64,000 nt of DNA from Gloeobacter kilaueensis JS1 (GTDB lineage: Bacteria > Cyanobacteriota > Cyanobacteriia > Gloeobacterales > Gloeobacteraceae), in contig NC_022600.1 in the NCBI RefSeq assembly GCF_000484535.1, forward strand, positions 868,001-932,000. Reading direction: 5' to 3'. How positions within the stretch are numbered: position 1 is the first letter of the stretch; each line of letters opens with the position of its first letter. Position numbers and translations under genes: made by a program. The notes below the pieces were generated by a model. It was not told the DNA's origin. It saw nothing but the letters and a program-made list of their open reading frames with translations, and made no database searches. Shown here piece by piece: positions 1 through 64,000 of the stretch.

Positions 1-52
1 CGGTGTGCCCAACGAGATTGTCATCCAGCCTGATAGCCACCAGTTTCTTTAG
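1..52 (+). CDS. C-terminal end of an upstream gene (partial)
   Basis: Reading from base 2 there is an open frame ending in TAG at 50-52 whose last residues read GVPNEIVIQPDSHQFL. It is on the same strand as the next gene, 26 bases upstream of it, and has the look of a real C-terminus, but only 16 residues are visible. No family can be assigned. Confidence 0.35.
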   Translation, partial: GVPNEIVIQPDSHQFL

Positions 53-78
53 TACTCCGTATCTTTCAGGTAACGCTC

Positions 79-636
79 ATGACCGATTCCAGCCAGCTTC
101 CGCGCCGAGTGACCGTCGAGCGCGACGAGTCGCCCCTCAGCACCGTTCAAAACCTGATCGAGCGCATTCGCCAGGTTCACGCCCTCGAACACGCGACGAT
201 CTGGGTGCTCTCCGAACAACTGCCGGAGGTGCAACTGAGCGGTTTTTCAACCGACCGGGGCTTTTTTATCTACGGCCCGCTCGATACGGGATTGCTCCTG
301 CGCGCTTCCCACCAGGCGCTGGAGCGGATCAACCGGGGCGAAGAAAATCTGGCGATTCATCCGCGCTGCGGCACCAACCTCTCGGTCGGAATGCTGATTA
401 CGGCCACGGTTGGACTCGGAGCGAGTTTGCTGTTGCCGCGCAAGCCCCTGCCGCAACTGCTCGCGATCGGCGCGGCGGCAGCGACGGCTTCCCAACTGGC
501 GACGGGTGTCGGAGCCCTCGCCCAGCGCCACCTCACCACTTCGATTCCCCGCAACCTCGAGATCGTCAACGCCCGTACCCTGAGCGACTGGGCCGGTCGC
601 CACAGCCACTTCGTCGAGACCCGCTACGTCGGCTAG
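79..636 (+). CDS. DUF6391 family protein
   Basis: This 185-residue protein carries the HALEHATIWVL motif (residues about 34-44) that I associate with DUF6391, a family found mainly in cyanobacteria. A Gly/Ala/Leu-rich stretch at about residues 103-140 is likely to form one or two membrane segments. The start ATG is 26 bases after the preceding partial frame. Function is unknown; membrane association is an inference from composition. The His-x-x-x-H pattern in the motif could bind a metal, but that is only a guess. Confidence 0.6.
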   Translation: MTDSSQLPRRVTVERDESPLSTVQNLIERIRQVHALEHATIWVLSEQLPEVQLSGFSTDRGFFIYGPLDTGLLLRASHQALERINRGEENLAIHPRCGTNLSVGMLITATVGLGASLLLPRKPLPQLLAIGAAAATASQLATGVGALAQRHLTTSIPRNLEIVNARTLSDWAGRHSHFVETRYVG

Positions 637-749
637 CCGACTGCCCTCCCGAACAGCGCCTGCTGCCCAATCTAGGATCCAGACAAAGTTAGGATAGAAA
701 GGCGAGCAGTACCGGTGGGGCCAGATTGGGCCGGGCTGGAGGATAGAAG

Positions 750-1988
750 TTGGCGCTTACGATCTTGCATTACATTTTGCCGCCCATCGTTGGCGCTGCA
801 ATTGGCTTTACCTCCGACACCCTCGCGATAAAGATGCTCTTTCGGCCTTATAAGCCGAAGTATATTTTTGGCCGCAAGATTCCGCTGACGCCGGGGCTTT
901 TTCCAAAGGGGCAGGAGCGCTTTGCCCGCAAGGTGGCCCAGATGCTCACCGACAAGCTGCTCACCCCCGAGGAGGTGCAGCGCATCGCCCAGCGCCTGCT
1001 CACCCCGGAGCGGCTCGAAGAAGGGGTGCGCTTTGCCCTGCTCTACGCCCTGGGCGAATACAGCGATGGCCGCAAGCGGGCGCGGCTCGCGGTGGCACTG
1101 GGCAACGTGCTCAAAGAGGTCTTCAGCGAATCGCTGCCGCGCTGGATCGACACCCTCAGCCGCTCGCCGGCTTCTACCCGCCTTTTTGAGCAACTATTCG
1201 ATCAGGTGGCCCTGTCGCTGCGGATCAACGAAGAACAGGCCGCCCGGCTCGCCCTCTGGATCGAGCAGAACGTCTTTACCCCCGATCGCCTGCGCCTGGC
1301 CCTTGTCAACCTGCTCACCAACCAGACGATCGACGCCCTCGACAAGGAGGCGCGCGAGCGCAGCCAGGGCGGACTGTGGATCGTCGCAAACGTCGTTGGC
1401 ATCAAAGGACCGCTCTCGCGCTTCAAGGCGTTTTTAGTCGAGCAGCCCCAGGCCGCCGACGAGTTGCTCACCCGCTTTCTGGCCGAAGCTGGGGTGCGCG
1501 GGCGACTTACCGGAGCACTGACGGGCCTCAGCGTCCAGACGCTTTCGCTCGCTACCGTTCAGGATCTGAGACGTCAGTTCGTCGAGAGTTTGACCAGTGG
1601 CCTCAGCGCCCAGGGACCGCTGCTCAGCCAGCGGCTGGGCGAATCGATCGACTGGAACCGCTCCGCTGCCGAAGTGCTCGATCGAATCGTCACCTCCGAG
1701 AAGACCCTCGTCTGGATCGACAAGCTGGCTGAGGGCAGCAGCCGGATGCTCGATCGCTACTTGAGCCGCGAACTGGAACCGCTGGTGATGAAATTTTTGC
1801 CTGCCCTCGGCCTGGAGCAGATGGTGATCACAAAGATCTGCAATACCTCCGCCCAGGAGCTGGAGGCGGCGATCCAGCAGGTGGCCAAAAACGAGTTGAA
1901 GGCCATCCCCTACGTCGGCATGTTTCTGGGCTTTTGCGTCGGCATGTTCGAGGTGTTTCTCATCACCTTCGTCATTCCCATCGGCTGA
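750..1988 (+). CDS. DUF445 family membrane protein
   Basis: The 412-residue product begins with a hydrophobic segment followed by [15 protein letters not shown] and [15 protein letters not shown], hallmark strings of the DUF445 (YheB-like) family, and ends with a second hydrophobic segment ([23 protein letters not shown]). The layout is membrane anchor, long charged helical middle, membrane anchor, as usual for the family. The start is TTG at 750, chosen because GGAGGA lies 7 bases upstream (737-742). The biochemical role of DUF445 proteins is unknown. Confidence 0.75.
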
Positions 1989-2169
1989 GCTGCATGGACT
2001 CGTGCATATTTTGCGAGAACACTGCCTAAGCTTTTTATAGAGCGATTTTCATCAGGGTTTTCTATCAGCCCAGGTCATTCTGGGCTCATCTCAGTCTGTC
2101 TATTCGCTGCTTATTTTTGGCAGTGAAGCTGGCCGATCGGTGGTTGTTTGACTGCCGATTCAGACTGCT

Positions 2170-2826
2170 ATGGCCCGATGCGTGAAAAGCGGCTCGTTCC
2201 CCATTCAGGTGACCAACATGCTCGTTTCAACCTTTGAAATCCTGCTCAAGCCCCAGTTTCCGAAGAAGCTTCCCCCCGTCATTCCTCCTGCTCCTACCGG
2301 TGTCGAAGCCCTCAGCCGGACGGTAATCCAGGCGTATTTTCTGACGATCGCCAACGTCAACTTCTTCGATGTCACCGTCTCGCTGGTCTTTACGATCCGC
2401 TTCCCGGTCGATACGCCGCCGACGGAAGAACCCACCTCGTTCAAGGACTTCATCGATGCGATCGATATTACCGGAGTGAATCTCACCAACACCCAACTGA
2501 TTCCTGAAGCAGTGCCCGCCAACAACAAAGCCCGCCTCACCTTCACGATCCCGGCGAACACGACCAGCCAGCTCATCTTACAGCCCGATTTCATCACCAG
2601 GCCCGAACGGCTGAAGTCGGCCAATTTCGAGGCTCGCGGCTACGTCGAGATTTTCCTCTCTTCGCTTTCTGGTTCCAATACGGCGACGCTGCTGCTCACC
2701 CCCGAACAGCGCGGCACCTTCTTCAAAGATCTCGATGCAAAGCTGGAGGCGAATATCGGCCTCGATCAAATTGCCTACGGTCTGCCGATCAGCAACGGCG
2801 GCGTCTTCAACCTGGACAACCTGTAG
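2170..2826 (+). CDS. hypothetical protein, beta-rich
   Basis: A 218-residue protein with no family I recognise. Its composition (alternating Thr/Val/Ile/Phe, few charged helices, no Cys) suggests a beta-sandwich. There is no signal peptide. A second ATG at 2218 has an AGGTGA sequence just upstream and may be the true start, giving 202 residues. The gene stands alone between a DUF445 gene and a DUF1350 gene, with a G/C-rich hairpin after its stop. Confidence 0.5.
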   Translation: MARCVKSGSFPIQVTNMLVSTFEILLKPQFPKKLPPVIPPAPTGVEALSRTVIQAYFLTIANVNFFDVTVSLVFTIRFPVDTPPTEEPTSFKDFIDAIDITGVNLTNTQLIPEAVPANNKARLTFTIPANTTSQLILQPDFITRPERLKSANFEARGYVEIFLSSLSGSNTATLLLTPEQRGTFFKDLDAKLEANIGLDQIAYGLPISNGGVFNLDNL

Positions 2827-2838
2827 GTATCTGAACCC

Positions 2839-2880
2839 CTCACCCCCTGCCCCCTCTCCCAGATGGGGAGAGGGGTGAGG
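2839..2880. repeat. G/C hairpin repeat of cyanobacterial type
   Basis: CCCCTCTCCC (2851-2860) pairs exactly with GGGAGAGGGG (2866-2875) over a 5-base loop, and CCTCA/TGAGG can extend the stem past a bulge. Similar CCCTCACCCC...CTCTCCC elements are scattered through many cyanobacterial genomes. There is no T-run after it, so it is better described as an intergenic repeat than as an intrinsic terminator. Confidence 0.6.
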
Positions 2881-2926
2881 AGGGCAAGTTCAAAACCGAC
2901 CTGCCACCCAATCCCCCCAAATCGTC

Positions 2927-3709
2927 ATGCGCAAACTATTTGAACCGATCGCCCATAGCTGGATTGCCCGCCATCCCGAACCGCTCGGGGTGATCGAATT
3001 TATCGGCGGTGCCCTCTTTGGCACCCTGCCCTGGCTGAATTACGACGCTTTTTTGCAGAGCATCTACGATGCAGGCTACACGGTGATCGCCGTGCCTTTT
3101 CGATTCGGCTTCGATCACGAGGCGATTGCGAAGATTTTACTTGACGAGCGCACCAGCATCCGCGCCCTGCTCGATTACCCGGCGGATCTGCCCCACATCT
3201 GGGTGGGCCACAGTCTCGGCTGCAAGTACATTATTTTGCTCGAAGCCCACGGCCAGATCTACAACCAGCCCTCGCTGTTGATTGCACCGGATATCGCCGA
3301 CACCCGCAACGCCGTCCCGGTGCCCATCCCCGGCCTGGTCGAATTTCTCGATGCCCACGGGCTCGGTGCCATTCCTACCCGCGCCCAGACCCAGCAGCTG
3401 GTGCGCGAGAGTGCCCTGTTCAACCTGACAGGATTGATCTCGTTTGCCAGTGACGATATCGCCGGAAACCAGGCCGGTCTGCCTCCCGAGAGCGATGTGG
3501 GCTGGTTTGTTTCTACCCTCGCCGATCGCAGGTTGCTCAAGGCGGAACTGCCGGGCCGCCACAACGACATCATCGGCGTGAGCATGGGTGAGGACGTCTT
3601 TGACCTCGATCCCCACGATGGGCTGGTGCAACGCGGGCCGCGCGCCCTCGAATTGCTCGCGGTCGAGCTGCTGGAGAAGTTGCGCGGCAAGGCGGAGAAG
3701 CTGGTCTAG
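2927..3709 (+). CDS. DUF1350 family alpha/beta-hydrolase-like protein
   Basis: The 260-residue protein has the N-terminal GVIEFIGGALFGTLPWLNY motif typical of DUF1350, a family shared by cyanobacteria and plastids, and a GHSLG nucleophile-elbow sequence at about residues 94-98, as in alpha/beta hydrolases. Substrate is unknown. Its stop codon overlaps that of the convergent peroxiredoxin gene on the other strand through a shared CTAG (3706-3709). Confidence 0.75.
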   Translation: MRKLFEPIAHSWIARHPEPLGVIEFIGGALFGTLPWLNYDAFLQSIYDAGYTVIAVPFRFGFDHEAIAKILLDERTSIRALLDYPADLPHIWVGHSLGCKYIILLEAHGQIYNQPSLLIAPDIADTRNAVPVPIPGLVEFLDAHGLGAIPTRAQTQQLVRESALFNLTGLISFASDDIAGNQAGLPPESDVGWFVSTLADRRLLKAELPGRHNDIIGVSMGEDVFDLDPHDGLVQRGPRALELLAVELLEKLRGKAEKLV

Positions 3710-4155
3710 CTCAAGGCGGCGAGCGCACCCAAAAGTTCTTCGTCCTCGCGCTTGAAGATCGGGATCGATTCGACGTGCTTGTAGCGGACGATCCCCTGCT
3801 TATCGACGATAAAGTAGGCCCGCGCCACCCCGAGAAAGCCGCTCACGCCGTAGAGGGCGGCGACGCGCTTGTCGCTGTCGCTTAGAAGCGGAAACTGGGC
3901 TCCAAGCGAAGCGGCGAATTTATTCTTGTTATCGACCGAGCCGGTACTGATGCCCAGGATCACCGTGTCCTTGTTGTCGAACTTCGACCAGTCCTCGACG
4001 AAGCAGGTGAGTTCTTTGGTGCAGACAGGAGTAAAGTCTCCCGGATAAAAGGCGAGCAGGACGTTTTTTTGCCCCCGGTACTGCGAGAGGGCCACCGTTC
4101 CCTGCGAACCGTCGAGGCTAAAGTCCGGAGCCTGCTGACCGACTTCGACGCTCAT
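3706..4155 (-). CDS. thiol peroxiredoxin (AhpC/TSA family)
   Basis: The 149-residue protein reduces peroxides through a catalytic cysteine. The motif FYPGDFTPVCTKE contains the conserved Pro-x3-Thr-x2-Cys, and the remainder shows the thioredoxin-like pattern of the family. A second Cys five residues later may resolve the disulfide, as in Bcp/PrxQ types, so assignment to a subclass is uncertain. The start at 4155 is preceded by GGGAGAAAAGG. It lies inside the last 38 bases of the upstream gene on the same strand, so the two are probably cotranscribed. Confidence 0.85.
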   Translation of the reverse strand: MSVEVGQQAPDFSLDGSQGTVALSQYRGQKNVLLAFYPGDFTPVCTKELTCFVEDWSKFDNKDTVILGISTGSVDNKNKFAASLGAQFPLLSDSDKRVAALYGVSGFLGVARAYFIVDKQGIVRYKHVESIPIFKREDEELLGALAALS

Positions 4156-5167
4156 CCTTTTCTCCCAACGCTGATTCCAGGATAACTGGCAGGGCAGCGC
4201 GCAGGCCCGCCCCACAGCGGCGGTGCTTGATAAGCTCTCCCGCATCTTCGAGTTGAAAGTTCGTCAGGGTGCGGTCGCCGCCGCCCTGGTCGTTGACCAG
4301 ATCGCCGAACTGGGCAATCCGAATGTCGTAGCTACCCAGGCCGACGCCCCGCTGGGGACCGGTGACGATGTACAGCGACTGGCCCGCGAAGAGCACGTTG
4401 CTCGGCTGGTCCGATAGATCGAGGCCGAGGGCGCGGCCCATCTGGAACATCGTCTGCTGGAGCACCTGCTCGGGGTGCCACCACTGAAAGTTCCCCTGCA
4501 ACAGCCCCGGTTTGAAGCGCTTGAGGGGCACGCGCACGATCATCCGGCCCGTCTGCTCGTCGATAAAGTAGCCGCTGTAATCCGGATAGTCCTGGTAAGC
4601 CTCGATGCGCACGTCGGCTTCCTCGGGCCTGCTGGTGAGGATAAAAGGCTCCATGACGCTGCCTTTATGAAAGCTGCTGATGGCGGCGTTCCACTTGGTC
4701 ACCCCCAGGTGCATCGCCCGAATCGCCACCTCCGGCACCGCTTCGCTGCTGTCCTCCATCTGGTCTGAAACATAGACTTTGAGCGGAAAGCAGGCGGGAA
4801 TGCGGGCGTTGGCGCGGGCGCGCAGACTGAATTCGACCGCCCCGGCAGCGATCGGTAGCTGCAGATTGGCAAGGGCCGCCTGGGCGCTCTGGCGCACCGC
4901 CGACTGTTGCTCGGATGGTGGGCCATCCACCTCCATTTCGATCCCGCTTAGATGACCATCGGGCTGTACCTGGGCGCGCACATGCACGAGGGCGTCGCTC
5001 TTCAAGCTGGGCAGCTTCCACTTTTGAGCGAACGCCTGGCGGGCTGTCAGGGGCCGCTCGATGTCGCTGCTCAGGCGCAGATCGCCCGTCACCGGTGCTT
5101 CGGCTGCCAGCAACGGTCTGGAGATCAAGGCGACGAGCGCGCAGCAAAAAAAGAATCGACCGTCCAT
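4118..5167 (-). CDS. secreted metzincin-like protein lacking zinc ligands
   Basis: A 349-residue protein with an N-terminal signal peptide (cleavage probably after ALISRPLLAA), then a TonB-C-like segment (about residues 58-118), then a domain laid out like the matrixin-type proteases of cyanobacteria: a conserved ADVRIEAY strand, a middle VRVPLKRF strand, and a helix at 241-251. In that helix the expected HExxHxxGxxH reads FQMGRALGLDL, so the Glu and all three His are replaced while the surrounding MGRALGL-x-x-SDQPxNVLF framework is kept. It is probably a non-catalytic relative. The 3' end overlaps the peroxiredoxin gene. Confidence 0.6.
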   Translation of the reverse strand: MDGRFFFCCALVALISRPLLAAEAPVTGDLRLSSDIERPLTARQAFAQKWKLPSLKSDALVHVRAQVQPDGHLSGIEMEVDGPPSEQQSAVRQSAQAALANLQLPIAAGAVEFSLRARANARIPACFPLKVYVSDQMEDSSEAVPEVAIRAMHLGVTKWNAAISSFHKGSVMEPFILTSRPEEADVRIEAYQDYPDYSGYFIDEQTGRMIVRVPLKRFKPGLLQGNFQWWHPEQVLQQTMFQMGRALGLDLSDQPSNVLFAGQSLYIVTGPQRGVGLGSYDIRIAQFGDLVNDQGGGDRTLTNFQLEDAGELIKHRRCGAGLRAALPVILESALGEKDERRSRSAGSGL

Positions 5168-5208
5168 GGCAGTACTGTATCAATTACAGAAAAGTCCGTG
5201 CTGGACAT

Positions 5209-6672
5209 TTAGAAATCGACAAAGACTTCCGGGACGAAGCTGCCGTGCAGGCCGTAGGGAACGTGGTGCGGCAGCAGGAGGCGGGCGATGCGATCGAGAC
5301 TGCGGGCGTCGAGGATGACAATATCCGACGCCTGACGCTGGGCATCGTAGACGATCGCGATCACCCAGCCGTCGTCTTCGCTGTTACTTTCGGGGCGCGG
5401 CACAAAGACCGGCTCGCTGATAAAGCCCTCGGGGGCAAAGTTCGCAAAGATCGCCTCGCCCGCCTGGATGTCGAATTTGCCGATCGCCTGGAGTGGTCCG
5501 TTGCGATCGGCGCTCGCCGTTGCCCCCAGGTAGACGAAGCGGTAGGAGCGGCCCATGCGGTCGGGGTGGATCTGGGGAAATTCGACGGCGCGACGGAGCA
5601 AGGGCCGGGTGCGCACCTCACCTGTAGCCACGTCGATCTCGCTGCGCCAGAGCCAGCCTTGAGGGACGCGATCGAAGTCGATCTGCCGGAAGTCGCCGTT
5701 GCCGAGGGTTGTCAGGTACTCCTCGTAGCGGACGCTGTCGAGGACGATCGTGCCCTCCTGCTCGAAGGCGTTGACGTGGTGAAAGGCAAAGAAAGGCTCG
5801 GTCTCGATCGTGCGCACCTGCCCGCCGCTTCGGGGAATGAGCAGCATCCGTCCCGGCTGGTCGGCGGCGAGGCGCAGGCACTCGCCCGCCGCCTTCATGC
5901 CAAAGACGAAGGGCAGCGGATCGAGGGCGAGGGGACTCTGAAAAAAGATCCAGTAATTGTCGCTGAAGGCAAAGTCGTGCAGGAAGGCAAAGCCCGGCAG
6001 GGTGTAGGTGGCCTCGACCTGCACCTGGCCGGAGGGGGTGAGCCGGTAAAGCGCCAGATCGCTCACCAGCCCGGCGCGCACCCCAAAAGCGAGCAAGTCG
6101 CCTGTCTGGGGCTCCAGGCGCGGATGGGCAGTAAAGGGTTTGCCGCCCGCCAGCACGCCCCCCAGATCGTCCGTACCAAAGGTTTCGAGGCTTGCCGGAT
6201 CGAGGCGATGGGGCGGGGCGGCTTCCCAGAGGGCGAATAGCCGCCCGTTCCAGTAGATGACGTTGGTGTTGGCGACGTTTTTGAAAGAAAAGTCAAAAGC
6301 GTTGAGCCAGAAACCACCGGGCCTGAGCGTGCCAAAGACGTTCTTGAGCAGGATGCGCCCGGCCTGGGATTCTTTGATGAAACCCTCGGTGCGCACGTAG
6401 CGGTTCTGAAAGTGCGCCCGCCCCGCTTTGAAGCTCACCGCCGCGATCATCCCGTCGCCGTCGAAGGGATGGCCGTAGGCGACACCGCCCCGGTCGAAGC
6501 GCCCCGGCCCATTGCGAAAAAGGGTTCCCGTCAGCTCCGGCGGGATGGTGCCCTCGATGTCGGTGATCCCGTAGGCGTGCTCGGCTTCGAGGGTGCGGTA
6601 GCCCGTCGCCCAGCCGGACTGCAAAAAGGACGACGGTGAAACGGAACTCTGGGAGCGCGAGGAGGCAGACAT
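5209..6672 (-). CDS. carotenoid oxygenase (apocarotenoid-15,15'-oxygenase type)
   Basis: The 487-residue protein belongs to the carotenoid cleavage oxygenase family (RPE65/CCD), non-heme iron enzymes that cleave apocarotenoids to retinal-type aldehydes. Four iron-ligand histidines are visible in the expected contexts: H183 (TAHPR), H232 (FLHDFAF), H298 (AFHHVNAFE) and H476 (GLHGSFVPE). Length and spacing closely match the Synechocystis enzyme of about 490 residues. The product in this organism is not shown by sequence; retinal for a rhodopsin is a reasonable inference. It stands alone on the minus strand. Confidence 0.88.
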   Translation of the reverse strand: MSASSRSQSSVSPSSFLQSGWATGYRTLEAEHAYGITDIEGTIPPELTGTLFRNGPGRFDRGGVAYGHPFDGDGMIAAVSFKAGRAHFQNRYVRTEGFIKESQAGRILLKNVFGTLRPGGFWLNAFDFSFKNVANTNVIYWNGRLFALWEAAPPHRLDPASLETFGTDDLGGVLAGGKPFTAHPRLEPQTGDLLAFGVRAGLVSDLALYRLTPSGQVQVEATYTLPGFAFLHDFAFSDNYWIFFQSPLALDPLPFVFGMKAAGECLRLAADQPGRMLLIPRSGGQVRTIETEPFFAFHHVNAFEQEGTIVLDSVRYEEYLTTLGNGDFRQIDFDRVPQGWLWRSEIDVATGEVRTRPLLRRAVEFPQIHPDRMGRSYRFVYLGATASADRNGPLQAIGKFDIQAGEAIFANFAPEGFISEPVFVPRPESNSEDDGWVIAIVYDAQRQASDIVILDARSLDRIARLLLPHHVPYGLHGSFVPEVFVDF

Positions 6673-6720
6673 CGTGACTTAGATAAACTCGACAGCGCTC
6701 CCAAATCTTAACAAACGGTT

Positions 6721-7584
6721 CTAGCCTTCGCGGAAGACCAGATTTTCCGGCGGTTCGTCCAGCTGTAACTGCTGGCCTGAGACGGTGATCAAACTGTCGA
6801 AGTGGGTAAAGCGCCCCTCCGGCAACACCGTCACCTCGTCCGCCTGGGCTTCGAGAAAGCTTTTGAACCCTTCGAGGCCCGGCTCGCCATTGTTGAGTTC
6901 GATATATTCGACCAGACGGCGAAAGAGCTTGGGCAGAATTACAACCTCGTCGGTGATCGTCGCCAGGCTGTCGAGGCTGAACCCGGAATTGGTCCGGTCG
7001 GAGGGCCAGAGCCCCAATCCGTCGTTGCGGGCGGCCTGGGCGGCCTGGGTCAGTTCCCGGCGCAGATCGGCGTAGAGCTTGGAGTAAAAGGTCGGATAGA
7101 CCAATCCAGCGGCGAGGAGCTGGTAGTTGGCACTCTCGCCCAGGAGATTGGTGTCAAGAAAAACACCGTCGCCGTCCTGCTCGTCGCTCTCGCCTGCAAA
7201 GGCAAAGGCTACGGCCCGGCCATACTTGTCGGCAAAGCGAGAAAGAATATAGCCGCGCACGCTCTCGGGGGTGGCCGAAGCGATCGTCTCGTCGCTGCTG
7301 CGGCTGAACTCGGTGAAGCCGAGAGACTTGAGCAGAGCGTCGGAAGCCGCCTCGGCGTACTGGAGAGGCTGGCGCTCTTCACCCCCCCGACTGACGGGTG
7401 GCCGGTAGTGGGTCTCCAGCGCATCGATCGCATCGAGCCGCAGCTGGGCACCGCCGCTGCGGTTGCGCTTGACCCGGCCCAGCTTATCCCACAGATCTGG
7501 ATTGTCCGGGTAGAACTTGATCGAGTCGCCGTCGGGCCGTGCGCCGACGATCCGGTACTCGCCCTTGATCAAAAAAAGTGGCAT
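6721..7584 (-). CDS. thermonuclease-fold (SNase-like) protein
   Basis: The 287-residue protein begins without a signal peptide and shows the staphylococcal-nuclease pattern: DGDSIKFYP near the N-terminus, AQLRLDAIDALETHY (compare VRLxGIDAPE), and AARNDGLGLWP (compare AxxxxxGLW). The family cleaves nucleic acids; whether this member is active is unclear because the catalytic Arg/Glu positions cannot be fixed by eye. ATG at 7584 is preferred to an in-frame TTG at 7590. The C-terminal 100 residues are an unrecognised extension. Confidence 0.65.
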   Translation of the reverse strand: MPLFLIKGEYRIVGARPDGDSIKFYPDNPDLWDKLGRVKRNRSGGAQLRLDAIDALETHYRPPVSRGGEERQPLQYAEAASDALLKSLGFTEFSRSSDETIASATPESVRGYILSRFADKYGRAVAFAFAGESDEQDGDGVFLDTNLLGESANYQLLAAGLVYPTFYSKLYADLRRELTQAAQAARNDGLGLWPSDRTNSGFSLDSLATITDEVVILPKLFRRLVEYIELNNGEPGLEGFKSFLEAQADEVTVLPEGRFTHFDSLITVSGQQLQLDEPPENLVFREG

Positions 7585-7693
7585 CGGCAAAACTCCAGCG
7601 TGTTCGTTCCCTGCTTTGGCAGCCAGGGGAGAGCCATTTACCTATAGCAGGGCTTTGCGGTTTTATGCGGTCGCCTGCCATGCATCGGGCCGT

Positions 7694-8935
7694 TCACTTT
7701 TGCTGGTTGACGGCGCGGGGCAGGCGCTTTTCGAGGACAACGAGCGGCAGGCAGTTAAGAAGCGCGATCGCGGCCAGCCCCGGCCACAGCCAGTCGCTGA
7801 GCGGCCTTCCCAGATCGAGAATGCGCCCGCCCAGGGCTGGCCCGACAATGTAGCCCACCGCCCAGCACTGGGAGTTGATCGATAGATACGCGCCGCGCAG
7901 ATCCTCGGGGGCAAGGGCCGCGACCAGAGCCGAGGCTGCCGGGTGCATGAAGGCGAGGGCCACCGCCGCCGCCAGCAGCGCGGCGATGCCGGTGAATCCC
8001 GCTAGAGCCGGATTTTCTACCAGATAAAGAAGCACCAGCGCCACCGCCCAGAAAACTGCACTCACAGCCAGGGAGCGCGTCCGCCGCCAGCTGCTGCTGA
8101 GGCGGGCGACCGGAAACTGGATGAGCCCCAATAGCGCGACGTGGGCGATAAAACCCACTCCCAGTACCTTCTGCTCCAGCCCACCAAAGTCGCGCAGGTA
8201 GACGGGCACGGTGCTCTCCAGTTGCGCGGTGAGGGAGGTGAAGACCAGATTGATCGCCGCGTACAGCAGCAGGTTACTGTCGCGAAAGGCAACGCTGTAA
8301 CCGCCCAGGAGGGACGCTCTTGGATCAGAAGCGGGCCGGGTTTCTTTGATCGCCCGCAGCGCCACCAGCCAGAAACCCAAAAAGGCGAGGGCGTCGAGCC
8401 AGAAGAGCAGGCGGTAATTGCCCGTAAGGGCGATGAGCCCCTGGCCCACGACCACACCCAGCCCGAGGCCCAGACTGTCACCGGCGCGGGTGAGGCCGTA
8501 GGCTTCGGCGCGCTGAGCACCCGTAGTCAGATCAGCGACCGCCGCCTCGTTCGCCGGCCAGTACAGCCCGAAGCCCCAGCCGACGATCGCGTAGGCGCTC
8601 GCGTAGAGCACAAAGTCGTGGGTGATTGCGAATAGAGCATACCCGGCGCTGAGGGTAGCGAGCGCCACCAGCAACGTCCGCCGCCGGCCCCAGTCGGGCC
8701 GGTCGCTCAGCACACCGCCCACGAGGCGGCCCACGATGCCGCTCGCTCCGGAGGCGGCGATGCCCAGACCGAGCTGGGTATAGCTCAGTCCCAACTCACG
8801 GGTAAAGAAAATCGAGGCGTAAAAAAGAACGAACCCCAGCCCGAGGGAGGCGAGCAACCGGCCACCGAATAAAATCCAGATCGCCGCCGGTAGCTCTGGT
8901 AAAAAATCAGGGCGTGCTGCTGCGGGCCGTTTCAT
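7694..8935 (-). CDS. MFS transporter
   Basis: A 413-residue protein with about twelve hydrophobic segments in two halves. The first half contains GRLVGGVLSDRPDWGRRRTLL, the classic loop 2-3 motif of the major facilitator superfamily. Substrate unknown; the family is secondary transporters in the inner membrane. The ATG at 8935 is chosen because upstream in-frame codons lie within the preceding gene; with this start it overlaps the end of the TPR gene by 29 bases, implying one transcript. Confidence 0.8.
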   Translation of the reverse strand: MKRPAAARPDFLPELPAAIWILFGGRLLASLGLGFVLFYASIFFTRELGLSYTQLGLGIAASGASGIVGRLVGGVLSDRPDWGRRRTLLVALATLSAGYALFAITHDFVLYASAYAIVGWGFGLYWPANEAAVADLTTGAQRAEAYGLTRAGDSLGLGLGVVVGQGLIALTGNYRLLFWLDALAFLGFWLVALRAIKETRPASDPRASLLGGYSVAFRDSNLLLYAAINLVFTSLTAQLESTVPVYLRDFGGLEQKVLGVGFIAHVALLGLIQFPVARLSSSWRRTRSLAVSAVFWAVALVLLYLVENPALAGFTGIAALLAAAVALAFMHPAASALVAALAPEDLRGAYLSINSQCWAVGYIVGPALGGRILDLGRPLSDWLWPGLAAIALLNCLPLVVLEKRLPRAVNQQK

Positions 8936-9791
8936 CGTCGCCCGTGGGTTCCGGCAGTCGTTCGAGGGCGGCCTGGATCCGGGGGGTCTGGAGCACCAGG
9001 GCGGCATCGGCCAATAGCTTGCTGCCCCAGAGATTTTCTTTGAGGTAGTCGAGCTTGCTGTAGCGCTTGTCAAGACCGAGGGCTTCCTCGCTCAGCGCCA
9101 GTCCTTTGTCGCGCTCGCCGTGGCTGAATAGAGCAATGCCCAAAGCAAGCTTCGGTTCGGCGGCCTTGGCGTTGATCGTGACGGCCTGCTGCCACTGGGC
9201 CTTGGCCTCATCGATGCGGCCCTGCTCGTAGCGGATAAGACCGACGTTGTTGATCGCCTCCCAAAAATCACTCTTGATCGCTACGGCTTTTTGAAAGGCG
9301 GCGAGGGCGTCGTCCTGGCGATCGAGCAGAACGTAGTCGTTGCCCAGGTTGAAGTACTCGTCGGCATTTTTAGGATCGATCTTGAGGCCGCGCTCGATCG
9401 CCTGGGCCGCCTGGGAGTAGTTTTTGAGGCGGCTGTAGGCGAGGCCAAGGTTGAACTGAAAGCGCGCCGTATCCGGAGACAGCTCGCTCGCCCGCTTCAA
9501 TTGAACAAGCGCCTCCTCGGGCTTGTTGTTCTGCAGGAGAATGCCGCCTAAAACCGTGCGCGTCTGGGCACTGTTGGCGTAGAGCTGCACAGCCAGCTGG
9601 GCCATCGACTCCGCCTCGTCGAGCCGCGAGACCTGCACCAGCCGGATGGCATCTTCGGCCAGTTGCAGTGCCCGCTTCTGCACCTGCTCGGGGGCGAGGG
9701 TCGGTACCGTCACCAGGGGGGCCTGGGCCCGCACCGCAGGCGCGACCAGCACGCTTCCAACTAGAACCAGAGCCAAGAAACGGTTGCCCAT
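8907..9791 (-). CDS. exported TPR-repeat protein
   Basis: The 294-residue product starts with a signal peptide (MGNRFLALVLVGSVLVAPAVRAQ) and then contains at least five tetratricopeptide repeats with the usual A-x-x-x-x-G/A...A-x-x-P pattern (for example NLGLAYSRLKNYSQAAQAIE and NLGNDYVLLDRQDDALAAF). TPRs mediate protein-protein contacts; the signal places this one in the periplasm. ATG 9791 is preferred because it opens the signal peptide. It is the first gene of a pair with the MFS transporter. Confidence 0.75.
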   Translation of the reverse strand: MGNRFLALVLVGSVLVAPAVRAQAPLVTVPTLAPEQVQKRALQLAEDAIRLVQVSRLDEAESMAQLAVQLYANSAQTRTVLGGILLQNNKPEEALVQLKRASELSPDTARFQFNLGLAYSRLKNYSQAAQAIERGLKIDPKNADEYFNLGNDYVLLDRQDDALAAFQKAVAIKSDFWEAINNVGLIRYEQGRIDEAKAQWQQAVTINAKAAEPKLALGIALFSHGERDKGLALSEEALGLDKRYSKLDYLKENLWGSKLLADAALVLQTPRIQAALERLPEPTGDDETARSSTP

Positions 9792-9893
9792 GTCGATGTA
9801 TAGTGCCCAAGAAGATCCTTTCCAGTGTAACGGCTTCCCCCGGCTGGACCGTGCCACAATGGCAGCACCGACGCACCCCTGATAGAGACGACG

Positions 9894-10070
9894 ATGACCG
9901 AGCAGGAGATTCGCGCAGGTGTCGAGAAGGTCCGCCTCGAACGGGCCAACCTGCTGCAACTGTTAGAAAGACCGGACCTGAGCACCGACACCCGCCAGGA
10001 TGTCAACCAGGCGCTCGAAGAGATCGATGAACTGCTGCTCGAATTTGAGCGCACCTTCCCGGCTGGCTAG
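9894..10070 (+). CDS. small conserved coiled-coil protein upstream of coaBC
   Basis: A 58-residue frame starts with ATG at 9894 and ends six bases before coaBC. The product is highly charged and helical (MTEQEIRAGVEKVRLERAN...), with heptad-like Leu/Ile spacing and an EIDELLLEFERTF end. Its tight packing against coaBC argues for a real gene. Function unknown. Confidence 0.6.
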   Translation: MTEQEIRAGVEKVRLERANLLQLLERPDLSTDTRQDVNQALEEIDELLLEFERTFPAG

Positions 10071-10076
10071 GGTGCC

Positions 10077-11285
10077 ATGCTGAGTGGCCGCCGCATCCTG
10101 GTGGGTGTGACCGGCGGCATCGCCGCCTACAAAGTCTGTGAAGTGGTCTCAACCCTCGCCCAGGCGGGTGCCCAGGTGCGGGTCGTCCTCACCGATGCGG
10201 CCCAGCGCTTTGTCAGCGCTTTGAGCTTTGCCACCCTGGCGCGCGCCCGCGCCTACACCGACGCCGATTTCTGGTCCGCCGAACACAGTTCGCCCCTGCA
10301 CATCGAACTGGGGCAGTGGGCGGAGGCGATCTTGCTCGCTCCCCTGAGCGCCAATACCCTCGCCAGGCTCAGCCTTGGTCTGGCGGACAATCTGCTCACC
10401 AACGTCGTGCTGGCCTCCGAGGCACCGATCTTGCTGGCCCCGGCGATGAACACGCAGATGTGGGAGCAGCCGGTGGTGGCCGGTCACTGGCAACAGTTGA
10501 GCGGTTTGCCCCGCTACCACACCAGCGGCCCCGGCTGCGGGCGGCTCGCCTGCGATGCGGTCGGGGCAGGCCGGATGAGCGAACCGTCCGTCATCGTCGA
10601 TCACCTCGCTTCGCTTTTATGGACGGGGGGCAGGCGCGATCTGGCGGGCAAGACGGTGCTCGTCACCGGCGGCGGGACCCGCGAATTTCTCGACCCGGTG
10701 CGCTTTATCGGCAACCCCAGCACGGGCCGCATGGGCATCGCCCTCGCCACTGCCTGTGCCCATCGCGGGGCGCTGGTCCACCTCGTCCTCGGACCCAGTG
10801 AACTGCCGGTCCCCCCGGAGGTACAACTGTGGCCGGTCACTTCGGCCCGCCAGATGGAACAGCGGGCGGTTGAACTTTTTGCTGGGGCACACTTGATCTT
10901 TATGGCCGCCGCCGTCGCCGATGTCCGGCCCAGGACAAAAAGCCCCGACAAGATCCCCAAAGCGAGCCTCGGCACCCAACTGGAGCTTGTGGCGGTCGAT
11001 GATATCCTGCTCCATCTGGCTCACTCCAAACAGGACTGGCAGACGCTGGTGGGCTTCGCTGCCCAGACCGGCGAGGATTGGCTCACAGCCGCCCGCCACA
11101 AGCTTGAGCGCAAGCACCTCGACTGGCTGGTGGCCAACCGGGTAGACGAGCCTGGCCAGGGCTTCGGCAGCCGCGATAATCAGGCTATGCTCTTAAGCAA
11201 TTGCGGGCACAGCGATGCGATTCCCCTGGTCAGCAAACTGGAGATGGCCCATCGCCTGCTGGATCGATTGGAGAAGCCTTCGTGA
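10077..11285 (+). CDS. coaBC: bifunctional CoaBC (Dfp): PPC decarboxylase / PPC synthetase
   Basis: This 402-residue enzyme makes phosphopantothenoylcysteine and decarboxylates it to 4'-phosphopantetheine in coenzyme A synthesis. The N-terminal CoaC domain has GVTGGIAAYK, the catalytic His75 (LHIELGQWAE), PAMNTQMW and the GCGRLACDAVGAGRM substrate-clamp loop with its Cys. The C-terminal CoaB domain has TGGGTREFLDPVRFIGNPSTGRMG, AAAVADVRP and DKIPK with the conserved Lys. Length matches the family. It is followed with a 4-base GTGA overlap by a small gene. Confidence 0.95.
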   Translation: MLSGRRILVGVTGGIAAYKVCEVVSTLAQAGAQVRVVLTDAAQRFVSALSFATLARARAYTDADFWSAEHSSPLHIELGQWAEAILLAPLSANTLARLSLGLADNLLTNVVLASEAPILLAPAMNTQMWEQPVVAGHWQQLSGLPRYHTSGPGCGRLACDAVGAGRMSEPSVIVDHLASLLWTGGRRDLAGKTVLVTGGGTREFLDPVRFIGNPSTGRMGIALATACAHRGALVHLVLGPSELPVPPEVQLWPVTSARQMEQRAVELFAGAHLIFMAAAVADVRPRTKSPDKIPKASLGTQLELVAVDDILLHLAHSKQDWQTLVGFAAQTGEDWLTAARHKLERKHLDWLVANRVDEPGQGFGSRDNQAMLLSNCGHSDAIPLVSKLEMAHRLLDRLEKPS

Positions 11286-11548
11286 TACGCAGACCCTGGT
11301 TTGACGAACAGACCGGTGAACTGGCCTTCCAGGTAATCAGCAGCGCCGATTCCTGGCAGACGGCCCTCGCCGACGGCATCGTCACCCAGGAAGAGCTGCA
11401 GACGCAGACGCAGAGCGTCACCCGACTGCTCAGAACCATCGACGAACGGGTGGACGACGACGTACACAACTTGATTACCGAACTCCTCCAGGAGTTGTCG
11501 GTGCTGCACGCGATGCAACTTTTCTATGCTGCAGAGGAGGCAGGCTGA
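11282..11548 (+). CDS. hypothetical protein translationally coupled to coaBC
   Basis: An 88-residue acidic helical protein. I chose GTG at 11282 because it overlaps the coaBC stop as GTGA, the usual coupling arrangement; an ATG 81 bases earlier lies inside coaBC. The sequence contains no motif I recognise (VIRRPWFDEQTGELAF at the start, EELQTQTQSVTRLLRTIDERV in the middle). Likely cytosolic; function unknown. Confidence 0.55.
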   Translation: MIRRPWFDEQTGELAFQVISSADSWQTALADGIVTQEELQTQTQSVTRLLRTIDERVDDDVHNLITELLQELSVLHAMQLFYAAEEAG

Positions 11549-11593
11549 TTCTCGGGGCGCTATTCTTTTTGGCAATACCGTGCGGAGTCGATT

Positions 11594-12196
11594 ATGGACC
11601 CTGAGTCCCCGTTGCCCGAATCGTCCGAGGAGCTGACAAAACTGGTGGTCCACTGGCGGCGGGCAGCCGAGGACGCCGAGCAACTCTGCCTTGAGCAGAT
11701 GGAGGCTGTCCGTCAGGCCCAACTCGAGCGGCAGGACGTCGAGCACAATCTCGTCGTGCTGCGCCAGACCGTCGCCAGTCAGCAGTCGGAGCTGAGCGAT
11801 CTGCGCCGCAACCTCGAGCGCTCCACCGGCATCATCCGCACGCTCGAGCAGCGCCTGAGTACCCTGCAGGAGAACCTGGCCCAGCGCGAGAGCCAACCCC
11901 ACGAGGCCCAACTCGAAGCACAATTGGGCGAAGCCCAGGCACTGCTGCGCGAGCGCGAGCGCGAAGCCGGGCAAAAACAGGCCCAACTTTCGCGGGCCAA
12001 CGAACGGCTCATTGCCCTCGAAAGGCAACTGATGCAATTAAAGGGCGTGATGGACCGCGCTGTTTTTGGCCGGTCCCAACCGCTTCTGCCCGTGCCCGAA
12101 ACGGCTCCTGCCGACCGTCCAGGTACACCCCAGCCCACCCGCTACGGCCACGTCCAGTTGCCTGCCTTTTTACAGAGTGCGCGCAGCGGCGAATAA
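11594..12196 (+). CDS. coiled-coil protein
   Basis: The 200-residue protein is almost entirely coiled coil between about residues 10 and 155 (runs of E, Q, R, L with heptad spacing, such as LEQRLSTLQENLAQRESQ), then a Pro-rich tail ending RYGHVQLPAFLQSARSGE. No signal peptide or membrane segment. It is the last gene of the coaBC group, 45 bases downstream of its neighbour, and is followed by a hairpin terminator. Role unknown; a scaffold is a guess. Confidence 0.6.
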   Translation: MDPESPLPESSEELTKLVVHWRRAAEDAEQLCLEQMEAVRQAQLERQDVEHNLVVLRQTVASQQSELSDLRRNLERSTGIIRTLEQRLSTLQENLAQRESQPHEAQLEAQLGEAQALLREREREAGQKQAQLSRANERLIALERQLMQLKGVMDRAVFGRSQPLLPVPETAPADRPGTPQPTRYGHVQLPAFLQSARSGE

Positions 12197-12289
12197 TTTT
12201 GGCACAAATACAGGCAAATGAGCCAAAGTATGTCATTATGCAGTCAGACTAACCTAACTGTCAGGCCCATTCTCTGGACTCCCGGATTC

Positions 12290-12313
12290 CCCCTGGAGGA
12301 GAGGGGCTTTTTT
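12290..12313 (+). terminator. intrinsic terminator after the coiled-coil gene
   Basis: CCCCT (12290-12294) and AGGGG (12302-12306) form a short stem with a 7-base loop, followed by C and six T (12308-12313). It lies between two convergent genes. The stem is short, so confidence is moderate. Confidence 0.5.
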
Positions 12314-12323
12314 CTGACTGTTT

Positions 12324-13148
12324 TCAGGTCGATTTGCTGAGCAGGTACTGCACTTCGTTGAGCGAGAGACCAGAACGACCGGCGGCCTGCTCAAGACTTT
12401 GGGTCTCAAGGAGCACATTGATAAAGCTGGCGAGCCGGCGACGAACAGCGCCGCCCTTCCAGTACCAGATGCGCTGCTGTACCTGCAGTAGACGCTCAGC
12501 GCCAACGCTGCTGCCGTCTTTAAGAGGAATCGACAATTGTGCCAGTTGGGTTGTGGTCGCGGTGGGCTGGAGGACAGGAGCGCTGCTGTGCGGTGCAATC
12601 GCGACGGCGGTCGCGGACCGCTTCGTCGATGGAGCATTTTCGCTCAGCGGTGCAGGCGCAATCTTCATCCAGGAGGGCGCACCGACCCTTGGCCGCCGTA
12701 CAGGAGTTGCCTGGGCCATCTCAAGGTCGTGAGCCGGTTTGAGCACCGGGGGAAGTTCTTCTATCTGCTCAGGAGCGGTCGGACCGATGGGAGCGGCGGC
12801 GGCGAGCAACGGCAGGGGCTCGGCACTGAGAGGAGCCGACTCACTGATTAAAACAACCGGCATATCGTCGCTCAGGGGTGCCTCAGCGCCGATAAGTTGA
12901 ATCGGCTCGCTGATGGGCTGGGCTGCCGCCTTAAATTGAATCTCGCTTTTTTTGGCCGTCGGGCCACTGCGGACCGGTGGCGCAGGCGATTTGCCCTCGG
13001 TCGCTTTGGAGGCCGGGGGGCGACCGGCAACCCAGCGGGATAGATCGGGATTGGCGTAGACAAAGCTGCCACAGACAGCCACCAGCACACCCGCCATCAA
13101 CAACGAATTGAAATGCCTCACCGCTTGAACTCCCATCCAGATACCCAT
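12324..13148 (-). CDS. membrane-anchored Pro/Ala-rich protein with C-terminal helical motif
   Basis: The 274-residue protein has one N-terminal membrane segment (LLMAGVLVAVCGSFVYA), a long Pro/Ala/Ser-rich linker (about residues 45-215), and a compact basic C-terminus. That C-terminus reads RRRLASFINVLLETQSLEQAAGRSGLSLNEVQYLLS, which looks like a helix-turn-helix. A similar ending is found in the gene at 15287-16279 on the other side of the kinase. No signal for enzymatic function. An alternative start lies at 13136. Confidence 0.5.
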   Translation of the reverse strand: MGIWMGVQAVRHFNSLLMAGVLVAVCGSFVYANPDLSRWVAGRPPASKATEGKSPAPPVRSGPTAKKSEIQFKAAAQPISEPIQLIGAEAPLSDDMPVVLISESAPLSAEPLPLLAAAAPIGPTAPEQIEELPPVLKPAHDLEMAQATPVRRPRVGAPSWMKIAPAPLSENAPSTKRSATAVAIAPHSSAPVLQPTATTTQLAQLSIPLKDGSSVGAERLLQVQQRIWYWKGGAVRRRLASFINVLLETQSLEQAAGRSGLSLNEVQYLLSKST

Positions 13149-13459
13149 TCAGGCTGACGCACAGCCAGTTGCCTTGATCTGGTGCCGCTCACCAAGTTAT
13201 AGAACGGATCGCCACCAGAAAACAATCGCTGCACAAGATTACAAAAGCGCCTTTTGCCCCTAGGGAAGAATATTCATACGCTAAAGTGAAGCTGGCTGCC
13301 ATCGCTTCGCCACTCGCATTACAGGCCCGTCCTGTCTGCAATATAGCTTCACATAGTGTCTAAGCAAAATTTGATAGAACATTAGTGCTCCCTCAGCACC
13401 ATGTGGTGCCGGATCGCGGAAGTTTCGACAAAATATCAGTACATGCTGGACGCAAAATA
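13149..13459. promoter_or_regulatory. divergent intergenic region upstream of the kinase gene
   Basis: This 311-base interval separates two divergently transcribed genes and must hold both promoters. It contains a perfect palindrome GCACCA-TG-TGGTGC at 13396-13409, 50 bases before the kinase ATG, which could be an operator. I could not fix a convincing -35/-10 pair. No gene is supported here; a GTG-initiated upstream extension of the kinase would begin at 13385 but adds an unusual, non-conserved leader. Confidence 0.4.
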
Positions 13460-15271
13460 ATGATCGGTAGACTGCTCGATGGCCGTTATAAAATCCTTCA
13501 GATCCTCGGTGCGGGCGGCTTCAGTCAAACGTACCTGGCCCTCGACACGCGCAGACCGAGCAGTCCGACCTGTGTTGTCAAGCACCTTAAGCCGACCAGC
13601 GACAACCCTGGTTCTTTAGAGATTGCCAGGCGGCTTTTTCGCAGCGAGGCCGAGACCCTCGAGCGCATCGGACATCATGACCAGATTCCGAGACTGCTTG
13701 CCTATTTTGAAGAAGACGAAGAATTTTATCTGGTCCAGGAATTTATCGAGGGGCACGTTCTCACCACCGAACTGCAGCCGGGGCGGCTGATGAGCGAAGC
13801 CGAGGTGGTCGCCCTGTTGCAGGACGGGCTTTCGACCCTGGCCTTTGTCCACAGCCAGGGAGTCATCCACCGCGATGTCAAGCCCGACAACCTGATTCGC
13901 CGCAGCAGCGACGGCAAGCTGGTGCTCGTCGATTTTGGCGCGGTCAAGACGGTCTGGTCGCGGCCCGCCGCGCTGCAGCGCGGCGGCACGATCGCCGGGA
14001 CGATCATCGGCACCCCCGGTTACATGTCCACCGAGCAGGGCCGGGGCAAACCGCGCCCAAGCAGCGACATCTACGCCCTCGGCATGATCGGTATTCAGGC
14101 TCTGACCGGCCTCGCTCCGATGGAACTGCAAGAAGACAGCGGCACCGGCGAGCCGATGTGGCAGCAGCACACCCAGGTGAGCGCCGCCTTTGCGGCGATC
14201 ATCGACAAGATGGTGGCTTACCACTTCAAAGACCGCTACCAGAGTGCCGGAGAAGCCCTTGAGGCTCTGCAAAAAGTTTATGGCCTGAGCAGCTCCTACA
14301 CTGCTCCGCCTCCACCGCCCAATTTTCAGCCCGCTCCGCCTCCGCCGGTGAGCAGCGAGCGCCCCTCCGAACCCGCACCGATCGAATCGACGACGACGGC
14401 CCGCGAGGAAACCTATTATGGGCAACCAGTACCCTTTGAGATGCCCCGCACCCAGCCTCCGCAGGTCGCCGAAGCACCGGCCACCCGCGAGGAGACGTAC
14501 TACGGTCAGCCGCTTCCCTTTGAGGTGCCCCGGACCCAACCCCCGCAGGTCGCCGAAGTGCCCGCTGCCTCTCAAGAAGAACCGTACTACAACCAGGCGG
14601 CAGCTGTATCCAATACTGCCACCCGTCAGACCCCGCCACCGGTGCGCACCTCCCCACCGGTAGCTGCACCTGCTCCAGGCAAGGGCAACAACCGGACCCT
14701 CGTCTTTGCCGGAGCGGGAGTAGCAGCGGTGCTCGTTGCAGCGGGTGTCTGGCTATTCGGTTCCTCCGCTACCAAAGCGCCCCCGCCGCCGGTTGTCTCA
14801 GCACCGGCAGCGGTTCAACCGTCATCACCCAAGGGGCAGCCTGAAACAGCTCCAGAACCCGCGCCGATCAAAAAGGCAGCCGTCCTGCCGGTCAAGCCAC
14901 CGGCCAGGCCGGTCAAGCCGGTCACCAAAGCCCCCGCCCCCGCGCCAAAAGTGACAAAGCCTGCTGTCATCCAACCACCGCCGATCAAAAAGACTGCGCC
15001 GGCACCGCAAAAACCAAAACCGGCAGTACCTGCTCCAGTCAAGGCGAAGCCGACTCCAAAAGTTGCCCCGCCGCTGCTTGCAAAGCCGACTGTCACAAAA
15101 CCCAAAGTGCAAAAGGCTCCTGCTGCCCCCTCGATCTTCCGGCCCGCCACTGCGCCGGTGAGCAGCGGTGGCGCGCCTTTTCGGCCTGCCGCTGCCCCCT
15201 TGAGCGGTCCCCAGGACGCCCCGGCATTGCTCAAACCGGCGGACAAGCCGATCGACAATCAGAGCAAGTAG
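13460..15271 (+). CDS. transmembrane Ser/Thr protein kinase (Pkn2/PknB-like)
   Basis: The 603-residue protein phosphorylates Ser/Thr on proteins. The kinase domain (about residues 8-275) has the Gly loop GAGGFSQTY, the ATP-binding Lys41 (CVVKHL), the catalytic loop HRDVKPDNL (137-145), DFG (158-160) and GTPGYMSTEQ. A Pro-rich juxtamembrane segment follows, with two 28-residue repeats, then one membrane helix (about 412-434) and a Pro/Ala/Lys-rich outer part of about 165 residues. The outer part has no known sensor fold (no PASTA). It is flanked on both sides by envelope proteins that may be partners. Confidence 0.9.
   Translation: MIGRLLDGRYKILQILGAGGFSQTYLALDTRRPSSPTCVVKHLKPTSDNPGSLEIARRLFRSEAETLERIGHHDQIPRLLAYFEEDEEFYLVQEFIEGHVLTTELQPGRLMSEAEVVALLQDGLSTLAFVHSQGVIHRDVKPDNLIRRSSDGKLVLVDFGAVKTVWSRPAALQRGGTIAGTIIGTPGYMSTEQGRGKPRPSSDIYALGMIGIQALTGLAPMELQEDSGTGEPMWQQHTQVSAAFAAIIDKMVAYHFKDRYQSAGEALEALQKVYGLSSSYTAPPPPPNFQPAPPPPVSSERPSEPAPIESTTTAREETYYGQPVPFEMPRTQPPQVAEAPATREETYYGQPLPFEVPRTQPPQVAEVPAASQEEPYYNQAAAVSNTATRQTPPPVRTSPPVAAPAPGKGNNRTLVFAGAGVAAVLVAAGVWLFGSSATKAPPPPVVSAPAAVQPSSPKGQPETAPEPAPIKKAAVLPVKPPARPVKPVTKAPAPAPKVTKPAVIQPPPIKKTAPAPQKPKPAVPAPVKAKPTPKVAPPLLAKPTVTKPKVQKAPAAPSIFRPATAPVSSGGAPFRPAAAPLSGPQDAPALLKPADKPIDNQSK
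14402..14600 (+). repeat. in-frame tandem repeat in kinase juxtamembrane region
   Basis: Two 84-base units (14402-14485 and 14486-14569) encode REETYYGQPxPFExPRTQPP followed by QVAExPA, and a degenerate third begins at 14570 (EEPYYNQ). The two units differ mostly at synonymous positions, so the peptide is conserved more than the DNA. Each unit offers a Thr and two Tyr as possible phosphorylation sites. Confidence 0.8.
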
Positions 15272-15286
15272 TCGGCCCGCCGGAGA

Positions 15287-16279
15287 CTACTTGATGTAGA
15301 TCTTGTAGGTCCGCCAAGCCGCTCCCCGCCAGGCCAGGCGCAAAAAGGACTGGCGGTCGAGGCCAGTCGCTTCGAGAGCCTGATCGACCGTCGCTCCCCG
15401 CTTCATCCGGACGACGAAGTTCTGCGCCTGTTTGTAGACACTGGCATCCCTGCTCAGGACGTTGCGCTCGACGCCCAGCCTGAGACCGAGCAGAATATCG
15501 TCGGTGGTGGCGTCGTAGCCACTGACCCGGCCAACGGAGACGGCACTGCCCCCGGCTCGGGACTTAGAAGACGGCAGGCTGGCTACCGGCGGTGGAGCGG
15601 TGCGCAGCACCGGGGCAGGTGGAGAAGGGTCCGTCGTACTTGCGGGGGTGGAGGGACTGACCAGCGGCGGTGCGGCGTCGGGGCCTGGAGCGGGAGCGGC
15701 GGTGGAGGCCGTCTCGGGGGCGGGCTGCCTGTCAGGTGGTGGGGCCGAAGGTGCGGCGGGTCTGCTCACCGGGGCAACCGGGCTTGGACGCGACTGGACA
15801 GGCGGGGGCGCAGGCCGAGAAGAAGCTGTACGGATGCCGGGGCGCTTGCGCAGGGCGCTCAGCAGCTCGCGGGCCTGATCGGCGTCGGGGGCATTTGGTG
15901 CAAGCTGAAGATAGCGCTGGTAGTCGGCGATGGCCAGGTCGTATTCTTTGAGATCGCGGTAGATCGCTGCCCGGTCGAAGTAGGCATCGGCGTAATCATC
16001 TTTAAAAGAAATCGCCTGGCTAAAATCATCGGCAGCACCGCGCAGATCGCGCATCAGGTAGCGGGTGATGCCACGGTTGACGTAGGCGGCGGGTTCGGTC
16101 GGATTGCGCCGGACCACTTCGTTCCAGATGCGCAACGCCTTGGTGTAGTTGCCTTTGTTTTGCTGGGTGTAGGCGTCTTTGAAGAGCTGTTTCACATTTG
16201 TCTCGGCTCTTAGAGAACCGATAGGTACCGTCCACGCCAGCGCAGCGAGACTCAAACTGAGGGGCCACAGATGCTTCAT
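15287..16279 (-). CDS. exported TPR protein with Pro-rich linker and C-terminal helical motif
   Basis: A 330-residue protein with a signal peptide (MKHLWPLSLSLAALAWTVPIGSLRA), about three tetratricopeptide repeats (residues 28-140), a Pro/Ser/Ala-rich linker (150-240) and a basic C-terminal domain. Its segment NFVVRMKRGATVDQALEATGLDRQSFLRLA resembles the end of the protein encoded at 12324-13148. Convergent with the kinase gene, 15 bases apart. Periplasmic location is inferred from the signal peptide. Confidence 0.6.
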   Translation of the reverse strand: MKHLWPLSLSLAALAWTVPIGSLRAETNVKQLFKDAYTQQNKGNYTKALRIWNEVVRRNPTEPAAYVNRGITRYLMRDLRGAADDFSQAISFKDDYADAYFDRAAIYRDLKEYDLAIADYQRYLQLAPNAPDADQARELLSALRKRPGIRTASSRPAPPPVQSRPSPVAPVSRPAAPSAPPPDRQPAPETASTAAPAPGPDAAPPLVSPSTPASTTDPSPPAPVLRTAPPPVASLPSSKSRAGGSAVSVGRVSGYDATTDDILLGLRLGVERNVLSRDASVYKQAQNFVVRMKRGATVDQALEATGLDRQSFLRLAWRGAAWRTYKIYIK

Positions 16280-16449
16280 TGCGGATCTTTTGATGCGACA
16301 GAGGGAGTGCCCGGCTGCTGGAAACCACTGCAGCCGTCCGGCGGCTCCTCAAGAGTAGCGCGATCCGTCGGGTTTTGCCGCCGCAAACACCCACCTGGAC
16401 TATGTTCTGCCCCTGCATGTTAAGCTCGTGACAATTCTCAGGTCCGACG

Positions 16450-18183
16450 ATGCCGACAAAAGCAGGTGTGTTCTGGAAAGTCCTCCTCGGCTGGGTAGCG
16501 CTCGCCCTCGGCGGCCCGGCGGTGCTGGCGGCTCCCGCGCCGATCGAGGAGGCAGTCGTTGCCTTCAATCATCCCGCCGCGCAAACGCTGATCGCCGATC
16601 TCGAAAAAAGCTACGGCATCGACTTCGAGGCCAATAGCCGCTACTCAGACGATCGGCGGCTATTTCGGTTGCGCTTCGATGCCAATCGCCACGGCGAAAT
16701 CTACCGGCTGCTGGCGGGCCTGCAGGGCGGCAAGGTTCTCGACTACGTTGAACCGAACTACCTGTATCACGCCACCGGCTTTCCCAACGACCCGCTCTAC
16801 TCGCGCCAGTGGAACCTGCGCGCCATCGGCGTCGAGCACGCCTGGCAGAAGGCAAACGGTGAGGGGGCAGTGGTGGCGGTGATCGACACAGGCGTTGCCC
16901 ACAACCTGCCGGATCTGGACCAGACCGACTTTGTGGGCGGCTACGACTTTGTCAACGACCGCAGCGACGCCACCGACGACCAGGGCCACGGTTCCCACGT
17001 CGCAGGCACGATCGCCCAATCGACCGACAACGGCGAAGGGGTGGCGGGTATCGCCTACCGCGCCCGGATCATGCCCGTCAAAGTCCTCGATCGCTACGGC
17101 TCCGGCACCGCCCTCGATGTCGCCGACGGCATCCGCTTCGCCGCAGACCAGGGGGCGAACGTGATCAACCTCAGCCTCGGCGGGCCCGCCGACAGCTCGG
17201 CCATCCGCGAGGCAGTCGAATACGCCCGGCATAAAGGGGTGGTCGTCGTCTGCGCCGCCGGCAACGAAAGTTCGCCCCAGGCGTCTTATCCGGCCCTCTA
17301 CCCGGCCTGCTTGAGCGTGTCGGCGACTGGCCCCGACGGTGCGCTTGCCTTTTACTCCAACTATGGCCGGGGCGTAGACCTGAGCGCCCCCGGCGGCGAC
17401 AAGAGCACCGGCGGCGACGAGGGCGGTATTCTTCAAAACACGATCGATAGTAGCGGCAATTCGACCTATGCCAGCTACCAGGGCACCTCGATGGCCGCTC
17501 CCCACGTCGCGGGGGTAGCCGCCCTGCTCTACAGCGCCGGTATCCACGACGCTGGGGCGATCCGCAAGATTCTGCTCAGCTCGACGCGGCCCGTCGGCCA
17601 CGACTATCTCAATCAGCACGGAGCGGGCCAGTTGAACGCCGCCCTCGCCCTCGACGCTGTCGATCAGCCGTACTTTTTCTTCCGGGGCGGCATCTGGTGG
17701 CTGGTACCGCTCAGCACACTGCTGGTGGGCGTCGTCTTCACGGCCCTGGTAATGATTGCTCGTCCCAGTGGCGGTGGCATCAACGACTTCACCTACGCCG
17801 TCGGTTTTATCGTCGCCGGGCTTGGCCTGTTTCCGCTCTCCGCCTTCGGCACCACCTGGGGACCGGAGGGGCTGCTGGCACTGCTTGCCACCCCGCTGCC
17901 CAACTGGGACCGGATCTTCTTCGGCAGCCTCCTCAATCCGGTTCTACACAGCATTCTCGTGCCGGGAATCCTCGCTGCCCTGCTTGCCGGTTTTAACTGG
18001 GGCCGCTCGCTGGCCATCGGCAGTTGTGTCGGCACCGCCGCCCTGCTCGCCCTGCAGGCGAGTGTGTTTTATACGCCCTTGATGTGGTTTAGCGAAGAGT
18101 CCTACGCCCGTGGCTTTTTGGGCGTCAACACCGCTCTTTGCCTGCTTGTGGGCTTCGTCCTGGCGCGAGTAAGCGATCGTTGA
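16450..18183 (+). CDS. subtilisin-like serine protease (S8) with C-terminal membrane domain
   Basis: The 577-residue protease has a signal peptide (residues 1-28), an I9-like propeptide (to about 110) and a catalytic domain with Asp146 (VVAVIDTGVA), His180 (DDQGHGSHVAGT), Asn272 (AAGNESS) and Ser347 (QGTSMAAPHVAG). After residue 405 come about five hydrophobic segments to the C-terminus, so the enzyme should be membrane-bound with its catalytic domain outside the cytoplasm. The next gene overlaps its stop. Confidence 0.9.
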   Translation: MPTKAGVFWKVLLGWVALALGGPAVLAAPAPIEEAVVAFNHPAAQTLIADLEKSYGIDFEANSRYSDDRRLFRLRFDANRHGEIYRLLAGLQGGKVLDYVEPNYLYHATGFPNDPLYSRQWNLRAIGVEHAWQKANGEGAVVAVIDTGVAHNLPDLDQTDFVGGYDFVNDRSDATDDQGHGSHVAGTIAQSTDNGEGVAGIAYRARIMPVKVLDRYGSGTALDVADGIRFAADQGANVINLSLGGPADSSAIREAVEYARHKGVVVVCAAGNESSPQASYPALYPACLSVSATGPDGALAFYSNYGRGVDLSAPGGDKSTGGDEGGILQNTIDSSGNSTYASYQGTSMAAPHVAGVAALLYSAGIHDAGAIRKILLSSTRPVGHDYLNQHGAGQLNAALALDAVDQPYFFFRGGIWWLVPLSTLLVGVVFTALVMIARPSGGGINDFTYAVGFIVAGLGLFPLSAFGTTWGPEGLLALLATPLPNWDRIFFGSLLNPVLHSILVPGILAALLAGFNWGRSLAIGSCVGTAALLALQASVFYTPLMWFSEESYARGFLGVNTALCLLVGFVLARVSDR

Positions 18184-18479
18184 GGCGGCGGATTGTCCTG
18201 ATTCTGGCAGCCCTGTTATCTATGCAGGCTTGCCGCACCCCCGTACCGGAGAAACCCACGATGTACACCGGAACGCTGCGCTTCATCGATATCGAGACGG
18301 GCTCCTGGCAACTGGTCACGCCCCAGGGCAAGTACCAGTTGCGCTTCTCAGGACCACCCGCCGACCTTAAAAGCCTCGACGGAAAAACCGTCCAGGTCAA
18401 AGGCACCGTCCGCGCCGACCTGCTCACGAGCGCCATGACGGGCAAGGTGCTTGAAGTCGAGACAATCAGCGCCCAGTAG
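18180..18479 (+). CDS. small putative lipoprotein with OB-like fold
   Basis: TTG at 18180 overlaps the protease stop as TTGA, giving a 99-residue product that starts with LRRRIVLILAALLSMQAC. The Cys after a hydrophobic leader suggests lipidation, though MQA is a poor lipobox. The rest (YTGTLRFIDIETGSWQLVTP, then DGKTVQVKGTV) looks like a small beta-barrel of OB type. Coupling suggests a role linked to the membrane protease, which is an inference. Confidence 0.55.
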   Translation: MRRRIVLILAALLSMQACRTPVPEKPTMYTGTLRFIDIETGSWQLVTPQGKYQLRFSGPPADLKSLDGKTVQVKGTVRADLLTSAMTGKVLEVETISAQ

Positions 18480-18497
18480 ATGCTTGAGGGCAGCGAA

Positions 18498-19889
18498 TCA
18501 CCGATCGAGCCGCCCGGAGAGCGTGAAAACTTGAATGGTTGCCCGGTCGAGAGCCTGCCAGATTCTCTCCAGCCAGTCTAAGTGCTCCGGTTTCATCAAG
18601 CAGGAGCGCAGACAGAGCACGTGGTCGTCGTCGGCTTCCAGGTGAGGCAGGAGCGGCTGCAGCCTTTTTGTCGGCACACGAGCGAGTGCCAGGTGCAGTT
18701 GCTCAGTCGCTGCTGCTCGAAAAATCTCTTTACTCAGATAGGAGGTGCGGCTCGCCCACTCCGAATGGTAAACCCAAAGAACGATATCCAGCTCCGGAGC
18801 CAGCAGGGGAACAAATCGCCCGTCCTGCTGCAATTTTTCGTAGAGGCCCAGGGCAGCCTGACGCGATTTACCCAGTTGAGCGGCAAAGGCTCCGCCCCTT
18901 GTAAGAGGCAGCAGCCTCTGGGTTGCCCAGAGAGCCACCGCTGCCGCCCCCGGACGGGAACATTCGAGGCTGATTTCCCCCAGGTGCAGTGCAGGGGAGG
19001 TGAAGTAGGTGTAGGGGCTCTCGTGGGCGTAGAGCCGGCCAACCGCCGGGTCGGCAAAAAGAATGCAGCCGCAACCGTAGGGTTGCAGGCCGTGCTTGTG
19101 GGGGTCGATGGCGATCGAATCTACCCGTGACAGGCCATCGTAGGCCGCTCTGGTCGAAGGTTCCAGCCCGTCGATAAGAGTAAAGTAGCCGCCGTAGGCC
19201 GCATCGGCGTGCAGCCGGAAGCCGTAGCGAGTCTGCAGTTCGAGGATCTGGTCCACCGGATCGACCGATCCGGCAATCGTGGTGCCGACGGTTGCCACCA
19301 CCGTGCCGACATCGCCCCGCTGCAACCGCTGCTCCAGCACTTCGATGTCCATGCGCAGCTGCGAGTCGCTTGCGATCGTCTCGAAGGGCAGTCCCAGCAC
19401 CCCGCAGAGCCGGGCGTGGGTGTAGTGCGCCTGCTCGGAGGCGAGGATTGTCTTACCAGGATGCAGACTGCCTGCTACCCAGAGCGCTTCGAGGTTGGCC
19501 ATCGTGCCGCCGCTGCACAGGTGACCAAGGTGGGTCTGCCAGCCGAACATTCCGGCAAGGGCCGCTACCGCTTCTTTTTCCATCTGGGAGCTGGCGCGGC
19601 CACCGTCGAGGGCGTGGTTATTCGGGTTGATCGCAAGGGCCAGGCTGTAGGCGAGGCGAGCTACCGGATGCGGCGGCTTGATCATCTGCCCGGCGTACAG
19701 GGGATGGGCATAGGGGTAATTGTCCTGCAGGCGCAGGGCCACTTCTTCCAGGACAGCACCCACAGCGTCAAAATCTTGTTCGGCTGTGAATTCTGGCAGA
19801 TCCTTGAACCCTGCTTCCAGTTGGACGAGCGCTGCTTCCAGCAAGGCCAGTTTGCCTTCCAGCATCGATTCGATTCTTTTTGCGGGCAA
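18498..19889 (-). CDS. PLP-dependent group II decarboxylase/aminotransferase-like protein
   Basis: The 463-residue protein belongs to fold-type I PLP enzymes of the pyridoxal-dependent decarboxylase family (glutamate, aromatic amino acid and aspartate decarboxylases). The PLP Lys265 sits in IDPHKHG, the Asp that holds the pyridine nitrogen in HADAAYGG (D229), and the phosphate-binding SGGTMANL lies near residue 126. Substrate cannot be read from the sequence. It stands alone on the minus strand. Confidence 0.85.
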   Translation of the reverse strand: MPAKRIESMLEGKLALLEAALVQLEAGFKDLPEFTAEQDFDAVGAVLEEVALRLQDNYPYAHPLYAGQMIKPPHPVARLAYSLALAINPNNHALDGGRASSQMEKEAVAALAGMFGWQTHLGHLCSGGTMANLEALWVAGSLHPGKTILASEQAHYTHARLCGVLGLPFETIASDSQLRMDIEVLEQRLQRGDVGTVVATVGTTIAGSVDPVDQILELQTRYGFRLHADAAYGGYFTLIDGLEPSTRAAYDGLSRVDSIAIDPHKHGLQPYGCGCILFADPAVGRLYAHESPYTYFTSPALHLGEISLECSRPGAAAVALWATQRLLPLTRGGAFAAQLGKSRQAALGLYEKLQQDGRFVPLLAPELDIVLWVYHSEWASRTSYLSKEIFRAAATEQLHLALARVPTKRLQPLLPHLEADDDHVLCLRSCLMKPEHLDWLERIWQALDRATIQVFTLSGRLDR

Positions 19890-19918
19890 CCGTTCCAGGG
19901 TATCAGGACCGTTGCAGC

Positions 19919-20269
19919 CTAGGCGAAGCTGCGGCCTCCCAATAGCCCAACACCGGCGTTTGCCAGGGCAATGACGATAGCGGCAAGCAGGGCACTACCG
20001 AAACCGGCGATGACAAAGCCCTTGACCAGGGCGGCAGCCAATAGCAAACCCAGGGCACTGATCACGAAGGAGAACAGGCCAAGGGTAAGAAAGTTGATCG
20101 GCAGGGCGATCAAATTAAGTACCGGCACAACGACTGCATTGATGATCCCAACTACGAGAGCGGCGATCAGAGCGGCTCCGAAACTGGCGACCGTAAAGCC
20201 AGGCACGACGTAGGAGACAAGAATCAACACAGCGGCTGAAACCAGCCAACTCAGCAAGAAGTTGATCAT
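19919..20269 (-). CDS. phage_holin_4_2 family membrane protein
   Basis: The 116-residue protein consists of four hydrophobic helices with short loops and the motifs GFTVASFGAALIAALVVGIINAVV and LPINFLTLGLFSFVISALGLLL, typical of the family named after mycobacteriophage holin superfamily IV. Members are widespread chromosomal genes of unknown function. It lies in host DNA 15 kb from the prophage, so the name should not be read as phage lysis. The start is preceded by AGGAGGAA. Confidence 0.8.
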   Translation of the reverse strand: MINFLLSWLVSAAVLILVSYVVPGFTVASFGAALIAALVVGIINAVVVPVLNLIALPINFLTLGLFSFVISALGLLLAAALVKGFVIAGFGSALLAAIVIALANAGVGLLGGRSFA

Positions 20270-20374
20270 AGATTCCTCCTGGGGCGGACAGGTCTATCCT
20301 CCCCTATCTCACAAATTTCTCCCTCTATCAGCAGAGGTGCCGAATCTCCGTCGAACGAAACAGCCAGCCAGAAT

Positions 20375-20396
20375 AAAAAAGCCCCCTGACGGGGGC
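20375..20396 (-). terminator. intrinsic terminator of the DUF2382 gene
   Basis: On the minus strand GCCCCC-GTCA-GGGGGC (20396 to 20381) is followed by six T (complement of 20375-20380). It lies 22 bases past the stop of the gene ending at 20418. A compact, strong hairpin. Confidence 0.85.
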
Positions 20397-20417
20397 CTGG
20401 AGAGGACGAACGACAGA

Positions 20418-21344
20418 CTAATCGATGCGCCGATCGCGGGGCAGATCGCCCTGGGCCGGCTTCTTATCAAGCAGATCCACCTGGCCTTCGTTGTCTACGG
20501 TCACCTCCTCGCGGCGGACCGTTTCGGAGACCTCCTGGTTCTGTTGAATCTTGCGCTTATCGATCAGCACCTCCTCGACAACCTCCGGCTGCTTCTCGAC
20601 GATGACGCGCTCTTCAGTAAGCGGAACATGAATCTCTTCGCTCTTGCTGAAGTTCGGATCGCTGGCCGGGCGATGGGGTTCGACAGCGTGGCGCTCGATC
20701 ACCAGTTCCTCGCGGGTAGTGGGTACCTGGACCGTCTGGTTTTCGGTGATGACTTCCTTGCGGATATTTACCTCACCGATATTGACCCGCTCCTTGTCTA
20801 CCCGAAGCTTTTCTTCGCGCAACTCGATGCGCTGGGGAACATCGCCCGTCACAGGTGCGGTAGTTTGGGGTACAGCAGGCGGCGTGACACCGGTAGCGGC
20901 CACATTGGTTTCAGCAACTGTCCCGGCAGCGGTGGAGCTGATCGGTGGCTTGATGTTGACGCCGGTATCAGCGCCGTGGCGCTCAAGGATCGCGATTGCA
21001 TCCGCCCAGCGACCGTCGGCATGGACGGTTACCAATTCGACATCCTCGCCCAGACGACTTCCAAAATAGCGCGCCTGTTCTTCAGTGATTCCCATGTCGA
21101 TCAGCGTCGAGTACAACTGATCGCTATTGCTGCGGTCTTCAGTGCCAAACAACCGCCCCAGGGTTTCTAAAAAGCCACCTTGATTGCGGCCTGTAACATC
21201 CTCGCCTTCTGTCGTGTCGATCTGCCGGTCCTGGAAGCCAGCGGCGCGGAGATCATCGATCGCCAGTTCGGCTTGATCTCGATTGCGAAACAAACCGGCA
21301 ATCACGTTTCCACGGGCCGGAATTTGATCACTCACAGAATCCAT
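20418..21344 (-). CDS. stress protein with YflT-like N-domain and DUF2382 C-domain (AvaK-like)
   Basis: A 308-residue soluble protein. Residues 12-115 form a general-stress-protein 17M/YflT-like domain (GNVIAGLFRNRDQAELAIDDL, then GITEEQARYFGSRL and AIAILERHGA). After a Pro/Thr-rich linker, residues about 188-300 form the charged DUF2382 domain (IELREEKLRVDKERVNIG, EELVIERHAV, EERVIVEKQPEVVEEVLI). The start at 21344 is fixed by a perfect AAAGGAGG 7 bases upstream. Related domains respond to desiccation or cold in other cyanobacteria. A shorter paralogue of the N-domain is encoded at 34225-34758. Confidence 0.8.
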   Translation of the reverse strand: MDSVSDQIPARGNVIAGLFRNRDQAELAIDDLRAAGFQDRQIDTTEGEDVTGRNQGGFLETLGRLFGTEDRSNSDQLYSTLIDMGITEEQARYFGSRLGEDVELVTVHADGRWADAIAILERHGADTGVNIKPPISSTAAGTVAETNVAATGVTPPAVPQTTAPVTGDVPQRIELREEKLRVDKERVNIGEVNIRKEVITENQTVQVPTTREELVIERHAVEPHRPASDPNFSKSEEIHVPLTEERVIVEKQPEVVEEVLIDKRKIQQNQEVSETVRREEVTVDNEGQVDLLDKKPAQGDLPRDRRID

Positions 21345-21701
21345 TTTTACCTCCTTTTCGCATGTTAGACAACCGACAAAAGCCTGCCAGGGAAGCTTTT
21401 GCCTGTCGGGAATGCGTGTAAACGATTGACTGGAAACAAACCCATCCTGGCACTCGACATCAAGGCAGGTCTCTGCCCAAAGTTGCATCGCAGGGGATGA
21501 TTTACGGAACTTTACCGTTAAAAGACAACGCTCAAATAACGCTGATTTTCATCAACAACGGATAAGTGTTTGCATGTTCAGCCCAATAAATTTAGAGGAC
21601 GCTATAAGATCTCGGCTTTTGTTCTACAAGTCCACGTTCAATCGAGTCCGGTAATTCGACTGCATGGCTGCTCAAAAGTGGGCAAACAGTACGCTGTGTA
21701 G
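21345..21701. promoter_or_regulatory. intergenic region upstream of the DUF2382 gene
   Basis: This 357-base, comparatively AT-rich interval lies between two minus-strand genes and should contain the promoter and leader of the stress gene. Apart from its ribosome binding site (21349-21356 complement) I see no convincing promoter pair, hairpin or coding frame. Confidence 0.3.
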
Positions 21702-24050
21702 CTACGCTTTCGCTTGCAACTTCGCCAGCAGGGCCTTCGCTTCTTTAAGGCGTTTGTCGGATCCGTCCGCCGGTTGGAGAATTTGTAGAGCGATCTGCAC
21801 TTCTTTGAGGGCAGTAGCCGAATCTTGCCGGGCCTGGGCTACCTCCGCCAGTTCGTAGTGGATCTCAGGATCGGCGGGAGCCACCTGCAGGGCTTTCTGG
21901 AGAGCATCCTGCGCTTCGGAAAGCTGGCCTGAAAGGCGATAGCAGCGGCCAATGTCGAGGTTGGTGCCGATTTCGGTCGGATTGTTTTTAAGAAACTGCT
22001 GGTAATAGCCCAGAGCCTGCCGGTAGTCCCTGCGCAACTCGGCCACCTTGCCGCGAGCAGCCACCAGTCCCAGATCGTCGATCAGGTGGGCCTGGCCGTA
22101 GCGCCGGAAAAGCTGCTCCAGCTTTCCAATCAAGGGTTCGGCTCGGTCAGGATCTTCAAGGGCGAGGTACACCTTAAGATAGCCGCTCTCAAGCAAACCC
22201 TTAAGCAGAAAGTTCGAGCGGGTCTGGCCCTGCAGACGGGCGAGGGTGGCAAAGGCAACCTCCGGCTGGCCTGCTTCGACGAAGCTATCGATGCGGATGG
22301 CCTGATTGAAGAAACTATTGATCGGGCCGCTGGTTTTGCTTATCTGTTCAGAGAGCACCGGCAACTCGGCGATCGCTTGCTTCCACTGGCCCCGCAGGCT
22401 GTAGTACTGCTGCAGCCGGGAGTAGATCTGCCGTTTTTCATCGGTCCGCCGGGCACGAGCCAGCAGGGCACGATATTGTTTGTAGGCGGCGTCGAGCTGC
22501 CCGCTCAGCATGTCGGTCGTTGCCAGCTCGATCAGCGGTGAGAGGTCGTCTGTATTGATAGCCGCCGCCTGCCGGTAGTAGGAGCGCGCCCGGTCGAACT
22601 GGCCGATGGTCCGGTAGATGTCGGCGATCTCTTCGTAGGCCCCTGGCCGGTCGTTGCTCTGCTCGCCGTACTGCTGGAAGGTGGCAATCGCGTCGCTGGT
22701 GCGCCCGAGCCGCAGCTGAGCCTCAGCGATTTTAGACAGATAGTGGGCTTCCCCCGGATCCAGTTCAATCATCCGTCGGAAGGCGTCGATCGCCTTTGGC
22801 CACTGATTGTTATCCAGGTAGTGCTTCGCAAGCGTCAGTTGGGCTTTGAGATCGTCCGGATAGAGAGCTGCCCACTGCTGTGCAGCCCGGTCCGCTTCTT
22901 CTGACCGGCCATTGACCCAGTTGCCGCTTTTGAGAATGAACTGCGAGCGCTCAGTGAGCTTGAAGGCATAATGTTCTGCCTGCTGGTAGGCGCGTTCGGA
23001 CTTTTCGGGGTGGCCGGCGAGCAGGGCGCTTTCGACCTGTTCGAGGTGGGCCATTGCAAAGGACGGATCGGCGGCGATGGCCTGATCGAGTTGCGTCATT
23101 GCTCCTGAATAATCTCCGTCGAACTCGCGAAGATTTTTGGCCCGCGTGTAGTGTTCAAAAGCGGGCAGTGAACGGGTCAGCACTTCGGTCACTGGAAAAT
23201 CGGTGATGTCTTGAATATGCTGTTCGGGCACCTCGACGTCGCGCTTGAGTTGAACCGATAGATCGTCGAGCAGATCGAACAGGTCCGGTCCTTTGTAAGT
23301 TCGGCGGGTGAGGCGCTTGACTCGCGCCGCGTCGTAGAGGTCTACGCGGACGATGTATTCTTCGGCTTTTTTGCTGAAGGTGCCTGTAACGATGTAGTTG
23401 AGCCCGTAATAGTTGGCAATCCGCCGCTCCAGGCCCAGGGGAAGCGGGTCTTTGTACGAAAAACCGACTTCTTTGAGTTTTTCGGAATAGTCGTAGCTGT
23501 CCTGGACGCTCAAGTAGAGATCTTGCGAAAGATCGGTCTGCAGCGCAATCGCAATCCCCTGCCGCAGCCAGTCGAGATTCTTATCGGAGCTGGCATTCTC
23601 GAAGTAGGCGAGGGCCAGGCGCTTGCGGAAAGCGCTCTTGGGCACCTCGCGCTGGACGGTACGGCCACTGCTGTCTTGAATGGTGACGGTCTGGTTGATG
23701 CTGCCCAGCTCCTTGCCCTGAAAGTTGGCCCAGAGGACGACCGCCGCGACAAGCAGGTTGACGGGCACGCCAATTTTCTCCCACCACGTCCAGTGCTCCT
23801 CTTCGCCGCCCCGGCAGTAAGCGAGGATGAGCATCGTCGGAACGAAGAGCACGACCAGATAGGCGACAAAATCGGTGAGGGACGAAGAAAGCGCGTAGCG
23901 GTTGGTCAGCCAATCGACGAACTGGACCAGCCCCCAGCCGACACCAGCGTAGGCCACCGCCACCTGGGGCACCTGGCGGCGCACCAGGGCGCTGAAAACT
24001 GGCAGTTGTTTTCCCTGGCCAACCTCGAAGGCCGGTAGCAGCTTCGCCAT
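21702..24050 (-). CDS. membrane protein with TolB-like domain and many TPRs
   Basis: The 782-residue protein has an N-terminal cytoplasmic stretch, three hydrophobic helices (about residues 30-110), a domain resembling the FlgO/TolB-like part of TPR adenylate-cyclase relatives (RLALAYFENASSDKNLDWLRQGIAIALQTDLSQ), then ten or more TPRs to the C-terminus (for example AYEEIADIYRTIGQFDRARSYYRQA). No cyclase or kinase domain remains. It probably scaffolds a complex at the membrane. It is followed upstream by the antiporter gene with a 58-base gap. Confidence 0.7.
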   Translation of the reverse strand: MAKLLPAFEVGQGKQLPVFSALVRRQVPQVAVAYAGVGWGLVQFVDWLTNRYALSSSLTDFVAYLVVLFVPTMLILAYCRGGEEEHWTWWEKIGVPVNLLVAAVVLWANFQGKELGSINQTVTIQDSSGRTVQREVPKSAFRKRLALAYFENASSDKNLDWLRQGIAIALQTDLSQDLYLSVQDSYDYSEKLKEVGFSYKDPLPLGLERRIANYYGLNYIVTGTFSKKAEEYIVRVDLYDAARVKRLTRRTYKGPDLFDLLDDLSVQLKRDVEVPEQHIQDITDFPVTEVLTRSLPAFEHYTRAKNLREFDGDYSGAMTQLDQAIAADPSFAMAHLEQVESALLAGHPEKSERAYQQAEHYAFKLTERSQFILKSGNWVNGRSEEADRAAQQWAALYPDDLKAQLTLAKHYLDNNQWPKAIDAFRRMIELDPGEAHYLSKIAEAQLRLGRTSDAIATFQQYGEQSNDRPGAYEEIADIYRTIGQFDRARSYYRQAAAINTDDLSPLIELATTDMLSGQLDAAYKQYRALLARARRTDEKRQIYSRLQQYYSLRGQWKQAIAELPVLSEQISKTSGPINSFFNQAIRIDSFVEAGQPEVAFATLARLQGQTRSNFLLKGLLESGYLKVYLALEDPDRAEPLIGKLEQLFRRYGQAHLIDDLGLVAARGKVAELRRDYRQALGYYQQFLKNNPTEIGTNLDIGRCYRLSGQLSEAQDALQKALQVAPADPEIHYELAEVAQARQDSATALKEVQIALQILQPADGSDKRLKEAKALLAKLQAKA

Positions 24051-24108
24051 ACACCGCCGGGACGCGAGATCTCCCCAAGCTTAGTCGATGTCTTATCTGG
24101 GCAATAGT

Positions 24109-26424
24109 CTAGGAGGAACTGACGACAGCCACCGGGCAACTGGCCTGACGCAAAAGTGTATCGACGCGGTGGCCAAAAAAGGCACGGCCTGTGATCGGTC
24201 GGATGTTGCTGCCCAAGACGATCAGATCGACGCCTTCGGCGCGGGCAAAGTTGAGGATTTCTTTTTCGGGGCTGGTCCCCTTGAGCACGGCGGTGTTGAC
24301 TTGAGCACCGAAGCCGCGACCGATGTCGGCCTGCTGATCGACGATCTGCTGGGCAATGTCGATAGCTGAAAGCAGATTGTCCTGATCGACGTAAAAATCG
24401 TCGAACTGCGGCAGGTTGACGACGTGGACGAGCGTAACCAGCGCCCCGATCTGGGCGGCGATTGTGCTTGCCACCTCGACGGCGTGCTTGCTGTACTCGG
24501 TACCGATCGTGGGTACTAAGATGTGGCGGATTTGTTGCTGCTCGATCGGGCAGTACTCGCCCTCGGGCACCGGCAGGTGCGACTTGACCACCAGTGTCGG
24601 GCAGGGTGCTTCCTGGACGATGCGATCGACAAGGGAGTTGAACAGGCTGCCGTCGCCGCGACTGGTGCGCTGTTCGGTAGCACCGAGCACCAGCAGGTTG
24701 TAACCCTTGGCCGCCTCCCGCAGGATCACCTCCGCCGGATCGCGCCCCGATTCGACCCGCGTCTGGAGGTCCGCAGGCAGATGCATCTCGTCGGCGACGG
24801 CTGCAAAAGCTGTCTCTGCACTCGAATTGTTCGGCGGGGTCTTTTTTTTGCCGGGGCGGTCGCTGCACTCGGCGTAGAGGGCGGTCACCTCCAGTTCGTT
24901 CTGCTGAGCCATGTGGCTTACCAGTTGGGCGGCGAGCTGGACGTTGGTGCCGCCACGGGTGGGCACCAGCACCCGGCGGACGCTCTTGATGAAGCTGCGG
25001 CTGGCCAATTCTTCCATCTGCAGCCGCTTTACCTCTTCGTCGCCCATCTTTACCTTCGAGAGCGCCCAGCGCAGCAGGGGCGGGGCCATCAGCGAGGTGA
25101 TGATCGCCACCATGACGATGATCGTGTACATCTGCAGGGTGAGAACACCCAGAGACAGGCCGATCGTGGCGACGATGATCTCCATCGCCCCGCGTGCGTT
25201 CATCCCGGAACCCAGGGCAATCGCCTCCCAGTGGCTGAGCCTGCCGCCCAGGCGCGAGCCGAGATAGACGCCCACAAACTTGCCGAGGCAGGCGATGGCG
25301 AGCACGATAAGCCCGATCGTGAGCGTCTCCGGCTCGAAAAGCTTGATCAAATCGACTTTTAGACCGGCGACGGCAAAAAAGATTGGAGCTAGAAAACTGG
25401 CAGTGATCACTTCGAGGGTATGGCCCGCCTCGCGGCTGAAGCGCGGAGCCTGACCGACCAGGATGCCTGTGACAAAAGCGCCGAGGGCCGCCTCGATGCC
25501 CAGTTGATGGGTGAGGGCGGCTGCTAAAAGAGCAACGATAATCACCGTCGAGAGCGACGCGCTCACCCCGCCCAGCTTGTCGTCTACCCAGCGCAAAATC
25601 CAGGCAATCGCCGGCCTGCCGACGGTAAAGGCAATCGCCAGAAACACCAGCGCCCCGCCTACCGAAGTTGCCACCGAGACGAAGTTGATCGTGCCGCTAC
25701 TGGCCAGACCGGCCACGACCGAGAGCAAGATCCAGCCGATCGTGTCGTCGGTCATCCCCGAGGCGAGGGTGATCTGACCGATGTCGCGGCGGATGAGCTT
25801 GAGATCGATGAGCACCTTGGCGATGACCGGAATGGCGGTGATGCTCATCGCCGTCGCCATAAACAGGCTAAAGACCAGTCGGTGCTCCGGGTTGGCGAGC
25901 ACGCTCGCAGGCAGGAGCATCCCGAGACCAAAGCCGCTTGCAAACGGCAGCAAGATGCCCCCGAGGGAGGTAAATAGCGCCGTCTTGCCCTTGCTGATGA
26001 TCAAGTTGAGGTCGGTCTCAAGGCCCGTCGCGACGAGCAAGAACAGCACCCCCAGCCAGGAGACCACCGAGATCAGATCCGCTTGAATCTGGCTTTTTGG
26101 AAAAATGGTTGCTTGAAGCTGGGGTAAAAACAAACCAAAAACCGAGGGACCGAGGACGACGCCCGCCAGCAGTTCGCCGACGACGGGAGGCAGATCCAAC
26201 CGGCGCATCAACTCTCCGAGCCCCCGCGCTGCAAAAAGCAATACCGCCAGTTGCAAAAGAAGCAGCAACAGCTCGTGGTGCCCGAGGGGCTTGAGTGGGC
26301 CATTTTGAACCGTCGTAGCGGCAAAGAAGGCGAGCGACTGCAGGGCTGCTTCCACGGTGTCGGCCTCCGGTAATGGCAAAAAGAAACCCCCTTGCGCCGG
26401 GCAGGCGGACAGGGGCTCCTGCAC
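24109..26424 (-). CDS. CPA2 cation:proton antiporter with two UspA domains
   Basis: The 771-residue protein has about twelve membrane helices (residues 50-440) of the KefB/GerN type, with LPPVVGELLAGVVLGPSVFG and the TDDTIGWILLS and EAALGAFVTGILVGQ segments that carry conserved acidic residues. Two universal-stress-protein domains follow (about 470-625 and 640-771), each with a G-x(2)-G-x(9)-G(S/T)-like end: VLGATEQRTSRGDGSL is degenerate and VLGSNIRPITGRAFFGHRVD is better kept. It exchanges Na+ or K+ for H+; the Usp domains may bind ATP or AMP. Confidence 0.88.
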   Translation of the reverse strand: MQEPLSACPAQGGFFLPLPEADTVEAALQSLAFFAATTVQNGPLKPLGHHELLLLLLQLAVLLFAARGLGELMRRLDLPPVVGELLAGVVLGPSVFGLFLPQLQATIFPKSQIQADLISVVSWLGVLFLLVATGLETDLNLIISKGKTALFTSLGGILLPFASGFGLGMLLPASVLANPEHRLVFSLFMATAMSITAIPVIAKVLIDLKLIRRDIGQITLASGMTDDTIGWILLSVVAGLASSGTINFVSVATSVGGALVFLAIAFTVGRPAIAWILRWVDDKLGGVSASLSTVIIVALLAAALTHQLGIEAALGAFVTGILVGQAPRFSREAGHTLEVITASFLAPIFFAVAGLKVDLIKLFEPETLTIGLIVLAIACLGKFVGVYLGSRLGGRLSHWEAIALGSGMNARGAMEIIVATIGLSLGVLTLQMYTIIVMVAIITSLMAPPLLRWALSKVKMGDEEVKRLQMEELASRSFIKSVRRVLVPTRGGTNVQLAAQLVSHMAQQNELEVTALYAECSDRPGKKKTPPNNSSAETAFAAVADEMHLPADLQTRVESGRDPAEVILREAAKGYNLLVLGATEQRTSRGDGSLFNSLVDRIVQEAPCPTLVVKSHLPVPEGEYCPIEQQQIRHILVPTIGTEYSKHAVEVASTIAAQIGALVTLVHVVNLPQFDDFYVDQDNLLSAIDIAQQIVDQQADIGRGFGAQVNTAVLKGTSPEKEILNFARAEGVDLIVLGSNIRPITGRAFFGHRVDTLLRQASCPVAVVSSS

Positions 26425-26471
26425 ATGTTATCAAGCCCACGCCAGGGACGATATCAGCGTCGAGACAGATC

Positions 26472-27536
26472 TCAAGTCTTCCTGGGCACTGTACCGAGCC
26501 GGTGGGTATTGGCAAAGACGTGATAAAAAGCCTGGGAGAGTTTGGCGATGAGCTGGTTGGCGCGGCGGTCATTGTGGGGACGCTCCACCAGGGCTGTTGC
26601 CAGATAGCGCCGTCCGTCCGGCGTGGTGACAACCCCGACATCGCCCACCATCTTGCCAATGTCGCCGGTCTTGTGCAGAATCCGCGCCCCCGGCCCGAGG
26701 CCCATCGGCAACAGCGAGCCGATGCGGGTGCGGCCCATCAGACCGTAGGCGACGGTGCGGCCCTGGGGGCTCGTAAGCTCGCCTCGGTCCAGTTCGCTCA
26801 TCAGCAAAGCGAGGTCGCCGGGGCTGGTGGTGTTGGTGCCCTCCAGATCCGGCAGCGGGGCGTTGATGACGGTGCGACGCAGACCCCAGCGCCGGAACTG
26901 CTCGTTGAGGTAAGCGGCCCCGCCCAGCCGGTCGATGATCATGTTGGTGGCAGTGTTGTCGCTGCGGATGATCATCAAGGTGGCGACCGCCAGCACACTC
27001 ATGCGCGTGCCGTTGGGCCGGTACTGCAGCCAGCCGGAGCCGCCGCCTTTGTGGGCAGCTTTGAGGGTGAGAACCTCGTCGAGGCGCACACTGCCGCCAT
27101 CGACCTGGCGCATCAGCTCGACCAGGACCGGCACCTTGATCACACTCGCCGCACTGAAGCTCTCGTCCGCCGCCATCTGGGCATAGGCTCCAGTGGCCGG
27201 GTCAAAAAACAGAAAACCCGAGCGCAGGCGCGGCTGCTGGGTAAGCTTGTGCATCGCCGCTTCGAGGGCGACCAGTTGCTCACCCCGCGCCAGTTCAGGC
27301 CGGGGGAGGTACTGGCTATCGACGATTGCCTCGGGGAGCACCTGCAGATCGAGGGGAACGGTCGCACCGGCAAACAGACCCAGGTTCTGCAGGGTGTGGC
27401 TGAGCTGGAATAGCAGCACAGCGCAGCCGCCACTTAGAACAAGCAACACCGCTCCCCGGCGCAACCAGCGCTCGGTGGGCGATTGTCGGCGACGACGGGG
27501 ACGAGGAATTTGAAGATCGCTGGCAACTTCTTGCAA
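26472..27536 (-). CDS. class A beta-lactamase-fold serine hydrolase, membrane-anchored
   Basis: A 354-residue protein with one N-terminal membrane anchor (about residues 29-47) and a periplasmic domain of the class A beta-lactamase fold. Nucleophile Ser131 and Lys134 (SVIK), SDN (192-194), a Glu at 232 in the omega-loop position (PDLEGTN) and KTG (289-291) are all present. The anchor and long linker are unlike a secreted resistance enzyme, and cyanobacteria have many such proteins acting on the cell wall, so antibiotic hydrolysis should not be assumed. Confidence 0.8.
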   Translation of the reverse strand: MQEVASDLQIPRPRRRRQSPTERWLRRGAVLLVLSGGCAVLLFQLSHTLQNLGLFAGATVPLDLQVLPEAIVDSQYLPRPELARGEQLVALEAAMHKLTQQPRLRSGFLFFDPATGAYAQMAADESFSAASVIKVPVLVELMRQVDGGSVRLDEVLTLKAAHKGGGSGWLQYRPNGTRMSVLAVATLMIIRSDNTATNMIIDRLGGAAYLNEQFRRWGLRRTVINAPLPDLEGTNTTSPGDLALLMSELDRGELTSPQGRTVAYGLMGRTRIGSLLPMGLGPGARILHKTGDIGKMVGDVGVVTTPDGRRYLATALVERPHNDRRANQLIAKLSQAFYHVFANTHRLGTVPRKT

Positions 27537-27622
27537 GGTGGCGGTCCCGAACAGTTAGTAAATAATCTAAGGGATAGTGCCCCATTTTTTGCCAGCAATC
27601 TCCAGATATTGGGTGAAACAAT

Positions 27623-27651
27623 AGCCCCGGCGTCATTACAACACCGGGGCT
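27623..27651 (-). terminator. hairpin between small gene and hydrolase gene
   Basis: AGCCCCGG (27623-27630) and CCGGGGCT (27644-27651) pair perfectly over a 13-base loop. On the minus strand the stem is followed by ATTGTTT. It sits 26 bases past the stop of the small gene at 27677 and would end that transcript before the hydrolase gene. Confidence 0.6.
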
Positions 27652-27676
27652 ACCGTGGATCGGGTGGAGGGTCGGA

Positions 27677-27847
27677 CTAAAGCTCGATCAGGAGGGCGAA
27701 CGTGTCGAGGTCGATCAGCCCCAACTTCCAGAGCACGATAGGCAGGGTACCCTGCCAGAGCTGAGCCAGCTCGCGCACCCGCGCCAGTTGCGCCTCGGTG
27801 ATGAGCTTGCTGGCGAGCAGATAGTTTTCGGCGGCGGAAGTTTCCAT
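27677..27847 (-). CDS. small protein resembling a lone GspE/MshE N-terminal domain
   Basis: A 56-residue frame from ATG 27847. Its sequence (NYLLASKLITEAQLARVREL and PIVLWKLGLIDLDTFALLI) follows the pattern L-x-x-x-x-LIT-x-x-Q-L ... LGLID-x-x-T of the N-terminal domain of type II secretion/type IV pilus ATPases (T2SSE_N/MshEN). Such domains bind c-di-GMP in longer forms. It may be a stand-alone domain or a relic; there is no ATPase beside it, but a pseudopilin operon lies 1.5 kb away. Confidence 0.5.
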   Translation of the reverse strand: METSAAENYLLASKLITEAQLARVRELAQLWQGTLPIVLWKLGLIDLDTFALLIEL

Positions 27848-27867
27848 GACAGTCGGGGTGGAGAGGG

Positions 27868-27945
27868 TTAGCGGCGACAGCCCGTGCGGGGGCGGTCGAG
27901 GATCGTCAGAGCGACAAGAGCGATACCGATGAGCAGCAGTTCCAT
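27868..27945 (-). CDS. possible 25-residue membrane peptide
   Basis: ATG 27945 opens MELLLIGIALVALTILDRPRTGCRR, one hydrophobic helix and a basic tail. It is tightly upstream of the 56-residue gene on the same strand. The size is too small to be sure; the helix-plus-basic-tail composition is the only support. Confidence 0.25.
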   Translation of the reverse strand: MELLLIGIALVALTILDRPRTGCRR

Positions 27946-28141
27946 GATCGTGTGGGTTAGCGTGCGCTACCTAGGCATGATGCCCGAAGCGGTTAAACGA
28001 CAAGAGGGCGATCGGCGAACGGATGGCTGCGCTTGAGCGCAGTTGAGAGAGTCCACTGGCTATGTCCTTGTGAGGATGAGGCGTACCTGCATTCTTCCTA
28101 GGATGAATCCCAGTGGGAGTATGCAGCGACCTGGAGGTATC

Positions 28142-28726
28142 ATGCTGTATTTGTTCGGCTATCAATTTAAAGATTCAGTAAAGGCCAATCCGGAGCTGGT
28201 GCGCTTCATCGACGAATGCAAGCCCCAGGCCCATGTGATGGAAAATGTCTGGCTCCTCGACAGCAGCGACCTGCCCTTCAATCTGCAGCGCCAGCTCAAG
28301 GAATACGTCGGGGTGGACGATGAGTTCTATCTGGTCGATGTTTCCAAATCCATCGTCGCCTGGTCTGGGCTCGAAGGCGAAATTGCCGATTTCATCGAGC
28401 GCTTTACCGAGCCGGTCGAACAGGATGTGAGTAGACGCTTGCTGACGATCGCCAGCGATGGCCCGGTTGATCTTGAGCAACTTGGCAACCTGGCGGATTC
28501 TAAGCCCCGGCCTCTGCTGGCCAACCTCTGGCAGGTCGAAACCACGACTACGCCCGAGCAGGTCGTCACCGCATTGCGCGGCAGCCTTGCCGAAGGGGGA
28601 CGGTTGCTGGTAGCGGATGTGTCCCTCGCTCCAGCGGCCTGGTCCCACCTGCCGGAGGACTCGGCCTACGCCGCTGTCGCCTATACGCGCACCGAGCAGG
28701 GCTCCGATCAGGTGCAGGAATTCTAG
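28142..28726 (+). CDS. hypothetical protein with ferredoxin-like N-domain
   Basis: ATG 28142, with GGAGG 5 bases upstream, gives 194 residues; an upstream in-frame ATG at 28043 lacks a binding site. The first 80 residues (MLYLFGYQFKDS, VMENVWLLDSSDLPFNLQ, DDEFYLVDVSKSIVAWSG) have the beta-alpha-beta layout of SinR/Cas2-like small proteins. The C-terminal half has a similar rhythm (LLANLWQVETTTTPEQVVTA, EGGRLLVADVSLAPAAWSHL), so it looks like an internal duplication. No catalytic motif. Confidence 0.5.
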   Translation: MLYLFGYQFKDSVKANPELVRFIDECKPQAHVMENVWLLDSSDLPFNLQRQLKEYVGVDDEFYLVDVSKSIVAWSGLEGEIADFIERFTEPVEQDVSRRLLTIASDGPVDLEQLGNLADSKPRPLLANLWQVETTTTPEQVVTALRGSLAEGGRLLVADVSLAPAAWSHLPEDSAYAAVAYTRTEQGSDQVQEF

Positions 28727-28773
28727 GTCACGGGTGCTAATCTCCTGGCAGATGCCGGGATCACCCAGACTCG

Positions 28774-29211
28774 ATGAATCTACCTTCTTTTTTGTGGCTC
28801 TGGCGCGCCGCTGCCTGGTCGATGGGACTGTCGCTGGCGGTCTATGGGTTATTGGCCCTGAGCGGCGGCACTCTATTCTGGGGCAAGTTGCCCGGTTCTA
28901 AGCGCCGTCCCCTGCGCACCCTGCATCTGGCACTCGGCAGCAGCCTGGTCAGCCTCACCCTGTTTTTGCTGGCGATCGGGATCGTCGGTACTCTCGGCCA
29001 CTTCGGTTCCCTCGGCCACTCCGCCCACCTGGGAGCTGGGCTGGTGGTCGTTGCTCTGGTCACGACGAGCGCCTTCAGCGCCCTGGGGATGGTGCGCGCC
29101 CGCCCCTGGGCCAAGCAAGTCCACCTGACAGCCGCTCTCCTGTTGCTGGCAGGCTACGGGGCGGTACTCGTCACCGGTTGGCAGGTCGTCCAAAAATATC
29201 TGCCCCACTGA
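28774..29211 (+). CDS. DUF4079-like four-helix membrane protein
   Basis: The 145-residue protein has four hydrophobic helices with conserved-looking His residues (LRTLHLALGSSL, HFGSLGHSAHLGAG, KQVHLTAALLLLAGYG), a pattern I associate with DUF4079, common in cyanobacteria. The His residues could hold heme, which is an inference. Lies just upstream of the pseudopilin operon on the same strand. Confidence 0.6.
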   Translation: MNLPSFLWLWRAAAWSMGLSLAVYGLLALSGGTLFWGKLPGSKRRPLRTLHLALGSSLVSLTLFLLAIGIVGTLGHFGSLGHSAHLGAGLVVVALVTTSAFSALGMVRARPWAKQVHLTAALLLLAGYGAVLVTGWQVVQKYLPH

Positions 29212-29307
29212 TGTCCGGTGCTGTGCGGTTCGCCCCCGCTGTGCGCTGAACTAACGTTCTCGCTTTCGACTGAGCTGAAATAAGACGAAGCCCATGTTGT
29301 TGCTGTC

Positions 29308-31794
29308 ATGCTTCGATCGTCGCGCCGGGGAGCAGTCCTGGTGCTCGCACTGCTGTTGGGACTGGTCGTTAGCGTCGTTGCTGTAGCAGCGCTGCTGCTT
29401 TCAAGCCAGCTTGCGACCGCCACCAGTACCAGCCGCGATCAGGCGGAGGCTTTGCGCCTGGCGGAAGGAGCGAGCGAACTGGTGCGCAACAAACTCCTCG
29501 AAGATTTTCAGCGCGCCGGTCTGACGCGCAGCGAGTGGCTGCGCCGCCTGCTTCTGCCCCCAGGCGATCCCCAATCGCGCTACAGCGCCAACCGCGACCG
29601 GCCCCAACTGCAAGCTTTTTTGCTGGTGAGCGCCGAGCGCGTTGCCGGACAACCGGGCACCTATTACGCTGATCCGGGAGCCATCTATCTCGACTCTCCG
29701 GCTCCGGCTGTGGTCGTTGCCCGGCTTTTTGCCGTTTCTTCGTCTACGACGCAGGATCTGGAAGTACGGGCCACTGCCTACCTGCGCGCTGCAAGCCAGA
29801 CGGTGGCCCGCTCGCTGCAGGGCCGCTCAGCGGAAACCTTTGACTTTGCCCTGCTTGCCCGCGAGCCGAACTGTCAGTTCTGTCACCTGCAACTGCAGGG
29901 CAATGTCGGAGCACTGCTCCACTTTCGTCCCGGTTTTGAACACGTAGCGGCGGACAAATCTGCCCACGCCGATGCTGGTTTTGACGAAAATAGCGGCACC
30001 CTCGCCAGCGGTCCCTCCTCACTCTGGGGCGACGGGGACCGCGAGGGAATTCTCGAAGACAGTGGCAGCACCAGCAGCGAGAACGCCCTCGCCTCGCAGA
30101 TCCGGGGAGACATCTACGCCAATCAGCTCGTCACCAACGACAAGACGGACCTCGATTTTGCCACCGGGCGGGCCAGCCGCCTCAACGGCGTCACCCTCGA
30201 AGCGGACAGGCCCGGCCAGCAGGCTCGGATTAACCTGCGCTACCCCGGTCCGGCTTTTTATCTTCTGCGGGGCAGGGATGTCGATCAAAACGGACGCAGC
30301 GATGACTTTCCGCCCTTCGACAGCGAGGCGCTGCGGCGAGAAGCGAGCGGGTCGGTGCGCGGCCAAGTGCAGGCGGTGCCCTTCGGAAGCCTCTATTCCA
30401 GCCGCTTCATCGATCGCTTAGGTCCGGTGGTGAGCGGACAGGCGGTGCTCCTGGGTGAAGCGCCGAGTGCAGCCAATCACTACTGCGAGACGGCAAGTGC
30501 GCCGCTGTTGATCGAAGGCGATCTTTTCGTCGAAGGCGATGTCGTGTTGCGCGGCTGTGTGAGCGGCCAGGGCCAGATCTACGCGGGCCGCAACCTCTAC
30601 ATCGCCGGGAACGTCGTCTACCAGCACCCGCCCGGTAGTTTCGGAAACTACACAGCGAGCAGCGATCCCGATGCTGCCGCCCGCGCCGATATCGCTGCCG
30701 GTCGTGACAGCCTGCTTCTGGCCGCCAACGGCAGCATTGTCCTGGGGGACTATACAGACCAGGAAGCAGACAGCTCCCAGCGGCTCTACCGGGAGCGGGC
30801 CGGTGAGCGCCACATCCGCTCGCGGTTTCATCTGGACACCGGGCAAAAAGCCGATATCCAGCTGGTAGAAAACCGGGTGGAGGAACTGGTGCGCACTGCG
30901 GGCGGTCAGCACTTCACCCTGGCAGGCGAGGCGGTTGGTGAGTCACAGATTCGCCCCCTGGAAGCCTATGAGGCGCTGATCCGCCCGGTCTTCTGGAACC
31001 ATGCCCAGGGGAAGTTGCAGCCCTGGCTCTCCGACGGCGACTACCGTGCCCTGCTCGGGCAGGCGGTTCCGGGCGGAGTGGGTTCGGTAAGCAGCTGGCG
31101 CATCGATGCGAGTACCTACCAGCTGCAACCTGCCTCCGGTCCCCCCGACAGCCTGCTCAACCTCGTGCGCAGCGGCGATCCGGCGAAGATCGACCTCTGC
31201 CGCCGGTTCTTCGAGAACAATCTGCGCTTCACGAACGCCGATGCGAGCGCTGCCAGCCGCGCCCAGGCCGTGATTGCGCAGTTGCAGAGCGCCCAGGCAG
31301 GCTGGAACGAGGCGGCCAAAAGCTTTCTTGATACCGCCGGCGGCTACGACCGGCAGCGGTGGATGCTCGATTTGATCAACTTTCAGTCCGGAGCCGCTGA
31401 CCCCTATGCCGTCGTCCGCCCCGTCCAGATCGAGCGGGTCGATGCCCTGCTCTACAGTGCGCGCCGGATCGCAGGCCACGTTGGCGCTACGAATCTCACC
31501 GTAAACGGCGGACTGGTTGCCCCAGAAGTAGCGATCACCGCGCCGGGAGCAGGTTGGCTCGCTTCGGAAGTAGCGGACCCTGAAATCAAAGCCCGGATCC
31601 AGGCGAAAGCCGGTGAAGAAAATCCGCTTTCGGGAACAAGTTATAACAGAACTGCTTTCAACTACGACTATCGGCTGCGCAACCAGGGGGCTTCCCTGCG
31701 CTACGTTCTCCGCCTCGCCACCGCCGAATCCATCCGCTTTGCAGGCGGAGGTTCGATCACCCGCAAAGTCTGCCGCAATGCTCAGTGCAACTAA
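29308..31794 (+). CDS. PilX/HpsA-like large pilin-related protein
   Basis: An 828-residue protein with a type IV pilin-like N-terminus: short basic leader SSRRGAVLVLALLLGLVVSVVAVAALLLSS, then a long extracytoplasmic part. No Glu at +5, as in PilX-type minor pilins. The body has Cys pairs (NCQFCHL) reminiscent of a CxxCH site and sections DGDREGILEDSGSTSSENAL and ADRPGQQARINLRYPGP. It heads a run of three pseudopilin genes with overlapping ends, the arrangement of hpsA-D of filamentous cyanobacteria. Name is by context and architecture only. Confidence 0.6.
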   Translation: MLRSSRRGAVLVLALLLGLVVSVVAVAALLLSSQLATATSTSRDQAEALRLAEGASELVRNKLLEDFQRAGLTRSEWLRRLLLPPGDPQSRYSANRDRPQLQAFLLVSAERVAGQPGTYYADPGAIYLDSPAPAVVVARLFAVSSSTTQDLEVRATAYLRAASQTVARSLQGRSAETFDFALLAREPNCQFCHLQLQGNVGALLHFRPGFEHVAADKSAHADAGFDENSGTLASGPSSLWGDGDREGILEDSGSTSSENALASQIRGDIYANQLVTNDKTDLDFATGRASRLNGVTLEADRPGQQARINLRYPGPAFYLLRGRDVDQNGRSDDFPPFDSEALRREASGSVRGQVQAVPFGSLYSSRFIDRLGPVVSGQAVLLGEAPSAANHYCETASAPLLIEGDLFVEGDVVLRGCVSGQGQIYAGRNLYIAGNVVYQHPPGSFGNYTASSDPDAAARADIAAGRDSLLLAANGSIVLGDYTDQEADSSQRLYRERAGERHIRSRFHLDTGQKADIQLVENRVEELVRTAGGQHFTLAGEAVGESQIRPLEAYEALIRPVFWNHAQGKLQPWLSDGDYRALLGQAVPGGVGSVSSWRIDASTYQLQPASGPPDSLLNLVRSGDPAKIDLCRRFFENNLRFTNADASAASRAQAVIAQLQSAQAGWNEAAKSFLDTAGGYDRQRWMLDLINFQSGAADPYAVVRPVQIERVDALLYSARRIAGHVGATNLTVNGGLVAPEVAITAPGAGWLASEVADPEIKARIQAKAGEENPLSGTSYNRTAFNYDYRLRNQGASLRYVLRLATAESIRFAGGGSITRKVCRNAQCN

Positions 31795-32638
31795 AAGACG
31801 GCGCAACCGCCGGGGCTTTACGCTCACCGAGGTGCTGGTGGCGATGGTGGTACTGGCGCTATTTCTTGCTGGTCTGGCACCGATGCTCTCCGCCTCGGCG
31901 CTGCTCAGGCGGCAGCAGGAACTGATCGCCGAAGCCACCAACCTCGGCCAGATCGAGATCGAAGAGATTCGCCGCAGCTGGTCGGTGATCGAAAATCGCG
32001 GCCTCGGTTCCTCTCAAAATCAGGGAGGACTGGTACCCACCAACATGCGCGATCGGCTCATCCCCCTGCCGCGCCCCTGCGTGCTGAGCGAAGTCAACTA
32101 CGAAGGTTGCAGCCAGGATCCGCCCGTCCCGCCCGGATCATTGCCGCTATCCGCCTCCAGCGTCTATCCGTTCGCCTCCGACAGCTTCGAGGTGGTGAGC
32201 CCCGCTCCCGGCGGCGAGGGACCGGACGATCTGTACCTCTACGATGCGAGCCTTGAACCCCCCGACTCCGAGCGCTCGGCGAGCTTCACGATGAGCGGTG
32301 CGCGTGGAACCCAGACCTACCGCGTGCAGGTCTTCTGGGGCTACGCGCCAGGTTCGGCTACCCCGGCCCAGGCCCTCGAAGATCCCGAGTGGTACCGCCG
32401 CGAGGTGGTGCGGGTCGTCGTGCGCCTCTACCTGGCGGGCAAGGACGGCGAGCTGCCCCGCGACAATTCTGGCCGGATCACCCGCCTCACCCGACCGGTC
32501 AAACCCCTGATCTCGACCCGCGTCGAAGGGCTTACCGACAAGAGCGAAGCGGCCAACGATCCGAATGCCCCCTCCGCCTTCAGCCCCCTGGCACCGCTGG
32601 TGGTGCTGAGTGCCGACATCGCGAGAAGCTACCAGTGA
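31778..32638 (+). CDS. type IV pseudopilin (HpsB-like)
   Basis: ATG 31778, inside the last 17 bases of the preceding gene, yields 286 residues. The leader KRRRNRRGFTLTEVLVAMVVLALFLAGLAP is a textbook prepilin peptidase site (G^FTLTE, Glu at +5) followed by the hydrophobic helix. The C-terminal part is unrecognised. It would be cleaved and methylated by PilD and assembled in a pilus or secretion complex. An upstream in-frame ATG at 31613 would bury the leader and is rejected. Confidence 0.8.
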   Translation: MLSATKRRRNRRGFTLTEVLVAMVVLALFLAGLAPMLSASALLRRQQELIAEATNLGQIEIEEIRRSWSVIENRGLGSSQNQGGLVPTNMRDRLIPLPRPCVLSEVNYEGCSQDPPVPPGSLPLSASSVYPFASDSFEVVSPAPGGEGPDDLYLYDASLEPPDSERSASFTMSGARGTQTYRVQVFWGYAPGSATPAQALEDPEWYRREVVRVVVRLYLAGKDGELPRDNSGRITRLTRPVKPLISTRVEGLTDKSEAANDPNAPSAFSPLAPLVVLSADIARSYQ

Positions 32639-33264
32639 GCAGGCGTTCCGGGTTCACGCTGCTGGAACTGGTGGTCGTGATGGCGATCGTCTTTTTGCTG
32701 GCCGGTTTCGGAGCCGTCTCAGGCGTTGGTCTGTTGCAGTCGCGCCGCTTCGACAGCGGCCTGCAGGATCTGGCCATCGCTGCGCGCAAGGCCCGATCGC
32801 GCGCCCTCGAACAATCCCAGAACTACACGTTCGAGTTCACCCTGCACGATCCGACCCGCAACCTGAGCCCCGACGATCCGCCGGACCACTACGCAATCTA
32901 TGGCGGCAGCGAGCGTCCGGCTGCCCCGGACTGGCAGCCGCTGCCGGACCACATCTGGATCGATCGCACGACCATCCAGGGGCCGCCCTACCGCTGGCAG
33001 TTCGACGAGCGGGGCACCGTTCAGCCTTCCCAGATCGGCACGATCTTGCTGCAGGACGGCAACAACCCTGACCCCGGCCTCGCGAGCCTCGATCCCCACG
33101 CCCCGGACCTGCTCTATTACCTGCGCAGCAAACAGAGCAACGGCAAAGGTCTGAGCCGGGGAATCGTGATGAATACCTACCTGGGCAAGATCAGCGCCAT
33201 CAGCGTCGGCACCCAGGAAGAAGCGCCACCCTCAACCGGTGAGGACGATGCGGCGCAACCGTAG
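32635..33264 (+). CDS. type IV pseudopilin (GspH-like)
   Basis: GTG 32635 overlaps the previous stop as GTGA and gives 209 residues starting VSRRSGFTLLELVVVMAIVFLLAG, a prepilin leader with Glu +5. The body (DLAIAARKARSRALEQSQNY and later strands) resembles GspH/FimT minor pseudopilins, including a calcium-like DPTRNLSPDDPPD loop. Cotranscribed with its neighbours. Confidence 0.8.
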   Translation: MSRRSGFTLLELVVVMAIVFLLAGFGAVSGVGLLQSRRFDSGLQDLAIAARKARSRALEQSQNYTFEFTLHDPTRNLSPDDPPDHYAIYGGSERPAAPDWQPLPDHIWIDRTTIQGPPYRWQFDERGTVQPSQIGTILLQDGNNPDPGLASLDPHAPDLLYYLRSKQSNGKGLSRGIVMNTYLGKISAISVGTQEEAPPSTGEDDAAQP

Positions 33265-34222
33265 AGGCGTCACCTTGATCGAACTCCTGGTCACAGCCGT
33301 GATCAGCTTGATCTTGCTCATCGCCGTCACCTTCGCCTTTACGACCTTCGGCAAGAACGCCCTGGTCGAAAACGCCGTCACCGACGTCCAGACCGACCTG
33401 CACAGTGCCCTCGGCCTGATGACCGACGAATTGCGCCAGGCCCGCTACATCTACAACACCGATCCAGCCAGCACCGCTAGCGATCGCCTCCGCCTTGACC
33501 CGGTTGCCCCAACTACCGAGACCGACCCGGCCAACTTCGGCAGCGCCAACTTCGACAAGAGCCGCCTGGTGCAGGACAACTCCCCCGGTTTTCGCATCCT
33601 GCTCGCCTTCTGGGTACCGACGATCGCAGGCGTCGCCCGCCTCGGAGACGAGAACCAGCAGGCGAGTGCCCCAAAGGGCACGCCGCTCGCCGTCGATCTG
33701 GCCAAGGGCAATCTGGTGCCCTGGGGCAGTCCCCAGTCGATCCCCGCCTACAACCTGATCGTCTATTACGTCACCGACCCCCCTCCCGGCTCGGCCTGGA
33801 GCGGCCCGCGCATCCTCGAGCGCTGGGAATCGAAACCGGTGCCCATCCGCTTTGCAGAATTCGCCGAAGCCGAGGATTCTAAAAAATTTCTCGATCCCGC
33901 CAGCTACGATGCCACGACCGCCCCCCCGGTGGACGGCATCTTTTTGCGCACGCTGCCCGCCTCCGACGGCAACAGTTTCGCCCTCGCCGACTTTCTCGAT
34001 GGCAAAGAAGGGATCGCCGTGCAGTACCTGAGTCCCCAGACGATGGCGATCAGTCTGCGCGGCAGTCTCGAAGGCAGCCAGGCCGACCGCTACTTTGCAA
34101 GCACCGACTCCACCGCCCAGACCTACCTGCGCAGCAACGCCGGTGACGCCCTCGCATACAGCACCACCGTCGTCGCCCGCAACGTCTGTACTGCCAACGC
34201 CGTCTGCGTCAAAGATCCGTGA
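33248..34222 (+). CDS. type IV pseudopilin (HpsC/GspJ-like)
   Basis: ATG 33248 overlaps the upstream gene by 17 bases; 324 residues. The leader MRRNRRGVTLIELLVTAVISLILLIAVTFA has the G^VTLIE site. The next part (NAVTDVQTDLHSALGLMTDELRQARYIY) is the helix pattern of PilW/GspJ minor pseudopilins. Two Cys close to the C-terminus (VCTANAVCVKDP) may form a disulfide loop like that of pilins. Last gene of the operon, ending 3 bases before a convergent gene. Confidence 0.8.
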   Translation: MRRNRRGVTLIELLVTAVISLILLIAVTFAFTTFGKNALVENAVTDVQTDLHSALGLMTDELRQARYIYNTDPASTASDRLRLDPVAPTTETDPANFGSANFDKSRLVQDNSPGFRILLAFWVPTIAGVARLGDENQQASAPKGTPLAVDLAKGNLVPWGSPQSIPAYNLIVYYVTDPPPGSAWSGPRILERWESKPVPIRFAEFAEAEDSKKFLDPASYDATTAPPVDGIFLRTLPASDGNSFALADFLDGKEGIAVQYLSPQTMAISLRGSLEGSQADRYFASTDSTAQTYLRSNAGDALAYSTTVVARNVCTANAVCVKDP

Positions 34223-34224
34223 AG

Positions 34225-34758
34225 TTAGCCCCCAGCCAGGTCCAGGCCCGTATCGTCGGCGGGATTGCCCGGATCGAGCGGCAGTTGCCCGTCCGGTCCC
34301 GGCAGAGCCAGATCCGCGCCGTGCCTGCGCAGAATTGAGATGGCTTCGCTGGTGCGCAGCCCCCGCGCCTGAACCGTGACCAGGATCGCTCCGCGCTCGA
34401 CGCCCTGCTCAAAGTGTCTCGCTTCTTCTTCTGTCAGGCCCATGCCGATGAGCACCGCCACCAGGTCGTTTCCGCTGAGCGGTTCGCGGGGCCGGACAAG
34501 GTTGACGAGCGTGCCGAGCAGCCCTGTGCCGCCCTGGGCTACCTCCTCGACGCTCTGGGTGCCGGTAGCGTTGATCAAGTCGCGCTGCTGCTGTCGGTCA
34601 GCGACGGCGATCCCCAGATTGTCGAGATTGAAGCCGTTCGCATCGAGATCGACCACCGCCTGCTCGGCCTGCTGGCGGTCCTCGAACAATCCGGCGACGA
34701 TTCCCCGCTGGAAAATCTCCGGCGTCCACTGCGCACTTCCGTAGGACTGCTGCTCCAT
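34225..34758 (-). CDS. YflT-like general stress domain protein
   Basis: The 177-residue protein has the same domain as the first third of the protein at 20418-21344: IVAGLFEDRQQAEQAVVDLDANGF, MGLTEEEARHFEQGVERG and AISILRRHGADL match segment by segment. It lacks the DUF2382 domain and ends in a short Pro/Asp/Gly tail. The stop lies 2 bases from the convergent pseudopilin gene. Likely a stress protein of unknown biochemical role. Confidence 0.7.
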   Translation of the reverse strand: MEQQSYGSAQWTPEIFQRGIVAGLFEDRQQAEQAVVDLDANGFNLDNLGIAVADRQQQRDLINATGTQSVEEVAQGGTGLLGTLVNLVRPREPLSGNDLVAVLIGMGLTEEEARHFEQGVERGAILVTVQARGLRTSEAISILRRHGADLALPGPDGQLPLDPGNPADDTGLDLAGG

Positions 34759-34845
34759 GTCTTACTCCCAAACTCTCAGTGGTTCTATCCTCCTGATCCC
34801 CTCGAACGGCAGGTTCATCCCTGAGAGAGAATGACCGCCCGCGCC

Positions 34846-34875
34846 TTGCTCCTTCCCTTCATAAAAAGCTAGAAT
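34846..34875 (+). promoter_or_regulatory. ssrA promoter
   Basis: TTGCTC (34846-34851) and TAGAAT (34870-34875) are spaced by 18 bases, a sigma-70-type pair. The -10 ends 12 bases before the mature 5' end of tmRNA at 34888, the expected distance for a transcript that starts at or just before it. Confidence 0.6.
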
Positions 34876-34887
34876 GTCTGGATACAT

Positions 34888-35252
34888 GGGGCTGCACTGG
34901 CTTCGACATTCCAGAGAAAGCCGTCCATGCAGGCCGGGAGTGAGTCCGACCCCCGTTAAATCAGGCTCAAAAACAATAAGTGCGAACAACATCGTTCCCT
35001 TTTCCCGCGCTCGCGTAGCAATCGCTGCGTAGAACGGGTCTCGCAGGACGGACCCACGACGGTCTGTGAGATACGGCTAGTGGGTGCTCCGGTAAACGTC
35101 CTTCGTCGCGTCACCGGCTAAGCTTAGACGATGAATCCCGTTATCCGGAATAAGCGATAGCCCCCGCTCCTTGGGTCAATCGAGCTAAGCCTGTGAACGA
35201 ATGGTAGGTGAATAACTGCGGATGGACAGGGGTTCGATTCCCCTCAGCTCCA
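34888..35252 (+). ncRNA. ssrA: tmRNA (transfer-messenger RNA)
   Basis: A one-piece tmRNA of 365 nt that rescues stalled ribosomes. The 5' GGGGCTG (34888-34894) pairs with CAGCTCC (35245-35251), and a T-arm with GGTTCGATTC lies just before the 3' end; CCA is not encoded. The tag frame begins at GCG 34982 and ends TAG 35030-35032, encoding ANNIVPFSRARVAIAA. The NNIVPF core is the cyanobacterial type. The tRNA-like 3' half is a common phage attachment target, and an integrase gene follows. Confidence 0.95.
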
Positions 35253-35258
35253 CTTCTT
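35231..35258 (+). other. putative attL (prophage attachment site in ssrA 3' end)
   Basis: The last about 20 bases of ssrA (GGTTCGATTCCCCTCAGCTCCA) followed by CTTCTT form the probable left attachment site, because a tyrosine integrase starts 147 bases downstream and everything after it is phage-like. The exact core cannot be delimited without the right end, which is outside the window. Confidence 0.55.
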
Positions 35259-35301
35259 AAAAACCGCTCAGCAAGCCATAGACAGCTTTTGAGCGGTTTT
35301 T
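35259..35301 (+). terminator. intrinsic terminator after ssrA
   Basis: AAAAACCGCTCA (35259-35270) pairs with TGAGCGGTTTTT (35290-35301) over a 19-base loop, giving a GC core followed by a T-run. It ends the tmRNA transcript, and since it lies past the presumed att core it is phage-supplied DNA. Confidence 0.75.
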
Positions 35302-35398
35302 GCTTTGTGCCCTTTTAGTCAAAAATAATGGCTGAAATGACGTTTTTGGATTAAATAGACGCTAAATTTAGTCCAGAAATAGTCCAGGACTACTGTGA

Positions 35399-36502
35399 AT
35401 GGATGACCTCATCAGGGCGGCTAACGGACGCCTGAAAGCGGCAAGGGCGGGCGTCACGATCGAGCAGCGCGGCAACCGGCTATCTTTGCGGGCCACGCTG
35501 CCAGCGCCGCCGGGTGAGCCAGTGGACTACAGGCAGCGCCGCATACCGTTAGGCATCCTGGCAAGCCTCGACGGCTGCCGTCACGCTGAGCGACTGGCGA
35601 ATGAATTGGCGGGCCAATTGGCGACAGGCCGCTTCGACTGGACGCTGTGGCGGCCTGAAGAACCGCCAGAGGCCGCCCCAACCGTGGCCGACTGGCTTGA
35701 GCGATTCCGGCGCGACTATTTCGAGCGTCGGGGCACAGAGCCAAAAGTGTTGAGCACATGGGAAAGCGAGTACTCGCGGCCCCTCCGTCGGGCGGGCAGC
35801 CTTGATGTGCCTCTCACCGCTGCCTGGGTGCGAGCGGCGATCCTCTCCATTCCCGCGCAGGAAAAGACGAGGCAGCGCGCCGCAACTTGCCTGGGCGCGC
35901 TCAGCAAGTTTGCTGGACTGCAGTTGCCCTTTGATACCGCCGATCTTCGTGGAACCTACACCGGCCTGAAGGCCGCGCCGCGCAACTTGCCTACCGATGA
36001 AGTGATCGAGCAGGTACGCCTCACTGTGCCGGACAACGGTTGGAGGTGGGTCTATGGAATGCTCGCCGCCTTTGGGCTGCGGCCCCACGAGGTCTTTCGG
36101 ATGGTGTCGGTGGAGTCGATGGCGGACGGCGGGGCAATCCTCCAGCTCAGCGAAGATACGAAGACCGGCGCGCGCTACTGCTGGGCGCTGCATCCTCGCT
36201 GGGTAGATAAGTGGGGGCTTCTCGAAGCTAAGAGGCCGGATCTAGATCTGAGCAAGCCAAACGAGAACCTCGGCCATCAGGTGAGCCAGGCATTCGTGCG
36301 CTACCGACTGCCCTTCCCTGCCTACAATCTCCGGCACGCCTGGTGCGTTCGGGCACTCACCTACAACCTCGACACGGGGCTGGCCGCTCAGATGGCCGGG
36401 CACAGCCTTGCGGTCCACCAGCGGCAATATTGGCGGTGGATCCGGGCAGATCACCACCGCCGGGCCTACGAGCAACTGATGCTCCGGCCCAACCGACCCT
36501 GA
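35399..36502 (+). CDS. phage tyrosine integrase
   Basis: The 367-residue protein catalyses site-specific recombination. The catalytic domain shows Arg228 (AAFGLRPHE), Lys256 (EDTKTG), Arg312 within YNLRHAW, His335 (MAGHS) and the nucleophile Tyr344 (RQYWRWI). The box II His of the HxxR motif is replaced by Tyr309. An N-terminal arm-binding part precedes. ATG 35399; no clear ribosome site. It lies directly next to ssrA, the presumed target. Confidence 0.9.
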   Translation: MDDLIRAANGRLKAARAGVTIEQRGNRLSLRATLPAPPGEPVDYRQRRIPLGILASLDGCRHAERLANELAGQLATGRFDWTLWRPEEPPEAAPTVADWLERFRRDYFERRGTEPKVLSTWESEYSRPLRRAGSLDVPLTAAWVRAAILSIPAQEKTRQRAATCLGALSKFAGLQLPFDTADLRGTYTGLKAAPRNLPTDEVIEQVRLTVPDNGWRWVYGMLAAFGLRPHEVFRMVSVESMADGGAILQLSEDTKTGARYCWALHPRWVDKWGLLEAKRPDLDLSKPNENLGHQVSQAFVRYRLPFPAYNLRHAWCVRALTYNLDTGLAAQMAGHSLAVHQRQYWRWIRADHHRRAYEQLMLRPNRP

Positions 36503-36641
36503 CCGCCGGAAAATTAAAAATCTCAAGCGAATCAAAAAGCCATTAAATCCGCTAAGCTTCTCACTGTGCGGATTTCAGCGTTTCAGCAGCCCAAATTTGG
36601 GCAGCGAGTCAAAACCCGACCAAATCTTTCAAAAATTACTA

Positions 36642-36671
36642 TTGACTTTTAATCCTTTAGCAAGTTACTAT
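36642..36671 (+). promoter_or_regulatory. promoter with overlapping inverted repeat
   Basis: TTGACT (36642-36647) and TACTAT (36666-36671) are spaced by 18 bases, ahead of the gene at 36712. An inverted repeat AATCCTTT (36651-36658) / AAAGGATT (36682-36689) straddles the -10, and TTACTAT occurs twice (36637 and 36665). This is the arrangement of a repressible promoter. Confidence 0.55.
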
Positions 36672-36711
36672 CAAGGTATCAAAAGGATTGAAATAGCAAA
36701 GGAGAAAGCAA

Positions 36712-37095
36712 ATGACCGTGATCAAGCAAGCAGACGGCAGCATCAGGATTTCCGAAATCGTCACCAAACCAAACGGTTCAGATAGCAGCTATCTTGCTGT
36801 TGGAATATTCCAGACAAAAACCGATGAGTTTGGCGACATTAGCACTGAATTTAAGCGGCTGGGGTATCCCGACAAAATGGAATCGCAAGGTATCCGTGCA
36901 AAGAAAATCGTAGACGGAAAGTACGGATCGGCGCAACAGTCGATCCAATGGACAATTCTGATGAGTCCCGCCGCCGCTCAAAAGTATTCCATCGCTCTTG
37001 TCCGCACTGGTAGCGGATATGGCGGACGTCGTCCAGGGGGTACGGAAATCGTTTGGGAGCCCGGGCAGACCCAAAACGTCATAAATTTGGCATGA
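36712..37095 (+). CDS. phage hypothetical protein
   Basis: A 127-residue protein preceded by AAAGGAGAAAG. Lys/Ser-rich with beta-like strands (YLAVGIFQTKTDEFGDIS, SIQWTILMSPAAAQKYSIAL) and a Gly-rich loop. No recognised family. Its local base composition is more AT-rich than its neighbours, pointing to separate acquisition. It overlaps the next gene as ATGA. Confidence 0.55.
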   Translation: MTVIKQADGSIRISEIVTKPNGSDSSYLAVGIFQTKTDEFGDISTEFKRLGYPDKMESQGIRAKKIVDGKYGSAQQSIQWTILMSPAAAQKYSIALVRTGSGYGGRRPGGTEIVWEPGQTQNVINLA

Positions 37096-37406
37096 ACGAT
37101 CGCACTTTTGCGACGATGAGGGCCGTGGCGCAAGCCATCCGCGCCAACCCCGGCAATCCGGGCTTTGAGGATCTGGGCAGGCGTAACAGCAAAGTGCCTA
37201 GGCGGGTTCTGGCGGCCCTCAAGCTCTGCCAAGATAAACCGCAAACCGCCCTCACCCTGGCTTTGGAGTTGGGGGTGAGCGAAGATTATGCCCGCGCCAT
37301 TCTCCGGGCACTTCGAGAAGCCGGGCTGGTTGATACCGCCGACGCGCCGCCGGATCTGCGAGGCAAGATCGGCAGACCACCAAAAGCAAGCGCACAGCCC
37401 GAGTAG
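37092..37406 (+). CDS. small winged-helix-like DNA-binding protein
   Basis: ATG 37092 overlaps the preceding stop; 104 residues. The segment PQTALTLALELGVSEDYARAILRALREAGLVD is a helix-turn-helix followed by a wing-like turn, and the tail KIGRPPKAS is AT-hook-like. Probably a transcription regulator acting with the coupled upstream gene; target unknown. Confidence 0.6.
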   Translation: MNDRTFATMRAVAQAIRANPGNPGFEDLGRRNSKVPRRVLAALKLCQDKPQTALTLALELGVSEDYARAILRALREAGLVDTADAPPDLRGKIGRPPKASAQPE

Positions 37407-37488
37407 CGCCGGGCAAGCGGAACTGGCGCGGCGACGACGCATAATCCCCGCCAGCCGCCGCTACTATCCTTGTAACTTGAAAGGCTCT

Positions 37489-37519
37489 CCCCGGTTCGAC
37501 CCCCTCGCGCCGGGGTTTT
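37489..37519 (+). terminator. possible terminator between convergent genes
   Basis: CCCCGG (37489-37494) and CCGGGG (37510-37515) form a 6-bp stem with a 15-base loop followed by TTTT. It lies between the plus-strand regulator gene and the stop of the minus-strand gene at 37518. Confidence 0.45.
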
Positions 37520-37778
37520 ACTTTGTGCGCTTCTTGTCCCTGCTGCGCGGATCTTCATCGGCGACGGCGGGAACCGGCGGCGGTTGCGGTGGCTTCCCAT
37601 TGCTATACCCCGGACACTGCGGAGCCTCCCCGCCAGGCCGTGAGTACGCAGATCTGGCCCCACAGCGATGGCCCCGAGCGTCGAGGTCGTCGGGGCAGAG
37701 GCAGCGGGCGCTGGCGGCGTGAGGCAGAAGAAAAACGGCTGCGACAAAGAAGAGAACAGCGGAGAACATTATTTTCAT
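37518..37778 (-). CDS. small exported Cys-rich protein
   Basis: 86 residues with a signal peptide (MKIMFSAVLFFVAAVFLLPHAASA) and a short mature part with four Cys (RCLCPDDLDARGHRCGARSA and APQCPG), likely two disulfides, ending in a Pro-rich basic tail. The spacing suggests a small extracytoplasmic domain. The start overlaps the stop of the upstream membrane gene as ATGA. In a lysogen it would be exported; a surface-altering or exclusion role is speculative. Confidence 0.55.
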   Translation of the reverse strand: MKIMFSAVLFFVAAVFLLPHAASARCLCPDDLDARGHRCGARSAYSRPGGEAPQCPGYSNGKPPQPPPVPAVADEDPRSRDKKRTK

Positions 37779-38155
37779 TTCCCAGACCTTGCGGCAATAT
37801 CGTTCGCGATCGCAGCCTCGTCGTAGACAGTAGGCACGCCGCCCTTTCTGTCGTAGCTGTAGTAAAATCGCCCGACTTCAAGCGCGAATACCCTGGCCTC
37901 GGTGGACTCAGGGTGCCTCTCTAGGATGCGCAACGCAGCCTTATATACTCTGCTGCGTTCTGGTCCTCCGATCGCCTCTGCCTGTACTCGCAGCAAGTTG
38001 AGCCCTGGCGCTAAATCAGATAGAGCTACATCTCCTTTTTCAAGCTTTGCTATAAAATCTTGAACTGCCGGGGTTTTTGCTGGTGGCTCAAAAATTATAA
38101 AAGCTGCTGCAACAACTATCAGGCCAACAATCACAATGGTCGCAAACAGAGCCAT
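37775..38155 (-). CDS. membrane-anchored small protein of the leftward prophage cassette
   Basis: A 126-residue protein with one N-terminal membrane helix (MALFATIVIVGLIVVAAAFIIF) and a soluble helical part (AVQDFIAKLEKGDVALSDL, YKAALRILERHPESTEARVFALEVGRFYYS) that looks like one TPR-type pair. First gene of a two-gene minus-strand operon lying between the integrase side and the repressor, the usual place of lysogenic-conversion genes. Confidence 0.55.
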   Translation of the reverse strand: MALFATIVIVGLIVVAAAFIIFEPPAKTPAVQDFIAKLEKGDVALSDLAPGLNLLRVQAEAIGGPERSRVYKAALRILERHPESTEARVFALEVGRFYYSYDRKGGVPTVYDEAAIANDIAARSGK

Positions 38156-38374
38156 AGAGCCGTGATCTGGGATAGGAGCAGAAGCACTCTACATCGATTT
38201 CTCCCCTGTTTGGGGGGATAGACCTAAGTTTATAGAATCTTCATAGACGGTGAAATCCCGTTGCGGCTAAGCACATGAACAAATGAGCATTTTTTGAGCA
38301 AAAAACGAACATGGACATGCGTTCATGCTCTCAGGCAAAATGTCCTCAGTTTTGTTCTGCCTATCACGTCCCTT
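38156..38374. promoter_or_regulatory. intergenic region with CATGAAC/GTTCATG inverted repeats
   Basis: The 219 bases between two minus-strand genes contain CATGAAC (38274-38280) and GTTCATG (38321-38327) as a perfect 7-base inverted repeat, with another GAACATG at 38307-38313 inside it. This would be the control region of the leftward two-gene cassette and may bind the prophage repressor. No coding frame is supported. Confidence 0.4.
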
Positions 38375-38989
38375 TCAGTTTTCAGGTGTTTCATGCTCAG
38401 CCGCACTCAGCACCCTAGGTTCCGCGCCAGAAAAGTACACAATAAGCGTCTCCTTTACAGACGATTTCATGGATGTAATGTCCACCCTAGCTGGTCTCGC
38501 TTCTACAGGCAATTGATAAGTCGCCTTACATATATCAAAATATCTTTGGGTAAGATCTCTGTCGATTCCGTCGATTCTGTCAATTTGTTCTACGCGATTG
38601 CGAACGCTCCGTGCTTTGTATGGTGCCGATTCACCTTCTTCATCCGAAAAAACGTCTTCCTGGTCAAGGTTGGTGGCACCAGAATCATCCCAGGCTGTTA
38701 GATTTTTGACATCCAGACCTTTGATCAGCTCCGCTGCGGTCGTTTTATAAAGACTGGCGATAGCTATAAGAGCATCAAATGGAAACGGGAATTTGCCTGA
38801 CAAGTAATTCGTCAGAGTTGGGCGCTTAATGCCTGTTTCTCTTGCTACATGAGCAACAGTGTGCTTAGCAGCGCGCATTAATGCCTTTACTCTCTGAATC
38901 AATATTTTGCCTGACTCCGCCGAGGACGGCGAAACAGCATGGGGCTGATCAGGCAGATTATTGACAGGATGTTCGATTTCTGACATCAT
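38375..38989 (-). CDS. phage repressor-like XRE-family regulator
   Basis: From ATG 38989 the product has 204 residues; earlier ATG codons would run into the facing Cro-like gene. An XRE helix-turn-helix lies at about residues 28-90 (KHTVAHVARETGIKRPTLTNYLSGKFPFPFDALIAIASLY). The C-terminal half is acidic and has no Ser-Lys S24 peptidase signature, so it is not a LexA/CI-type self-cleaving repressor. Divergent from a Cro-like gene across 48 bases: the lysogeny switch. Confidence 0.7.
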   Translation of the reverse strand: MMSEIEHPVNNLPDQPHAVSPSSAESGKILIQRVKALMRAAKHTVAHVARETGIKRPTLTNYLSGKFPFPFDALIAIASLYKTTAAELIKGLDVKNLTAWDDSGATNLDQEDVFSDEEGESAPYKARSVRNRVEQIDRIDGIDRDLTQRYFDICKATYQLPVEARPARVDITSMKSSVKETLIVYFSGAEPRVLSAAEHETPEN

Positions 38990-38996
38990 GAGCTTG

Positions 38997-39016
38997 CTGG
39001 TTATCCAAGTTACCAG
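38997..39016. promoter_or_regulatory. operator-like palindrome in the repressor/cro switch
   Basis: CTGGTTATCCAAGTTACCAG is an imperfect 20-base palindrome (CTGGT/ACCAG arms) located in the 48-base gap between the divergent repressor and Cro-like genes. A second short repeat GTTAC (39009-39013) / GTAAC (39022-39026) overlaps it. These are the best candidates for repressor binding sites. Confidence 0.45.
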
Positions 39017-39037
39017 TAAGCGTAACATCGGCAGCTT

Positions 39038-39334
39038 ATGCAAACGAAGATCAGCCTTTCATTGCCGCCTGTAGATGGGCCTTTCATTAAGGCCGAGCTT
39101 TCGCGCCGCAATGTCGAACTTCAAGACATTGCGGCTGCGGTTGGCGTCTCGGCGACGATTGTCAGCTTGGTCATTTCAGGCCACCGCAGTTCAAAGCGGG
39201 TAGCGCAAGCTATTGCAGCCGCTGCTGGGGTGCCTGTTGAGAAGGTCATCGCGCTTAGAAAATCAAAAGCTCAGGCTCCCTCTACCAAAGTTGCGCCTGA
39301 GCCAGTGACCACTACTACGAGGTCAACCACATGA
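39038..39334 (+). CDS. Cro-like helix-turn-helix protein
   Basis: A 98-residue protein whose residues 20-75 form an HTH (AELSRRNVELQDIAAAVGVSATIVSLVISGHRSSKRVAQAIAAAAG). It faces the repressor gene and is the first gene of the rightward early operon, the position of Cro. Its Thr-rich tail is probably disordered. The stop overlaps the next start as ATGA. Confidence 0.7.
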   Translation: MQTKISLSLPPVDGPFIKAELSRRNVELQDIAAAVGVSATIVSLVISGHRSSKRVAQAIAAAAGVPVEKVIALRKSKAQAPSTKVAPEPVTTTTRSTT

Positions 39335-39753
39335 TACCGCATTCAAAAGCCTCAGCAGCGGGCCGACCCGCTCTGGGGGGAGTGGAAGTTGCTTGCGGGG
39401 CGCACCCTCTACGCGCCCCTCTTTTTCCCGCCCCCAGATCTGCCGAATATCTCGAAGCCAAGGTGCTCGAACTTGAGCACGAGCTCGCCGCTGCCTACCG
39501 CCAGATTGGCGGCCTGCAGGATCATATCCGCGCCCTCGAGGCCGAGGCCGATCAGCGCAACGCTCTGATCTTCCGCCAGGCCGCGCTGCACTTTGCTGCC
39601 CAGCGCGTCATTGCCTGCTGGGAAGAGCAGGGTGGCGGCGAAGAGCAGGAGGTCCGCCTCGCTATGGCCCTCAACTGGCTCCGCGAGGCTCTGGCTGGGA
39701 GGCCCGCGCCGAGGTACCTGCCCGCTGAGTGGCTGAAGGGAGGTGCGGCGTGA
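39331..39753 (+). CDS. phage coiled-coil protein
   Basis: 140 residues. A disordered N-terminus is followed by a coiled coil (SAEYLEAKVLELEHELAAAYRQIGGLQDHIRALEAEADQR) and a Trp-containing C-terminus. No known family. Overlaps both neighbours by 4 bases. Confidence 0.55.
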   Translation: MIPHSKASAAGRPALGGVEVACGAHPLRAPLFPAPRSAEYLEAKVLELEHELAAAYRQIGGLQDHIRALEAEADQRNALIFRQAALHFAAQRVIACWEEQGGGEEQEVRLAMALNWLREALAGRPAPRYLPAEWLKGGAA

Positions 39754-40349
39754 CACCAGAAGCACTGCAAAAAATCCTCGCGGATCACCTCGAATGGATC
39801 GGGTCGCTCGGCGAGCGCGGCACCAGGGCCAACCTGTACGGGGCCAACCTGACGAGGGCCAACCTGTACGGGGCCAACCTGACGAGGGCCAACCTGGAGG
39901 GGGCCAACCTGTACGGGGCCAAGCTGACGAGGGCCAACCTGTACGGGGCCAACCTGGAGGGGGCCAACCTGACGAGGGCCAACCTGTACGGGGCCAACCT
40001 GACGAGGGCCAGCCTGGAGGGGGCCAACCTGGAGGGGGCCAAGCTGGGCAAGGAAACGAAAATCTCACCCGAGACACGTCTGCCCACCGGCGAACTCTGG
40101 AGCGAGTACCTGGCCGAAGTTGTGCCCGCGCTTTGCACCGCCGGGGGCCGGAAACTTGAGGAAGTGGCGGGCCATTGGGACTGCCACACCTGGGAGAACT
40201 GCCCGATGGCTGCCGCGTTCGGCGTGCAAGGAATTGAAGAAATTCCGCTTCTGTTTCGCCCGCGCGCTCAGCAGTTCGTGCCACTGTTCGACGCCGGGCT
40301 AATTCCGTGCCCAGTTGCCAGGTCCGAGGCGGCGGAGGTGCAGCCGTGA
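39750..40349 (+). CDS. pentapeptide-repeat protein
   Basis: GTG 39750 overlaps the upstream stop. The 199-residue product holds fifteen consecutive A(N/K/S)LXX pentapeptides (residues about 27-101), which fold as a square beta-helix, then an unrelated 98-residue C-terminal domain with several Cys/His (DCHTWENC, CPVARS). Pentapeptide proteins can mimic DNA and inhibit gyrase, but short repeats in phages are often uncharacterised. An upstream ATG (39729) is less likely. Confidence 0.8.
   Translation: MTPEALQKILADHLEWIGSLGERGTRANLYGANLTRANLYGANLTRANLEGANLYGAKLTRANLYGANLEGANLTRANLYGANLTRASLEGANLEGAKLGKETKISPETRLPTGELWSEYLAEVVPALCTAGGRKLEEVAGHWDCHTWENCPMAAAFGVQGIEEIPLLFRPRAQQFVPLFDAGLIPCPVARSEAAEVQP
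39828..40052 (+). repeat. 15-bp tandem repeat encoding pentapeptides
   Basis: Fifteen units of GCCAACCTGnnnggg or the ACGAGG variant run without a break. The units are nearly identical at the DNA level, with only GCC-AAG and GCC-AGC variants, which points to recent expansion and a capacity for repeat-number change. Confidence 0.85.
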
Positions 40350-40576
40350 GCAAATTGCACCCCGAAGTTGTTGGCTGTCCTTTTCAGCAAGCCCCGGCTT
40401 TCAGCTATTGGCGCTACAGCCCCAGCCGCTCTGCTGTGCCGGTGCTGGTTGTGGCGCTGCTCGGTTCTGAGCGTGCTCAGGTCCGGCTTCTGGAGAATCC
40501 CTGGCCGGGCACGCTGGGAGACTTTATCCACGTCCGCACCATCCTGCGCAGCCAGCTGCAAAGGGGGCGCTCATGA
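40346..40576 (+). CDS. phage hypothetical protein
   Basis: GTG 40346 overlaps the pentapeptide gene as GTGA; 76 residues (VSKLHPEVVGCPFQQAPAFS at the start, WPGTLGDFIHVRTILRSQL at the end). No recognised motif. Held as real because of overlap with both neighbours. Confidence 0.45.
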   Translation: MSKLHPEVVGCPFQQAPAFSYWRYSPSRSAVPVLVVALLGSERAQVRLLENPWPGTLGDFIHVRTILRSQLQRGRS

Positions 40577-40791
40577 ACGAACACGCCCCCCCCGCACTGC
40601 TTCTTGCCAGCAGCGAGCGGCTTTTTCTCGAAGTCACCGAGCCGCTGGATCAACTGATCGCCCTCAAGCTGGCCGGGATTGTCCGCCAGCTGGTGAGCGT
40701 GGCCTACTCGATGGGCCATGCCGACGGCGGTCAAGCGCCCCAGCCGTGTACCGCCTGCCCGGCAAAAGGAGGTAGCGATGCCCAGGATTGA
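40573..40791 (+). CDS. phage hypothetical protein with CxxC motif
   Basis: 72 residues, ATGA-coupled to the previous gene. Helical front (ERLFLEVTEPLDQLIALKLAGIVRQ) and a CTAC pair near the end. Function unknown. Confidence 0.5.
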   Translation: MNEHAPPALLLASSERLFLEVTEPLDQLIALKLAGIVRQLVSVAYSMGHADGGQAPQPCTACPAKGGSDAQD

Positions 40792-41305
40792 ACTGCCCTT
40801 TGGCGGCGATCTGACCATTCCAGTGCCGCCACCGCAAGAAGAGGAGCGGGCCGCCGCCGATCTGCAAGATACCCGCGACTATTACCTGGCCGATCAGGAG
40901 GCGCACGATCTGGCGGACAAGCTGATCTTCAGCTGCTTCGAGCTGGTCCACCTGCGCAATGTGCCGATTCGCATTCTCATGCGGCGACCTGAGCGCTCAA
41001 GCAAAGGGCGGCTCACGATGGGCAGCGCCCATAAAGCGAGCCCTCGCGATCAGGCCCTGCACGGCTGCACTTTTGTGATCGTGCTGTGGGAGAAGTTTTG
41101 GAAGGGGGAGCCTCGCAAGCACGAGGCTTTGTTGTTCCACGAACTTTGCCACTGCTGGGTTGACGAAGAGGGCAAAGCGAAGCTCGTCGGCCACGACATC
41201 GAGGAGCACTACGCTGTCATCCGCCGTTACGGGGACTGGCAGGGCGAGGTTGAAGACGTTGCTCGGCAGCTCAGCCTCTTTGGCAAGGGAGGCAGCGATG
41301 AGTGA
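40778..41305 (+). CDS. putative phage metallopeptidase domain protein
   Basis: ATG 40778, preceded by AGGAGGTAGCG, gives 175 residues. The motif EALLFHELCHCWVDEEGK contains HExxH (HELCH), followed by LVGHDIEEHYAVIRRYG, the arrangement of the PhageMetallopep family of phage metalloproteins, found in many tailed-phage early regions. Role unknown; zinc binding is likely, peptidase activity not proven. Confidence 0.75.
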   Translation: MPRIELPFGGDLTIPVPPPQEEERAAADLQDTRDYYLADQEAHDLADKLIFSCFELVHLRNVPIRILMRRPERSSKGRLTMGSAHKASPRDQALHGCTFVIVLWEKFWKGEPRKHEALLFHELCHCWVDEEGKAKLVGHDIEEHYAVIRRYGDWQGEVEDVARQLSLFGKGGSDE

Positions 41306-41621
41306 TAACCCGCCCCGCACCCACAACGGCGACCAGTTGCCCGTCCGCTATGAGGGCGGCAAACCGGAGAGCCGACCCGCCGCCGTAGGTGGCAGCAGTT
41401 GGGTTGAAGTCGATCTCTGCACAGCTGCTGGGATCAAGATTGGCACCTGCAGGATGCCTGAAATTGAGTCGCTGAAGAGCGCGATTGCAACTCAGAACGG
41501 CGTTTTCATCTACGACGAAGAGTCAGATCGCTACTTGAAGGTGCCTACTTACTGGCCTGCTCCGAGCCAGTTGCACTTCAACTTTGCTGCTGGCGACTCG
41601 CCGCGTGGAGGTAGCTCATGA
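41298..41621 (+). CDS. phage hypothetical protein
   Basis: ATG 41298 lies in the end of the metallopeptidase gene; 107 residues. A Pro-rich start is followed by beta-like strands (SSWVEVDLCTAAGIKIGTCRMPE, NGVFIYDEESDRYLKVPTYW). Unknown function. Confidence 0.5.
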   Translation: MSDNPPRTHNGDQLPVRYEGGKPESRPAAVGGSSWVEVDLCTAAGIKIGTCRMPEIESLKSAIATQNGVFIYDEESDRYLKVPTYWPAPSQLHFNFAAGDSPRGGSS

Positions 41622-41818
41622 GCAAGATCGCCGTATTACACGCGCGGATCAAGGAGGCAGCCTGGGAGCCTCGCCCAGGCTGCCGGGTCGCCGTCGCCAT
41701 TGTCCAGGCCGACGATTCACTGCTCCAGATTCTGCCTCTGGAGAGCCCTTACGGCGACGGCTACGAGCGCCGATGGGTGCCTGCTTCCTCAATCACCCTT
41801 CTGGAGGTGCGGCCATGA
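41618..41818 (+). CDS. phage hypothetical protein
   Basis: 66 residues, ATGA-coupled on both sides. It reads like a small beta-barrel (GCRVAVAIVQADDSLLQILP, RRWVPASSITLLEV). No family recognised. Confidence 0.45.
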   Translation: MSKIAVLHARIKEAAWEPRPGCRVAVAIVQADDSLLQILPLESPYGDGYERRWVPASSITLLEVRP

Positions 41819-42174
41819 TCGCAGGAGCACCTCGCCGGGGGCCGGGCAGGCCGCGCAAGAGCCAGCCACTGGCAGCTATAAAGGCAGTCATTGGTGATGG
41901 CGTCGGCACCCTGCCGCCTCTGGACAGGCGCTGGATCGGGGCCGCAGCAGCCTCTGCTGCCCTGGATATGAGCGCCCGGCTGTTGCGCACCTGGGCGGCC
42001 AACCCCAGTGCCTACGGCCTCACCTACGGCGTCCATTACCGGGATCTGGCTGGCCCTGCCTCGCGCCGCGCCAGCTACCAGTTCTGTGTCGAAGAGATCC
42101 GCGCTCTCATCTCGCGCCCTCCCTGTCTGCGCGATGCGGCCCGTGGGCAGGGGGGTGGCGATGTCAGCCACTAA
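41815..42174 (+). CDS. AT-hook-bearing small protein, possible DNA-binding
   Basis: ATG 41815 gives 119 residues. The N-terminus RRGPGRPRKS is an AT-hook-like basic motif. The middle (IGAAAASAALDMSARLLRTWAANP...GVHYRDL...YQFCVEEIRALIS) resembles the MerR/excisionase-like helix-turn-helix of phage proteins that bind DNA. Function inferred only. Confidence 0.5.
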   Translation: MIAGAPRRGPGRPRKSQPLAAIKAVIGDGVGTLPPLDRRWIGAAAASAALDMSARLLRTWAANPSAYGLTYGVHYRDLAGPASRRASYQFCVEEIRALISRPPCLRDAARGQGGGDVSH

Positions 42175-42496
42175 AGCTAAAGCGTGCCTCGGGCCCTATC
42201 TGCAGGGGCTGGGCGCAACTGGCCGTCTTCTCGCGGATCGGTGCTTCGGGCGCTGCTGGGCGGCTGAGCAGCAGCTGTTTGCACTGAGGGCCGACGCTCT
42301 TACCCAGGCCAGTCTCAACGTTATTAGCTATCACGTAGGCGATCTGAAGGCCATCGCGTCGGAATGGGTGATCTGCTCCACCGACGAAGAGCGGGCCGAT
42401 CGACTGGAGCTGATCCAGGAGGTCGCCGATCGCTGCGAGCTGGCGATCAGAGGCTGGCTGGCCTACGAGTTGGAGCATCGCTGCAATGAAAGGTAG
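42161..42496 (+). CDS. phage hypothetical protein
   Basis: ATG 42161 with GGGGGTGG just upstream; 111 helical residues with Cys and Trp (LLADRCFGRCWAAEQQLFAL, LIQEVADRCELAIRGWLAYEL). It overlaps neighbours by 14 and 11 bases. Unknown. Confidence 0.5.
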   Translation: MSATKAKACLGPYLQGLGATGRLLADRCFGRCWAAEQQLFALRADALTQASLNVISYHVGDLKAIASEWVICSTDEERADRLELIQEVADRCELAIRGWLAYELEHRCNER

Positions 42497-42695
42497 CGCT
42501 GCAGGGGCGATCCGCTGTCCGGGCTGCGGGTGCCGCCTGAATAGCTGCATTCGCGCCACCAGAGGCAAGGAAGGGCTGCTGTCTGGCCACATATGCTTCC
42601 AGTGCCACCGCTTCTTTTTGCTCCTCAATACAGATCACCTTGCGCAGGGCGCAGCCCAGGAGGCGAGCGAGTGGGACGGCGAGCAGTTGATCTAA
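42486..42695 (+). CDS. small zinc-ribbon protein
   Basis: 69 residues with CPGCGCRLNSC and CFQCHRFF, a Cys4-type zinc ribbon like those of Com/phage DNA-binding adaptors. Overlaps both neighbours. Zinc binding is inferred from the Cys spacing. Confidence 0.55.
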   Translation: MKGSAAGAIRCPGCGCRLNSCIRATRGKEGLLSGHICFQCHRFFLLLNTDHLAQGAAQEASEWDGEQLI

Positions 42696-42922
42696 CTGGC
42701 CGGACTTTCGGCCAGCTTGTGGCCCTGCAGCCCGCTGGATGCGCCGGGCGAGGGCTATACAGGGTACCCCTTTGGGAGTGCCGCTGCCTCTGTGGCCAAC
42801 TCGCCACAGTCCGATCAACCTATCTGAACGCTGGCCGGACACGTTCGTGCGGCTGCCTGCGGGTAGAGCACGGGCGCAGATTGGGCCAGAGCAATCGAAA
42901 GCTATCTGGGAGGGCACTCTGA
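42671..42922 (+). CDS. zinc-ribbon phage protein, copy 1
   Basis: GTG 42671 is fixed by a perfect AGGAGG at 42658-42663. The 83-residue product reads DLTGRTFGQLVALQPAG, WECRCLCGQLATVRSTYLNAG and RTRSCGCLR, the pattern of a family frequent in phages next to HNH genes (DLTGxxFGxL...WxCxCxCG...SCGC). Cys residues should bind one zinc. The following gene is a paralogue. Overlap of 25 bases with the upstream gene. Confidence 0.65.
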   Translation: MGRRAVDLTGRTFGQLVALQPAGCAGRGLYRVPLWECRCLCGQLATVRSTYLNAGRTRSCGCLRVEHGRRLGQSNRKLSGRAL

Positions 42923-43155
42923 TGCCCATTCGAGCAATGGAGCTGGCAGGCCAGACTTTCACTCGCTGGACAGTGCTGAGCCGGTACGACGGGCCGCGCC
43001 TGCTCTGCGGGCCAATCTATTGGGTCTGCCGCTGCGAGTGCGGCAATGTTCGAGCCGTCGAGCAGTGCTCTTTGAGAGCTGGGAAATCCCGCTCTTGCGG
43101 TTGCCTGCGGCGGGAACTACTCATGAATCGGGGAAACAATACTCATGACGACTGA
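42922..43155 (+). CDS. zinc-ribbon phage protein, copy 2
   Basis: ATG 42922 shares a base with the upstream stop (TGATG); 77 residues. ELAGQTFTRWTVLSRYDG, WVCRCECGNVRAVEQCSLRAG and KSRSCGCLRREL align with the preceding gene across the full length, so the two arose by tandem duplication. Function of the family is unknown. Confidence 0.65.
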   Translation: MPIRAMELAGQTFTRWTVLSRYDGPRLLCGPIYWVCRCECGNVRAVEQCSLRAGKSRSCGCLRRELLMNRGNNTHDD

Positions 43156-44674
43156 ATTGCAATTGCATGATTTTCAGGCAGGTCAATCTGTCTGGATAAC
43201 CAGTGACAGGCTCGGCTACCAGGGCCAGAGCGCTGTGATTTTGGCTGTTGAAGGCAACGAAATCACCGTCAAACAAGGTGACGGTCGAGAGCGCTTGTAC
43301 AAACCTGAAGAACTGGCTTTCCAGGCGCAGCCAGAGGCATCATTACCGCCCCTATTTACGCCTGGGCAACGGGTGCGCGTCGTATCTGGCGACCGGGCGG
43401 GCAAATCGGGCGTTGTCACCACGATTTCTTCAAGCGGAATTGTGCGTGTGCGCGGCGACGAGCAGACCGCTGGACCACCGTGGGCGATTGGCGCGCACCA
43501 TCTTGAGGCGATGGCAGCTGAGGAGGAGGCGACTCCCGCCCCGCCGTCGAACGAGGCACAAAATACCGAAGAAGAGCCGTTGAAGCCCGGCGATTGCGTG
43601 AGCGGGCCTCTATTTGAGTGCGGCCAGGTGCGCTTTGTGGGCACTGACGACGATGGGCCGTGGGCCGATGTGCGCTGGGTGGCCGACTCGCGGATCAAGA
43701 GCGCCAAGTTTCCGCAAGCCCAGCTGAAAAAGCTCGAAGACGGCGCTTTTGAGGCTCCCTCCGGCTTGCCGCAGCCATTCCGCCCTGCGCGGAACTTCAA
43801 AGCTCTCGATTGGGTGGGCACGCCGAATGGCCCGGCTTTGATCACAGAGGTTAAGCCTGCGATCGGCGACTGGCTTTATGCAGCACAGGTGGGCGGCGAG
43901 GATGGCTCGGTCGTCTATTTTTATCAGACGACCGGCGGCTTAAAGAAGTGCGATCCACCGCCGGTGGCCGCCGAACAACGTTACGAGCCGGACCTATTTG
44001 CCAAGATCCTGGCGCGGGACGGCTCTCCTGTTGAGGAGGGCCAATCTCCCCCGCTGAAGGGAGGGCCAATCTCCCCCGCCGAGGGGAGCGCAGCCCCGCT
44101 TCCCCCAGCCATGCCCTTCAGCGATCAACTCTCTGATTGCTTTGTTCCGCCGCCTGTTGAGGCGTTCCCTGAAGAGCGCCAGGCCCACCACCAGGCCCGC
44201 GATAAACAGTTCGGCGAACTGCTGGCGGCTGAGCCTAAGTGTCCTCATTGCGGCGCGCCTGCAATTGTCAGCCGCGGCCCCAACTGCTGGTGCTGCAACC
44301 TGCCGTTGGAAGGCAAGGACGATTCCGAGGGAGAGACTCCTCCTGCCGCTGCAGCGACTTCGCAGGCTAGGGATCTGTTCTCGCTGCTATCTGCTGCCAC
44401 TCGTGAGGCGGTGCGCGTAATGGCTCTGCTGGAGGATGAGCGGCAGGCAAAGCACCGAGCAGCGGATGTGCAGGCCATTGCCTCTCAGAAGGCGCTTGAG
44501 GAGGTGCGGCAGTTGCGCGAACGGCTGGCCCGAGCAGATCGCCTCAAGGCCGCCGCCGCCGCTTTCAGGACCGCCATTGCAGCACCCGTATCGACCGACA
44601 GGGTGAACGAAATCATGCGCGCTCAGCACGAGCTGCTGGCCGCTGCGCTTGAGTGTGAGGAGGGCGAGGGGTGA
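43145..44674 (+). CDS. multi-KOW-like, zinc-ribbon and coiled-coil protein
   Basis: A 509-residue protein unlike standard phage proteins. The N-terminal 300 residues contain about four repeats of a small SH3/KOW-like barrel: AGQSVWITSDRLGYQGQSAVI, PGQRVRVVSGDRAGKSGVVTTI, PGDCVSGPLFECGQVRFVGT and LDWVGTPNGPALITEVKP. A zinc ribbon follows (CPHCGAPAIVSRGPNCWCC), then a coiled coil (about 415-505). KOW domains bind RNA polymerase or RNA in NusG and ribosomal proteins, so an RNA- or polymerase-linked role is possible. Unknown otherwise. Confidence 0.55.
   Translation: MTTELQLHDFQAGQSVWITSDRLGYQGQSAVILAVEGNEITVKQGDGRERLYKPEELAFQAQPEASLPPLFTPGQRVRVVSGDRAGKSGVVTTISSSGIVRVRGDEQTAGPPWAIGAHHLEAMAAEEEATPAPPSNEAQNTEEEPLKPGDCVSGPLFECGQVRFVGTDDDGPWADVRWVADSRIKSAKFPQAQLKKLEDGAFEAPSGLPQPFRPARNFKALDWVGTPNGPALITEVKPAIGDWLYAAQVGGEDGSVVYFYQTTGGLKKCDPPPVAAEQRYEPDLFAKILARDGSPVEEGQSPPLKGGPISPAEGSAAPLPPAMPFSDQLSDCFVPPPVEAFPEERQAHHQARDKQFGELLAAEPKCPHCGAPAIVSRGPNCWCCNLPLEGKDDSEGETPPAAAATSQARDLFSLLSAATREAVRVMALLEDERQAKHRAADVQAIASQKALEEVRQLRERLARADRLKAAAAAFRTAIAAPVSTDRVNEIMRAQHELLAAALECEEGEG
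44036..44079 (+). repeat. 19-bp direct repeat inside the KOW gene
   Basis: GAGGGCCAATCTCCCCCGC occurs at 44036-44054 and again at 44061-44079. The 25-base period is not a multiple of three, so the copies are read in different frames. It lies in the Pro-rich linker. Confidence 0.7.
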
Positions 44675-45705
44675 AGCCTTGCACCTTTGGCAGTCTATTT
44701 TCTGGCGGGGGCCTAGTGGACCTCGGAGCGGTGGCGGCTGGGTTGCAGCCTCGGTGGGCGATCGAGATCGATCCAGCAGTAGCAGGCGTATTTCGAGCCA
44801 ACCACAACACCCCGCTCATTGAGGGCGATGTAGCGGCGATCGACCCGAACGATCTCGATCCTGTCGAAGTTCTTTGGGCCTCGCCTCCATGCCAGGCGTT
44901 TAGCCAGGCGCGCAATCAGTCGCTGCCGCAGCGAACCGACGCCGATCTTGGTCTTCACATTCTCCGCTACACCGCAGTCCTCCGACCCCGCCTAGTGGTC
45001 GTTGAGAACGTGCCCGCCTACCAGCACAGCGACCAACTGGCGCAGATAGTCGCGGGCCTCTGGGAGCAGAGCTATTTTGTGTGTCACCAGCTGCTGAATG
45101 CCAGCTGGTTCGGCACCCCTCAGACTCGCCATCGCCTTATCCTTCGAGCCTTTCGCGGCAGCCTCGTTCCTGAACTGCGCACTTCGGCGGCGAAAGCGGG
45201 CTGGTGGTCAGCGGTTGCAGATCTGGCCGATTCCTTTCCGCCCTCTCAGCTCGCACCGTGGCAGTTGAAGAAGCTCTTTCCGCTGGAACATTTTCTAGGA
45301 GAGGCAAACACACTGATTCGCGGCTGTGGCCCCAACCAGCGTGGGCCGTGGACTGTTGGAGCCGGGCGATCGGCTCCAACAGTGATTGCTTGCGCTGATA
45401 AAATCACTCTTCGCGCCTGGCTCGTCGATGGGCAGTTCAACGGCAGCCCCGACCAACGCGACCGACCGCCTACGGTGCGCAGAGGAGACGAGCCCGCCTA
45501 CACGATTACGAGTAGCGGGGCGCTTCGCCCCGCTAGAGCCTGCCTGGATGGCCGTGTAGTTGCCCTAACTACCAGAGCGCTCGCACGGTTTCAGGATCTG
45601 CCCGACACCTATCAGTTGCCAGCGAACAAAACCCTGGCCTGCAAGGTGATTGGCAATGGCGTGCCTGTGCGAATGGCTGCAGCAATTTTGCGGGGGATGG
45701 CATGA
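44671..45705 (+). CDS. C5-cytosine DNA methyltransferase
   Basis: GTG 44671 overlaps the previous stop. The 344-residue enzyme has motif I FSGGGLVDLG, motif IV SPPCQAFSQ with catalytic Cys74, motif VI VVVENV (109-114), motif VIII QTRHR (151-155) and a C-terminal motif X IGNGVP. It transfers methyl from SAM to cytosine in a specific DNA site. No restriction gene is adjacent, so it is probably an orphan protective methylase. Confidence 0.92.
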   Translation: MKPCTFGSLFSGGGLVDLGAVAAGLQPRWAIEIDPAVAGVFRANHNTPLIEGDVAAIDPNDLDPVEVLWASPPCQAFSQARNQSLPQRTDADLGLHILRYTAVLRPRLVVVENVPAYQHSDQLAQIVAGLWEQSYFVCHQLLNASWFGTPQTRHRLILRAFRGSLVPELRTSAAKAGWWSAVADLADSFPPSQLAPWQLKKLFPLEHFLGEANTLIRGCGPNQRGPWTVGAGRSAPTVIACADKITLRAWLVDGQFNGSPDQRDRPPTVRRGDEPAYTITSSGALRPARACLDGRVVALTTRALARFQDLPDTYQLPANKTLACKVIGNGVPVRMAAAILRGMA

Positions 45706-46526
45706 TTACCCGCCCCGCACTCCGTTGGTACGGTTCCAAATGGCGGCTGGCGCGCTGGATCATTTCTCACATGCCGCCGCACACCCGCTACGTTGAGCCT
45801 TTTGCAGGCAGTCTCGCTGTCCTTCTGCAGAAGCCGCCGGTGAGGTGTGAGGTTGTCAGTGACCTCGACGAGGAAGTCTGCAACTTTTTTGCGGTCCTTC
45901 GGGATCAGTTCGTAGAGCTGATCCGCGTCATTCGCCTGACACCTTACCACCGGTTGGAGTTCGAGCGGGCCTGGTTGTCAGTACCAGCCGCCGATCCGAT
46001 TGAACGGGCCCGCCGGTTCTACGTGCGCAGCTGGCAGGGCCAAAGCGGCCCGACCGGCAAGTACATGCCAGGGTGGCGCAGCAATCCGGACGGCAAGCGC
46101 AGTGTAGATCCCGTGCGTGACTTTCTCAATGACAGCCATTTGATGGCCGTTGCTCGTCGATTGCGCCTCGTTCACTGGGAAACTCGGCCTGCGATCGAGA
46201 CCATTCAGCGATGGGGCGGGGCAAATCAGACGCTCATCTACTGCGATCCGCCCTATCTCGGCAACCGCAAAGCGAACGATGAGTACGCCCACACGATGAG
46301 CGAGGCTGATCACATTCGTCTGTTTGAGCAGCTCGAAATGATGGATGCGACGGCCATAGTCAGCCATGCGCCATGCCCGCTGTACGACGAACTGTATGCC
46401 AGCTGGACTCGTTTCGGTAAGGCTGCGCAGACAAGAGCCGGCAAGCCCAGTCTTGAGTGCATTTGGATTTCACCTGCCGCCACCGCCGCTGCTGGTGGGC
46501 TGCTGAAGCTGGAGGTGGGCCGGTGA
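45702..46526 (+). CDS. DNA N6-adenine methyltransferase (D12 class)
   Basis: 274 residues, ATGA-coupled to the cytosine methylase. N-terminal RWYGSKWRLA, motif I RYVEPFAGSLAVLLQKP and motif IV YCDPPY (182-185) identify a Dam/D12-type enzyme. The recognition site is not readable; GATC is plausible for the class. With the C5 enzyme it would give the phage double modification against host restriction. Confidence 0.92.
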   Translation: MITRPALRWYGSKWRLARWIISHMPPHTRYVEPFAGSLAVLLQKPPVRCEVVSDLDEEVCNFFAVLRDQFVELIRVIRLTPYHRLEFERAWLSVPAADPIERARRFYVRSWQGQSGPTGKYMPGWRSNPDGKRSVDPVRDFLNDSHLMAVARRLRLVHWETRPAIETIQRWGGANQTLIYCDPPYLGNRKANDEYAHTMSEADHIRLFEQLEMMDATAIVSHAPCPLYDELYASWTRFGKAAQTRAGKPSLECIWISPAATAAAGGLLKLEVGR

Positions 46527-46801
46527 GCAAAACCCTTCTCGAATCTTTCACCGCAGCTCAGCGCGAATGGTTGCGCGATCACGTCGCCTTTTACACCTAC
46601 AAGTTGCCTCGCCAAGAGCTGATCCAACGAGTTGAGCGGATCGCCCGCGAAGCTCGCACGTTGCAGGCCAGGCTGACAGATAAGCCGCAAGTGCAGGCTG
46701 AAGTGCTCGCCAACATGAAAATGGCGCTATCGATACTTGAAACCCTGGGCTACACGGTCGGCCCAGGCAATACTTTACAGGAGCGTGAATCATGCCAATG
46801 A
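46523..46801 (+). CDS. phage hypothetical helical protein
   Basis: GTG 46523 overlaps the methylase stop as GTGA; 92 residues, helical (REWLRDHVAFYTYKLPRQELIQRVERIAREARTLQARL). Unknown function. Confidence 0.5.
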   Translation: MSKTLLESFTAAQREWLRDHVAFYTYKLPRQELIQRVERIAREARTLQARLTDKPQVQAEVLANMKMALSILETLGYTVGPGNTLQERESCQ

Positions 46802-47100
46802 ATCGCGCCTTGTATCCGATAAATTGGGACGAGATAGCAACAGCTATCAAGGCGGCGGCGGATTGGCGATGCGCTCACTGTGGTAAGCAGTGCCGACGCC
46901 CTGGCGAGAAGTTCGACACTCATCGCCGCACAGCAACAACCGCCCACCTAAATCACAATCCGGCGGACTGTAGAGCGAGCAATCTGCGATGCCTTTGCGC
47001 GCCATGCCACTTGGCATACGACGCAGAGCATCACAAGAAAAACGCGGCCCTGACGCGGCTTGCGCGACAACAAAAGGAGCAAAACAGTGTACGGACTTGA
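46792..47100 (+). CDS. HNH-like zinc protein
   Basis: ATG 46792 (AGGAG 8 bases upstream); 102 residues. WRCAHCGKQC, then AHLNHNPADCRASNLRCLCAPCHLAYD is an HNH nuclease pattern with structural Cys pairs. Family members nick DNA, but many small phage copies are uncharacterised. Next to the methylases it may act in DNA packaging or modification. Confidence 0.7.
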   Translation: MPMNRALYPINWDEIATAIKAAADWRCAHCGKQCRRPGEKFDTHRRTATTAHLNHNPADCRASNLRCLCAPCHLAYDAEHHKKNAALTRLARQQKEQNSVRT

Positions 47101-47353
47101 TAGGCAAATCATGAAAGAAGGGCTGCTGATTCTATCAATTTTGGCGCTGGCAACCGGCCCCAGATCCACCGCTGAAATCGTCAGGAACGCTGGGCTGAAT
47201 CTGCCCAGCGGCTCACGACATCTCAACAATCTGGCAACGCACGGCTATGTTGTGTGTTGCGGAATCGTGGGTCGGAAACCTCAACAAACCTGGCAGATAA
47301 GTGATGCTGGCCGTGAGCGGCTGGCAAAAGGGAAAAACAATGAGTCGTTATAG
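47087..47353 (+). CDS. winged-helix regulator-like protein
   Basis: GTG 47087 has AAAGGAG 7 bases upstream; 88 residues. SILALATGPRSTAEIVRNAGLNLPSGSRHLNNLATHGYVV followed by QTWQISDAGRERL has the MarR/ArsR winged-helix shape. It overlaps both neighbours by 14 bases. Likely DNA-binding; role unknown. Confidence 0.55.
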   Translation: MYGLDRQIMKEGLLILSILALATGPRSTAEIVRNAGLNLPSGSRHLNNLATHGYVVCCGIVGRKPQQTWQISDAGRERLAKGKNNESL

Positions 47354-48281
47354 ATGGCTGAAGCTTCACCACGACATAATTGCTGACATAAAACTCAGGC
47401 GATTTAGCCCTGCTGAGAAGTGGGCATGGGTCGTGATTCTTTGTCTTGCGAGCCAATCGACTAAGAGGGGAATAGTTACGGCAGATCCTGAAGATGTTGC
47501 CGAAGCTTGCGAATTCAATAATTTTCAAGATTGGCTTTATTTTCGAGACAAGCTCGTAGCGAAGGGCATGGTCGAATTAACCTCGGACGGGTTACTTGTT
47601 TGCAATTTTGCCGAGCGGCAGTACGACAATCCCTCAGACGCGCCGGACGAGACACGCGAACGGAAGGCGCGACAAAGAGCCAGGGAAAAAGCTGCACAAG
47701 CTCAGGCCGAAAAAGCAGGTGTCACGAGCAGTCACGAGCAGTCACGAGGATGTCACGAGGATGTCACGACACAGATAAGAGGAGAAGAGAATAGATCAGA
47801 AGAGAAAAGAGAAGAGAAGAATTTAGAACCCCCCAACCCCCCCGCCGGCGGGGGGCACGAGGCGCAAAAAAAAGCCGAGCCTGCTACAGCAAAGCGCTCG
47901 AAACCTCGGCCCGACAGCGCAGACGGGATTGAGCTACCCGAAAGCCTGGAATCTCCGCAACTGCGGCAAGCGCTCGGAGAGTGGCTTGAGCACAAGCGAC
48001 AAATTCGCGACCCACTTCGAGAGCTCGGAATTGCAAAATTAATCAAACGCCTTGCAGTGCTTGGGATTGAGCGCTCTGTAGCAGCGATTGATTACTCGAT
48101 TGCGAACGGCTGGAAAGGGGTTTTTGAAGAGAAAAATTCCGCCGTCGCTCCCAAGTTTGGCAAAGTTGCACAATTTAAGTCAGCAGAGGAAAAGCGCCGC
48201 GAACAGCTCGAAGCCTGGGCGCGCGGCGAACCGCTGCAACACGAAGAACCGTTCATCGACGTGGAGGCAAATCATGCGTGA
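47340..48281 (+). CDS. phage replisome-organizer-like protein
   Basis: ATG 47340, 313 residues. The N-terminus (SRYRWLKLHHDIIADIKLRRFSPAEKWAWVVILCLASQ) resembles the winged-helix N-domain of phage replication organizers. A low-complexity linker (Glu/Arg/Pro/Gly) follows at about 120-190, then a helical C-domain (LRQALGEWLEHKRQIRDPLRELGIAKLIKRL). It would open the phage origin or load helicase. The linker DNA is repetitive and strongly palindromic. Confidence 0.6.
   Translation: MSRYRWLKLHHDIIADIKLRRFSPAEKWAWVVILCLASQSTKRGIVTADPEDVAEACEFNNFQDWLYFRDKLVAKGMVELTSDGLLVCNFAERQYDNPSDAPDETRERKARQRAREKAAQAQAEKAGVTSSHEQSRGCHEDVTTQIRGEENRSEEKREEKNLEPPNPPAGGGHEAQKKAEPATAKRSKPRPDSADGIELPESLESPQLRQALGEWLEHKRQIRDPLRELGIAKLIKRLAVLGIERSVAAIDYSIANGWKGVFEEKNSAVAPKFGKVAQFKSAEEKRREQLEAWARGEPLQHEEPFIDVEANHA
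47716..47885 (+). repeat. low-complexity tract in the replication gene
   Basis: In succession: five GTCACGAG-type direct repeats (47720-47770), a purine run of AGA/GAA, a perfect 18-bp palindrome CCCCCC-GCCGGC-GGGGGG (47838-47855) and a run of eight A (47875-47882). All are in the linker of the gene. Confidence 0.75.
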
Positions 48282-48975
48282 GAGCGAGAAATCGAGATTT
48301 TTGCACTGCCTCGACGGCGTGATGGCTGCGACGGGCAGACCTCTCAACCCTGCTGCTGTTCCGGTGTGGTGGGCCGTTCTTGAACCTTTTGCGCTTGAGG
48401 GCGTCGAAGCGGCCCTTTACGCCTGGGCCGCCAAAGAGCAAAAGGCTCCTGTGCCCGCCGACATAGCCAGGATGCTCTCAGCCGAACTGGCGGACGGATG
48501 GCCGGGGGCTGACGAAGCTTGGGCCTTGCTTCCGCTCAGCGAATACGACTCCGGCCTGCTCACCGACGAAGCGGCTGAGGCGATGGGCGTTGCCTTGCCG
48601 CTTGCTTATCGAGGCGACGAGACAGGCGCTCGGATGGCTTTTAGGGACGCCTACAATCGCTGCCGGGATGCGGCGATTGCGGCAGGCAAGAGGCCGCGCT
48701 GGTTTTTCACTTGCGGCATGGACCCCACTAGGCGCGCCCCAGTGTTACTCGATGCCGTGCGCAAGAGGCGGCTGCCCCTGGATCATTGCCTGCAGTTTTT
48801 GCCCGGCGACCATGCGCCCGAACTGCTTCGCGCCCTGGGCGTGGCGAGGCACCCGCTTCTTGTCGAGCACGAGCAGGCAGGCATCGAGAGGCTGCGCCGG
48901 ATGTTGGATGCCGCTTGGCCTAAAGAGTTGCCTGCCGCCGATAACGATGAGCTGGAGGGCGAGGATGAAGATTGA
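48274..48975 (+). CDS. phage hypothetical protein, possible replication partner
   Basis: ATG 48274 overlaps the preceding gene by 8 bases; 233 residues. The N-terminal part (FLHCLDGVMAATGRPLNPAAVPVWWAVLEPFALEGVEAALYAWA) resembles helicase-loader-adjacent phage proteins of the Gp37/loader-inhibitor kind, only at the level of pattern. A middle domain AFRDAYNRCRDAAIAAGKRPRW follows. Unknown function, probably replication. Confidence 0.5.
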   Translation: MRESEKSRFLHCLDGVMAATGRPLNPAAVPVWWAVLEPFALEGVEAALYAWAAKEQKAPVPADIARMLSAELADGWPGADEAWALLPLSEYDSGLLTDEAAEAMGVALPLAYRGDETGARMAFRDAYNRCRDAAIAAGKRPRWFFTCGMDPTRRAPVLLDAVRKRRLPLDHCLQFLPGDHAPELLRALGVARHPLLVEHEQAGIERLRRMLDAAWPKELPAADNDELEGEDED

Positions 48976-49189
48976 GCCCGACCGCGAAGTGGCGCTGAAC
49001 GCCTTTCAGGCTGGCCTGCAACAGGCAATTGACGCCGCCACGCTTGACAGCAAGATTCGGATACAGCGCTTTGCAAGAAGGCTGTGCCTGCGCAAAGAGG
49101 TCACGCCCGAAGAGCGCCGTCGGGAACGCTCAAGAGAAGCGGCTGCGGATTGGTTGAAGCTTTCGCCGCAGGTGTTGGGCAATGAGTGA
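48965..49189 (+). CDS. phage hypothetical protein, basic helical
   Basis: ATG 48965 lies in the tail of the preceding gene; 74 residues, basic helical (IRIQRFARRLCLRKEVTPEERRRERSREAAADWLKL). Could bind nucleic acid. Unknown. Confidence 0.5.
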   Translation: MKIEPDREVALNAFQAGLQQAIDAATLDSKIRIQRFARRLCLRKEVTPEERRRERSREAAADWLKLSPQVLGNE

Positions 49190-49397
49190 TATTGCCCACC
49201 AGGTGGCCGCCATCGATGTCGAGGCCGCCCGTGCTGGGTTCAGCAGATACGAGCTGCGCCTGCTCGTCTGGGGCCGCTACAACGCTGTCCGCAGGGCTGA
49301 ACTCACTCCCGACGAGTTGGTGGACTTGCTTGAACACCTGCAACAGTTGCCCACACGATTACCTGCAAACAAACTTTTAACGGGAGCAGCAAGATGA
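49182..49397 (+). CDS. phage hypothetical protein
   Basis: 71 residues, helical (AGFSRYELRLLVWGRYNAVRRAELTPDELVDLLEHLQQL). Overlaps neighbours by 8 and 4 bases. Unknown. Confidence 0.45.
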   Translation: MSDIAHQVAAIDVEAARAGFSRYELRLLVWGRYNAVRRAELTPDELVDLLEHLQQLPTRLPANKLLTGAAR

Positions 49398-49870
49398 AAA
49401 CGAAACAAGAAGCCAAGGAAGCTCTGATGCTTGCTGGCTGGAGCGAAGAAGAGATCGAATCGGTTGGCATTGTCTTGCCGCCGCCATCACCAACTATCAA
49501 TCCTGAAGATTTGCAAACCTGCCCAGACAGGATGCAGAGCTTTGGCCCACAGCGCCGCGAAGAGAACCTGGATCACTGGGCAAAACGAGGAGCCGATCGC
49601 GTTTGTTCTTACTGCGGCAGCATGCACCCGGATGAGTTCGTCGCCTTTTTGCGCCGCGCCGCAGATCCGGCTCAACCCGATCGGCTCGGATTGACGGACA
49701 AGAATTACAAGCTCTACGTCCACAGGCCCGGTGTCAGCAACGCCGGTCAGGGCGCAATCAAGTTCTATAAATGGCACCTTGCTCCAGAAGGCCAAGAGCT
49801 GGAGGAGCTGGAGGCTTTATTCAAGGCAGCCGTGCAGCAATCGCGTATTAAATACGGGGGCATCGCATGA
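49394..49870 (+). CDS. conserved-type phage protein with CSYCGSMHP motif
   Basis: 158 residues, ATGA-coupled. HWAKRGADRVCSYCGSMHPDEFVAFL contains a zinc-knuckle-like CxxC, followed by DKNYKLYVHRPGV...GAIKFYKWHL. I have seen this arrangement in hypothetical proteins of other tailed phages. Function unknown; last sure gene of the early operon. Confidence 0.6.
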   Translation: MKTKQEAKEALMLAGWSEEEIESVGIVLPPPSPTINPEDLQTCPDRMQSFGPQRREENLDHWAKRGADRVCSYCGSMHPDEFVAFLRRAADPAQPDRLGLTDKNYKLYVHRPGVSNAGQGAIKFYKWHLAPEGQELEELEALFKAAVQQSRIKYGGIA

Positions 49871-50040
49871 GCACTGGAGAGATCGACTTCAAGCGGCTGC
49901 GGCCAAAGGTGAGCAAAATGGCTGAAACCCAGTCAGGAAGCGGGTTTCAGCTTTTTGGGCGGGTCGGCGCGGGTCCTTCCGGGGCCAAAAGACAGTGCGG
50001 GTATGGGCTGCCCAACTTTTCGCTAGTTACAGCCTTTTAA
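49867..50040 (+). CDS. possible last gene of the early operon
   Basis: ATG 49867 overlaps the preceding stop as ATGA and opens 57 residues (MSTGEIDFKRLRPKVSKMAE...). The strong terminator at 49921-49956 lies inside the frame, so transcripts would usually be cut before the stop; the frame may be fortuitous or read only by antiterminated RNA. Confidence 0.3.
   Translation: MSTGEIDFKRLRPKVSKMAETQSGSGFQLFGRVGAGPSGAKRQCGYGLPNFSLVTAF
49921..49956 (+). terminator. strong intrinsic terminator of the early operon
   Basis: GCTGAAACCC (49921-49930) and GGGTTTCAGC (49942-49951) form a perfect 10-bp stem over an 11-base loop, followed directly by TTTTT. It separates the early operon from the late operon. 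Confidence 0.9.
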
Positions 50041-50073
50041 GACCCGACATGCCGCTGCAACGTTCGTAAAGAC

Positions 50074-50110
50074 TAGATAAGGGTAATTACTGTTAGATAA
50101 AGGGCAATTA
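50074..50110 (+). promoter_or_regulatory. two direct repeats upstream of the terminase genes
   Basis: TAGATAAGGGTAATTA (50074-50089) recurs as TAGATAAAGGGCAATTA (50094-50110), 20 bases apart, in an AT-rich island between the early terminator and the small terminase gene. The spacing of about two helical turns fits a dimeric or repeated protein-binding site: a cosB-like terminase site or a late-promoter activator site. Confidence 0.5.
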
Positions 50111-50132
50111 AGTAAGTAAGGCAGGTTGCAAG

Positions 50133-50639
50133 GTGTTGAGCGATAGAGTACGTGCAATTGAGCTAGGCGAATATCTTGGACCAATCAGCGAAAGAACGGT
50201 TCGCGATTGGGCTAGTCGGGGCATTATTCCAAGAGCCAGCGGTGGGCGCTACAGCATAAAAGCCTGCACATGCTCGGCAATTGCCCATTTTCAGGAAGAG
50301 GCAAAGCGGGCGTCGAGCGGCCTCAGTGACGACAACGAGGACATGCAGGCTGCCCTCCTGGCTGCAAAGCTGCGGATAGCTGAAGCCACTGCGGAGCAAG
50401 AAGAGGCTGCTGTAGCCGCTGCTCGCGGTCGGCTGCTGCCTGCAGGCGAGGTGATTGCCGAGGGAGCAAAGATGGTTGCAGCGTTTCGCGCCCGTTTGCT
50501 GAGCCTGCCCACCACTGCAGCGCCCCAGGTGGTCGAGTTGTCGGCCCCTGAAGCAGAAGCCCTGCTACGTTCGCTCGTCTACGAAGCGCTGGCCGAACTG
50601 GCGGCCTATGATCCGGGCGATGCCGACAGCAATTCGTGA
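50133..50639 (+). CDS. terminase small subunit (Nu1/gp1-like)
   Basis: GTG 50133; 168 residues. The N-terminal winged helix-turn-helix (LGEYLGPISERTVRDWASRGIIPRASGGRYSI) is that of lambda Nu1-type DNA-recognition subunits, followed by a helical part (AAKLRIAEATAEQEEAAVAAARGRLLPAGEVIAEG) with the usual assembly motif. It recognises the packaging site and pairs with the next gene product. Overlap of 32 bases with it. Confidence 0.85.
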   Translation: MLSDRVRAIELGEYLGPISERTVRDWASRGIIPRASGGRYSIKACTCSAIAHFQEEAKRASSGLSDDNEDMQAALLAAKLRIAEATAEQEEAAVAAARGRLLPAGEVIAEGAKMVAAFRARLLSLPTTAAPQVVELSAPEAEALLRSLVYEALAELAAYDPGDADSNS

Positions 50640-52533
50640 AGCGATAAGGCAAATCGCCGCCGCCGCCGCACCGCCGCCGGATCTGAAGATTTCCGAATGG
50701 GCAGATACCTACCGGGTTATCCCAGAAGGAGCTGCGATGCCGGGCCGGTGGCGAACCAGCCGCACGCCCTACCTGCGCGAGCCGATGGACGCGCTCACGG
50801 ATCCGCTTGTCGAAGAGCTGGTCATTATGGCGGGCAGTCAGGTAGGCAAGACGGAACTCACCCTGAACGTGCTGGGCTACTTCATTCACCAGGATCCGAG
50901 CCCCATTCTCTACATGGAGCCCACGGTAGAAATGGCGGAGAACTTTTCTAAAACTCGGCTGGCTCCAACCATTCGCGACACCGCCGTATTGGCATCGCGC
51001 ATTGCGGATCCGAAAAGTCGCGACTCTGGTAACACTACGCTTCTCAAGAACTTTGCCGGGGGCTATTTGGCTTTGATTGGCTCCAACAGCCCCGCCCAGG
51101 CGGCAAGCCGACCGATACGAATACTTCTCGCCGACGAGGTGGATCGCTTCAGCGACTCGGCAGGCACCGAAGGCGATCCGGTGGATCTGGGCATCCAGCG
51201 GCAAGACACTTTCTTCAACCGCAAGCGTGGGCTCATCAGCACGCCTACTGTGCGCGATGTGAGCCGCATCGAAGCCGCCTTTCTGGCGAGCGACCAGCGG
51301 CGCTACTTTTGCCCGTGCCCAGTCTGCGGCGAATTTCAGCTGCTCCAGTTTCAATACCTGCGGTGGGATGCCGGGCGGCCCGAGAGTGCCTACTACCTGT
51401 GCGAGCATTGCGGGGCGAAGCTTTCTACCGCTCAGAAAAACCAGATGGTACGTGCTGGCCAGTGGCGAGCGACGGCTACACCGAAACCCGGCTCCGAGCG
51501 CTCGCGAGGCTATCACCTCTGGGCCATCTACAGCCCCTGGATCTCGCTGCAGTTGATTGTCGAGAAATTTCTCAAGGCAAAAGACGATCCTGAGCGATTG
51601 AAAGTCTTCACCAACACTGTGCTGGCGGAAACCTTCGACACCGCCGGGGGGCAGAAGATTGACTATCAAAAGCTGGCCGATCGATCGAACTACGGGCCTA
51701 GGGGCAGCAATGGTCAGCCCGCTCGTGAGTTCGTCTACGGGCTCGAAGGGGGCAAAGCCCCTGCCGCCGGGGTGCTGTTTTTGAGCGGCGGCGTCGATGT
51801 GCAAGACGATCGCCTGGAGGTGATCTTGAGAGGCTGGGGCCGGGGTGAACAATCCTGGCTTTGTTGGTACCAGCAGATCTGGGGCGATCCGCGCATGGTC
51901 TCGACCTGGGAGGCGCTTGACGAGGTGGTAGGTAGCACCTGGCGGCACCCTCACGGCGTCGATCTTCGCGTCGAAGCGGTCGGGGTGGATAGTGGCCATC
52001 TCACGCAGTACGTCTACGCCTACGTGCGTGGTGCGGCCCATCGAGGAGTGTTTGCGGTGAAAGGCATGGGCACGCCCACCGATCGCCCGATCCTGGGCAC
52101 ACCCACCTGGCAGGACATCGATCACGAAGGCAGGAAGATTAAAAACGGTGTGCAGCTCTGGTCTGTGGGCACCCACCAGGCCAACAGTCTCATCTATTCC
52201 CGGCTGGCGCTGCCGTACCCCGGCGACGGCTACTATCATTTCCCGGCGGGCCTTGAAGAGCCATTTTGGGAAGGGCTGTGTTCTGAAAAATTGATTACTG
52301 AGTATCGGGCCGGAGTAGCAACCCAGCGCTACGTGCCCATCGCCGGAAGAAAGCGCAACGAGCCCTTGGACTGCGAGCGCTACGCCCTCGCCGCTGCACT
52401 GAAGCTGGGCCTCGCCCGCGCTCCCTGGGACAAGCTCGAAGAACGGGTGAAGCCGAAAGAGCAAAAACCCACCACCGCCCGCGCAACTGCTGCAACTGGC
52501 CGCCAGTCCGGCAACTGGCTTACGGATTACTGA
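50608..52533 (+). CDS. terminase large subunit (GpA family)
   Basis: The 641-residue packaging motor and nuclease. ATPase motifs: Walker A GSQVGKT (76-82) and Walker B ILLADEVD (172-179). A Cys4 knuckle (CPCPVCG ... CEHCG) precedes the nuclease domain, which has GGVDVQDDRLEV and GVDSG. Length and order match lambda GpA (641 residues). ATG 50608 or 50620. Confidence 0.95.
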   Translation: MIRAMPTAIREAIRQIAAAAAPPPDLKISEWADTYRVIPEGAAMPGRWRTSRTPYLREPMDALTDPLVEELVIMAGSQVGKTELTLNVLGYFIHQDPSPILYMEPTVEMAENFSKTRLAPTIRDTAVLASRIADPKSRDSGNTTLLKNFAGGYLALIGSNSPAQAASRPIRILLADEVDRFSDSAGTEGDPVDLGIQRQDTFFNRKRGLISTPTVRDVSRIEAAFLASDQRRYFCPCPVCGEFQLLQFQYLRWDAGRPESAYYLCEHCGAKLSTAQKNQMVRAGQWRATATPKPGSERSRGYHLWAIYSPWISLQLIVEKFLKAKDDPERLKVFTNTVLAETFDTAGGQKIDYQKLADRSNYGPRGSNGQPAREFVYGLEGGKAPAAGVLFLSGGVDVQDDRLEVILRGWGRGEQSWLCWYQQIWGDPRMVSTWEALDEVVGSTWRHPHGVDLRVEAVGVDSGHLTQYVYAYVRGAAHRGVFAVKGMGTPTDRPILGTPTWQDIDHEGRKIKNGVQLWSVGTHQANSLIYSRLALPYPGDGYYHFPAGLEEPFWEGLCSEKLITEYRAGVATQRYVPIAGRKRNEPLDCERYALAAALKLGLARAPWDKLEERVKPKEQKPTTARATAATGRQSGNWLTDY

Positions 52534-52603
52534 GCGGTTGCCCCCGTGATCGCAAAGTTTGAGCTGCAGCTGCAAAAAATTGGGAAGATTCGAGCGCCCG
52601 CCT

Positions 52604-53182
52604 GTGCAGCTACCCAACCCGATCAACCAAGGCAGCACCTACACCTGGCTCGACAGCCTCGTGGACTATCCCGCCAACCAGGGATGGGTGCTCACGTACT
52701 ACTTTCGAGGCGGCGGCAGCGCTCTTAATCTTCCGGCGATCGCGAGCGGCGCAGATTTTCAGTCCAGCCTGACATCGGCGCAGACTGCTGGCCTCGCCGC
52801 CGGGCAGATCTACTGGCAGGCGAAGGTACAGCAGGGCAGCCAGATCGTCACTGTGGGCAGTGGTGCCATCACCGTAATCCTGGACCTCGCCGCTGCACCG
52901 CCCACCTACGACGGGCAGACACCAGCGCAGGCCCAGCTCGCCGCTGCCGAGGCTGCCATCCAGCGCCGGCTCAGTGGCCAGGACGTCGAAGAATACACCG
53001 TTGAGGGCCGGTCCCTGCGTCGCATGTCGCTCATGAGCTTGATCGACCTGCGCGACCGGTTGCGTCTCGAAGTCGAGCGCGAGTCTGCAGCCGACTCGAT
53101 CGCCAACGGCCAGGGCGATCCGCGAGTGCTGGGCGTGATGTTTGGTCCGCCCATCGCTGGCGCTGGCGGAGGGTGCTACTGA
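52604..53182 (+). CDS. head-tail joining-type protein with gpW-like C-domain
   Basis: The C-terminal 80 residues (AEAAIQRRLSGQDVEEYTVEGRSLRRMSLMSLIDLRDRL) resemble lambda gpW, which closes the head before tail addition. The N-terminal about 110 residues (TYTWLDSLVDYPANQGWVLTYYF, QIYWQAKVQQGSQIVTVGSG) form a separate beta domain found as its own gene in other phages. The start is unsure: GTG 52604 opens VQLPNPINQG, while TTG 52559 or 52580 would add residues. Confidence 0.6.
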   Translation: MQLPNPINQGSTYTWLDSLVDYPANQGWVLTYYFRGGGSALNLPAIASGADFQSSLTSAQTAGLAAGQIYWQAKVQQGSQIVTVGSGAITVILDLAAAPPTYDGQTPAQAQLAAAEAAIQRRLSGQDVEEYTVEGRSLRRMSLMSLIDLRDRLRLEVERESAADSIANGQGDPRVLGVMFGPPIAGAGGGCY

Positions 53183-54807
53183 TGGGGCTCATTGCCTTTT
53201 TGCCCAGCGCCACGGATAGCGCCAGGGAGCGAGAGATGGCTCGCCGTGCCCGCGCTTCCGCGAAAGAGCGAGAATCGGCAGTTGCCACCGAGAGCCAGTA
53301 TCGGCAGTTTGCCGCCGCGTTGCTCGACCGCACGACCAGTGACTGGATACCGTATGGCACCAGCGCCGATGCGGAGCTATTCACTTCGCTGGTGCGGATG
53401 CGGAGTCGGGCCCGGCAGCAGGTGCGCGACAACCCCTATGCGCGGGGCGCTGTGCGCACCATCGTGCAAAACGTGGTGGGGTTGAACGTTGGCTTTCAGT
53501 CGCGGGTGATGATGCTGCGCGGCGGGAAGTTGGACGACGGCACCAACGCCCGCATCGAGAAAGCCTGGAATCGGTGGTGCAAGAAGAAGTACTGCTCAGC
53601 CAACGGTAAGCACTCCTTTGCGTCGATGCTGCGGCTGGCTGTGGGCCGGGTGGCTGTCGATGGCGAGGTGATCGTCCGATTTCGCAGAAAAGCTTTCTCA
53701 GGCTCGACCATTCCGCTCGCTTTGCAGGTCATCGAGTCCGACCAGCTTGCCGAGGATTACAACCGCACTGCGCCCGGCACCGGCAACCCGATCAGGATGG
53801 GCGTCGAGGTCGATGCCGACGAGCGGCCTGTCGCTTACTGGATTCGCCCCAACCATCCGGGCGATTATCAGTTTGTCACCGGTGGCGGCAGCATTCAGCC
53901 AGTGCGCATTCCGGCAGAAGAGATCCTGCACCTGGCGGTGTTCGATCGGGCCGGGCAGACACGCGCCGAATCCTGGTTCTGTGCGGCACTCCTGCGCCTG
54001 AAGCAGATGAGCAGCTACGAGGATGCGGAGATTATCCGCGCTCGCGCTGCGGCCTGCAGGATGGGCTTTCTCAAGACCACAGGCGGATCGTCGGCTTTCG
54101 CAGACCTCGAGACCACCACCGGTAAGCCCACCGTCGATCCAGCAGACGGTGTGACCCGGCAGGTGCGCTTTGCCCCCGGCCAGTTCTGGCAGCTGCAGCC
54201 GAATGAAGAAGTGGATATCCCCGCCAGTCCGCCTCCTGGCGATGGTGGCGATCCGTTTTTGCGCATGATGCTGCGCTCGATTGCCACGTCGATTGGCATA
54301 AGCTACGCCACCTTCGCGAACGATCACGGCCAGAGCAATTTCTCTTCTTCGAGGCTGTCGCTCCTCGATGACCGCGACAACTGGCGGGTGATTCAGGCGT
54401 GGCTTATCGAGAATCTGATTCAGCCCATCTTTGAGCGCTGGCTTGACACCGCCGTGCTCTACAGCGCGCTGGATCTGCCTAATTATTTTGCAGACCCCGA
54501 GCGCTACTCAGATTGCCGCTGGAAGCCTCGCGGCTGGGCGTGGATCGACCCGCTGAAGGATGTACAGAGTGCCATCCTTGCGGTGAACGCGGGCCTTGAC
54601 ACTCTCACCAATCAGATCACCCAAAACGGCGGCGACGTGGAAGACCTGTTCAAGGAGCGGCGCATCGAGCTGGACCTTGCTGAGCAGTATCGGATTCCGC
54701 TCGCTGCCGATACGCGGGTGACGAACAACACCGCCGCCGTCGATCCGTCCGCCACCGCCGATTCAAACAACACCGCCGCCGGAGACAACACCAATGCCCA
54801 GCAGTAA
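53182..54807 (+). CDS. portal protein (lambda gpB family)
   Basis: ATG 53182 (TGATG with the previous stop); 541 residues. DNPYARGAVRTIVQNVVGLNV, RVAVDGEVIVRFR, LQVIESDQLAEDYN and the YATFANDHGQSNFSSSRLSLL segment identify the lambda-type portal, the dodecameric DNA gate of the procapsid. A Thr/Asn/Ala-rich tail closes it. The last 14 bases overlap the capsid fusion gene. Confidence 0.92.
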   Translation: MGLIAFLPSATDSAREREMARRARASAKERESAVATESQYRQFAAALLDRTTSDWIPYGTSADAELFTSLVRMRSRARQQVRDNPYARGAVRTIVQNVVGLNVGFQSRVMMLRGGKLDDGTNARIEKAWNRWCKKKYCSANGKHSFASMLRLAVGRVAVDGEVIVRFRRKAFSGSTIPLALQVIESDQLAEDYNRTAPGTGNPIRMGVEVDADERPVAYWIRPNHPGDYQFVTGGGSIQPVRIPAEEILHLAVFDRAGQTRAESWFCAALLRLKQMSSYEDAEIIRARAAACRMGFLKTTGGSSAFADLETTTGKPTVDPADGVTRQVRFAPGQFWQLQPNEEVDIPASPPPGDGGDPFLRMMLRSIATSIGISYATFANDHGQSNFSSSRLSLLDDRDNWRVIQAWLIENLIQPIFERWLDTAVLYSALDLPNYFADPERYSDCRWKPRGWAWIDPLKDVQSAILAVNAGLDTLTNQITQNGGDVEDLFKERRIELDLAEQYRIPLAADTRVTNNTAAVDPSATADSNNTAAGDNTNAQQ

Positions 54808-56929
54808 CCTCACGCGCATCCCCGCTCAGGGTAAGCGAGTTTTCACCCTGCAGCGCATGAAAAAACCGATGCGCGCTGACGAGCTGGCGATGCTCACATC
54901 CGAGGCGCTGGCGCTGGATCTGCAAGAAGACTCACCCGGCGAGATAGAGGCCCAGGCCGAAGAATCGAACGAGTACACCTTCAGCTTCAGTTCCGAGGAG
55001 CCCTACGAGCGCTGGTGGGGCACCGAGGTGCTAAGCCACGCACCAGGCGCTGTGAACCTCGATCGCCTCAATAACGGCGCGGCCTTCGTGTTCAATCACG
55101 ACCCCGATCAGTTCTTGGGCTGTGTCGAAGCGGCAGCGGTGGGGGCCGACCGGCGCGGCTACTGCACGACTCGCTTTTCTGGCGAAGAGATGCCCCAGCT
55201 CCGCCGCCGCCAGGTGGACGAGGGCACCCTCAGAAACGTGTCGGTCTACTACACGATCGATGAAGTGATGGACATGGGCGACGGGCTTTTCGTTGTCACT
55301 CGCTGGACGCCCATCCATGTCACCCTCTGCTCGGACGCTGCCGATTACACCGTAGGCATGGGCCGCTCGCTTGAAAGTGGCGAGACTCGGACGATTGAGG
55401 TAAAGAAGGCCGAAAGCGCAACCTCGGATTGCTCACGCACGGAAAGTTTGGAGCCAACTCCCAAAACTGGAGGTATATCGATCATCGCCAACACCTCAAA
55501 GGAGCAAATTGCCGTGGCACCCACCGATGCCGAAGAGCGCACTGCAGAACAAATTGAGGCGGATCGCGTTGCTGGTATCCGGCAATTGTGCGAGCGCTTC
55601 GACGATGGCAAGAATGGCATGAAAGGCTACGCCGATATTTTGGTGAAGCTGGGTAGCACCCCGGCGGAGGCCCGCGAGGCCGTGAGATTGCGCCTCGAAG
55701 CCCGTGAGCAGACCCCGATTCAGACTTTCAACGCCCTGGGCCTGAGCGAGGCGGAGCAGCGGCGCTACTCGATCGCCCGCGCAATGCTGGCCCAGATGGA
55801 AGGGCGCTTTGAGCGCGACGCAGCTTTTGAGCACGAGTGTCACGTCGAGCTTGAAAAAGTTGCCCAGAAGGCAGGCATCCAGCGCCGGGGCGGCGTGCTT
55901 GTTCCTGTAGGCGATCTGAGATCGAACATCGCCAGCTACAGGCCGCAACCTGGCATGGATCTGGCCACCACGATGCGCGTCGAGGAGATGCGCGCCTACA
56001 TGGAAGCGCAGTACCGCGCCCAGTACGCAGCCACCGCCGGAGCGTCCACCGGCGGCAACCTCGTCTACACCGAAGGGATGCCCCTCATCGAATTGCTGCG
56101 TCCGATCGCTCAGATCATGGGGATGGGGCCGCGCATCATGACGGGCTTGATGTCGAACTTGCAAATCCCTCGCCAGATTTCCGGTTCGACAGGCTACTGG
56201 GTGCTTGAAGATGGCTCAATCACCGAATCTGAAGCGACCTTCGACAACATCACCCTCACTCCTAAAACCGCTGGGGCGATGTCCGCCTACACCCGGCAGT
56301 TTCTTTTGCAGGCGACCCAGATCCCATCGGTCGAAGAATTTATCCGCACCGACTTGGCGCTGGGCTTAGCGCTCACCATCGACAAAGCAGCCATAAATGG
56401 TGCGGGCTCCGGCGGCGTGCCGCTGGGCATCCTCAACGCTTCAGGCGTGGGTTCTGTCGTGCTCGGCACCAACGGAGGCACGATCGACTGGCCTGCAACG
56501 GTGAGCTTCCAGACCAAAGTCGCGAACGCGAACGCCTCGGCGTTAGGCGGCCTCGCCTGGCTCACCAACCCAAACGTGATGGGCAAGCTCAAAACTACGC
56601 TCAAGGCCGCCGCCGCCGGATCTGACTTTATCTGGATGGATGGCCCGGCAGGCGATGCGGGCATGGGCATGGTCAATGGCTACATGGCCAAGGTAAGCAC
56701 CCAGGTGCCGAACAACCTCACCAAGGGCACTGGTACCAACTTGAGCGCTGCCATCTTTGGTGCCTGGAGCCAGATGTTGATGGGCTTCTGGAGCATTGCC
56801 GAATTTCTATCCGACCCCTACAAAAAATTTGACACGGGCGGCGTGCGGGTGAGGGTGTTCCAGACGGTGGACCTGGCCTACCGCCACCCCGACGCCTTTG
56901 CCGTTGCCACCGACATCATCACGACCTGA
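54794..56929 (+). CDS. prohead protease fused to HK97-type major capsid protein
   Basis: A 711-residue polyprotein. Residues about 55-195 are an S78-type prohead protease (FVFNHDPDQFLG with His102; LRNVSVYYTIDE with the putative catalytic Ser150). A helical delta/scaffold-like segment follows (about 240-330: EQIEADRVAGIRQLCERFDD). Residues about 370-711 are an HK97-fold capsid (LIELLRPIAQIMGMGPRI, TIDKAAINGAGSGGVPLGIL). Fusion would need self-cleavage to free the capsid protein. Usually these are separate genes. Confidence 0.88.
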   Translation: MPSSNLTRIPAQGKRVFTLQRMKKPMRADELAMLTSEALALDLQEDSPGEIEAQAEESNEYTFSFSSEEPYERWWGTEVLSHAPGAVNLDRLNNGAAFVFNHDPDQFLGCVEAAAVGADRRGYCTTRFSGEEMPQLRRRQVDEGTLRNVSVYYTIDEVMDMGDGLFVVTRWTPIHVTLCSDAADYTVGMGRSLESGETRTIEVKKAESATSDCSRTESLEPTPKTGGISIIANTSKEQIAVAPTDAEERTAEQIEADRVAGIRQLCERFDDGKNGMKGYADILVKLGSTPAEAREAVRLRLEAREQTPIQTFNALGLSEAEQRRYSIARAMLAQMEGRFERDAAFEHECHVELEKVAQKAGIQRRGGVLVPVGDLRSNIASYRPQPGMDLATTMRVEEMRAYMEAQYRAQYAATAGASTGGNLVYTEGMPLIELLRPIAQIMGMGPRIMTGLMSNLQIPRQISGSTGYWVLEDGSITESEATFDNITLTPKTAGAMSAYTRQFLLQATQIPSVEEFIRTDLALGLALTIDKAAINGAGSGGVPLGILNASGVGSVVLGTNGGTIDWPATVSFQTKVANANASALGGLAWLTNPNVMGKLKTTLKAAAAGSDFIWMDGPAGDAGMGMVNGYMAKVSTQVPNNLTKGTGTNLSAAIFGAWSQMLMGFWSIAEFLSDPYKKFDTGGVRVRVFQTVDLAYRHPDAFAVATDIITT

Positions 56930-56959
56930 TCCTGAAGCAACATCTACGGAGACGTTCTC

Positions 56960-57148
56960 ATGACCGCCTACCGCATCCGCGATCCTTTCTTTGTCTACCT
57001 CGAACAGCCCGGCAAGCCGACCAAGGTCTACGGGCCGGGCGAGGAAGTGGACCTCACTCCCGAGCAGTTCGCAGCCCACGAGCACAAGCTTGAAGCCGTG
57101 GCCCCGCCCGCGCCCAAGGACAAGGGCACCGGCAAGACGGAGGGCTGA
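56960..57148 (+). CDS. small phage protein after the capsid gene
   Basis: 62 residues starting MTAYRIRDPFFVYLEQPGKP; beta-like front and a Lys/Gly tail (DLTPEQFAAHEHKLEAV). Position between capsid and next genes suggests a head-decoration or connector role, but no family is recognised. Confidence 0.5.
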   Translation: MTAYRIRDPFFVYLEQPGKPTKVYGPGEEVDLTPEQFAAHEHKLEAVAPPAPKDKGTGKTEG

Positions 57149-57151
57149 TAG

Positions 57152-57436
57152 GTGCCGAGTCTCTACGACGCGCCCTACACCGAGTTTTCGGCTGACACCG
57201 TGCTGACGCTCTCGAAGGCGGCAGGCGGTGGTGCAGGCGGCGTGCTCATGCAAGCCATCGGCGGCAATTTCCGCGCTCGCATCGACGGCCAGAACCCCGC
57301 CAGCGCTTCGGGCTTTCAGATCACACCGGCGATGGGCCTGGTCGAATTTGGCTTTGATTCGCTGCCCCAGGGCGCTCTCAAGGTGATTCGAGAGGCGGCG
57401 GGCACCGGCACTCTGGCCTACAACTACACGAGGTAG
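57152..57436 (+). CDS. small phage structural-type protein
   Basis: GTG 57152; 94 residues. FRARIDGQNPASASGFQITPAMGLVEFGFDSLPQ...IREAAGTGTLAYNY is a beta pattern met in many phage proteins downstream of capsid genes (xLDGxxPTxSxGxxL...LNVxY). Probably a virion component; function unproven. Confidence 0.55.
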   Translation: MPSLYDAPYTEFSADTVLTLSKAAGGGAGGVLMQAIGGNFRARIDGQNPASASGFQITPAMGLVEFGFDSLPQGALKVIREAAGTGTLAYNYTR

Positions 57437-57444
57437 GCGAGGCG

Positions 57445-59505
57445 GTGGCCAGGCGCGGGCGGGCGATTCGTAGCAGCTTCCCGGCTCTGAGTTCAGGGGC
57501 GGCGAGCGCGCTCTTGTCGCTTCTGTCTACCTCGCCTGTTGGCGCATCGGCTCAGCAGACCCAGAACAAAACTGCCGGGGCCAACACCTCGGGCTTTACT
57601 CCAGTTGCCTATCCGGGCACGGCTGTAGCCATGAGCGGCGCAAACATGGATCGCCTGGCTTCTGCCAGCGTCGCCGGGGCCAATCTGATTCCTTATTCTT
57701 CTACCGCCGCCGCCGCTCTGCAGCGCCTTCCGGCCAGCGCCCAATCAGGCCAGCTTGTGGCAACGCCACAGGCAGGTTCCGGCAGCCCCCAGTCGCCAGC
57801 GCTGCCAGAATTTGTGATCACCCCAGCCTCGATCGCGGCAGCCATAGACTACTCACTCAATGGCACCACGCCCCCGGCGGGCAGCGGCAACCTCAAAACC
57901 AACAAGGGCGCGGCTTTTTGGATCTGGGCAAAAGATATTTCAGGCACTGAGTACGACATTGCCCAGAACTATCTGAGCAGCACCACCAGCCTCGCCGCCA
58001 TCACGATCGCAAGCTGCACTAAATCGCATTTTACGCTTGCATTTATAAAGTTTATTTGCAAGGGCGGATTTAATGGCGGTGTACCGCCCACCTCGTCGGA
58101 TCAGATAGATCAGATTTTGAACCAAAAAGCAGGGCAGTGGCTGGCCCGCTTTCCAGGAGCGGTAAACGGCAATCGATGGCTTACTTCAGCTGGCCTTAAA
58201 GACATCACTCTTGGGCAGTTGACAGGGAACGACAACGCTCTTGAAACCGGCTACACCAATTCGAGTAACGTATCCACGCAGCTGGGCGGCGGCGGCGCGC
58301 AGGTCTCGATGCTGAGCATGGTCAACATCGCTCGCTGGGACTCGAACTACACCCCCGGCCAGTACACAGATCTGACCTGGAAGTACACGCCGGTTGGCTT
58401 TCAGCTGGCGGCGGCGGCGATGTATGTCGCGCTGGGCGACCTGATTGCAAGTGATCCAGCCAACTGGAGCCAGTACAGCGAATCGGTGACGCCCAATCCG
58501 ACCGGCAGCCCGGTGCAGGGATATCAGCCGGGCGATGCTCGCGATCGGATTGGCAAGTTTTCGTTTATCGAGATTGAGCAACCCCTGGGCCTTACCTACG
58601 ATCTTTGGGCAACAGCCTTCGATTGGACCTTTGACACGACGAACGGCTATCAGCAAGGAACGGCCAGCCTATCGCTCGATTGCGCAGGCGGCCTGCAGCT
58701 GGTGCCAGCAAAATTTCTGGAAGTGGGCAAGCTGATTGCCAGAAACGGCCAGAACGCCGCTGGGCAGCAGATTCTACCCATTTTTGCAATCGACAATCTG
58801 TACACAGGTGAACCTTATGCCGATGGCAGCCGTTCCGATGCCTACAGCCGGGGCGGATACATCGGCAAGATCACTTCAAAAACTTCGCAGCTGCAGGCGT
58901 GTTACAACGACAACCGCCCCTTTGAGTGGTTCCAGTTCTACGGCTCGGGCGGTTCTTTCGGTAACTTCTGGTGGGCGGTTCGATCGGCTGGGCTGGTAAT
59001 TCTGCGCACCGGCAATCAATCCGGCACGATCACCTACGACACTTTTATCTATTTTTTACTGGGGCTGCCTGCCATCACCGGCACCTCAGCGCCCAACGGC
59101 GCGCCAGGCGATACGGTCACGATCTACGCCTATGGGCTCTGGGATCTGCCAAGCGGCCAGACATCGATTGCCTCAATCAAATTTGGCGGCGTGCCTGTGG
59201 CGGTTGTGCCCAACGCCGATCCAGGCGGTGGCTCAGTGACGGTGGTTATTCCCGCCGGGGCAGCCAGCGGCCCCATCGTGATCGCTCTCAAAGATGGCCC
59301 GACTGGTACTTCGCCTTTCAATTTCACGATCACCGGCTCTGGCGGCAGCGGTGGCAGCGGCATCACCGACAGTTCCGGCGGCAACCTCACCGACAGTAGC
59401 GGCAACTCGATAACCGACGTACCGACACCGCCTGCCGCCCAGGCGCTCACCGACGACCTGGGCGGCACCCTCACCGACGACCAGGCGCAAACAATCACCG
59501 AATAG
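57445..59505 (+). CDS. large phage protein with signal peptide and IPT/TIG domain
   Basis: GTG 57445; 686 residues. The N-terminus (VARRGRAIRSSFPALSSGAASALL) looks like a signal peptide, cleaved near GASAQ. A large Gly/Ser/Asn-rich body follows with several Trp, then an IPT/TIG-like Ig domain (ITGTSAPNGAPGDTVTIYAYG to about 630), a GSGGSGGSG linker, and a C-terminal repeat of TDSSGGNLTDSSGNSITD and TDDLGGTLTDDQAQTI. TIG domains are usual in adhesins. Why a virion operon would encode an exported protein is unclear. Confidence 0.6.
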   Translation: MARRGRAIRSSFPALSSGAASALLSLLSTSPVGASAQQTQNKTAGANTSGFTPVAYPGTAVAMSGANMDRLASASVAGANLIPYSSTAAAALQRLPASAQSGQLVATPQAGSGSPQSPALPEFVITPASIAAAIDYSLNGTTPPAGSGNLKTNKGAAFWIWAKDISGTEYDIAQNYLSSTTSLAAITIASCTKSHFTLAFIKFICKGGFNGGVPPTSSDQIDQILNQKAGQWLARFPGAVNGNRWLTSAGLKDITLGQLTGNDNALETGYTNSSNVSTQLGGGGAQVSMLSMVNIARWDSNYTPGQYTDLTWKYTPVGFQLAAAAMYVALGDLIASDPANWSQYSESVTPNPTGSPVQGYQPGDARDRIGKFSFIEIEQPLGLTYDLWATAFDWTFDTTNGYQQGTASLSLDCAGGLQLVPAKFLEVGKLIARNGQNAAGQQILPIFAIDNLYTGEPYADGSRSDAYSRGGYIGKITSKTSQLQACYNDNRPFEWFQFYGSGGSFGNFWWAVRSAGLVILRTGNQSGTITYDTFIYFLLGLPAITGTSAPNGAPGDTVTIYAYGLWDLPSGQTSIASIKFGGVPVAVVPNADPGGGSVTVVIPAGAASGPIVIALKDGPTGTSPFNFTITGSGGSGGSGITDSSGGNLTDSSGNSITDVPTPPAAQALTDDLGGTLTDDQAQTITE

Positions 59506-59516
59506 GAGACAAGCTC

Positions 59517-60053
59517 GTGTTTCGCAAGTTGACCAAAAGAACCGCTCTTGCCGCCGCTGGCCTGCTTCTTGCAGCCAGCGCCGTTTTCGCGGCCTCGATC
59601 AGCTCCTACGCCACCAAGAGCGCCCCCTACGCCGGGGCGGATCTTCTGCTGGGGAGCGACAGCGCGGCCACCAACGCCACCAAGAACTTTTCGCTCACCA
59701 ACCTCGCTTCATTCTTTCTCGCAGCGCCCACCACCTCGGGCACGGCAACGCTGGGCGGGCGGCTGGTAGGTGGCACCGCCAACACCCTCACCGCTGGCGC
59801 GACGATCTCCCTCGACCCCACCCTGGGGAGCTTCTACAAGGTGACGCTTAACCAGAACAGCACGATGGGGGCGGTGACGACCGGCCTCGCTGGGCAATTT
59901 TTCTTCTTTGAGGTGGACGAGAACGGTACGGGCGGTTTCACCTTGACCGGCGGTACTGGCTGGTCGCTGCCGGCTCTTACCAACACCGCCGCCGGGTCGC
60001 GGAATATCTACTTCTGCTTCATGCCGACCTCCGCCGGGGTGCTCTGCAAATGA
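59517..60053 (+). CDS. phage protein with signal peptide
   Basis: GTG 59517 with AGGAG upstream; 178 residues. MFRKLTKRTALAAAGLLLAASAVFAA is a clear signal peptide. The mature part is Gly/Thr/Ala-rich beta (FSLTNLASFFLAAPTTSGTATLGG) with two Cys at the end. No family recognised. It overlaps the next start as ATGA. Confidence 0.6.
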   Translation: MFRKLTKRTALAAAGLLLAASAVFAASISSYATKSAPYAGADLLLGSDSAATNATKNFSLTNLASFFLAAPTTSGTATLGGRLVGGTANTLTAGATISLDPTLGSFYKVTLNQNSTMGAVTTGLAGQFFFFEVDENGTGGFTLTGGTGWSLPALTNTAAGSRNIYFCFMPTSAGVLCK

Positions 60054-61051
60054 TCGACCTTGCCGCCGACACCAAAACTATCTTTCTGAGCGACTTCGCC
60101 CAGCAAGCAAATCTGAGTGCCAGCGGCGCGGCCCCCGTGGCCATTCAGGTGATCTTCAACGAACGCACCTCGCCTGACGTGACCCGCTTTGGCGCTGTGG
60201 CCCAGGAGCGCTTCTACAGCGCCCTTGCCGCCGCCACTGTAGCAGGCACTATTCAGCGAGGAGGGACAACTCTCGTAACCCGGCTGCCGTCGATAGGGGC
60301 AGATCAGCTGTTTGATGTGACGGCAGCCCGGCCCTTTGGAGCGGACGGCGCGCTGGTGGAGCTGGTGCTCGCCAACCCCCGCGATCCAGCCTCTCAACTG
60401 GGCCTCGTGGCAAGTGGCCCCACTTTCTGTCAGGTGCGGGCGGCGGCGACCTTGACCCTCTTCGTCGCTATCCAGTGGCGGGGAATCAACGACGTGCCAG
60501 CGGGTGTAACCGGCGGCGTAACGGTCGAGATGGCCCCGTTTGACGCGGCATCAAAGATCGATCTGGTAGGGTATGGCCCTACCCAGGGCGCGCCTGGCAA
60601 CGCTTTTGTGGAGATCGATATTTCACCGGAGGCCACAGCGCCGCTCGGGATCTACTCCACCACCCTCACCGCTTATCTGGATCGAGGCCAGCCTACCGAG
60701 CAGCTGCTGGGCACCCAGGCAATCCAGATCCAGGTTCTTCCCCAGGCCGCCGCGCTCACTCAGGTGATAGATCCTGTGCCGGTGGCGGCTGGTTCCACTG
60801 GGCCGCTCACGGTCAACTTCACCAATCGGCTCACTGGCGGGGCCATCTCCATCCAGATTCCACCCGCGAGCCTCCCGCCGGGCATCACCGTGCAGAGCTA
60901 CGGGCCTGTGGCAGCAAATAATGCCAGCGCCAGTGCAGTGATCGCGGTTGATTCAACCGTTGCGCCACGCTTCTATCTGATCCCCGTGCTTTGCACCGAT
61001 AGCACCGGTGGACCCATCGACCCGCTCACCTTTCGCTTGCAGGTGAAGTGA
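60050..61051 (+). CDS. head-tail connector-like N-domain plus Ig-like C-domain
   Basis: 333 residues. The first about 85 (MIDLAADTKTIFLSDFAQQ, GTIQRGGTTLVTRLPSIGADQ) look like the small head-completion proteins of siphoviruses. The rest is beta-rich with Ig/fibronectin-like strands (AAALTQVIDPVPVAAGSTGPLTVNFTNRL). The ATGA overlaps and position suggest a virion protein, but the call is tentative. Confidence 0.5.
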   Translation: MIDLAADTKTIFLSDFAQQANLSASGAAPVAIQVIFNERTSPDVTRFGAVAQERFYSALAAATVAGTIQRGGTTLVTRLPSIGADQLFDVTAARPFGADGALVELVLANPRDPASQLGLVASGPTFCQVRAAATLTLFVAIQWRGINDVPAGVTGGVTVEMAPFDAASKIDLVGYGPTQGAPGNAFVEIDISPEATAPLGIYSTTLTAYLDRGQPTEQLLGTQAIQIQVLPQAAALTQVIDPVPVAAGSTGPLTVNFTNRLTGGAISIQIPPASLPPGITVQSYGPVAANNASASAVIAVDSTVAPRFYLIPVLCTDSTGGPIDPLTFRLQVK

Positions 61052-61914
61052 TGGTAGCAACGGCACTGGGCGAGTACGTGACTCTTACGACCACCTGGGG
61101 CGGGATTGACCGTTCCTGGGTGCAGTACGTGCCTCTGTCGATCAACCCGTACTTTCCCCGGCCTGTGGTGCTGGCGCTGCACGGCGACTACGGCACTGCC
61201 CAAAATTTGATTACCTCGATGGCCTGGGGGGAGATTGCCGAGGCGGAGCCGAATGGCTTCTACGTGCTCATGCCCAACGGCGGAGCGCAGCTGTTGGCTG
61301 GTTACACCTGGAACTCGTATGTGTTTGACGGCAGCGGCGTCGATGACATGGGCTTCGTGCTGAGCTTGATTGATACCCTCAACACCACCTATCCGGTAGA
61401 CCGGCGGCGGGTGTACTTCTTTGGACACTCAAAAGGTGCTCAGATGTGTACGACGATCGCCCTGCGCTATCCTCATCTGGTAGCGGCTCTGGGCCACATC
61501 AAAGGCGGCTGGGCCACCGATCAGAAGCCCGGCTGCGATCAATATTTTCAAGAGTACATGCCGGTGCCGGTGTGGACCTGGCGGGGCAACCTCGAAAATC
61601 AAGTGACAGCTGGCGTGCCCCGCGACGTACAAGATCAGCATCAGCTGGAGTACTGGACCACCAGGCTCGGCTGCAACCCAACGCCCATCGAGCAAGATTT
61701 TTTAATCCAGGGCACAGACCAGCGCTCAGGCAGTCTTACCGCCGACGACGGCAGCCCAGTGACGCGGGCCTGCTACACGCAGATCTACACAGGCGGCAGC
61801 GCTGAATATCGCTTCACCGTCGAGACCGAAGCGGAAAACGATCCGAACCATTCCTATCAACTGGGAACGGCCCGGCGGTTCTGGAATGACCTTTGCAAAA
61901 GGAGCAACCGCTGA
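61051..61914 (+). CDS. CE1/LpqC-like esterase encoded in the late operon
   Basis: ATG 61051 (TGATG with the previous stop); 287 residues. Alpha/beta hydrolase of the PHB-depolymerase/feruloyl-esterase type: VVLALHGDYGTAQNL (oxyanion hole), GVDDMGFVLSLIDTL, nucleophile Ser127 in GHSKG (125-129), and a His267 in NDPNHSYQLG for the triad. The usual Asp loop reads WTWRGNLENQVT, so the acid is not obvious. In a virion it could deacetylate or de-esterify host polysaccharide. Confidence 0.75.
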   Translation: MVATALGEYVTLTTTWGGIDRSWVQYVPLSINPYFPRPVVLALHGDYGTAQNLITSMAWGEIAEAEPNGFYVLMPNGGAQLLAGYTWNSYVFDGSGVDDMGFVLSLIDTLNTTYPVDRRRVYFFGHSKGAQMCTTIALRYPHLVAALGHIKGGWATDQKPGCDQYFQEYMPVPVWTWRGNLENQVTAGVPRDVQDQHQLEYWTTRLGCNPTPIEQDFLIQGTDQRSGSLTADDGSPVTRACYTQIYTGGSAEYRFTVETEAENDPNHSYQLGTARRFWNDLCKRSNR

Positions 61915-62357
61915 TGAGACTCGACATCTTGAACGCGGTTGAGCAGATTCTCACAGGCATCAAGAGTGCTCTGGGATTCAATACCGATATTGGGGCCAAC
62001 GTGCAATACGCAGGGGGCGGCCTGGCAGCAGAATACAGCGCTGACACGCTAATTTATCTGGACGGCAAAGACACGATTGAGGCTAATCCTAATAGCTGGA
62101 ATCACAACTTAGCTCTCACTATTGGAATTATCGGTTACGGCAAAGGACGAGCGACCAAAGAGTATTCAGCGAACGCCATTCAAGATGTTTACACCGCTTT
62201 TTCTCAAGCGATCAACTTGAATACTGTTGCAGTCTCGATAGAGCCGTCAGAAAGCGAAGTGGATATTTTAAGCAGCGGCAGCGGCAGCGGACAGGCCGTA
62301 TTGGTAGCAGTCGTCAGTTTTCAAGTGCAGTACACAAGCGATCCCTGGATTCATTAA
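61914..62357 (+). CDS. tail terminator-like protein
   Basis: ATG 61914 (TGATG); 147 residues, AGGAG 13 bases upstream. The layout (helix RLDILNAVEQILTGIKSAL, then alternating strands, helix AIQDVYTAFSQAI, last strand VLVAVVSFQVQYTSD) matches siphovirus tail-completion proteins of the gpU type. The gene precedes a major tail protein, the usual spot. Confidence 0.6.
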   Translation: MRLDILNAVEQILTGIKSALGFNTDIGANVQYAGGGLAAEYSADTLIYLDGKDTIEANPNSWNHNLALTIGIIGYGKGRATKEYSANAIQDVYTAFSQAINLNTVAVSIEPSESEVDILSSGSGSGQAVLVAVVSFQVQYTSDPWIH

Positions 62358-62368
62358 AGGAGCAACAC

Positions 62369-63190
62369 ATGGCCATTCAACCGCCAACAACTAGATTCCC
62401 CAAAATTCAGGGCCGGGTGCGCTTTGGCAAGCCCAACCCCTCTTATCCTGGTCCTGGTCAGTTGCGCCCAGTGGGCAATTGCGAAACCTGCTCAATCAAC
62501 GCCAATCCGAGCACGGAAACGGCGCTGGATTACCAGTACATCCCGCCTGCTATTACCAACATTCCAATCAACGACGCGGGGCTTGAAATCAGCATTGTAA
62601 TGAGCAGCATTGTCAAAGAAAACCTTGCAATTTTGGGCAATGGCGTTTCTACTTCTGTCGCCGCTTCGACCGCGCCAAGCGGCGACCCCAATCTGATTGT
62701 TCTAGGGCCAGCAATCACCACCTACGAATACGATTACCCTGGTCTTAACCTGTCGAATCTAGTTGTCAAGCTGCGCACGGGCACTTCGCCGACTTTCACG
62801 TACACGCTGCTTACGGTAAACAACGATTACCAGGTAGATCTCGACACGGGCGTTATCAAGTTGATTAAAACCGGCCAGCAGGGCACGGCTGTTTTGGTGG
62901 CTGGAGCGGCAAGCAACGGCTACGACCTGACTGCGGGCATGACAGAGTTCGACCTCGCAGACAATACCTATTTTGTGTCAATTGCCGGACGAAACATCAC
63001 CGACAACCTTCGGCCCATTCGAGCCGAAATTTACAAGGTAGCCTTTGACCCGGCAAAGATTCTTGAGGTTCTTAATAAGAGCCTTACGAATTTTACTCTT
63101 GTTGGGCGAGTGCTGCCGGATCTGACTCGCAGCTTCACAGACCCTGAAGGCGCTTACTGGAACATCAAGTCAGGACTGGACCTGAGCTAA
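62369..63190 (+). CDS. putative major tail (tube) protein
   Basis: 273 residues, with AAAGGAG upstream. Starts MAIQPPTTRFPKIQGRVRFG, contains GNCETCSINANPSTETALDY and a long beta-rich body (VVKLRTGTSPTFTYTLLTVNNDYQVD), ending LTRSFTDPEGAYWNIKSGL. Position after the terminator and before a minor tail gene, plus size, fits the tail tube protein. Two Cys near residue 38. Confidence 0.65.
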   Translation: MAIQPPTTRFPKIQGRVRFGKPNPSYPGPGQLRPVGNCETCSINANPSTETALDYQYIPPAITNIPINDAGLEISIVMSSIVKENLAILGNGVSTSVAASTAPSGDPNLIVLGPAITTYEYDYPGLNLSNLVVKLRTGTSPTFTYTLLTVNNDYQVDLDTGVIKLIKTGQQGTAVLVAGAASNGYDLTAGMTEFDLADNTYFVSIAGRNITDNLRPIRAEIYKVAFDPAKILEVLNKSLTNFTLVGRVLPDLTRSFTDPEGAYWNIKSGLDLS

Positions 63191-63192
63191 TC

Positions 63193-63783
63193 ATGGCACT
63201 GGGCGTAGACGTTTTTAGTTCGTTTAGAGAAGCGCTTGAGGCTCAAACAAAAGACCTCGAAGACGGCGCTAAGCGAGTACTTGTGCGAGCAGGCAAGTCG
63301 CTACAGCTTGCCATGCGCGAGCAGTACAAAAGCGTCTTTAAGCGGTCGAATACGCCCCAATCAAAGGGCTTCTTCAACGCCCAGAAAGTCTACGTTCTTG
63401 ACGCGACTGGCACCCTGGGGCCAGCGGTCTACGTGTCGCTTGGACCGCGCAAATTCATCAACGTGTTTGAAGATCCGGCGGTGCTCGAAGCGGCTGGAAA
63501 TTACCTTGTGATCTTGCTTCCTGAAGGGGCGCGCCTGCGTTTTAGGCGAATTACCAAAGGCAACCCCTGGGGTTCTGTCTGGCAAGCAATCAAGAAGTAC
63601 AGCCGGATCATTAAAGTCTCAGACGGCTATCTCATTGTGTACCGCGATACCGGCGGCACCGAGCACGCCATCTACAAGCTGCAAAAAACAGTAAAGACCC
63701 GCAAATTGCTGGACTTTGCTGGGGCAATCAGGGCCACAGAAGCCCAGATGGACACCTTTATCAAGGAGGAATTTGACCTATGA
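63193..63783 (+). CDS. minor tail/neck protein
   Basis: 196 residues. DVFSSFREALEAQTKDLEDGAKRVLVRAGKSLQLAMREQYK is the helical front seen in head-tail/minor tail proteins of siphoviruses (HK97 gp10-like/DUF6441), followed by strands. Exact role not certain. It overlaps the next start as ATGA. Confidence 0.55.
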   Translation: MALGVDVFSSFREALEAQTKDLEDGAKRVLVRAGKSLQLAMREQYKSVFKRSNTPQSKGFFNAQKVYVLDATGTLGPAVYVSLGPRKFINVFEDPAVLEAAGNYLVILLPEGARLRFRRITKGNPWGSVWQAIKKYSRIIKVSDGYLIVYRDTGGTEHAIYKLQKTVKTRKLLDFAGAIRATEAQMDTFIKEEFDL

Positions 63784-64000
63784 GCGATCAGGAATTGCTG
63801 TTGAGCCTGCTCAGCCGAGATGAGCCCAGGACGCTGCAGCATCTCGATGCCGCCCTGCCCGCCGATCACAGGCTCAAAGACAACACCTTCGCCCTGCGCT
63901 GGGCTCTAAAGAGCCTTGAGCAGCAGAACAAGGTGCTGCAGGTGATGGGCGTGGCAGTGCCCGATGGCAGTTATTTTACCTACGGCTATCTGCCTGCGAT
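63780..64000 (+). CDS. phage protein, start of gene only (truncated by window)
   Basis: ATG 63780; 73 residues visible, helical (SDQELLLSLLSRDEPRTLQH, NTFALRWALKSLEQQNKVLQ) then GVAVPDGSYFTYGYLPA. It resembles a winged-helix-like tail-assembly subunit; not enough is visible for a family. Confidence 0.5.
   Translation, partial: MSDQELLLSLLSRDEPRTLQHLDAALPADHRLKDNTFALRWALKSLEQQNKVLQVMGVAVPDGSYFTYGYLPA

Follow-up and report, generated by a model that had tools for sequence, protein, structure and literature searches.

A prophage protein of Gloeobacter kilaueensis JS1 in which tandem KOW/SH3-like barrels are joined to a probable zinc site and a likely coiled coil

An early operon of a prophage in Gloeobacter kilaueensis JS1, a member of an early-branching cyanobacterial genus, encodes a 509-residue protein in which two supported KOW/SH3-like barrels, and up to four in all, precede a probable zinc site and a likely C-terminal coiled coil. 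We tentatively propose, at a probability of about 0.4, that it is an early lytic accessory protein that acts as an oligomeric adaptor on nucleic-acid complexes. The protein falls into an already known class, phage tandem-KOW proteins without an assigned function; the combination of parts is new within the collections that were searched.

The gene and its prophage

The gene lies within a 64 kb window (the whole stretch of DNA that was analysed) of the 4,724,791 bp host genome, and coordinates are those of the window unless stated otherwise (Table 1). The open reading frame is complete and has exactly the position and length given in a preliminary description of this DNA. Its codon use is coding-like along the full length, and codon likelihood prefers its frame in every segment. 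It starts 11 nt inside the upstream reading frame and shares 4 nt with the downstream C5 methyltransferase gene, the GTG start of which overlaps its stop codon. It is a real gene. The upstream neighbour, a small protein of a kind associated with HNH proteins, is represented in 308 phage records.

Table 1. Features of the 509-residue protein gene and its surroundings (window coordinates)
Feature	Position	Strand	Basis
Early-operon protein, 509 residues	43145..44674	+	Complete ORF, coding frame, both neighbours overlapped
Upstream neighbour, small CRCxCG...SCGC protein of HNH-associated kind	42922..43155	+	phrog_374, E 1e-15
Downstream neighbour, C5 cytosine DNA methyltransferase	44671..45705	+	PF00145, E 2e-43
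Barrel 1, SH3/KOW-like, residues 9-62	43169..43330	+	Fragment model, Myosin_N match, Laroyevirus gp59 alignment
Barrel 2, KOW domain, residues 69-126	43349..43522	+	PF00467 above cut-off, VIA-align to Spt5/NusG KOW
Possible barrel 3, residues 144-198	43574..43738	+	Weak similarity to barrel 2, low-confidence hairpin
Possible barrel 4, residues 213-272	43781..43960	+	Appearance by eye
25-nt tandem duplication, linker between barrels and probable zinc site	44035..44084	+	Two copies 92% identical
Zinc-ribbon-like knuckles, C366-x2-C369 and C381-x2-C384, residues 366-385	44240..44299	+	Sequence
Predicted C-terminal helices, residues 402-479 and 484-506	44348..44662	+	AlphaFold2 single-sequence model
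Intrinsic-terminator-like hairpin before terminase genes	49920..49956	+	Stem and T run

The surrounding genes are those of a prophage. They code for a divergent repressor and a Cro-like protein, HNH-associated proteins, two DNA methyltransferases, a replication protein resembling O, the terminase and the portal, capsid and tail proteins. A tmRNA gene is found at 34888-35253, and a 72-nt partial copy of its 3' end (86% identical) is found at genome positions 945594-945665, which correspond to 77594-77665 in window numbering. The copy lies about 42 kb downstream of the gene, which indicates that the prophage probably has this length and is integrated in ssrA. A genome-wide PF00589 search gave no match to a tyrosine integrase within the prophage. 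Three other products were noted in this part of the prophage: a pentapeptide-repeat protein (ANLYGANLTRANL repeats) at 39729-40349 in the early region, a 66-residue reading frame at 41618-41818 with a sequence resembling one small SH3-type barrel, which is a candidate, and a 69-residue protein at 42486-42695 that has two CxxC pairs and no Pfam match. The CxxC layout of the last of these recalls, as we take it, the phage Mu Com zinc finger.

The barrels

The preliminary description had counted about four small barrels of the KOW/SH3 type. The first two of these are upheld by a family match, a structural model and a phage protein profile. Barrel 2 scores 22.8 bits against PF00467 in the search of the genome and 22.4 as a fragment, above the cut-off of 22.3; a single scan of the entire protein gives 18.7, below the cut-off, so the support from sequence for the KOW assignment is moderate. 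Barrel 1 matches the SH3-like Myosin_N family with an E value of 0.0016 as a trimmed fragment. The JS1 genome has two KOW matches above the cut-off besides barrel 2, while the 58 other sampled genomes of the phylum have at most two each at an E value of 0.01. A third match was thus seen in JS1 alone among the 59 genomes, and it is the gene described here. The usual two are taken, from their sizes, to be NusG and L24.

Structure prediction for residues 1-128 gave one acceptable model of five, of moderate confidence (pLDDT 67; the other four were at 37-41). It contains two five-stranded barrels, each with a short helix preceding the last strand. The best solved matches found with Foldseek are Spt5 KOW pairs, and the top structural matches overall comprise Spt5 KOW2-3 and KOW6-7 and the NusG KOW domain, which bears out the earlier guess of a KOW fold; families missing from the list of structural matches are not counted as excluded. 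With VIA-align, barrel 2 superposes on Spt5 and NusG KOW domains with Z scores of 9-10.6 and r.m.s.d. values of 0.9-1.9 Å over 51-57 residues. Chains from two proteins outside the transcription factors, Ssl0352 and NdhS, come close to these scores, and the fold therefore does not give the function. Taken together, the model and the family match support a KOW fold for barrels 1 and 2.

The count of four barrels is unproven. Barrel 3 resembles barrel 2 weakly (p about 0.01), has a borderline score against a barrel profile that was reached by six of 500 shuffled sequences, and shows a hairpin in a low-confidence model of the full-length protein. Barrel 4 shows no similarity to the other barrels or to the barrel profile, and a profile scan of the fragments gave no family match for either.

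The zinc site and the C-terminal helices

A zinc ribbon and a C-terminal coiled coil had also been described. For the former, the spacing of C366/C369 and C381/C384 is that of a plausible pair of knuckles and, judged from the sequence, a probable zinc site, but no zinc-ribbon family was matched significantly; the best was of the SprT type, with an E value of 0.017 for a hand-trimmed fragment. For the latter, the two C-terminal helices are predicted with confidence (pLDDT about 75-96) in the AlphaFold2 single-sequence model of the full-length protein, in which the barrels are mostly below pLDDT 50 and which was used for the C-terminal helices only. Their heptad periodicity is modest, and a coiled coil is likely.

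Relatives and comparable proteins

No full-length relative was found among INPHARED phages, PLSDB plasmids, GTDB genome contigs or the sampled cyanobacterial genomes. IMG/VR likewise held no full-length relative, the one match being the same prophage, and contigs of IMG/VR with a related TerL yielded no relative of the protein. T4-like phages were absent from the results of a tblastn search with the whole protein. Several weak matches were inspected and rejected, namely ribosomal protein L3 (L006 and similar), RsgA (L134) and matches in Satis and RHph_X66 that run antisense to the annotated genes.

The best relative of the barrels by sequence is gp59 of the Laroyevirus group. Its profile aligns colinearly across barrels 1 and 2 over 98 columns (hhalign probability 82-89%), and the fragment scores 44.1 against it. 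None of 150 shuffles exceeds 22.5, and unrelated prophage proteins score about 20. In Arthrobacter phage Laroye, the length of gp59 and the position of its KOW motif match those of phrog_15011. Like the JS1 protein, gp59 is a single phage protein made up of tandem SH3/KOW barrels, a linker and a helical segment of coiled-coil-like character. The similarity is confined to barrels 1 and 2, however, and does not extend over the full length with the same domain order: the helical segment of gp59 is N-terminal, so that the order of the parts is reversed. Furthermore, gp59 has 319 residues, is basic (pI 9.3), has three barrels as judged by eye and lacks the cysteine knuckles, and its gene stands among genes for HTH DNA-binding proteins near the tail genes. 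Two genes before it is gp57 (L115:2282-2686), in which a single KOW-like motif comes after a helical segment.

A structure match links the barrels to the SH3-like tandem barrels of a protein from Friunavirus and Daemvirus phages, annotated as 'DNA binding protein' in several records and represented by Acibel007 gp19 (the gene being assigned from the phage name of the BFVD entry and the protein length). It too belongs to an early replication module: the genes for gp19 and its Friunavirus relatives lie between those for helicase and DNA ligase, and these phages encode an RNA polymerase of their own. In contrast to the JS1 protein, it has a different C-terminal part, and the profile similarity is not significant. 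The Friunavirus proteins were rejected as sequence relatives, with gp19 scoring 18.8, little above the 17.3 that shuffles reach at most.

T4 MotB, compared here by its description, is also a KOW-type early protein of a phage, but its predicted KOW domain is a single one, joined to an OB fold. It binds DNA, copurifies with H-NS and has little effect on phage transcription (PMC7827196).

Proposed function

In the proposed adaptor, the C-terminal helices would bundle several copies of the protein, the acidic proline-rich linkers would give flexibility and the tandem barrels would dock partners onto phage complexes that handle DNA or RNA. A further contact could come from the cysteine knuckles, should these bind zinc. 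The docking partners may be encoded among the adjoining genes for DNA modification or replication. This proposal builds on the gene, the fold of barrels 1 and 2, the predicted C-terminal helices and the operon position, which the computations establish or support.

Several results argue for an adaptor: the KOW match above the cut-off, the third in JS1 where none of the other 58 genomes sampled has more than two; the likeness of the modelled barrels to Spt5 and NusG KOW domains; the colinear match to gp59, a neighbour of HTH DNA-binding genes; the placement of the Friunavirus and Daemvirus protein in replication modules; and the overlap with DNA methyltransferase genes. KOW domains in Spt5 proteins are recruitment platforms for other factors (PMC3382729), and MotB offers an example of an early phage protein, predicted to carry a KOW domain, that binds DNA (PMC7827196). 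The whole protein is acidic and its barrels are near neutral, which makes direct non-specific DNA binding doubtful; with such a charge, docking to proteins or to mixed complexes would be the better fit. The proposal is weakened by the lack of a full-length homologue, by the single acceptable model of residues 1-128 and by the occurrence of the SH3-like fold in NdhS and Ssl0352, which are unrelated to nucleic acid.

A role as a partner of the adjoining DNA methyltransferases, aiding the targeting or regulation of DNA modification, is possible but doubtful. The 4-nt overlap with the C5 methyltransferase gene, which is followed directly by a D12 adenine methyltransferase gene, is what such a role would suggest. 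Tight packing is general in this operon, however, so that the overlap by itself says little, and the related Laroyevirus gene has HTH neighbours and not a methyltransferase.

The preliminary description conjectured, in its own terms, an antiterminator or host-transcription factor, in which the KOW barrels and the zinc site would hold RNA polymerase or nascent RNA so that terminators are passed. The closest folds, those of the Spt5 and NusG KOW domains, and the place of the gene in the early operon are consistent with this, as is the strong terminator that was noted at 49921 and is borne out here as a hairpin (-19.4 kcal/mol, z -3.1) parting early from late genes. A consensus terminator scanner did not list it, probably because the loop of its longest perfect stem exceeds the 8-nt limit of the scanner. 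The hairpin is more than 5 kb downstream, however, with several genes in between, and the position of lambda Q, directly before it, is occupied by a small CxxC protein (49394-49870). The relatives of this small protein are confined to a few phages of Streptomyces, Pseudomonas and Stenotrophomonas. Phage proteins with tandem SH3-like barrels are also encoded in different genomic contexts, among them the replication modules of phages that have an RNA polymerase of their own. Finally, while the tandem barrels are shared with the multi-KOW array of Spt5, single barrels of which superpose on the model, Spt5 is not known to combine a zinc knuckle and a coiled coil of this sort. The JS1 protein is, moreover, an orphan that lacks the NGN domain: Pfam and NCBIfam scans gave no NGN match at E values up to 5, and residues 1-128 are modelled as the two barrels. 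The NGN domain is the RNA-polymerase-binding part in all Spt5/NusG proteins (PMC3382729). An antiterminator is therefore unlikely; no positive evidence for it emerged and the conjecture is not supported.

It is about as unlikely that the single-protein architecture arose by a recent fusion or through an artefact of assembly, with the tandem duplication in the linker joining the frames of two possibly once-separate genes. The two copies are nearly identical, and no further exact copy of the duplicated core exists elsewhere in the genome. The unit of 25 nt is not divisible by three, so that the loss of one copy would put the flanking parts into different frames. Frame +2, which would then lead into the C-terminal part, has a stop at 44032 immediately 5' of the repeat, and the barrels would continue in frame +1, which is open past the repeat until a stop at 44418. 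Against this, frame 0 is coding-like on either side of the duplication, the sole in-frame start that a separate C-terminal gene could use shortly 3' of it (ATG 44111) is not preceded by a good site for ribosome binding, a compensating change may have occurred earlier and the reading frame is intact in a finished genome. An assembly error is less likely than a recent fusion. If the architecture were only a recent fusion, caution would be due in inferring function from it.

A more far-reaching reading, in which the protein is an NGN-less, Spt5-like multi-KOW hub on Gloeobacter transcription or DNA-modification complexes and represents a new class of phage regulator, is improbable. A virion protein is more improbable still: SH3-like folds occur in virion proteins, but nothing direct points to one here, and the gene lies 5' of the replication and terminase genes, a long way from those for portal, capsid and tail. 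No paper on phage KOW proteins in virions was found in the literature.

Uncharacterized tandem KOW/SH3 proteins are spread over unrelated phages, and few have a known job. To these the 509-residue protein adds a probable zinc site and a likely coiled coil in a compact early operon, which makes it a clear candidate for asking whether tandem barrels act on polymerase, DNA or methyltransferases.

Follow-up and report, generated by a model that had tools for sequence, protein, structure and literature searches.

A probable lambda-type cos site with candidate terminase-binding direct repeats in a prophage of Gloeobacter kilaueensis

The prophage and its terminase genes

The window analysed here is a 64-kb stretch of the Gloeobacter kilaueensis JS1 genome (NC_022600.1, positions 868,001 to 932,000), and all coordinates below are counted from its first base. 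It contains most of a prophage integrated in the tmRNA gene. A 31 bp attL core at the tmRNA 3′ end recurs as attR past the end of the window, at coordinate 77597 of the same numbering; these att repeats bound an element of about 42,365 bp. The same prophage is present in IMG/VR as UViG 2558309063_000001 (L025 and L135 in our locus set). The features on which the description rests are as follows.

34888-35253, tmRNA gene
35232-35262, + strand, attL core
35399-36502, integrase gene
49867-50040, + strand, 57-codon ORF with an ATGA overlap with the preceding gene, extending over the left-hand two thirds of the gap before terS
49916-49957, + strand, terminator-like hairpin closing the preceding gene cluster (inverted repeat GGCTGAAACCC / GGGTTTCAGC followed by TTTTT)
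49971-49977, + strand, cosQ-like word GGGTCCT, 28 or 29 nt upstream of the predicted left end (30 nt in lambda)
49999-50011, + strand, predicted 12-nt cosN cohesive end, uncertain by 1 nt, placed by register with lambda, Lily and BZS1
50017-50026, + strand, I2-like element TTTTCGCTAG between cosN and cosB, at the lambda distance from the left end
50046-50065, + strand, the R3 place, position of the first TerS-site repeat in relatives; no repeat was found here
50074-50089, + strand, direct repeat copy 1, TAGATAAGGGTAATTA, found by motif search, candidate TerS site of cosB
50094-50110, + strand, direct repeat copy 2, TAGATAAAGGGCAATTA, found by motif search, candidate TerS site of cosB
50133-50639, + strand, terS, lambda Nu1-like (phrog_57, E-value 4.9e-24), GTG start
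50279-50292, − strand, inverted near-copy GAAAATGGGCAATT inside terS, with two mismatches in 14 positions against GATAAAGGGCAATT, candidate distal site
50608-52533, + strand, terL, lambda gpA-type large terminase (PF05876, E-value 5.3e-87; PF20454, E-value 1.6e-81)

The gap before terS lies between a presumably early gene cluster and the terS, terL, portal and capsid genes. An earlier note on this DNA had described it as the only substantial non-coding gap; the gap is indeed there, although 'non-coding' is a loose description, since the 57-codon ORF crosses two thirds of it. We note that this ORF covers the hairpin, cosQ and cosN, so that the cos region would be partly coding if it is translated. 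The hairpin folds as RNA at −22.1 kcal/mol (z −3.37, with 3 of 200 shuffles as good) and is absent from the output of a consensus scan that allowed loops of 3-8.

The gene downstream of the gap had been called Nu1-like, in keeping with the phrog_57 match of TerS; the TerL that follows is of the GpA type, with both the ATPase and the nuclease domains of GpA. The HTH_17 match of TerS falls below the cut-off. Its segment SERTVRDWASRG aligns with lambda SIRTIQNWQEQG across the recognition helix, the limits of which in lambda are given in an excerpt of PMC9026076. The TerS residues at positions 20 and 24, which determine specificity in lambda and 21 (PMC4669245), differ from those of lambda, and R sequences unlike lambda's are therefore to be expected. 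An AlphaFold (AF2) model of TerS (pLDDT 90, pTM 0.47) predicts a winged-helix start followed by long helices. When this model was used with Foldseek no match with an E-value of 0.001 or below was found, the best being a MerR-like regulator (E-value 0.14). In a second structural comparison the top match of the model was 7lw0 (Z 7.6, rmsd 1.3, 50 residues), which from its title we take to concern motors in viral DNA packaging, and the lambda gpNu1 domain 1j9i gave a Z of 5.6 (rmsd 4.7, 56 residues); these predicted likenesses, all below Z 8, are only suggestive. The TerS alignment (A1) consists of the window TerS and 25 TerS proteins of other loci. Close relatives are scarce, in that TerS is present in 1 of 59 genomes, its own, no close relative was found in the viral contigs except the prophage itself, and the phage collection yielded five weak matches, all from Roseobacter.

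A cosQ-cosN-I2 signature in the gap

The word GGGTCCT occurs once in the window, on either strand, and is identical to a word in the lambda record that we take to be lambda cosQ; the length (7 bp) and role of cosQ are given in papers. Farther to the right, the lambda sequence TTTTCGCTA, which in lambda lies near terS, is present at 50017-50025. An alignment of the two phages on TTTTCGCTA needs no gap and sets GGGTATGGGCTG-CCCAAC-TTTTCGCTAGTTA of the window against GGGCGGCGACCT-CGCGGG-TTTTCGCTATTTA of the lambda record. The cohesive end predicted from these registers is either GGGTATGGGCTG (49999-50010), as in the lambda and Lily register, or GGTATGGGCTGC (50000-50011), as in the BZS1 register and with a CG left flank; this one-base doubt arises because the CTAG of BZS1 is one base nearer. 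Of the two, a left end at 50000 is favoured, since it agrees with the register of BZS1, gives CG as the left flank and puts cosQ at a distance of 29. With that end the nick is flanked by CG on the left and CC on the right, where lambda has CG on the right; Lily and several relatives also have CC there. A cosN nearer to the hairpin, at about 49957, was dropped in favour of 49999/50000, which agrees with both the relatives and the lambda register.

A 45-column profile built from 30 other loci, combined with cosQ, scores 24.5 at this place, the best on both strands of the window, the second-best score being 16.9 on the opposite strand. The maximum in 60 simulated 64-kb sequences, searched on both strands and generated by first-order Markov simulation rather than by exact shuffling, was 23.2. 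Without the I2 core columns the site scores 13.6, still the top of the + strand, which is not significant alone (the simulated maxima have a mean of 15.3). An earlier profile missed the ends of lambda and Lily because the records of these phages begin with them, leaving too little sequence to fill the profile.

The layout resembles that of lambda cos (cosQ-cosN-I2-cosB, with cosB arranged as R3-I1-R2-R1) in the order of its elements, in GGGTCCT, in a predicted 12-nt end starting with GG, in the distance of TTTTCGCTA and in having GpA/Nu1 terminase genes just downstream, whereas the cohesive-end sequence and the R sequences are different. Paenibacillus phage Lily, which an excerpt of PMC6070908 describes as having 12-nt 5′ cohesive ends, has a 12-nt 5′ end like the one predicted here, in the same register (GCTAGTTA 24 nt from the end), and a GpA-type terminase, but has the cosQ-like word AGGTACT and different cosB sequences; its record begins GGTGCGCGTGAG, with GCTAGTTA at the distance seen in the window. 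The ends of Serratia phage BZS1, GCATTGCGCGCC, are 12-nt 5′ cohesive ends according to an excerpt of PMC7556043, where PhageTerm was used to determine them and the prophage junction was sequenced for comparison. The earlier note had proposed a cos site beside the Nu1-like gene, and the conserved cosQ-cosN-I2 signature, which it did not name, supports this well. From these sequence comparisons the gap before terS is very probably the lambda-type cos of the prophage, and cleavage at the predicted cosN would follow by homology with these phages.

Conservation among GpA-type terminase loci

The comparison drew on 101 TerL loci (21 from genomes and 80 viral). Thirty-one cos sites were aligned, a subset limited to loci that could be placed by the profile or by the core word, with near-identical loci omitted by eye and the window's own phage included as L025; GGGTCC stands 28-33 nt upstream of cosN in 25 of these 31 (own phage included) and in none at 11 control distances. 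In the remaining six the word is altered (to AGGTACT in three loci, to GGGACC or to GGTTCC) or stands at a distance of 24. CTAG is found 47-57 nt downstream of cosQ at 26 of 35 non-redundant sites, as against 0-2 of 35 in seven control windows of equal width, one of the 35 entries (the second word in L063) being a non-independent site. In a wider count with loose words and without control distances, a cosQ-like word lies in the right zone of 56 of the 85 loci that have at least 700 bp upstream of TerL and is absent from 29, the remaining 16 of the 101 loci being too short. No cosQ-like word was found in AcaML1, the record start of the cyanophage S-CBS3, which has a GpA TerL, gave no cos match, and the record starts of nd4 and Lagaffe gave no clear alignment.

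The I2 core CTAG thus keeps a constant distance from cosQ even among distant phages with a GpA terminase. The function of the lambda I2 segment is described as unknown in an excerpt of PMC4856287; since CTAG is kept at this distance, the role of I2 may be approachable by comparison.

Direct repeats upstream of terS

Between the I2-like element and terS are the two direct repeats, which were found on the + strand at the place where the earlier note had put them, with starts 20 bp apart; the 23 bases that it gave between them and the Nu1-like gene are 22 when counted from copy 2 to the GTG at 50133. The motif has no further match in the window (0 expected by chance), and in the whole genome of 4,724,791 bp its only matches are these two, both forward, with none on the reverse strand and none for a reversed-pattern control. 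Allowing up to three mismatches gave no further copy in the window, and a 15-mer of the repeat with up to two mismatches gave none elsewhere in the prophage, its six other genome matches all lying outside it. This is as expected for a single packaging site, and the idea that the repeats are members of a prophage-wide operator set was rejected for lack of other copies within the prophage. Among viral contigs the degenerate motif has 60 matches, which look like chance because all are single except in the prophage's own record (L135).

The best self-alignment score in 50026-50132 is 13. Dinucleotide shuffles of this 107-bp interval reached it in 2 of 300 cases, and shuffles of the whole gap before terS (262 bp) in 5 of 60; the repeat pair is thus moderately, not extremely, beyond chance. 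Self-matching of the interval has its maximum at offset 20 (37 of 87). The repeat region is AT-rich, with 33 % G+C at 50060-50120 against 61 % for the whole window, and its predicted RNA structure is not better than that of shuffles (z +1.21). We note that a degenerate third copy may be present at 50113-50129, 19 bp after copy 2.

Counted from the left end, the repeats occupy bp 75-90 and 95-111, and terS starts at bp 134. They begin about 27 bp past the first TerS site (bp 48-50) of lambda, N15 and the GGTAAC phages described below. In lambda, R3 lies at about bp 48-65 and the spacing of this first site is critical (both from an excerpt of PMC9026076), with the inverted R2 at about 110, R1 at 155 and the terS start at 191. 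No second copy of the R3-place sequence of the window was found, and 121 of 200 (direct) and 182 of 200 (inverted) shuffles were as good, so that a lambda-type cosB with R3 at bp 48-65 is not seen in the window. This absence makes a cosB of the lambda or N15 type less likely and leaves cosQ and cosN untouched. The inverted near-copy of repeat 2 lies at +261, within the zone of the distal clusters of relatives, and carries little weight, as 6 of 200 shuffles did equally well in one test and 41 of 500 in another.

The candidate cosB sites of the prophage thus lie further outward than those of lambda, and where lambda has R3 and an inverted R2 around an IHF site the prophage has two direct repeats 20 bp apart. 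The host has three HU/IHF-family genes, all under the IHF and HU equivalog cut-offs. A second comparison is offered by the simple cos of N15, in which R3 is paired with an inverted copy, rR2, in the TerS gene (PMC4669245): here too terS contains an inverted near-copy, some 185 bp away from the upstream site, but N15 has one upstream site, at bp 48-59, where the prophage has two, at bp 75-111, and an inverted copy that is statistically weak. BZS1 and related proteobacterial prophages share short direct repeats between cosN and terS and, in the relatives, the cosQ-cosN-CTAG order, but their unit is GGTAAC, spaced by 7-12 bp, its first copy falls at the R3 place, and terS contains a second cluster.

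At 12 of the 33 sites tested a 6-mer recurs in the cosB interval to a count that no more than 1 of 100 shuffles attains. The repeated 6-mer is mostly GGTAAC, which starts 28-29 nt after the I2 core and recurs at about +200 to +290 inside terS; in most of the proteobacterial relatives the distal copies occur in both orientations. The window (63 of 100 shuffles as good, not significant) and lambda (25 of 100) both fail this test, which is therefore blind to longer and less exact sites.

Several details of these relatives may be mentioned. L010, L013, L069, L070, L080 and L102 have seven copies of GGTAAC/GTTACC in 420 bp, and BZS1 (L170) has ten; in all of these loci, BZS1 included, the copies begin some 28 nt past the I2 core and extend to about 290 nt, with at most four in the remainder of the locus. 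The GGTAAC sites in terS seem to overlap the GN- and VT-rich linker of TerS, as if the DNA sites dictated the linker. L020, L024 and L060 form a separate clade with the unit GCGGACA/TGTCCGC at +27/28 and again at about +187 to +250, partly inverted between the clusters, and of these three only L020 exceeds its shuffles.

A packaging model and its alternatives

The earlier note had offered the repeats as a candidate packaging site. They do lie within the cosB interval; they are not the cut site, because the cosQ-cosN-I2 signature stands some 50-100 bp upstream of them. Its analogy with the terminase-binding repeats that lie beside Nu1 in lambda is apt in that the repeats occupy the cosB interval like the lambda R sequences, although they are predicted TerS sites only and the spacing of R3 is not reproduced. 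TerS binding to them is suggested by their place, by their repetition and by analogy, and the shifted spacing weakens the case; on balance we lean slightly towards the repeats being the TerS sites of cosB. The reading as a whole, a lambda-type cos with the repeats as TerS sites in cosB, we regard as probable. From left to right it would comprise cosQ (49971), the cosN cut at about 49999/50000 and its partner 12 nt further right, the I2-like element (50017) and a cosB (about 50040-50300) with the repeats. After induction the phage DNA would form a concatemer, and the Nu1-like TerS would bind cosB, probably at both direct repeats, whose spacing of roughly two helical turns puts them on the same face of the DNA, and perhaps assisted by the inverted copy inside terS. 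Bound TerS would then anchor the GpA-type TerL, which would nick cosN and thread the DNA into the head with the terS side first, and packaging would stop at the next cos, recognised via cosQ and cosN.

An unlikely alternative accepts the cos and takes the repeats for operators or promoter elements of late terS transcription, with a regulator on two same-face sites. It fits their position 22-59 bp upstream of the start codon, their AT-richness, the weak resemblance of TAGATAA to a −10 element and the hairpin just upstream, which would demand a new promoter or antitermination. Against it, no sigma-70-like promoter was found in 49300-50700, even a relaxed scan reached no more than 8 of 12, no copies of the repeat occur at phage promoters or elsewhere in the prophage, and the 23-58 bp that separate the I2 core from terS in many relatives leave scant room for a promoter; the late-control site that the earlier note had also suggested thus finds no support. 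Rather unlikely, too, is that the repeats are chance in an AT-rich leader and that the working TerS site is at the R3 place (about 50046-50065), where the first site of relatives starts. The 5 of 60 whole-gap shuffles with an equal repeat speak for chance, and among the viral contigs and 59 genomes searched there is no relative close enough to show conservation of the repeats; yet only 2 of 300 shuffles did as well in the interval between cosN and terS, and the R3-place sequence is single-copy, unlike that of the relatives in which the signal is clear, where it is repeated.

Headful packaging with the repeats as a pac site, the other packaging reading in the earlier note, is very improbable. 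Several TerS sites near the first cut are also known from pac phages such as SPP1 (excerpt of PMC4669245), but the GpA/Nu1-type terminase and the full cosQ-cosN-I2 signature argue for cos, and both relatives with published ends, Lily and BZS1, are cos phages with 12-nt 5′ cohesive ends in the excerpts cited above.

If the preferred reading of a lambda-type cos is taken together with the relatives, it may be, though we put this forward tentatively, that cosQ-cosN-I2 accompanies GpA-type terminases generally, in Proteobacteria, in Firmicutes and in a basal cyanobacterium alike, and that cosB is free to be rebuilt, with TerS repeats, upstream of terS and within it, that differ from lineage to lineage. 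The layout peculiar to the Gloeobacter prophage would then be a pair of direct sites in phase, 20 bp apart and displaced outward, together with the inverted terS copy.

A lambda-type cos is a known kind of site, and its presence in a Gloeobacter prophage is the new detail. No description of a cyanobacterial cos was found in literature searches on cos sites and cyanophage terminases, although one could still be in print; the G. kilaueensis genome paper mentions phage-related genes, and 'prophage' is absent from its main text as excerpted (PMC3806779). Placing the left end at 49999 or 50000 predicts, at the level of single bases, where the packaging ends of this prophage should lie, and the prediction can be tested. 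Near the early end of the prophage, 39729-40349 holds a pentapeptide-repeat-like ORF (GANLYGANLTRANL...) together with a longer antisense ORF.
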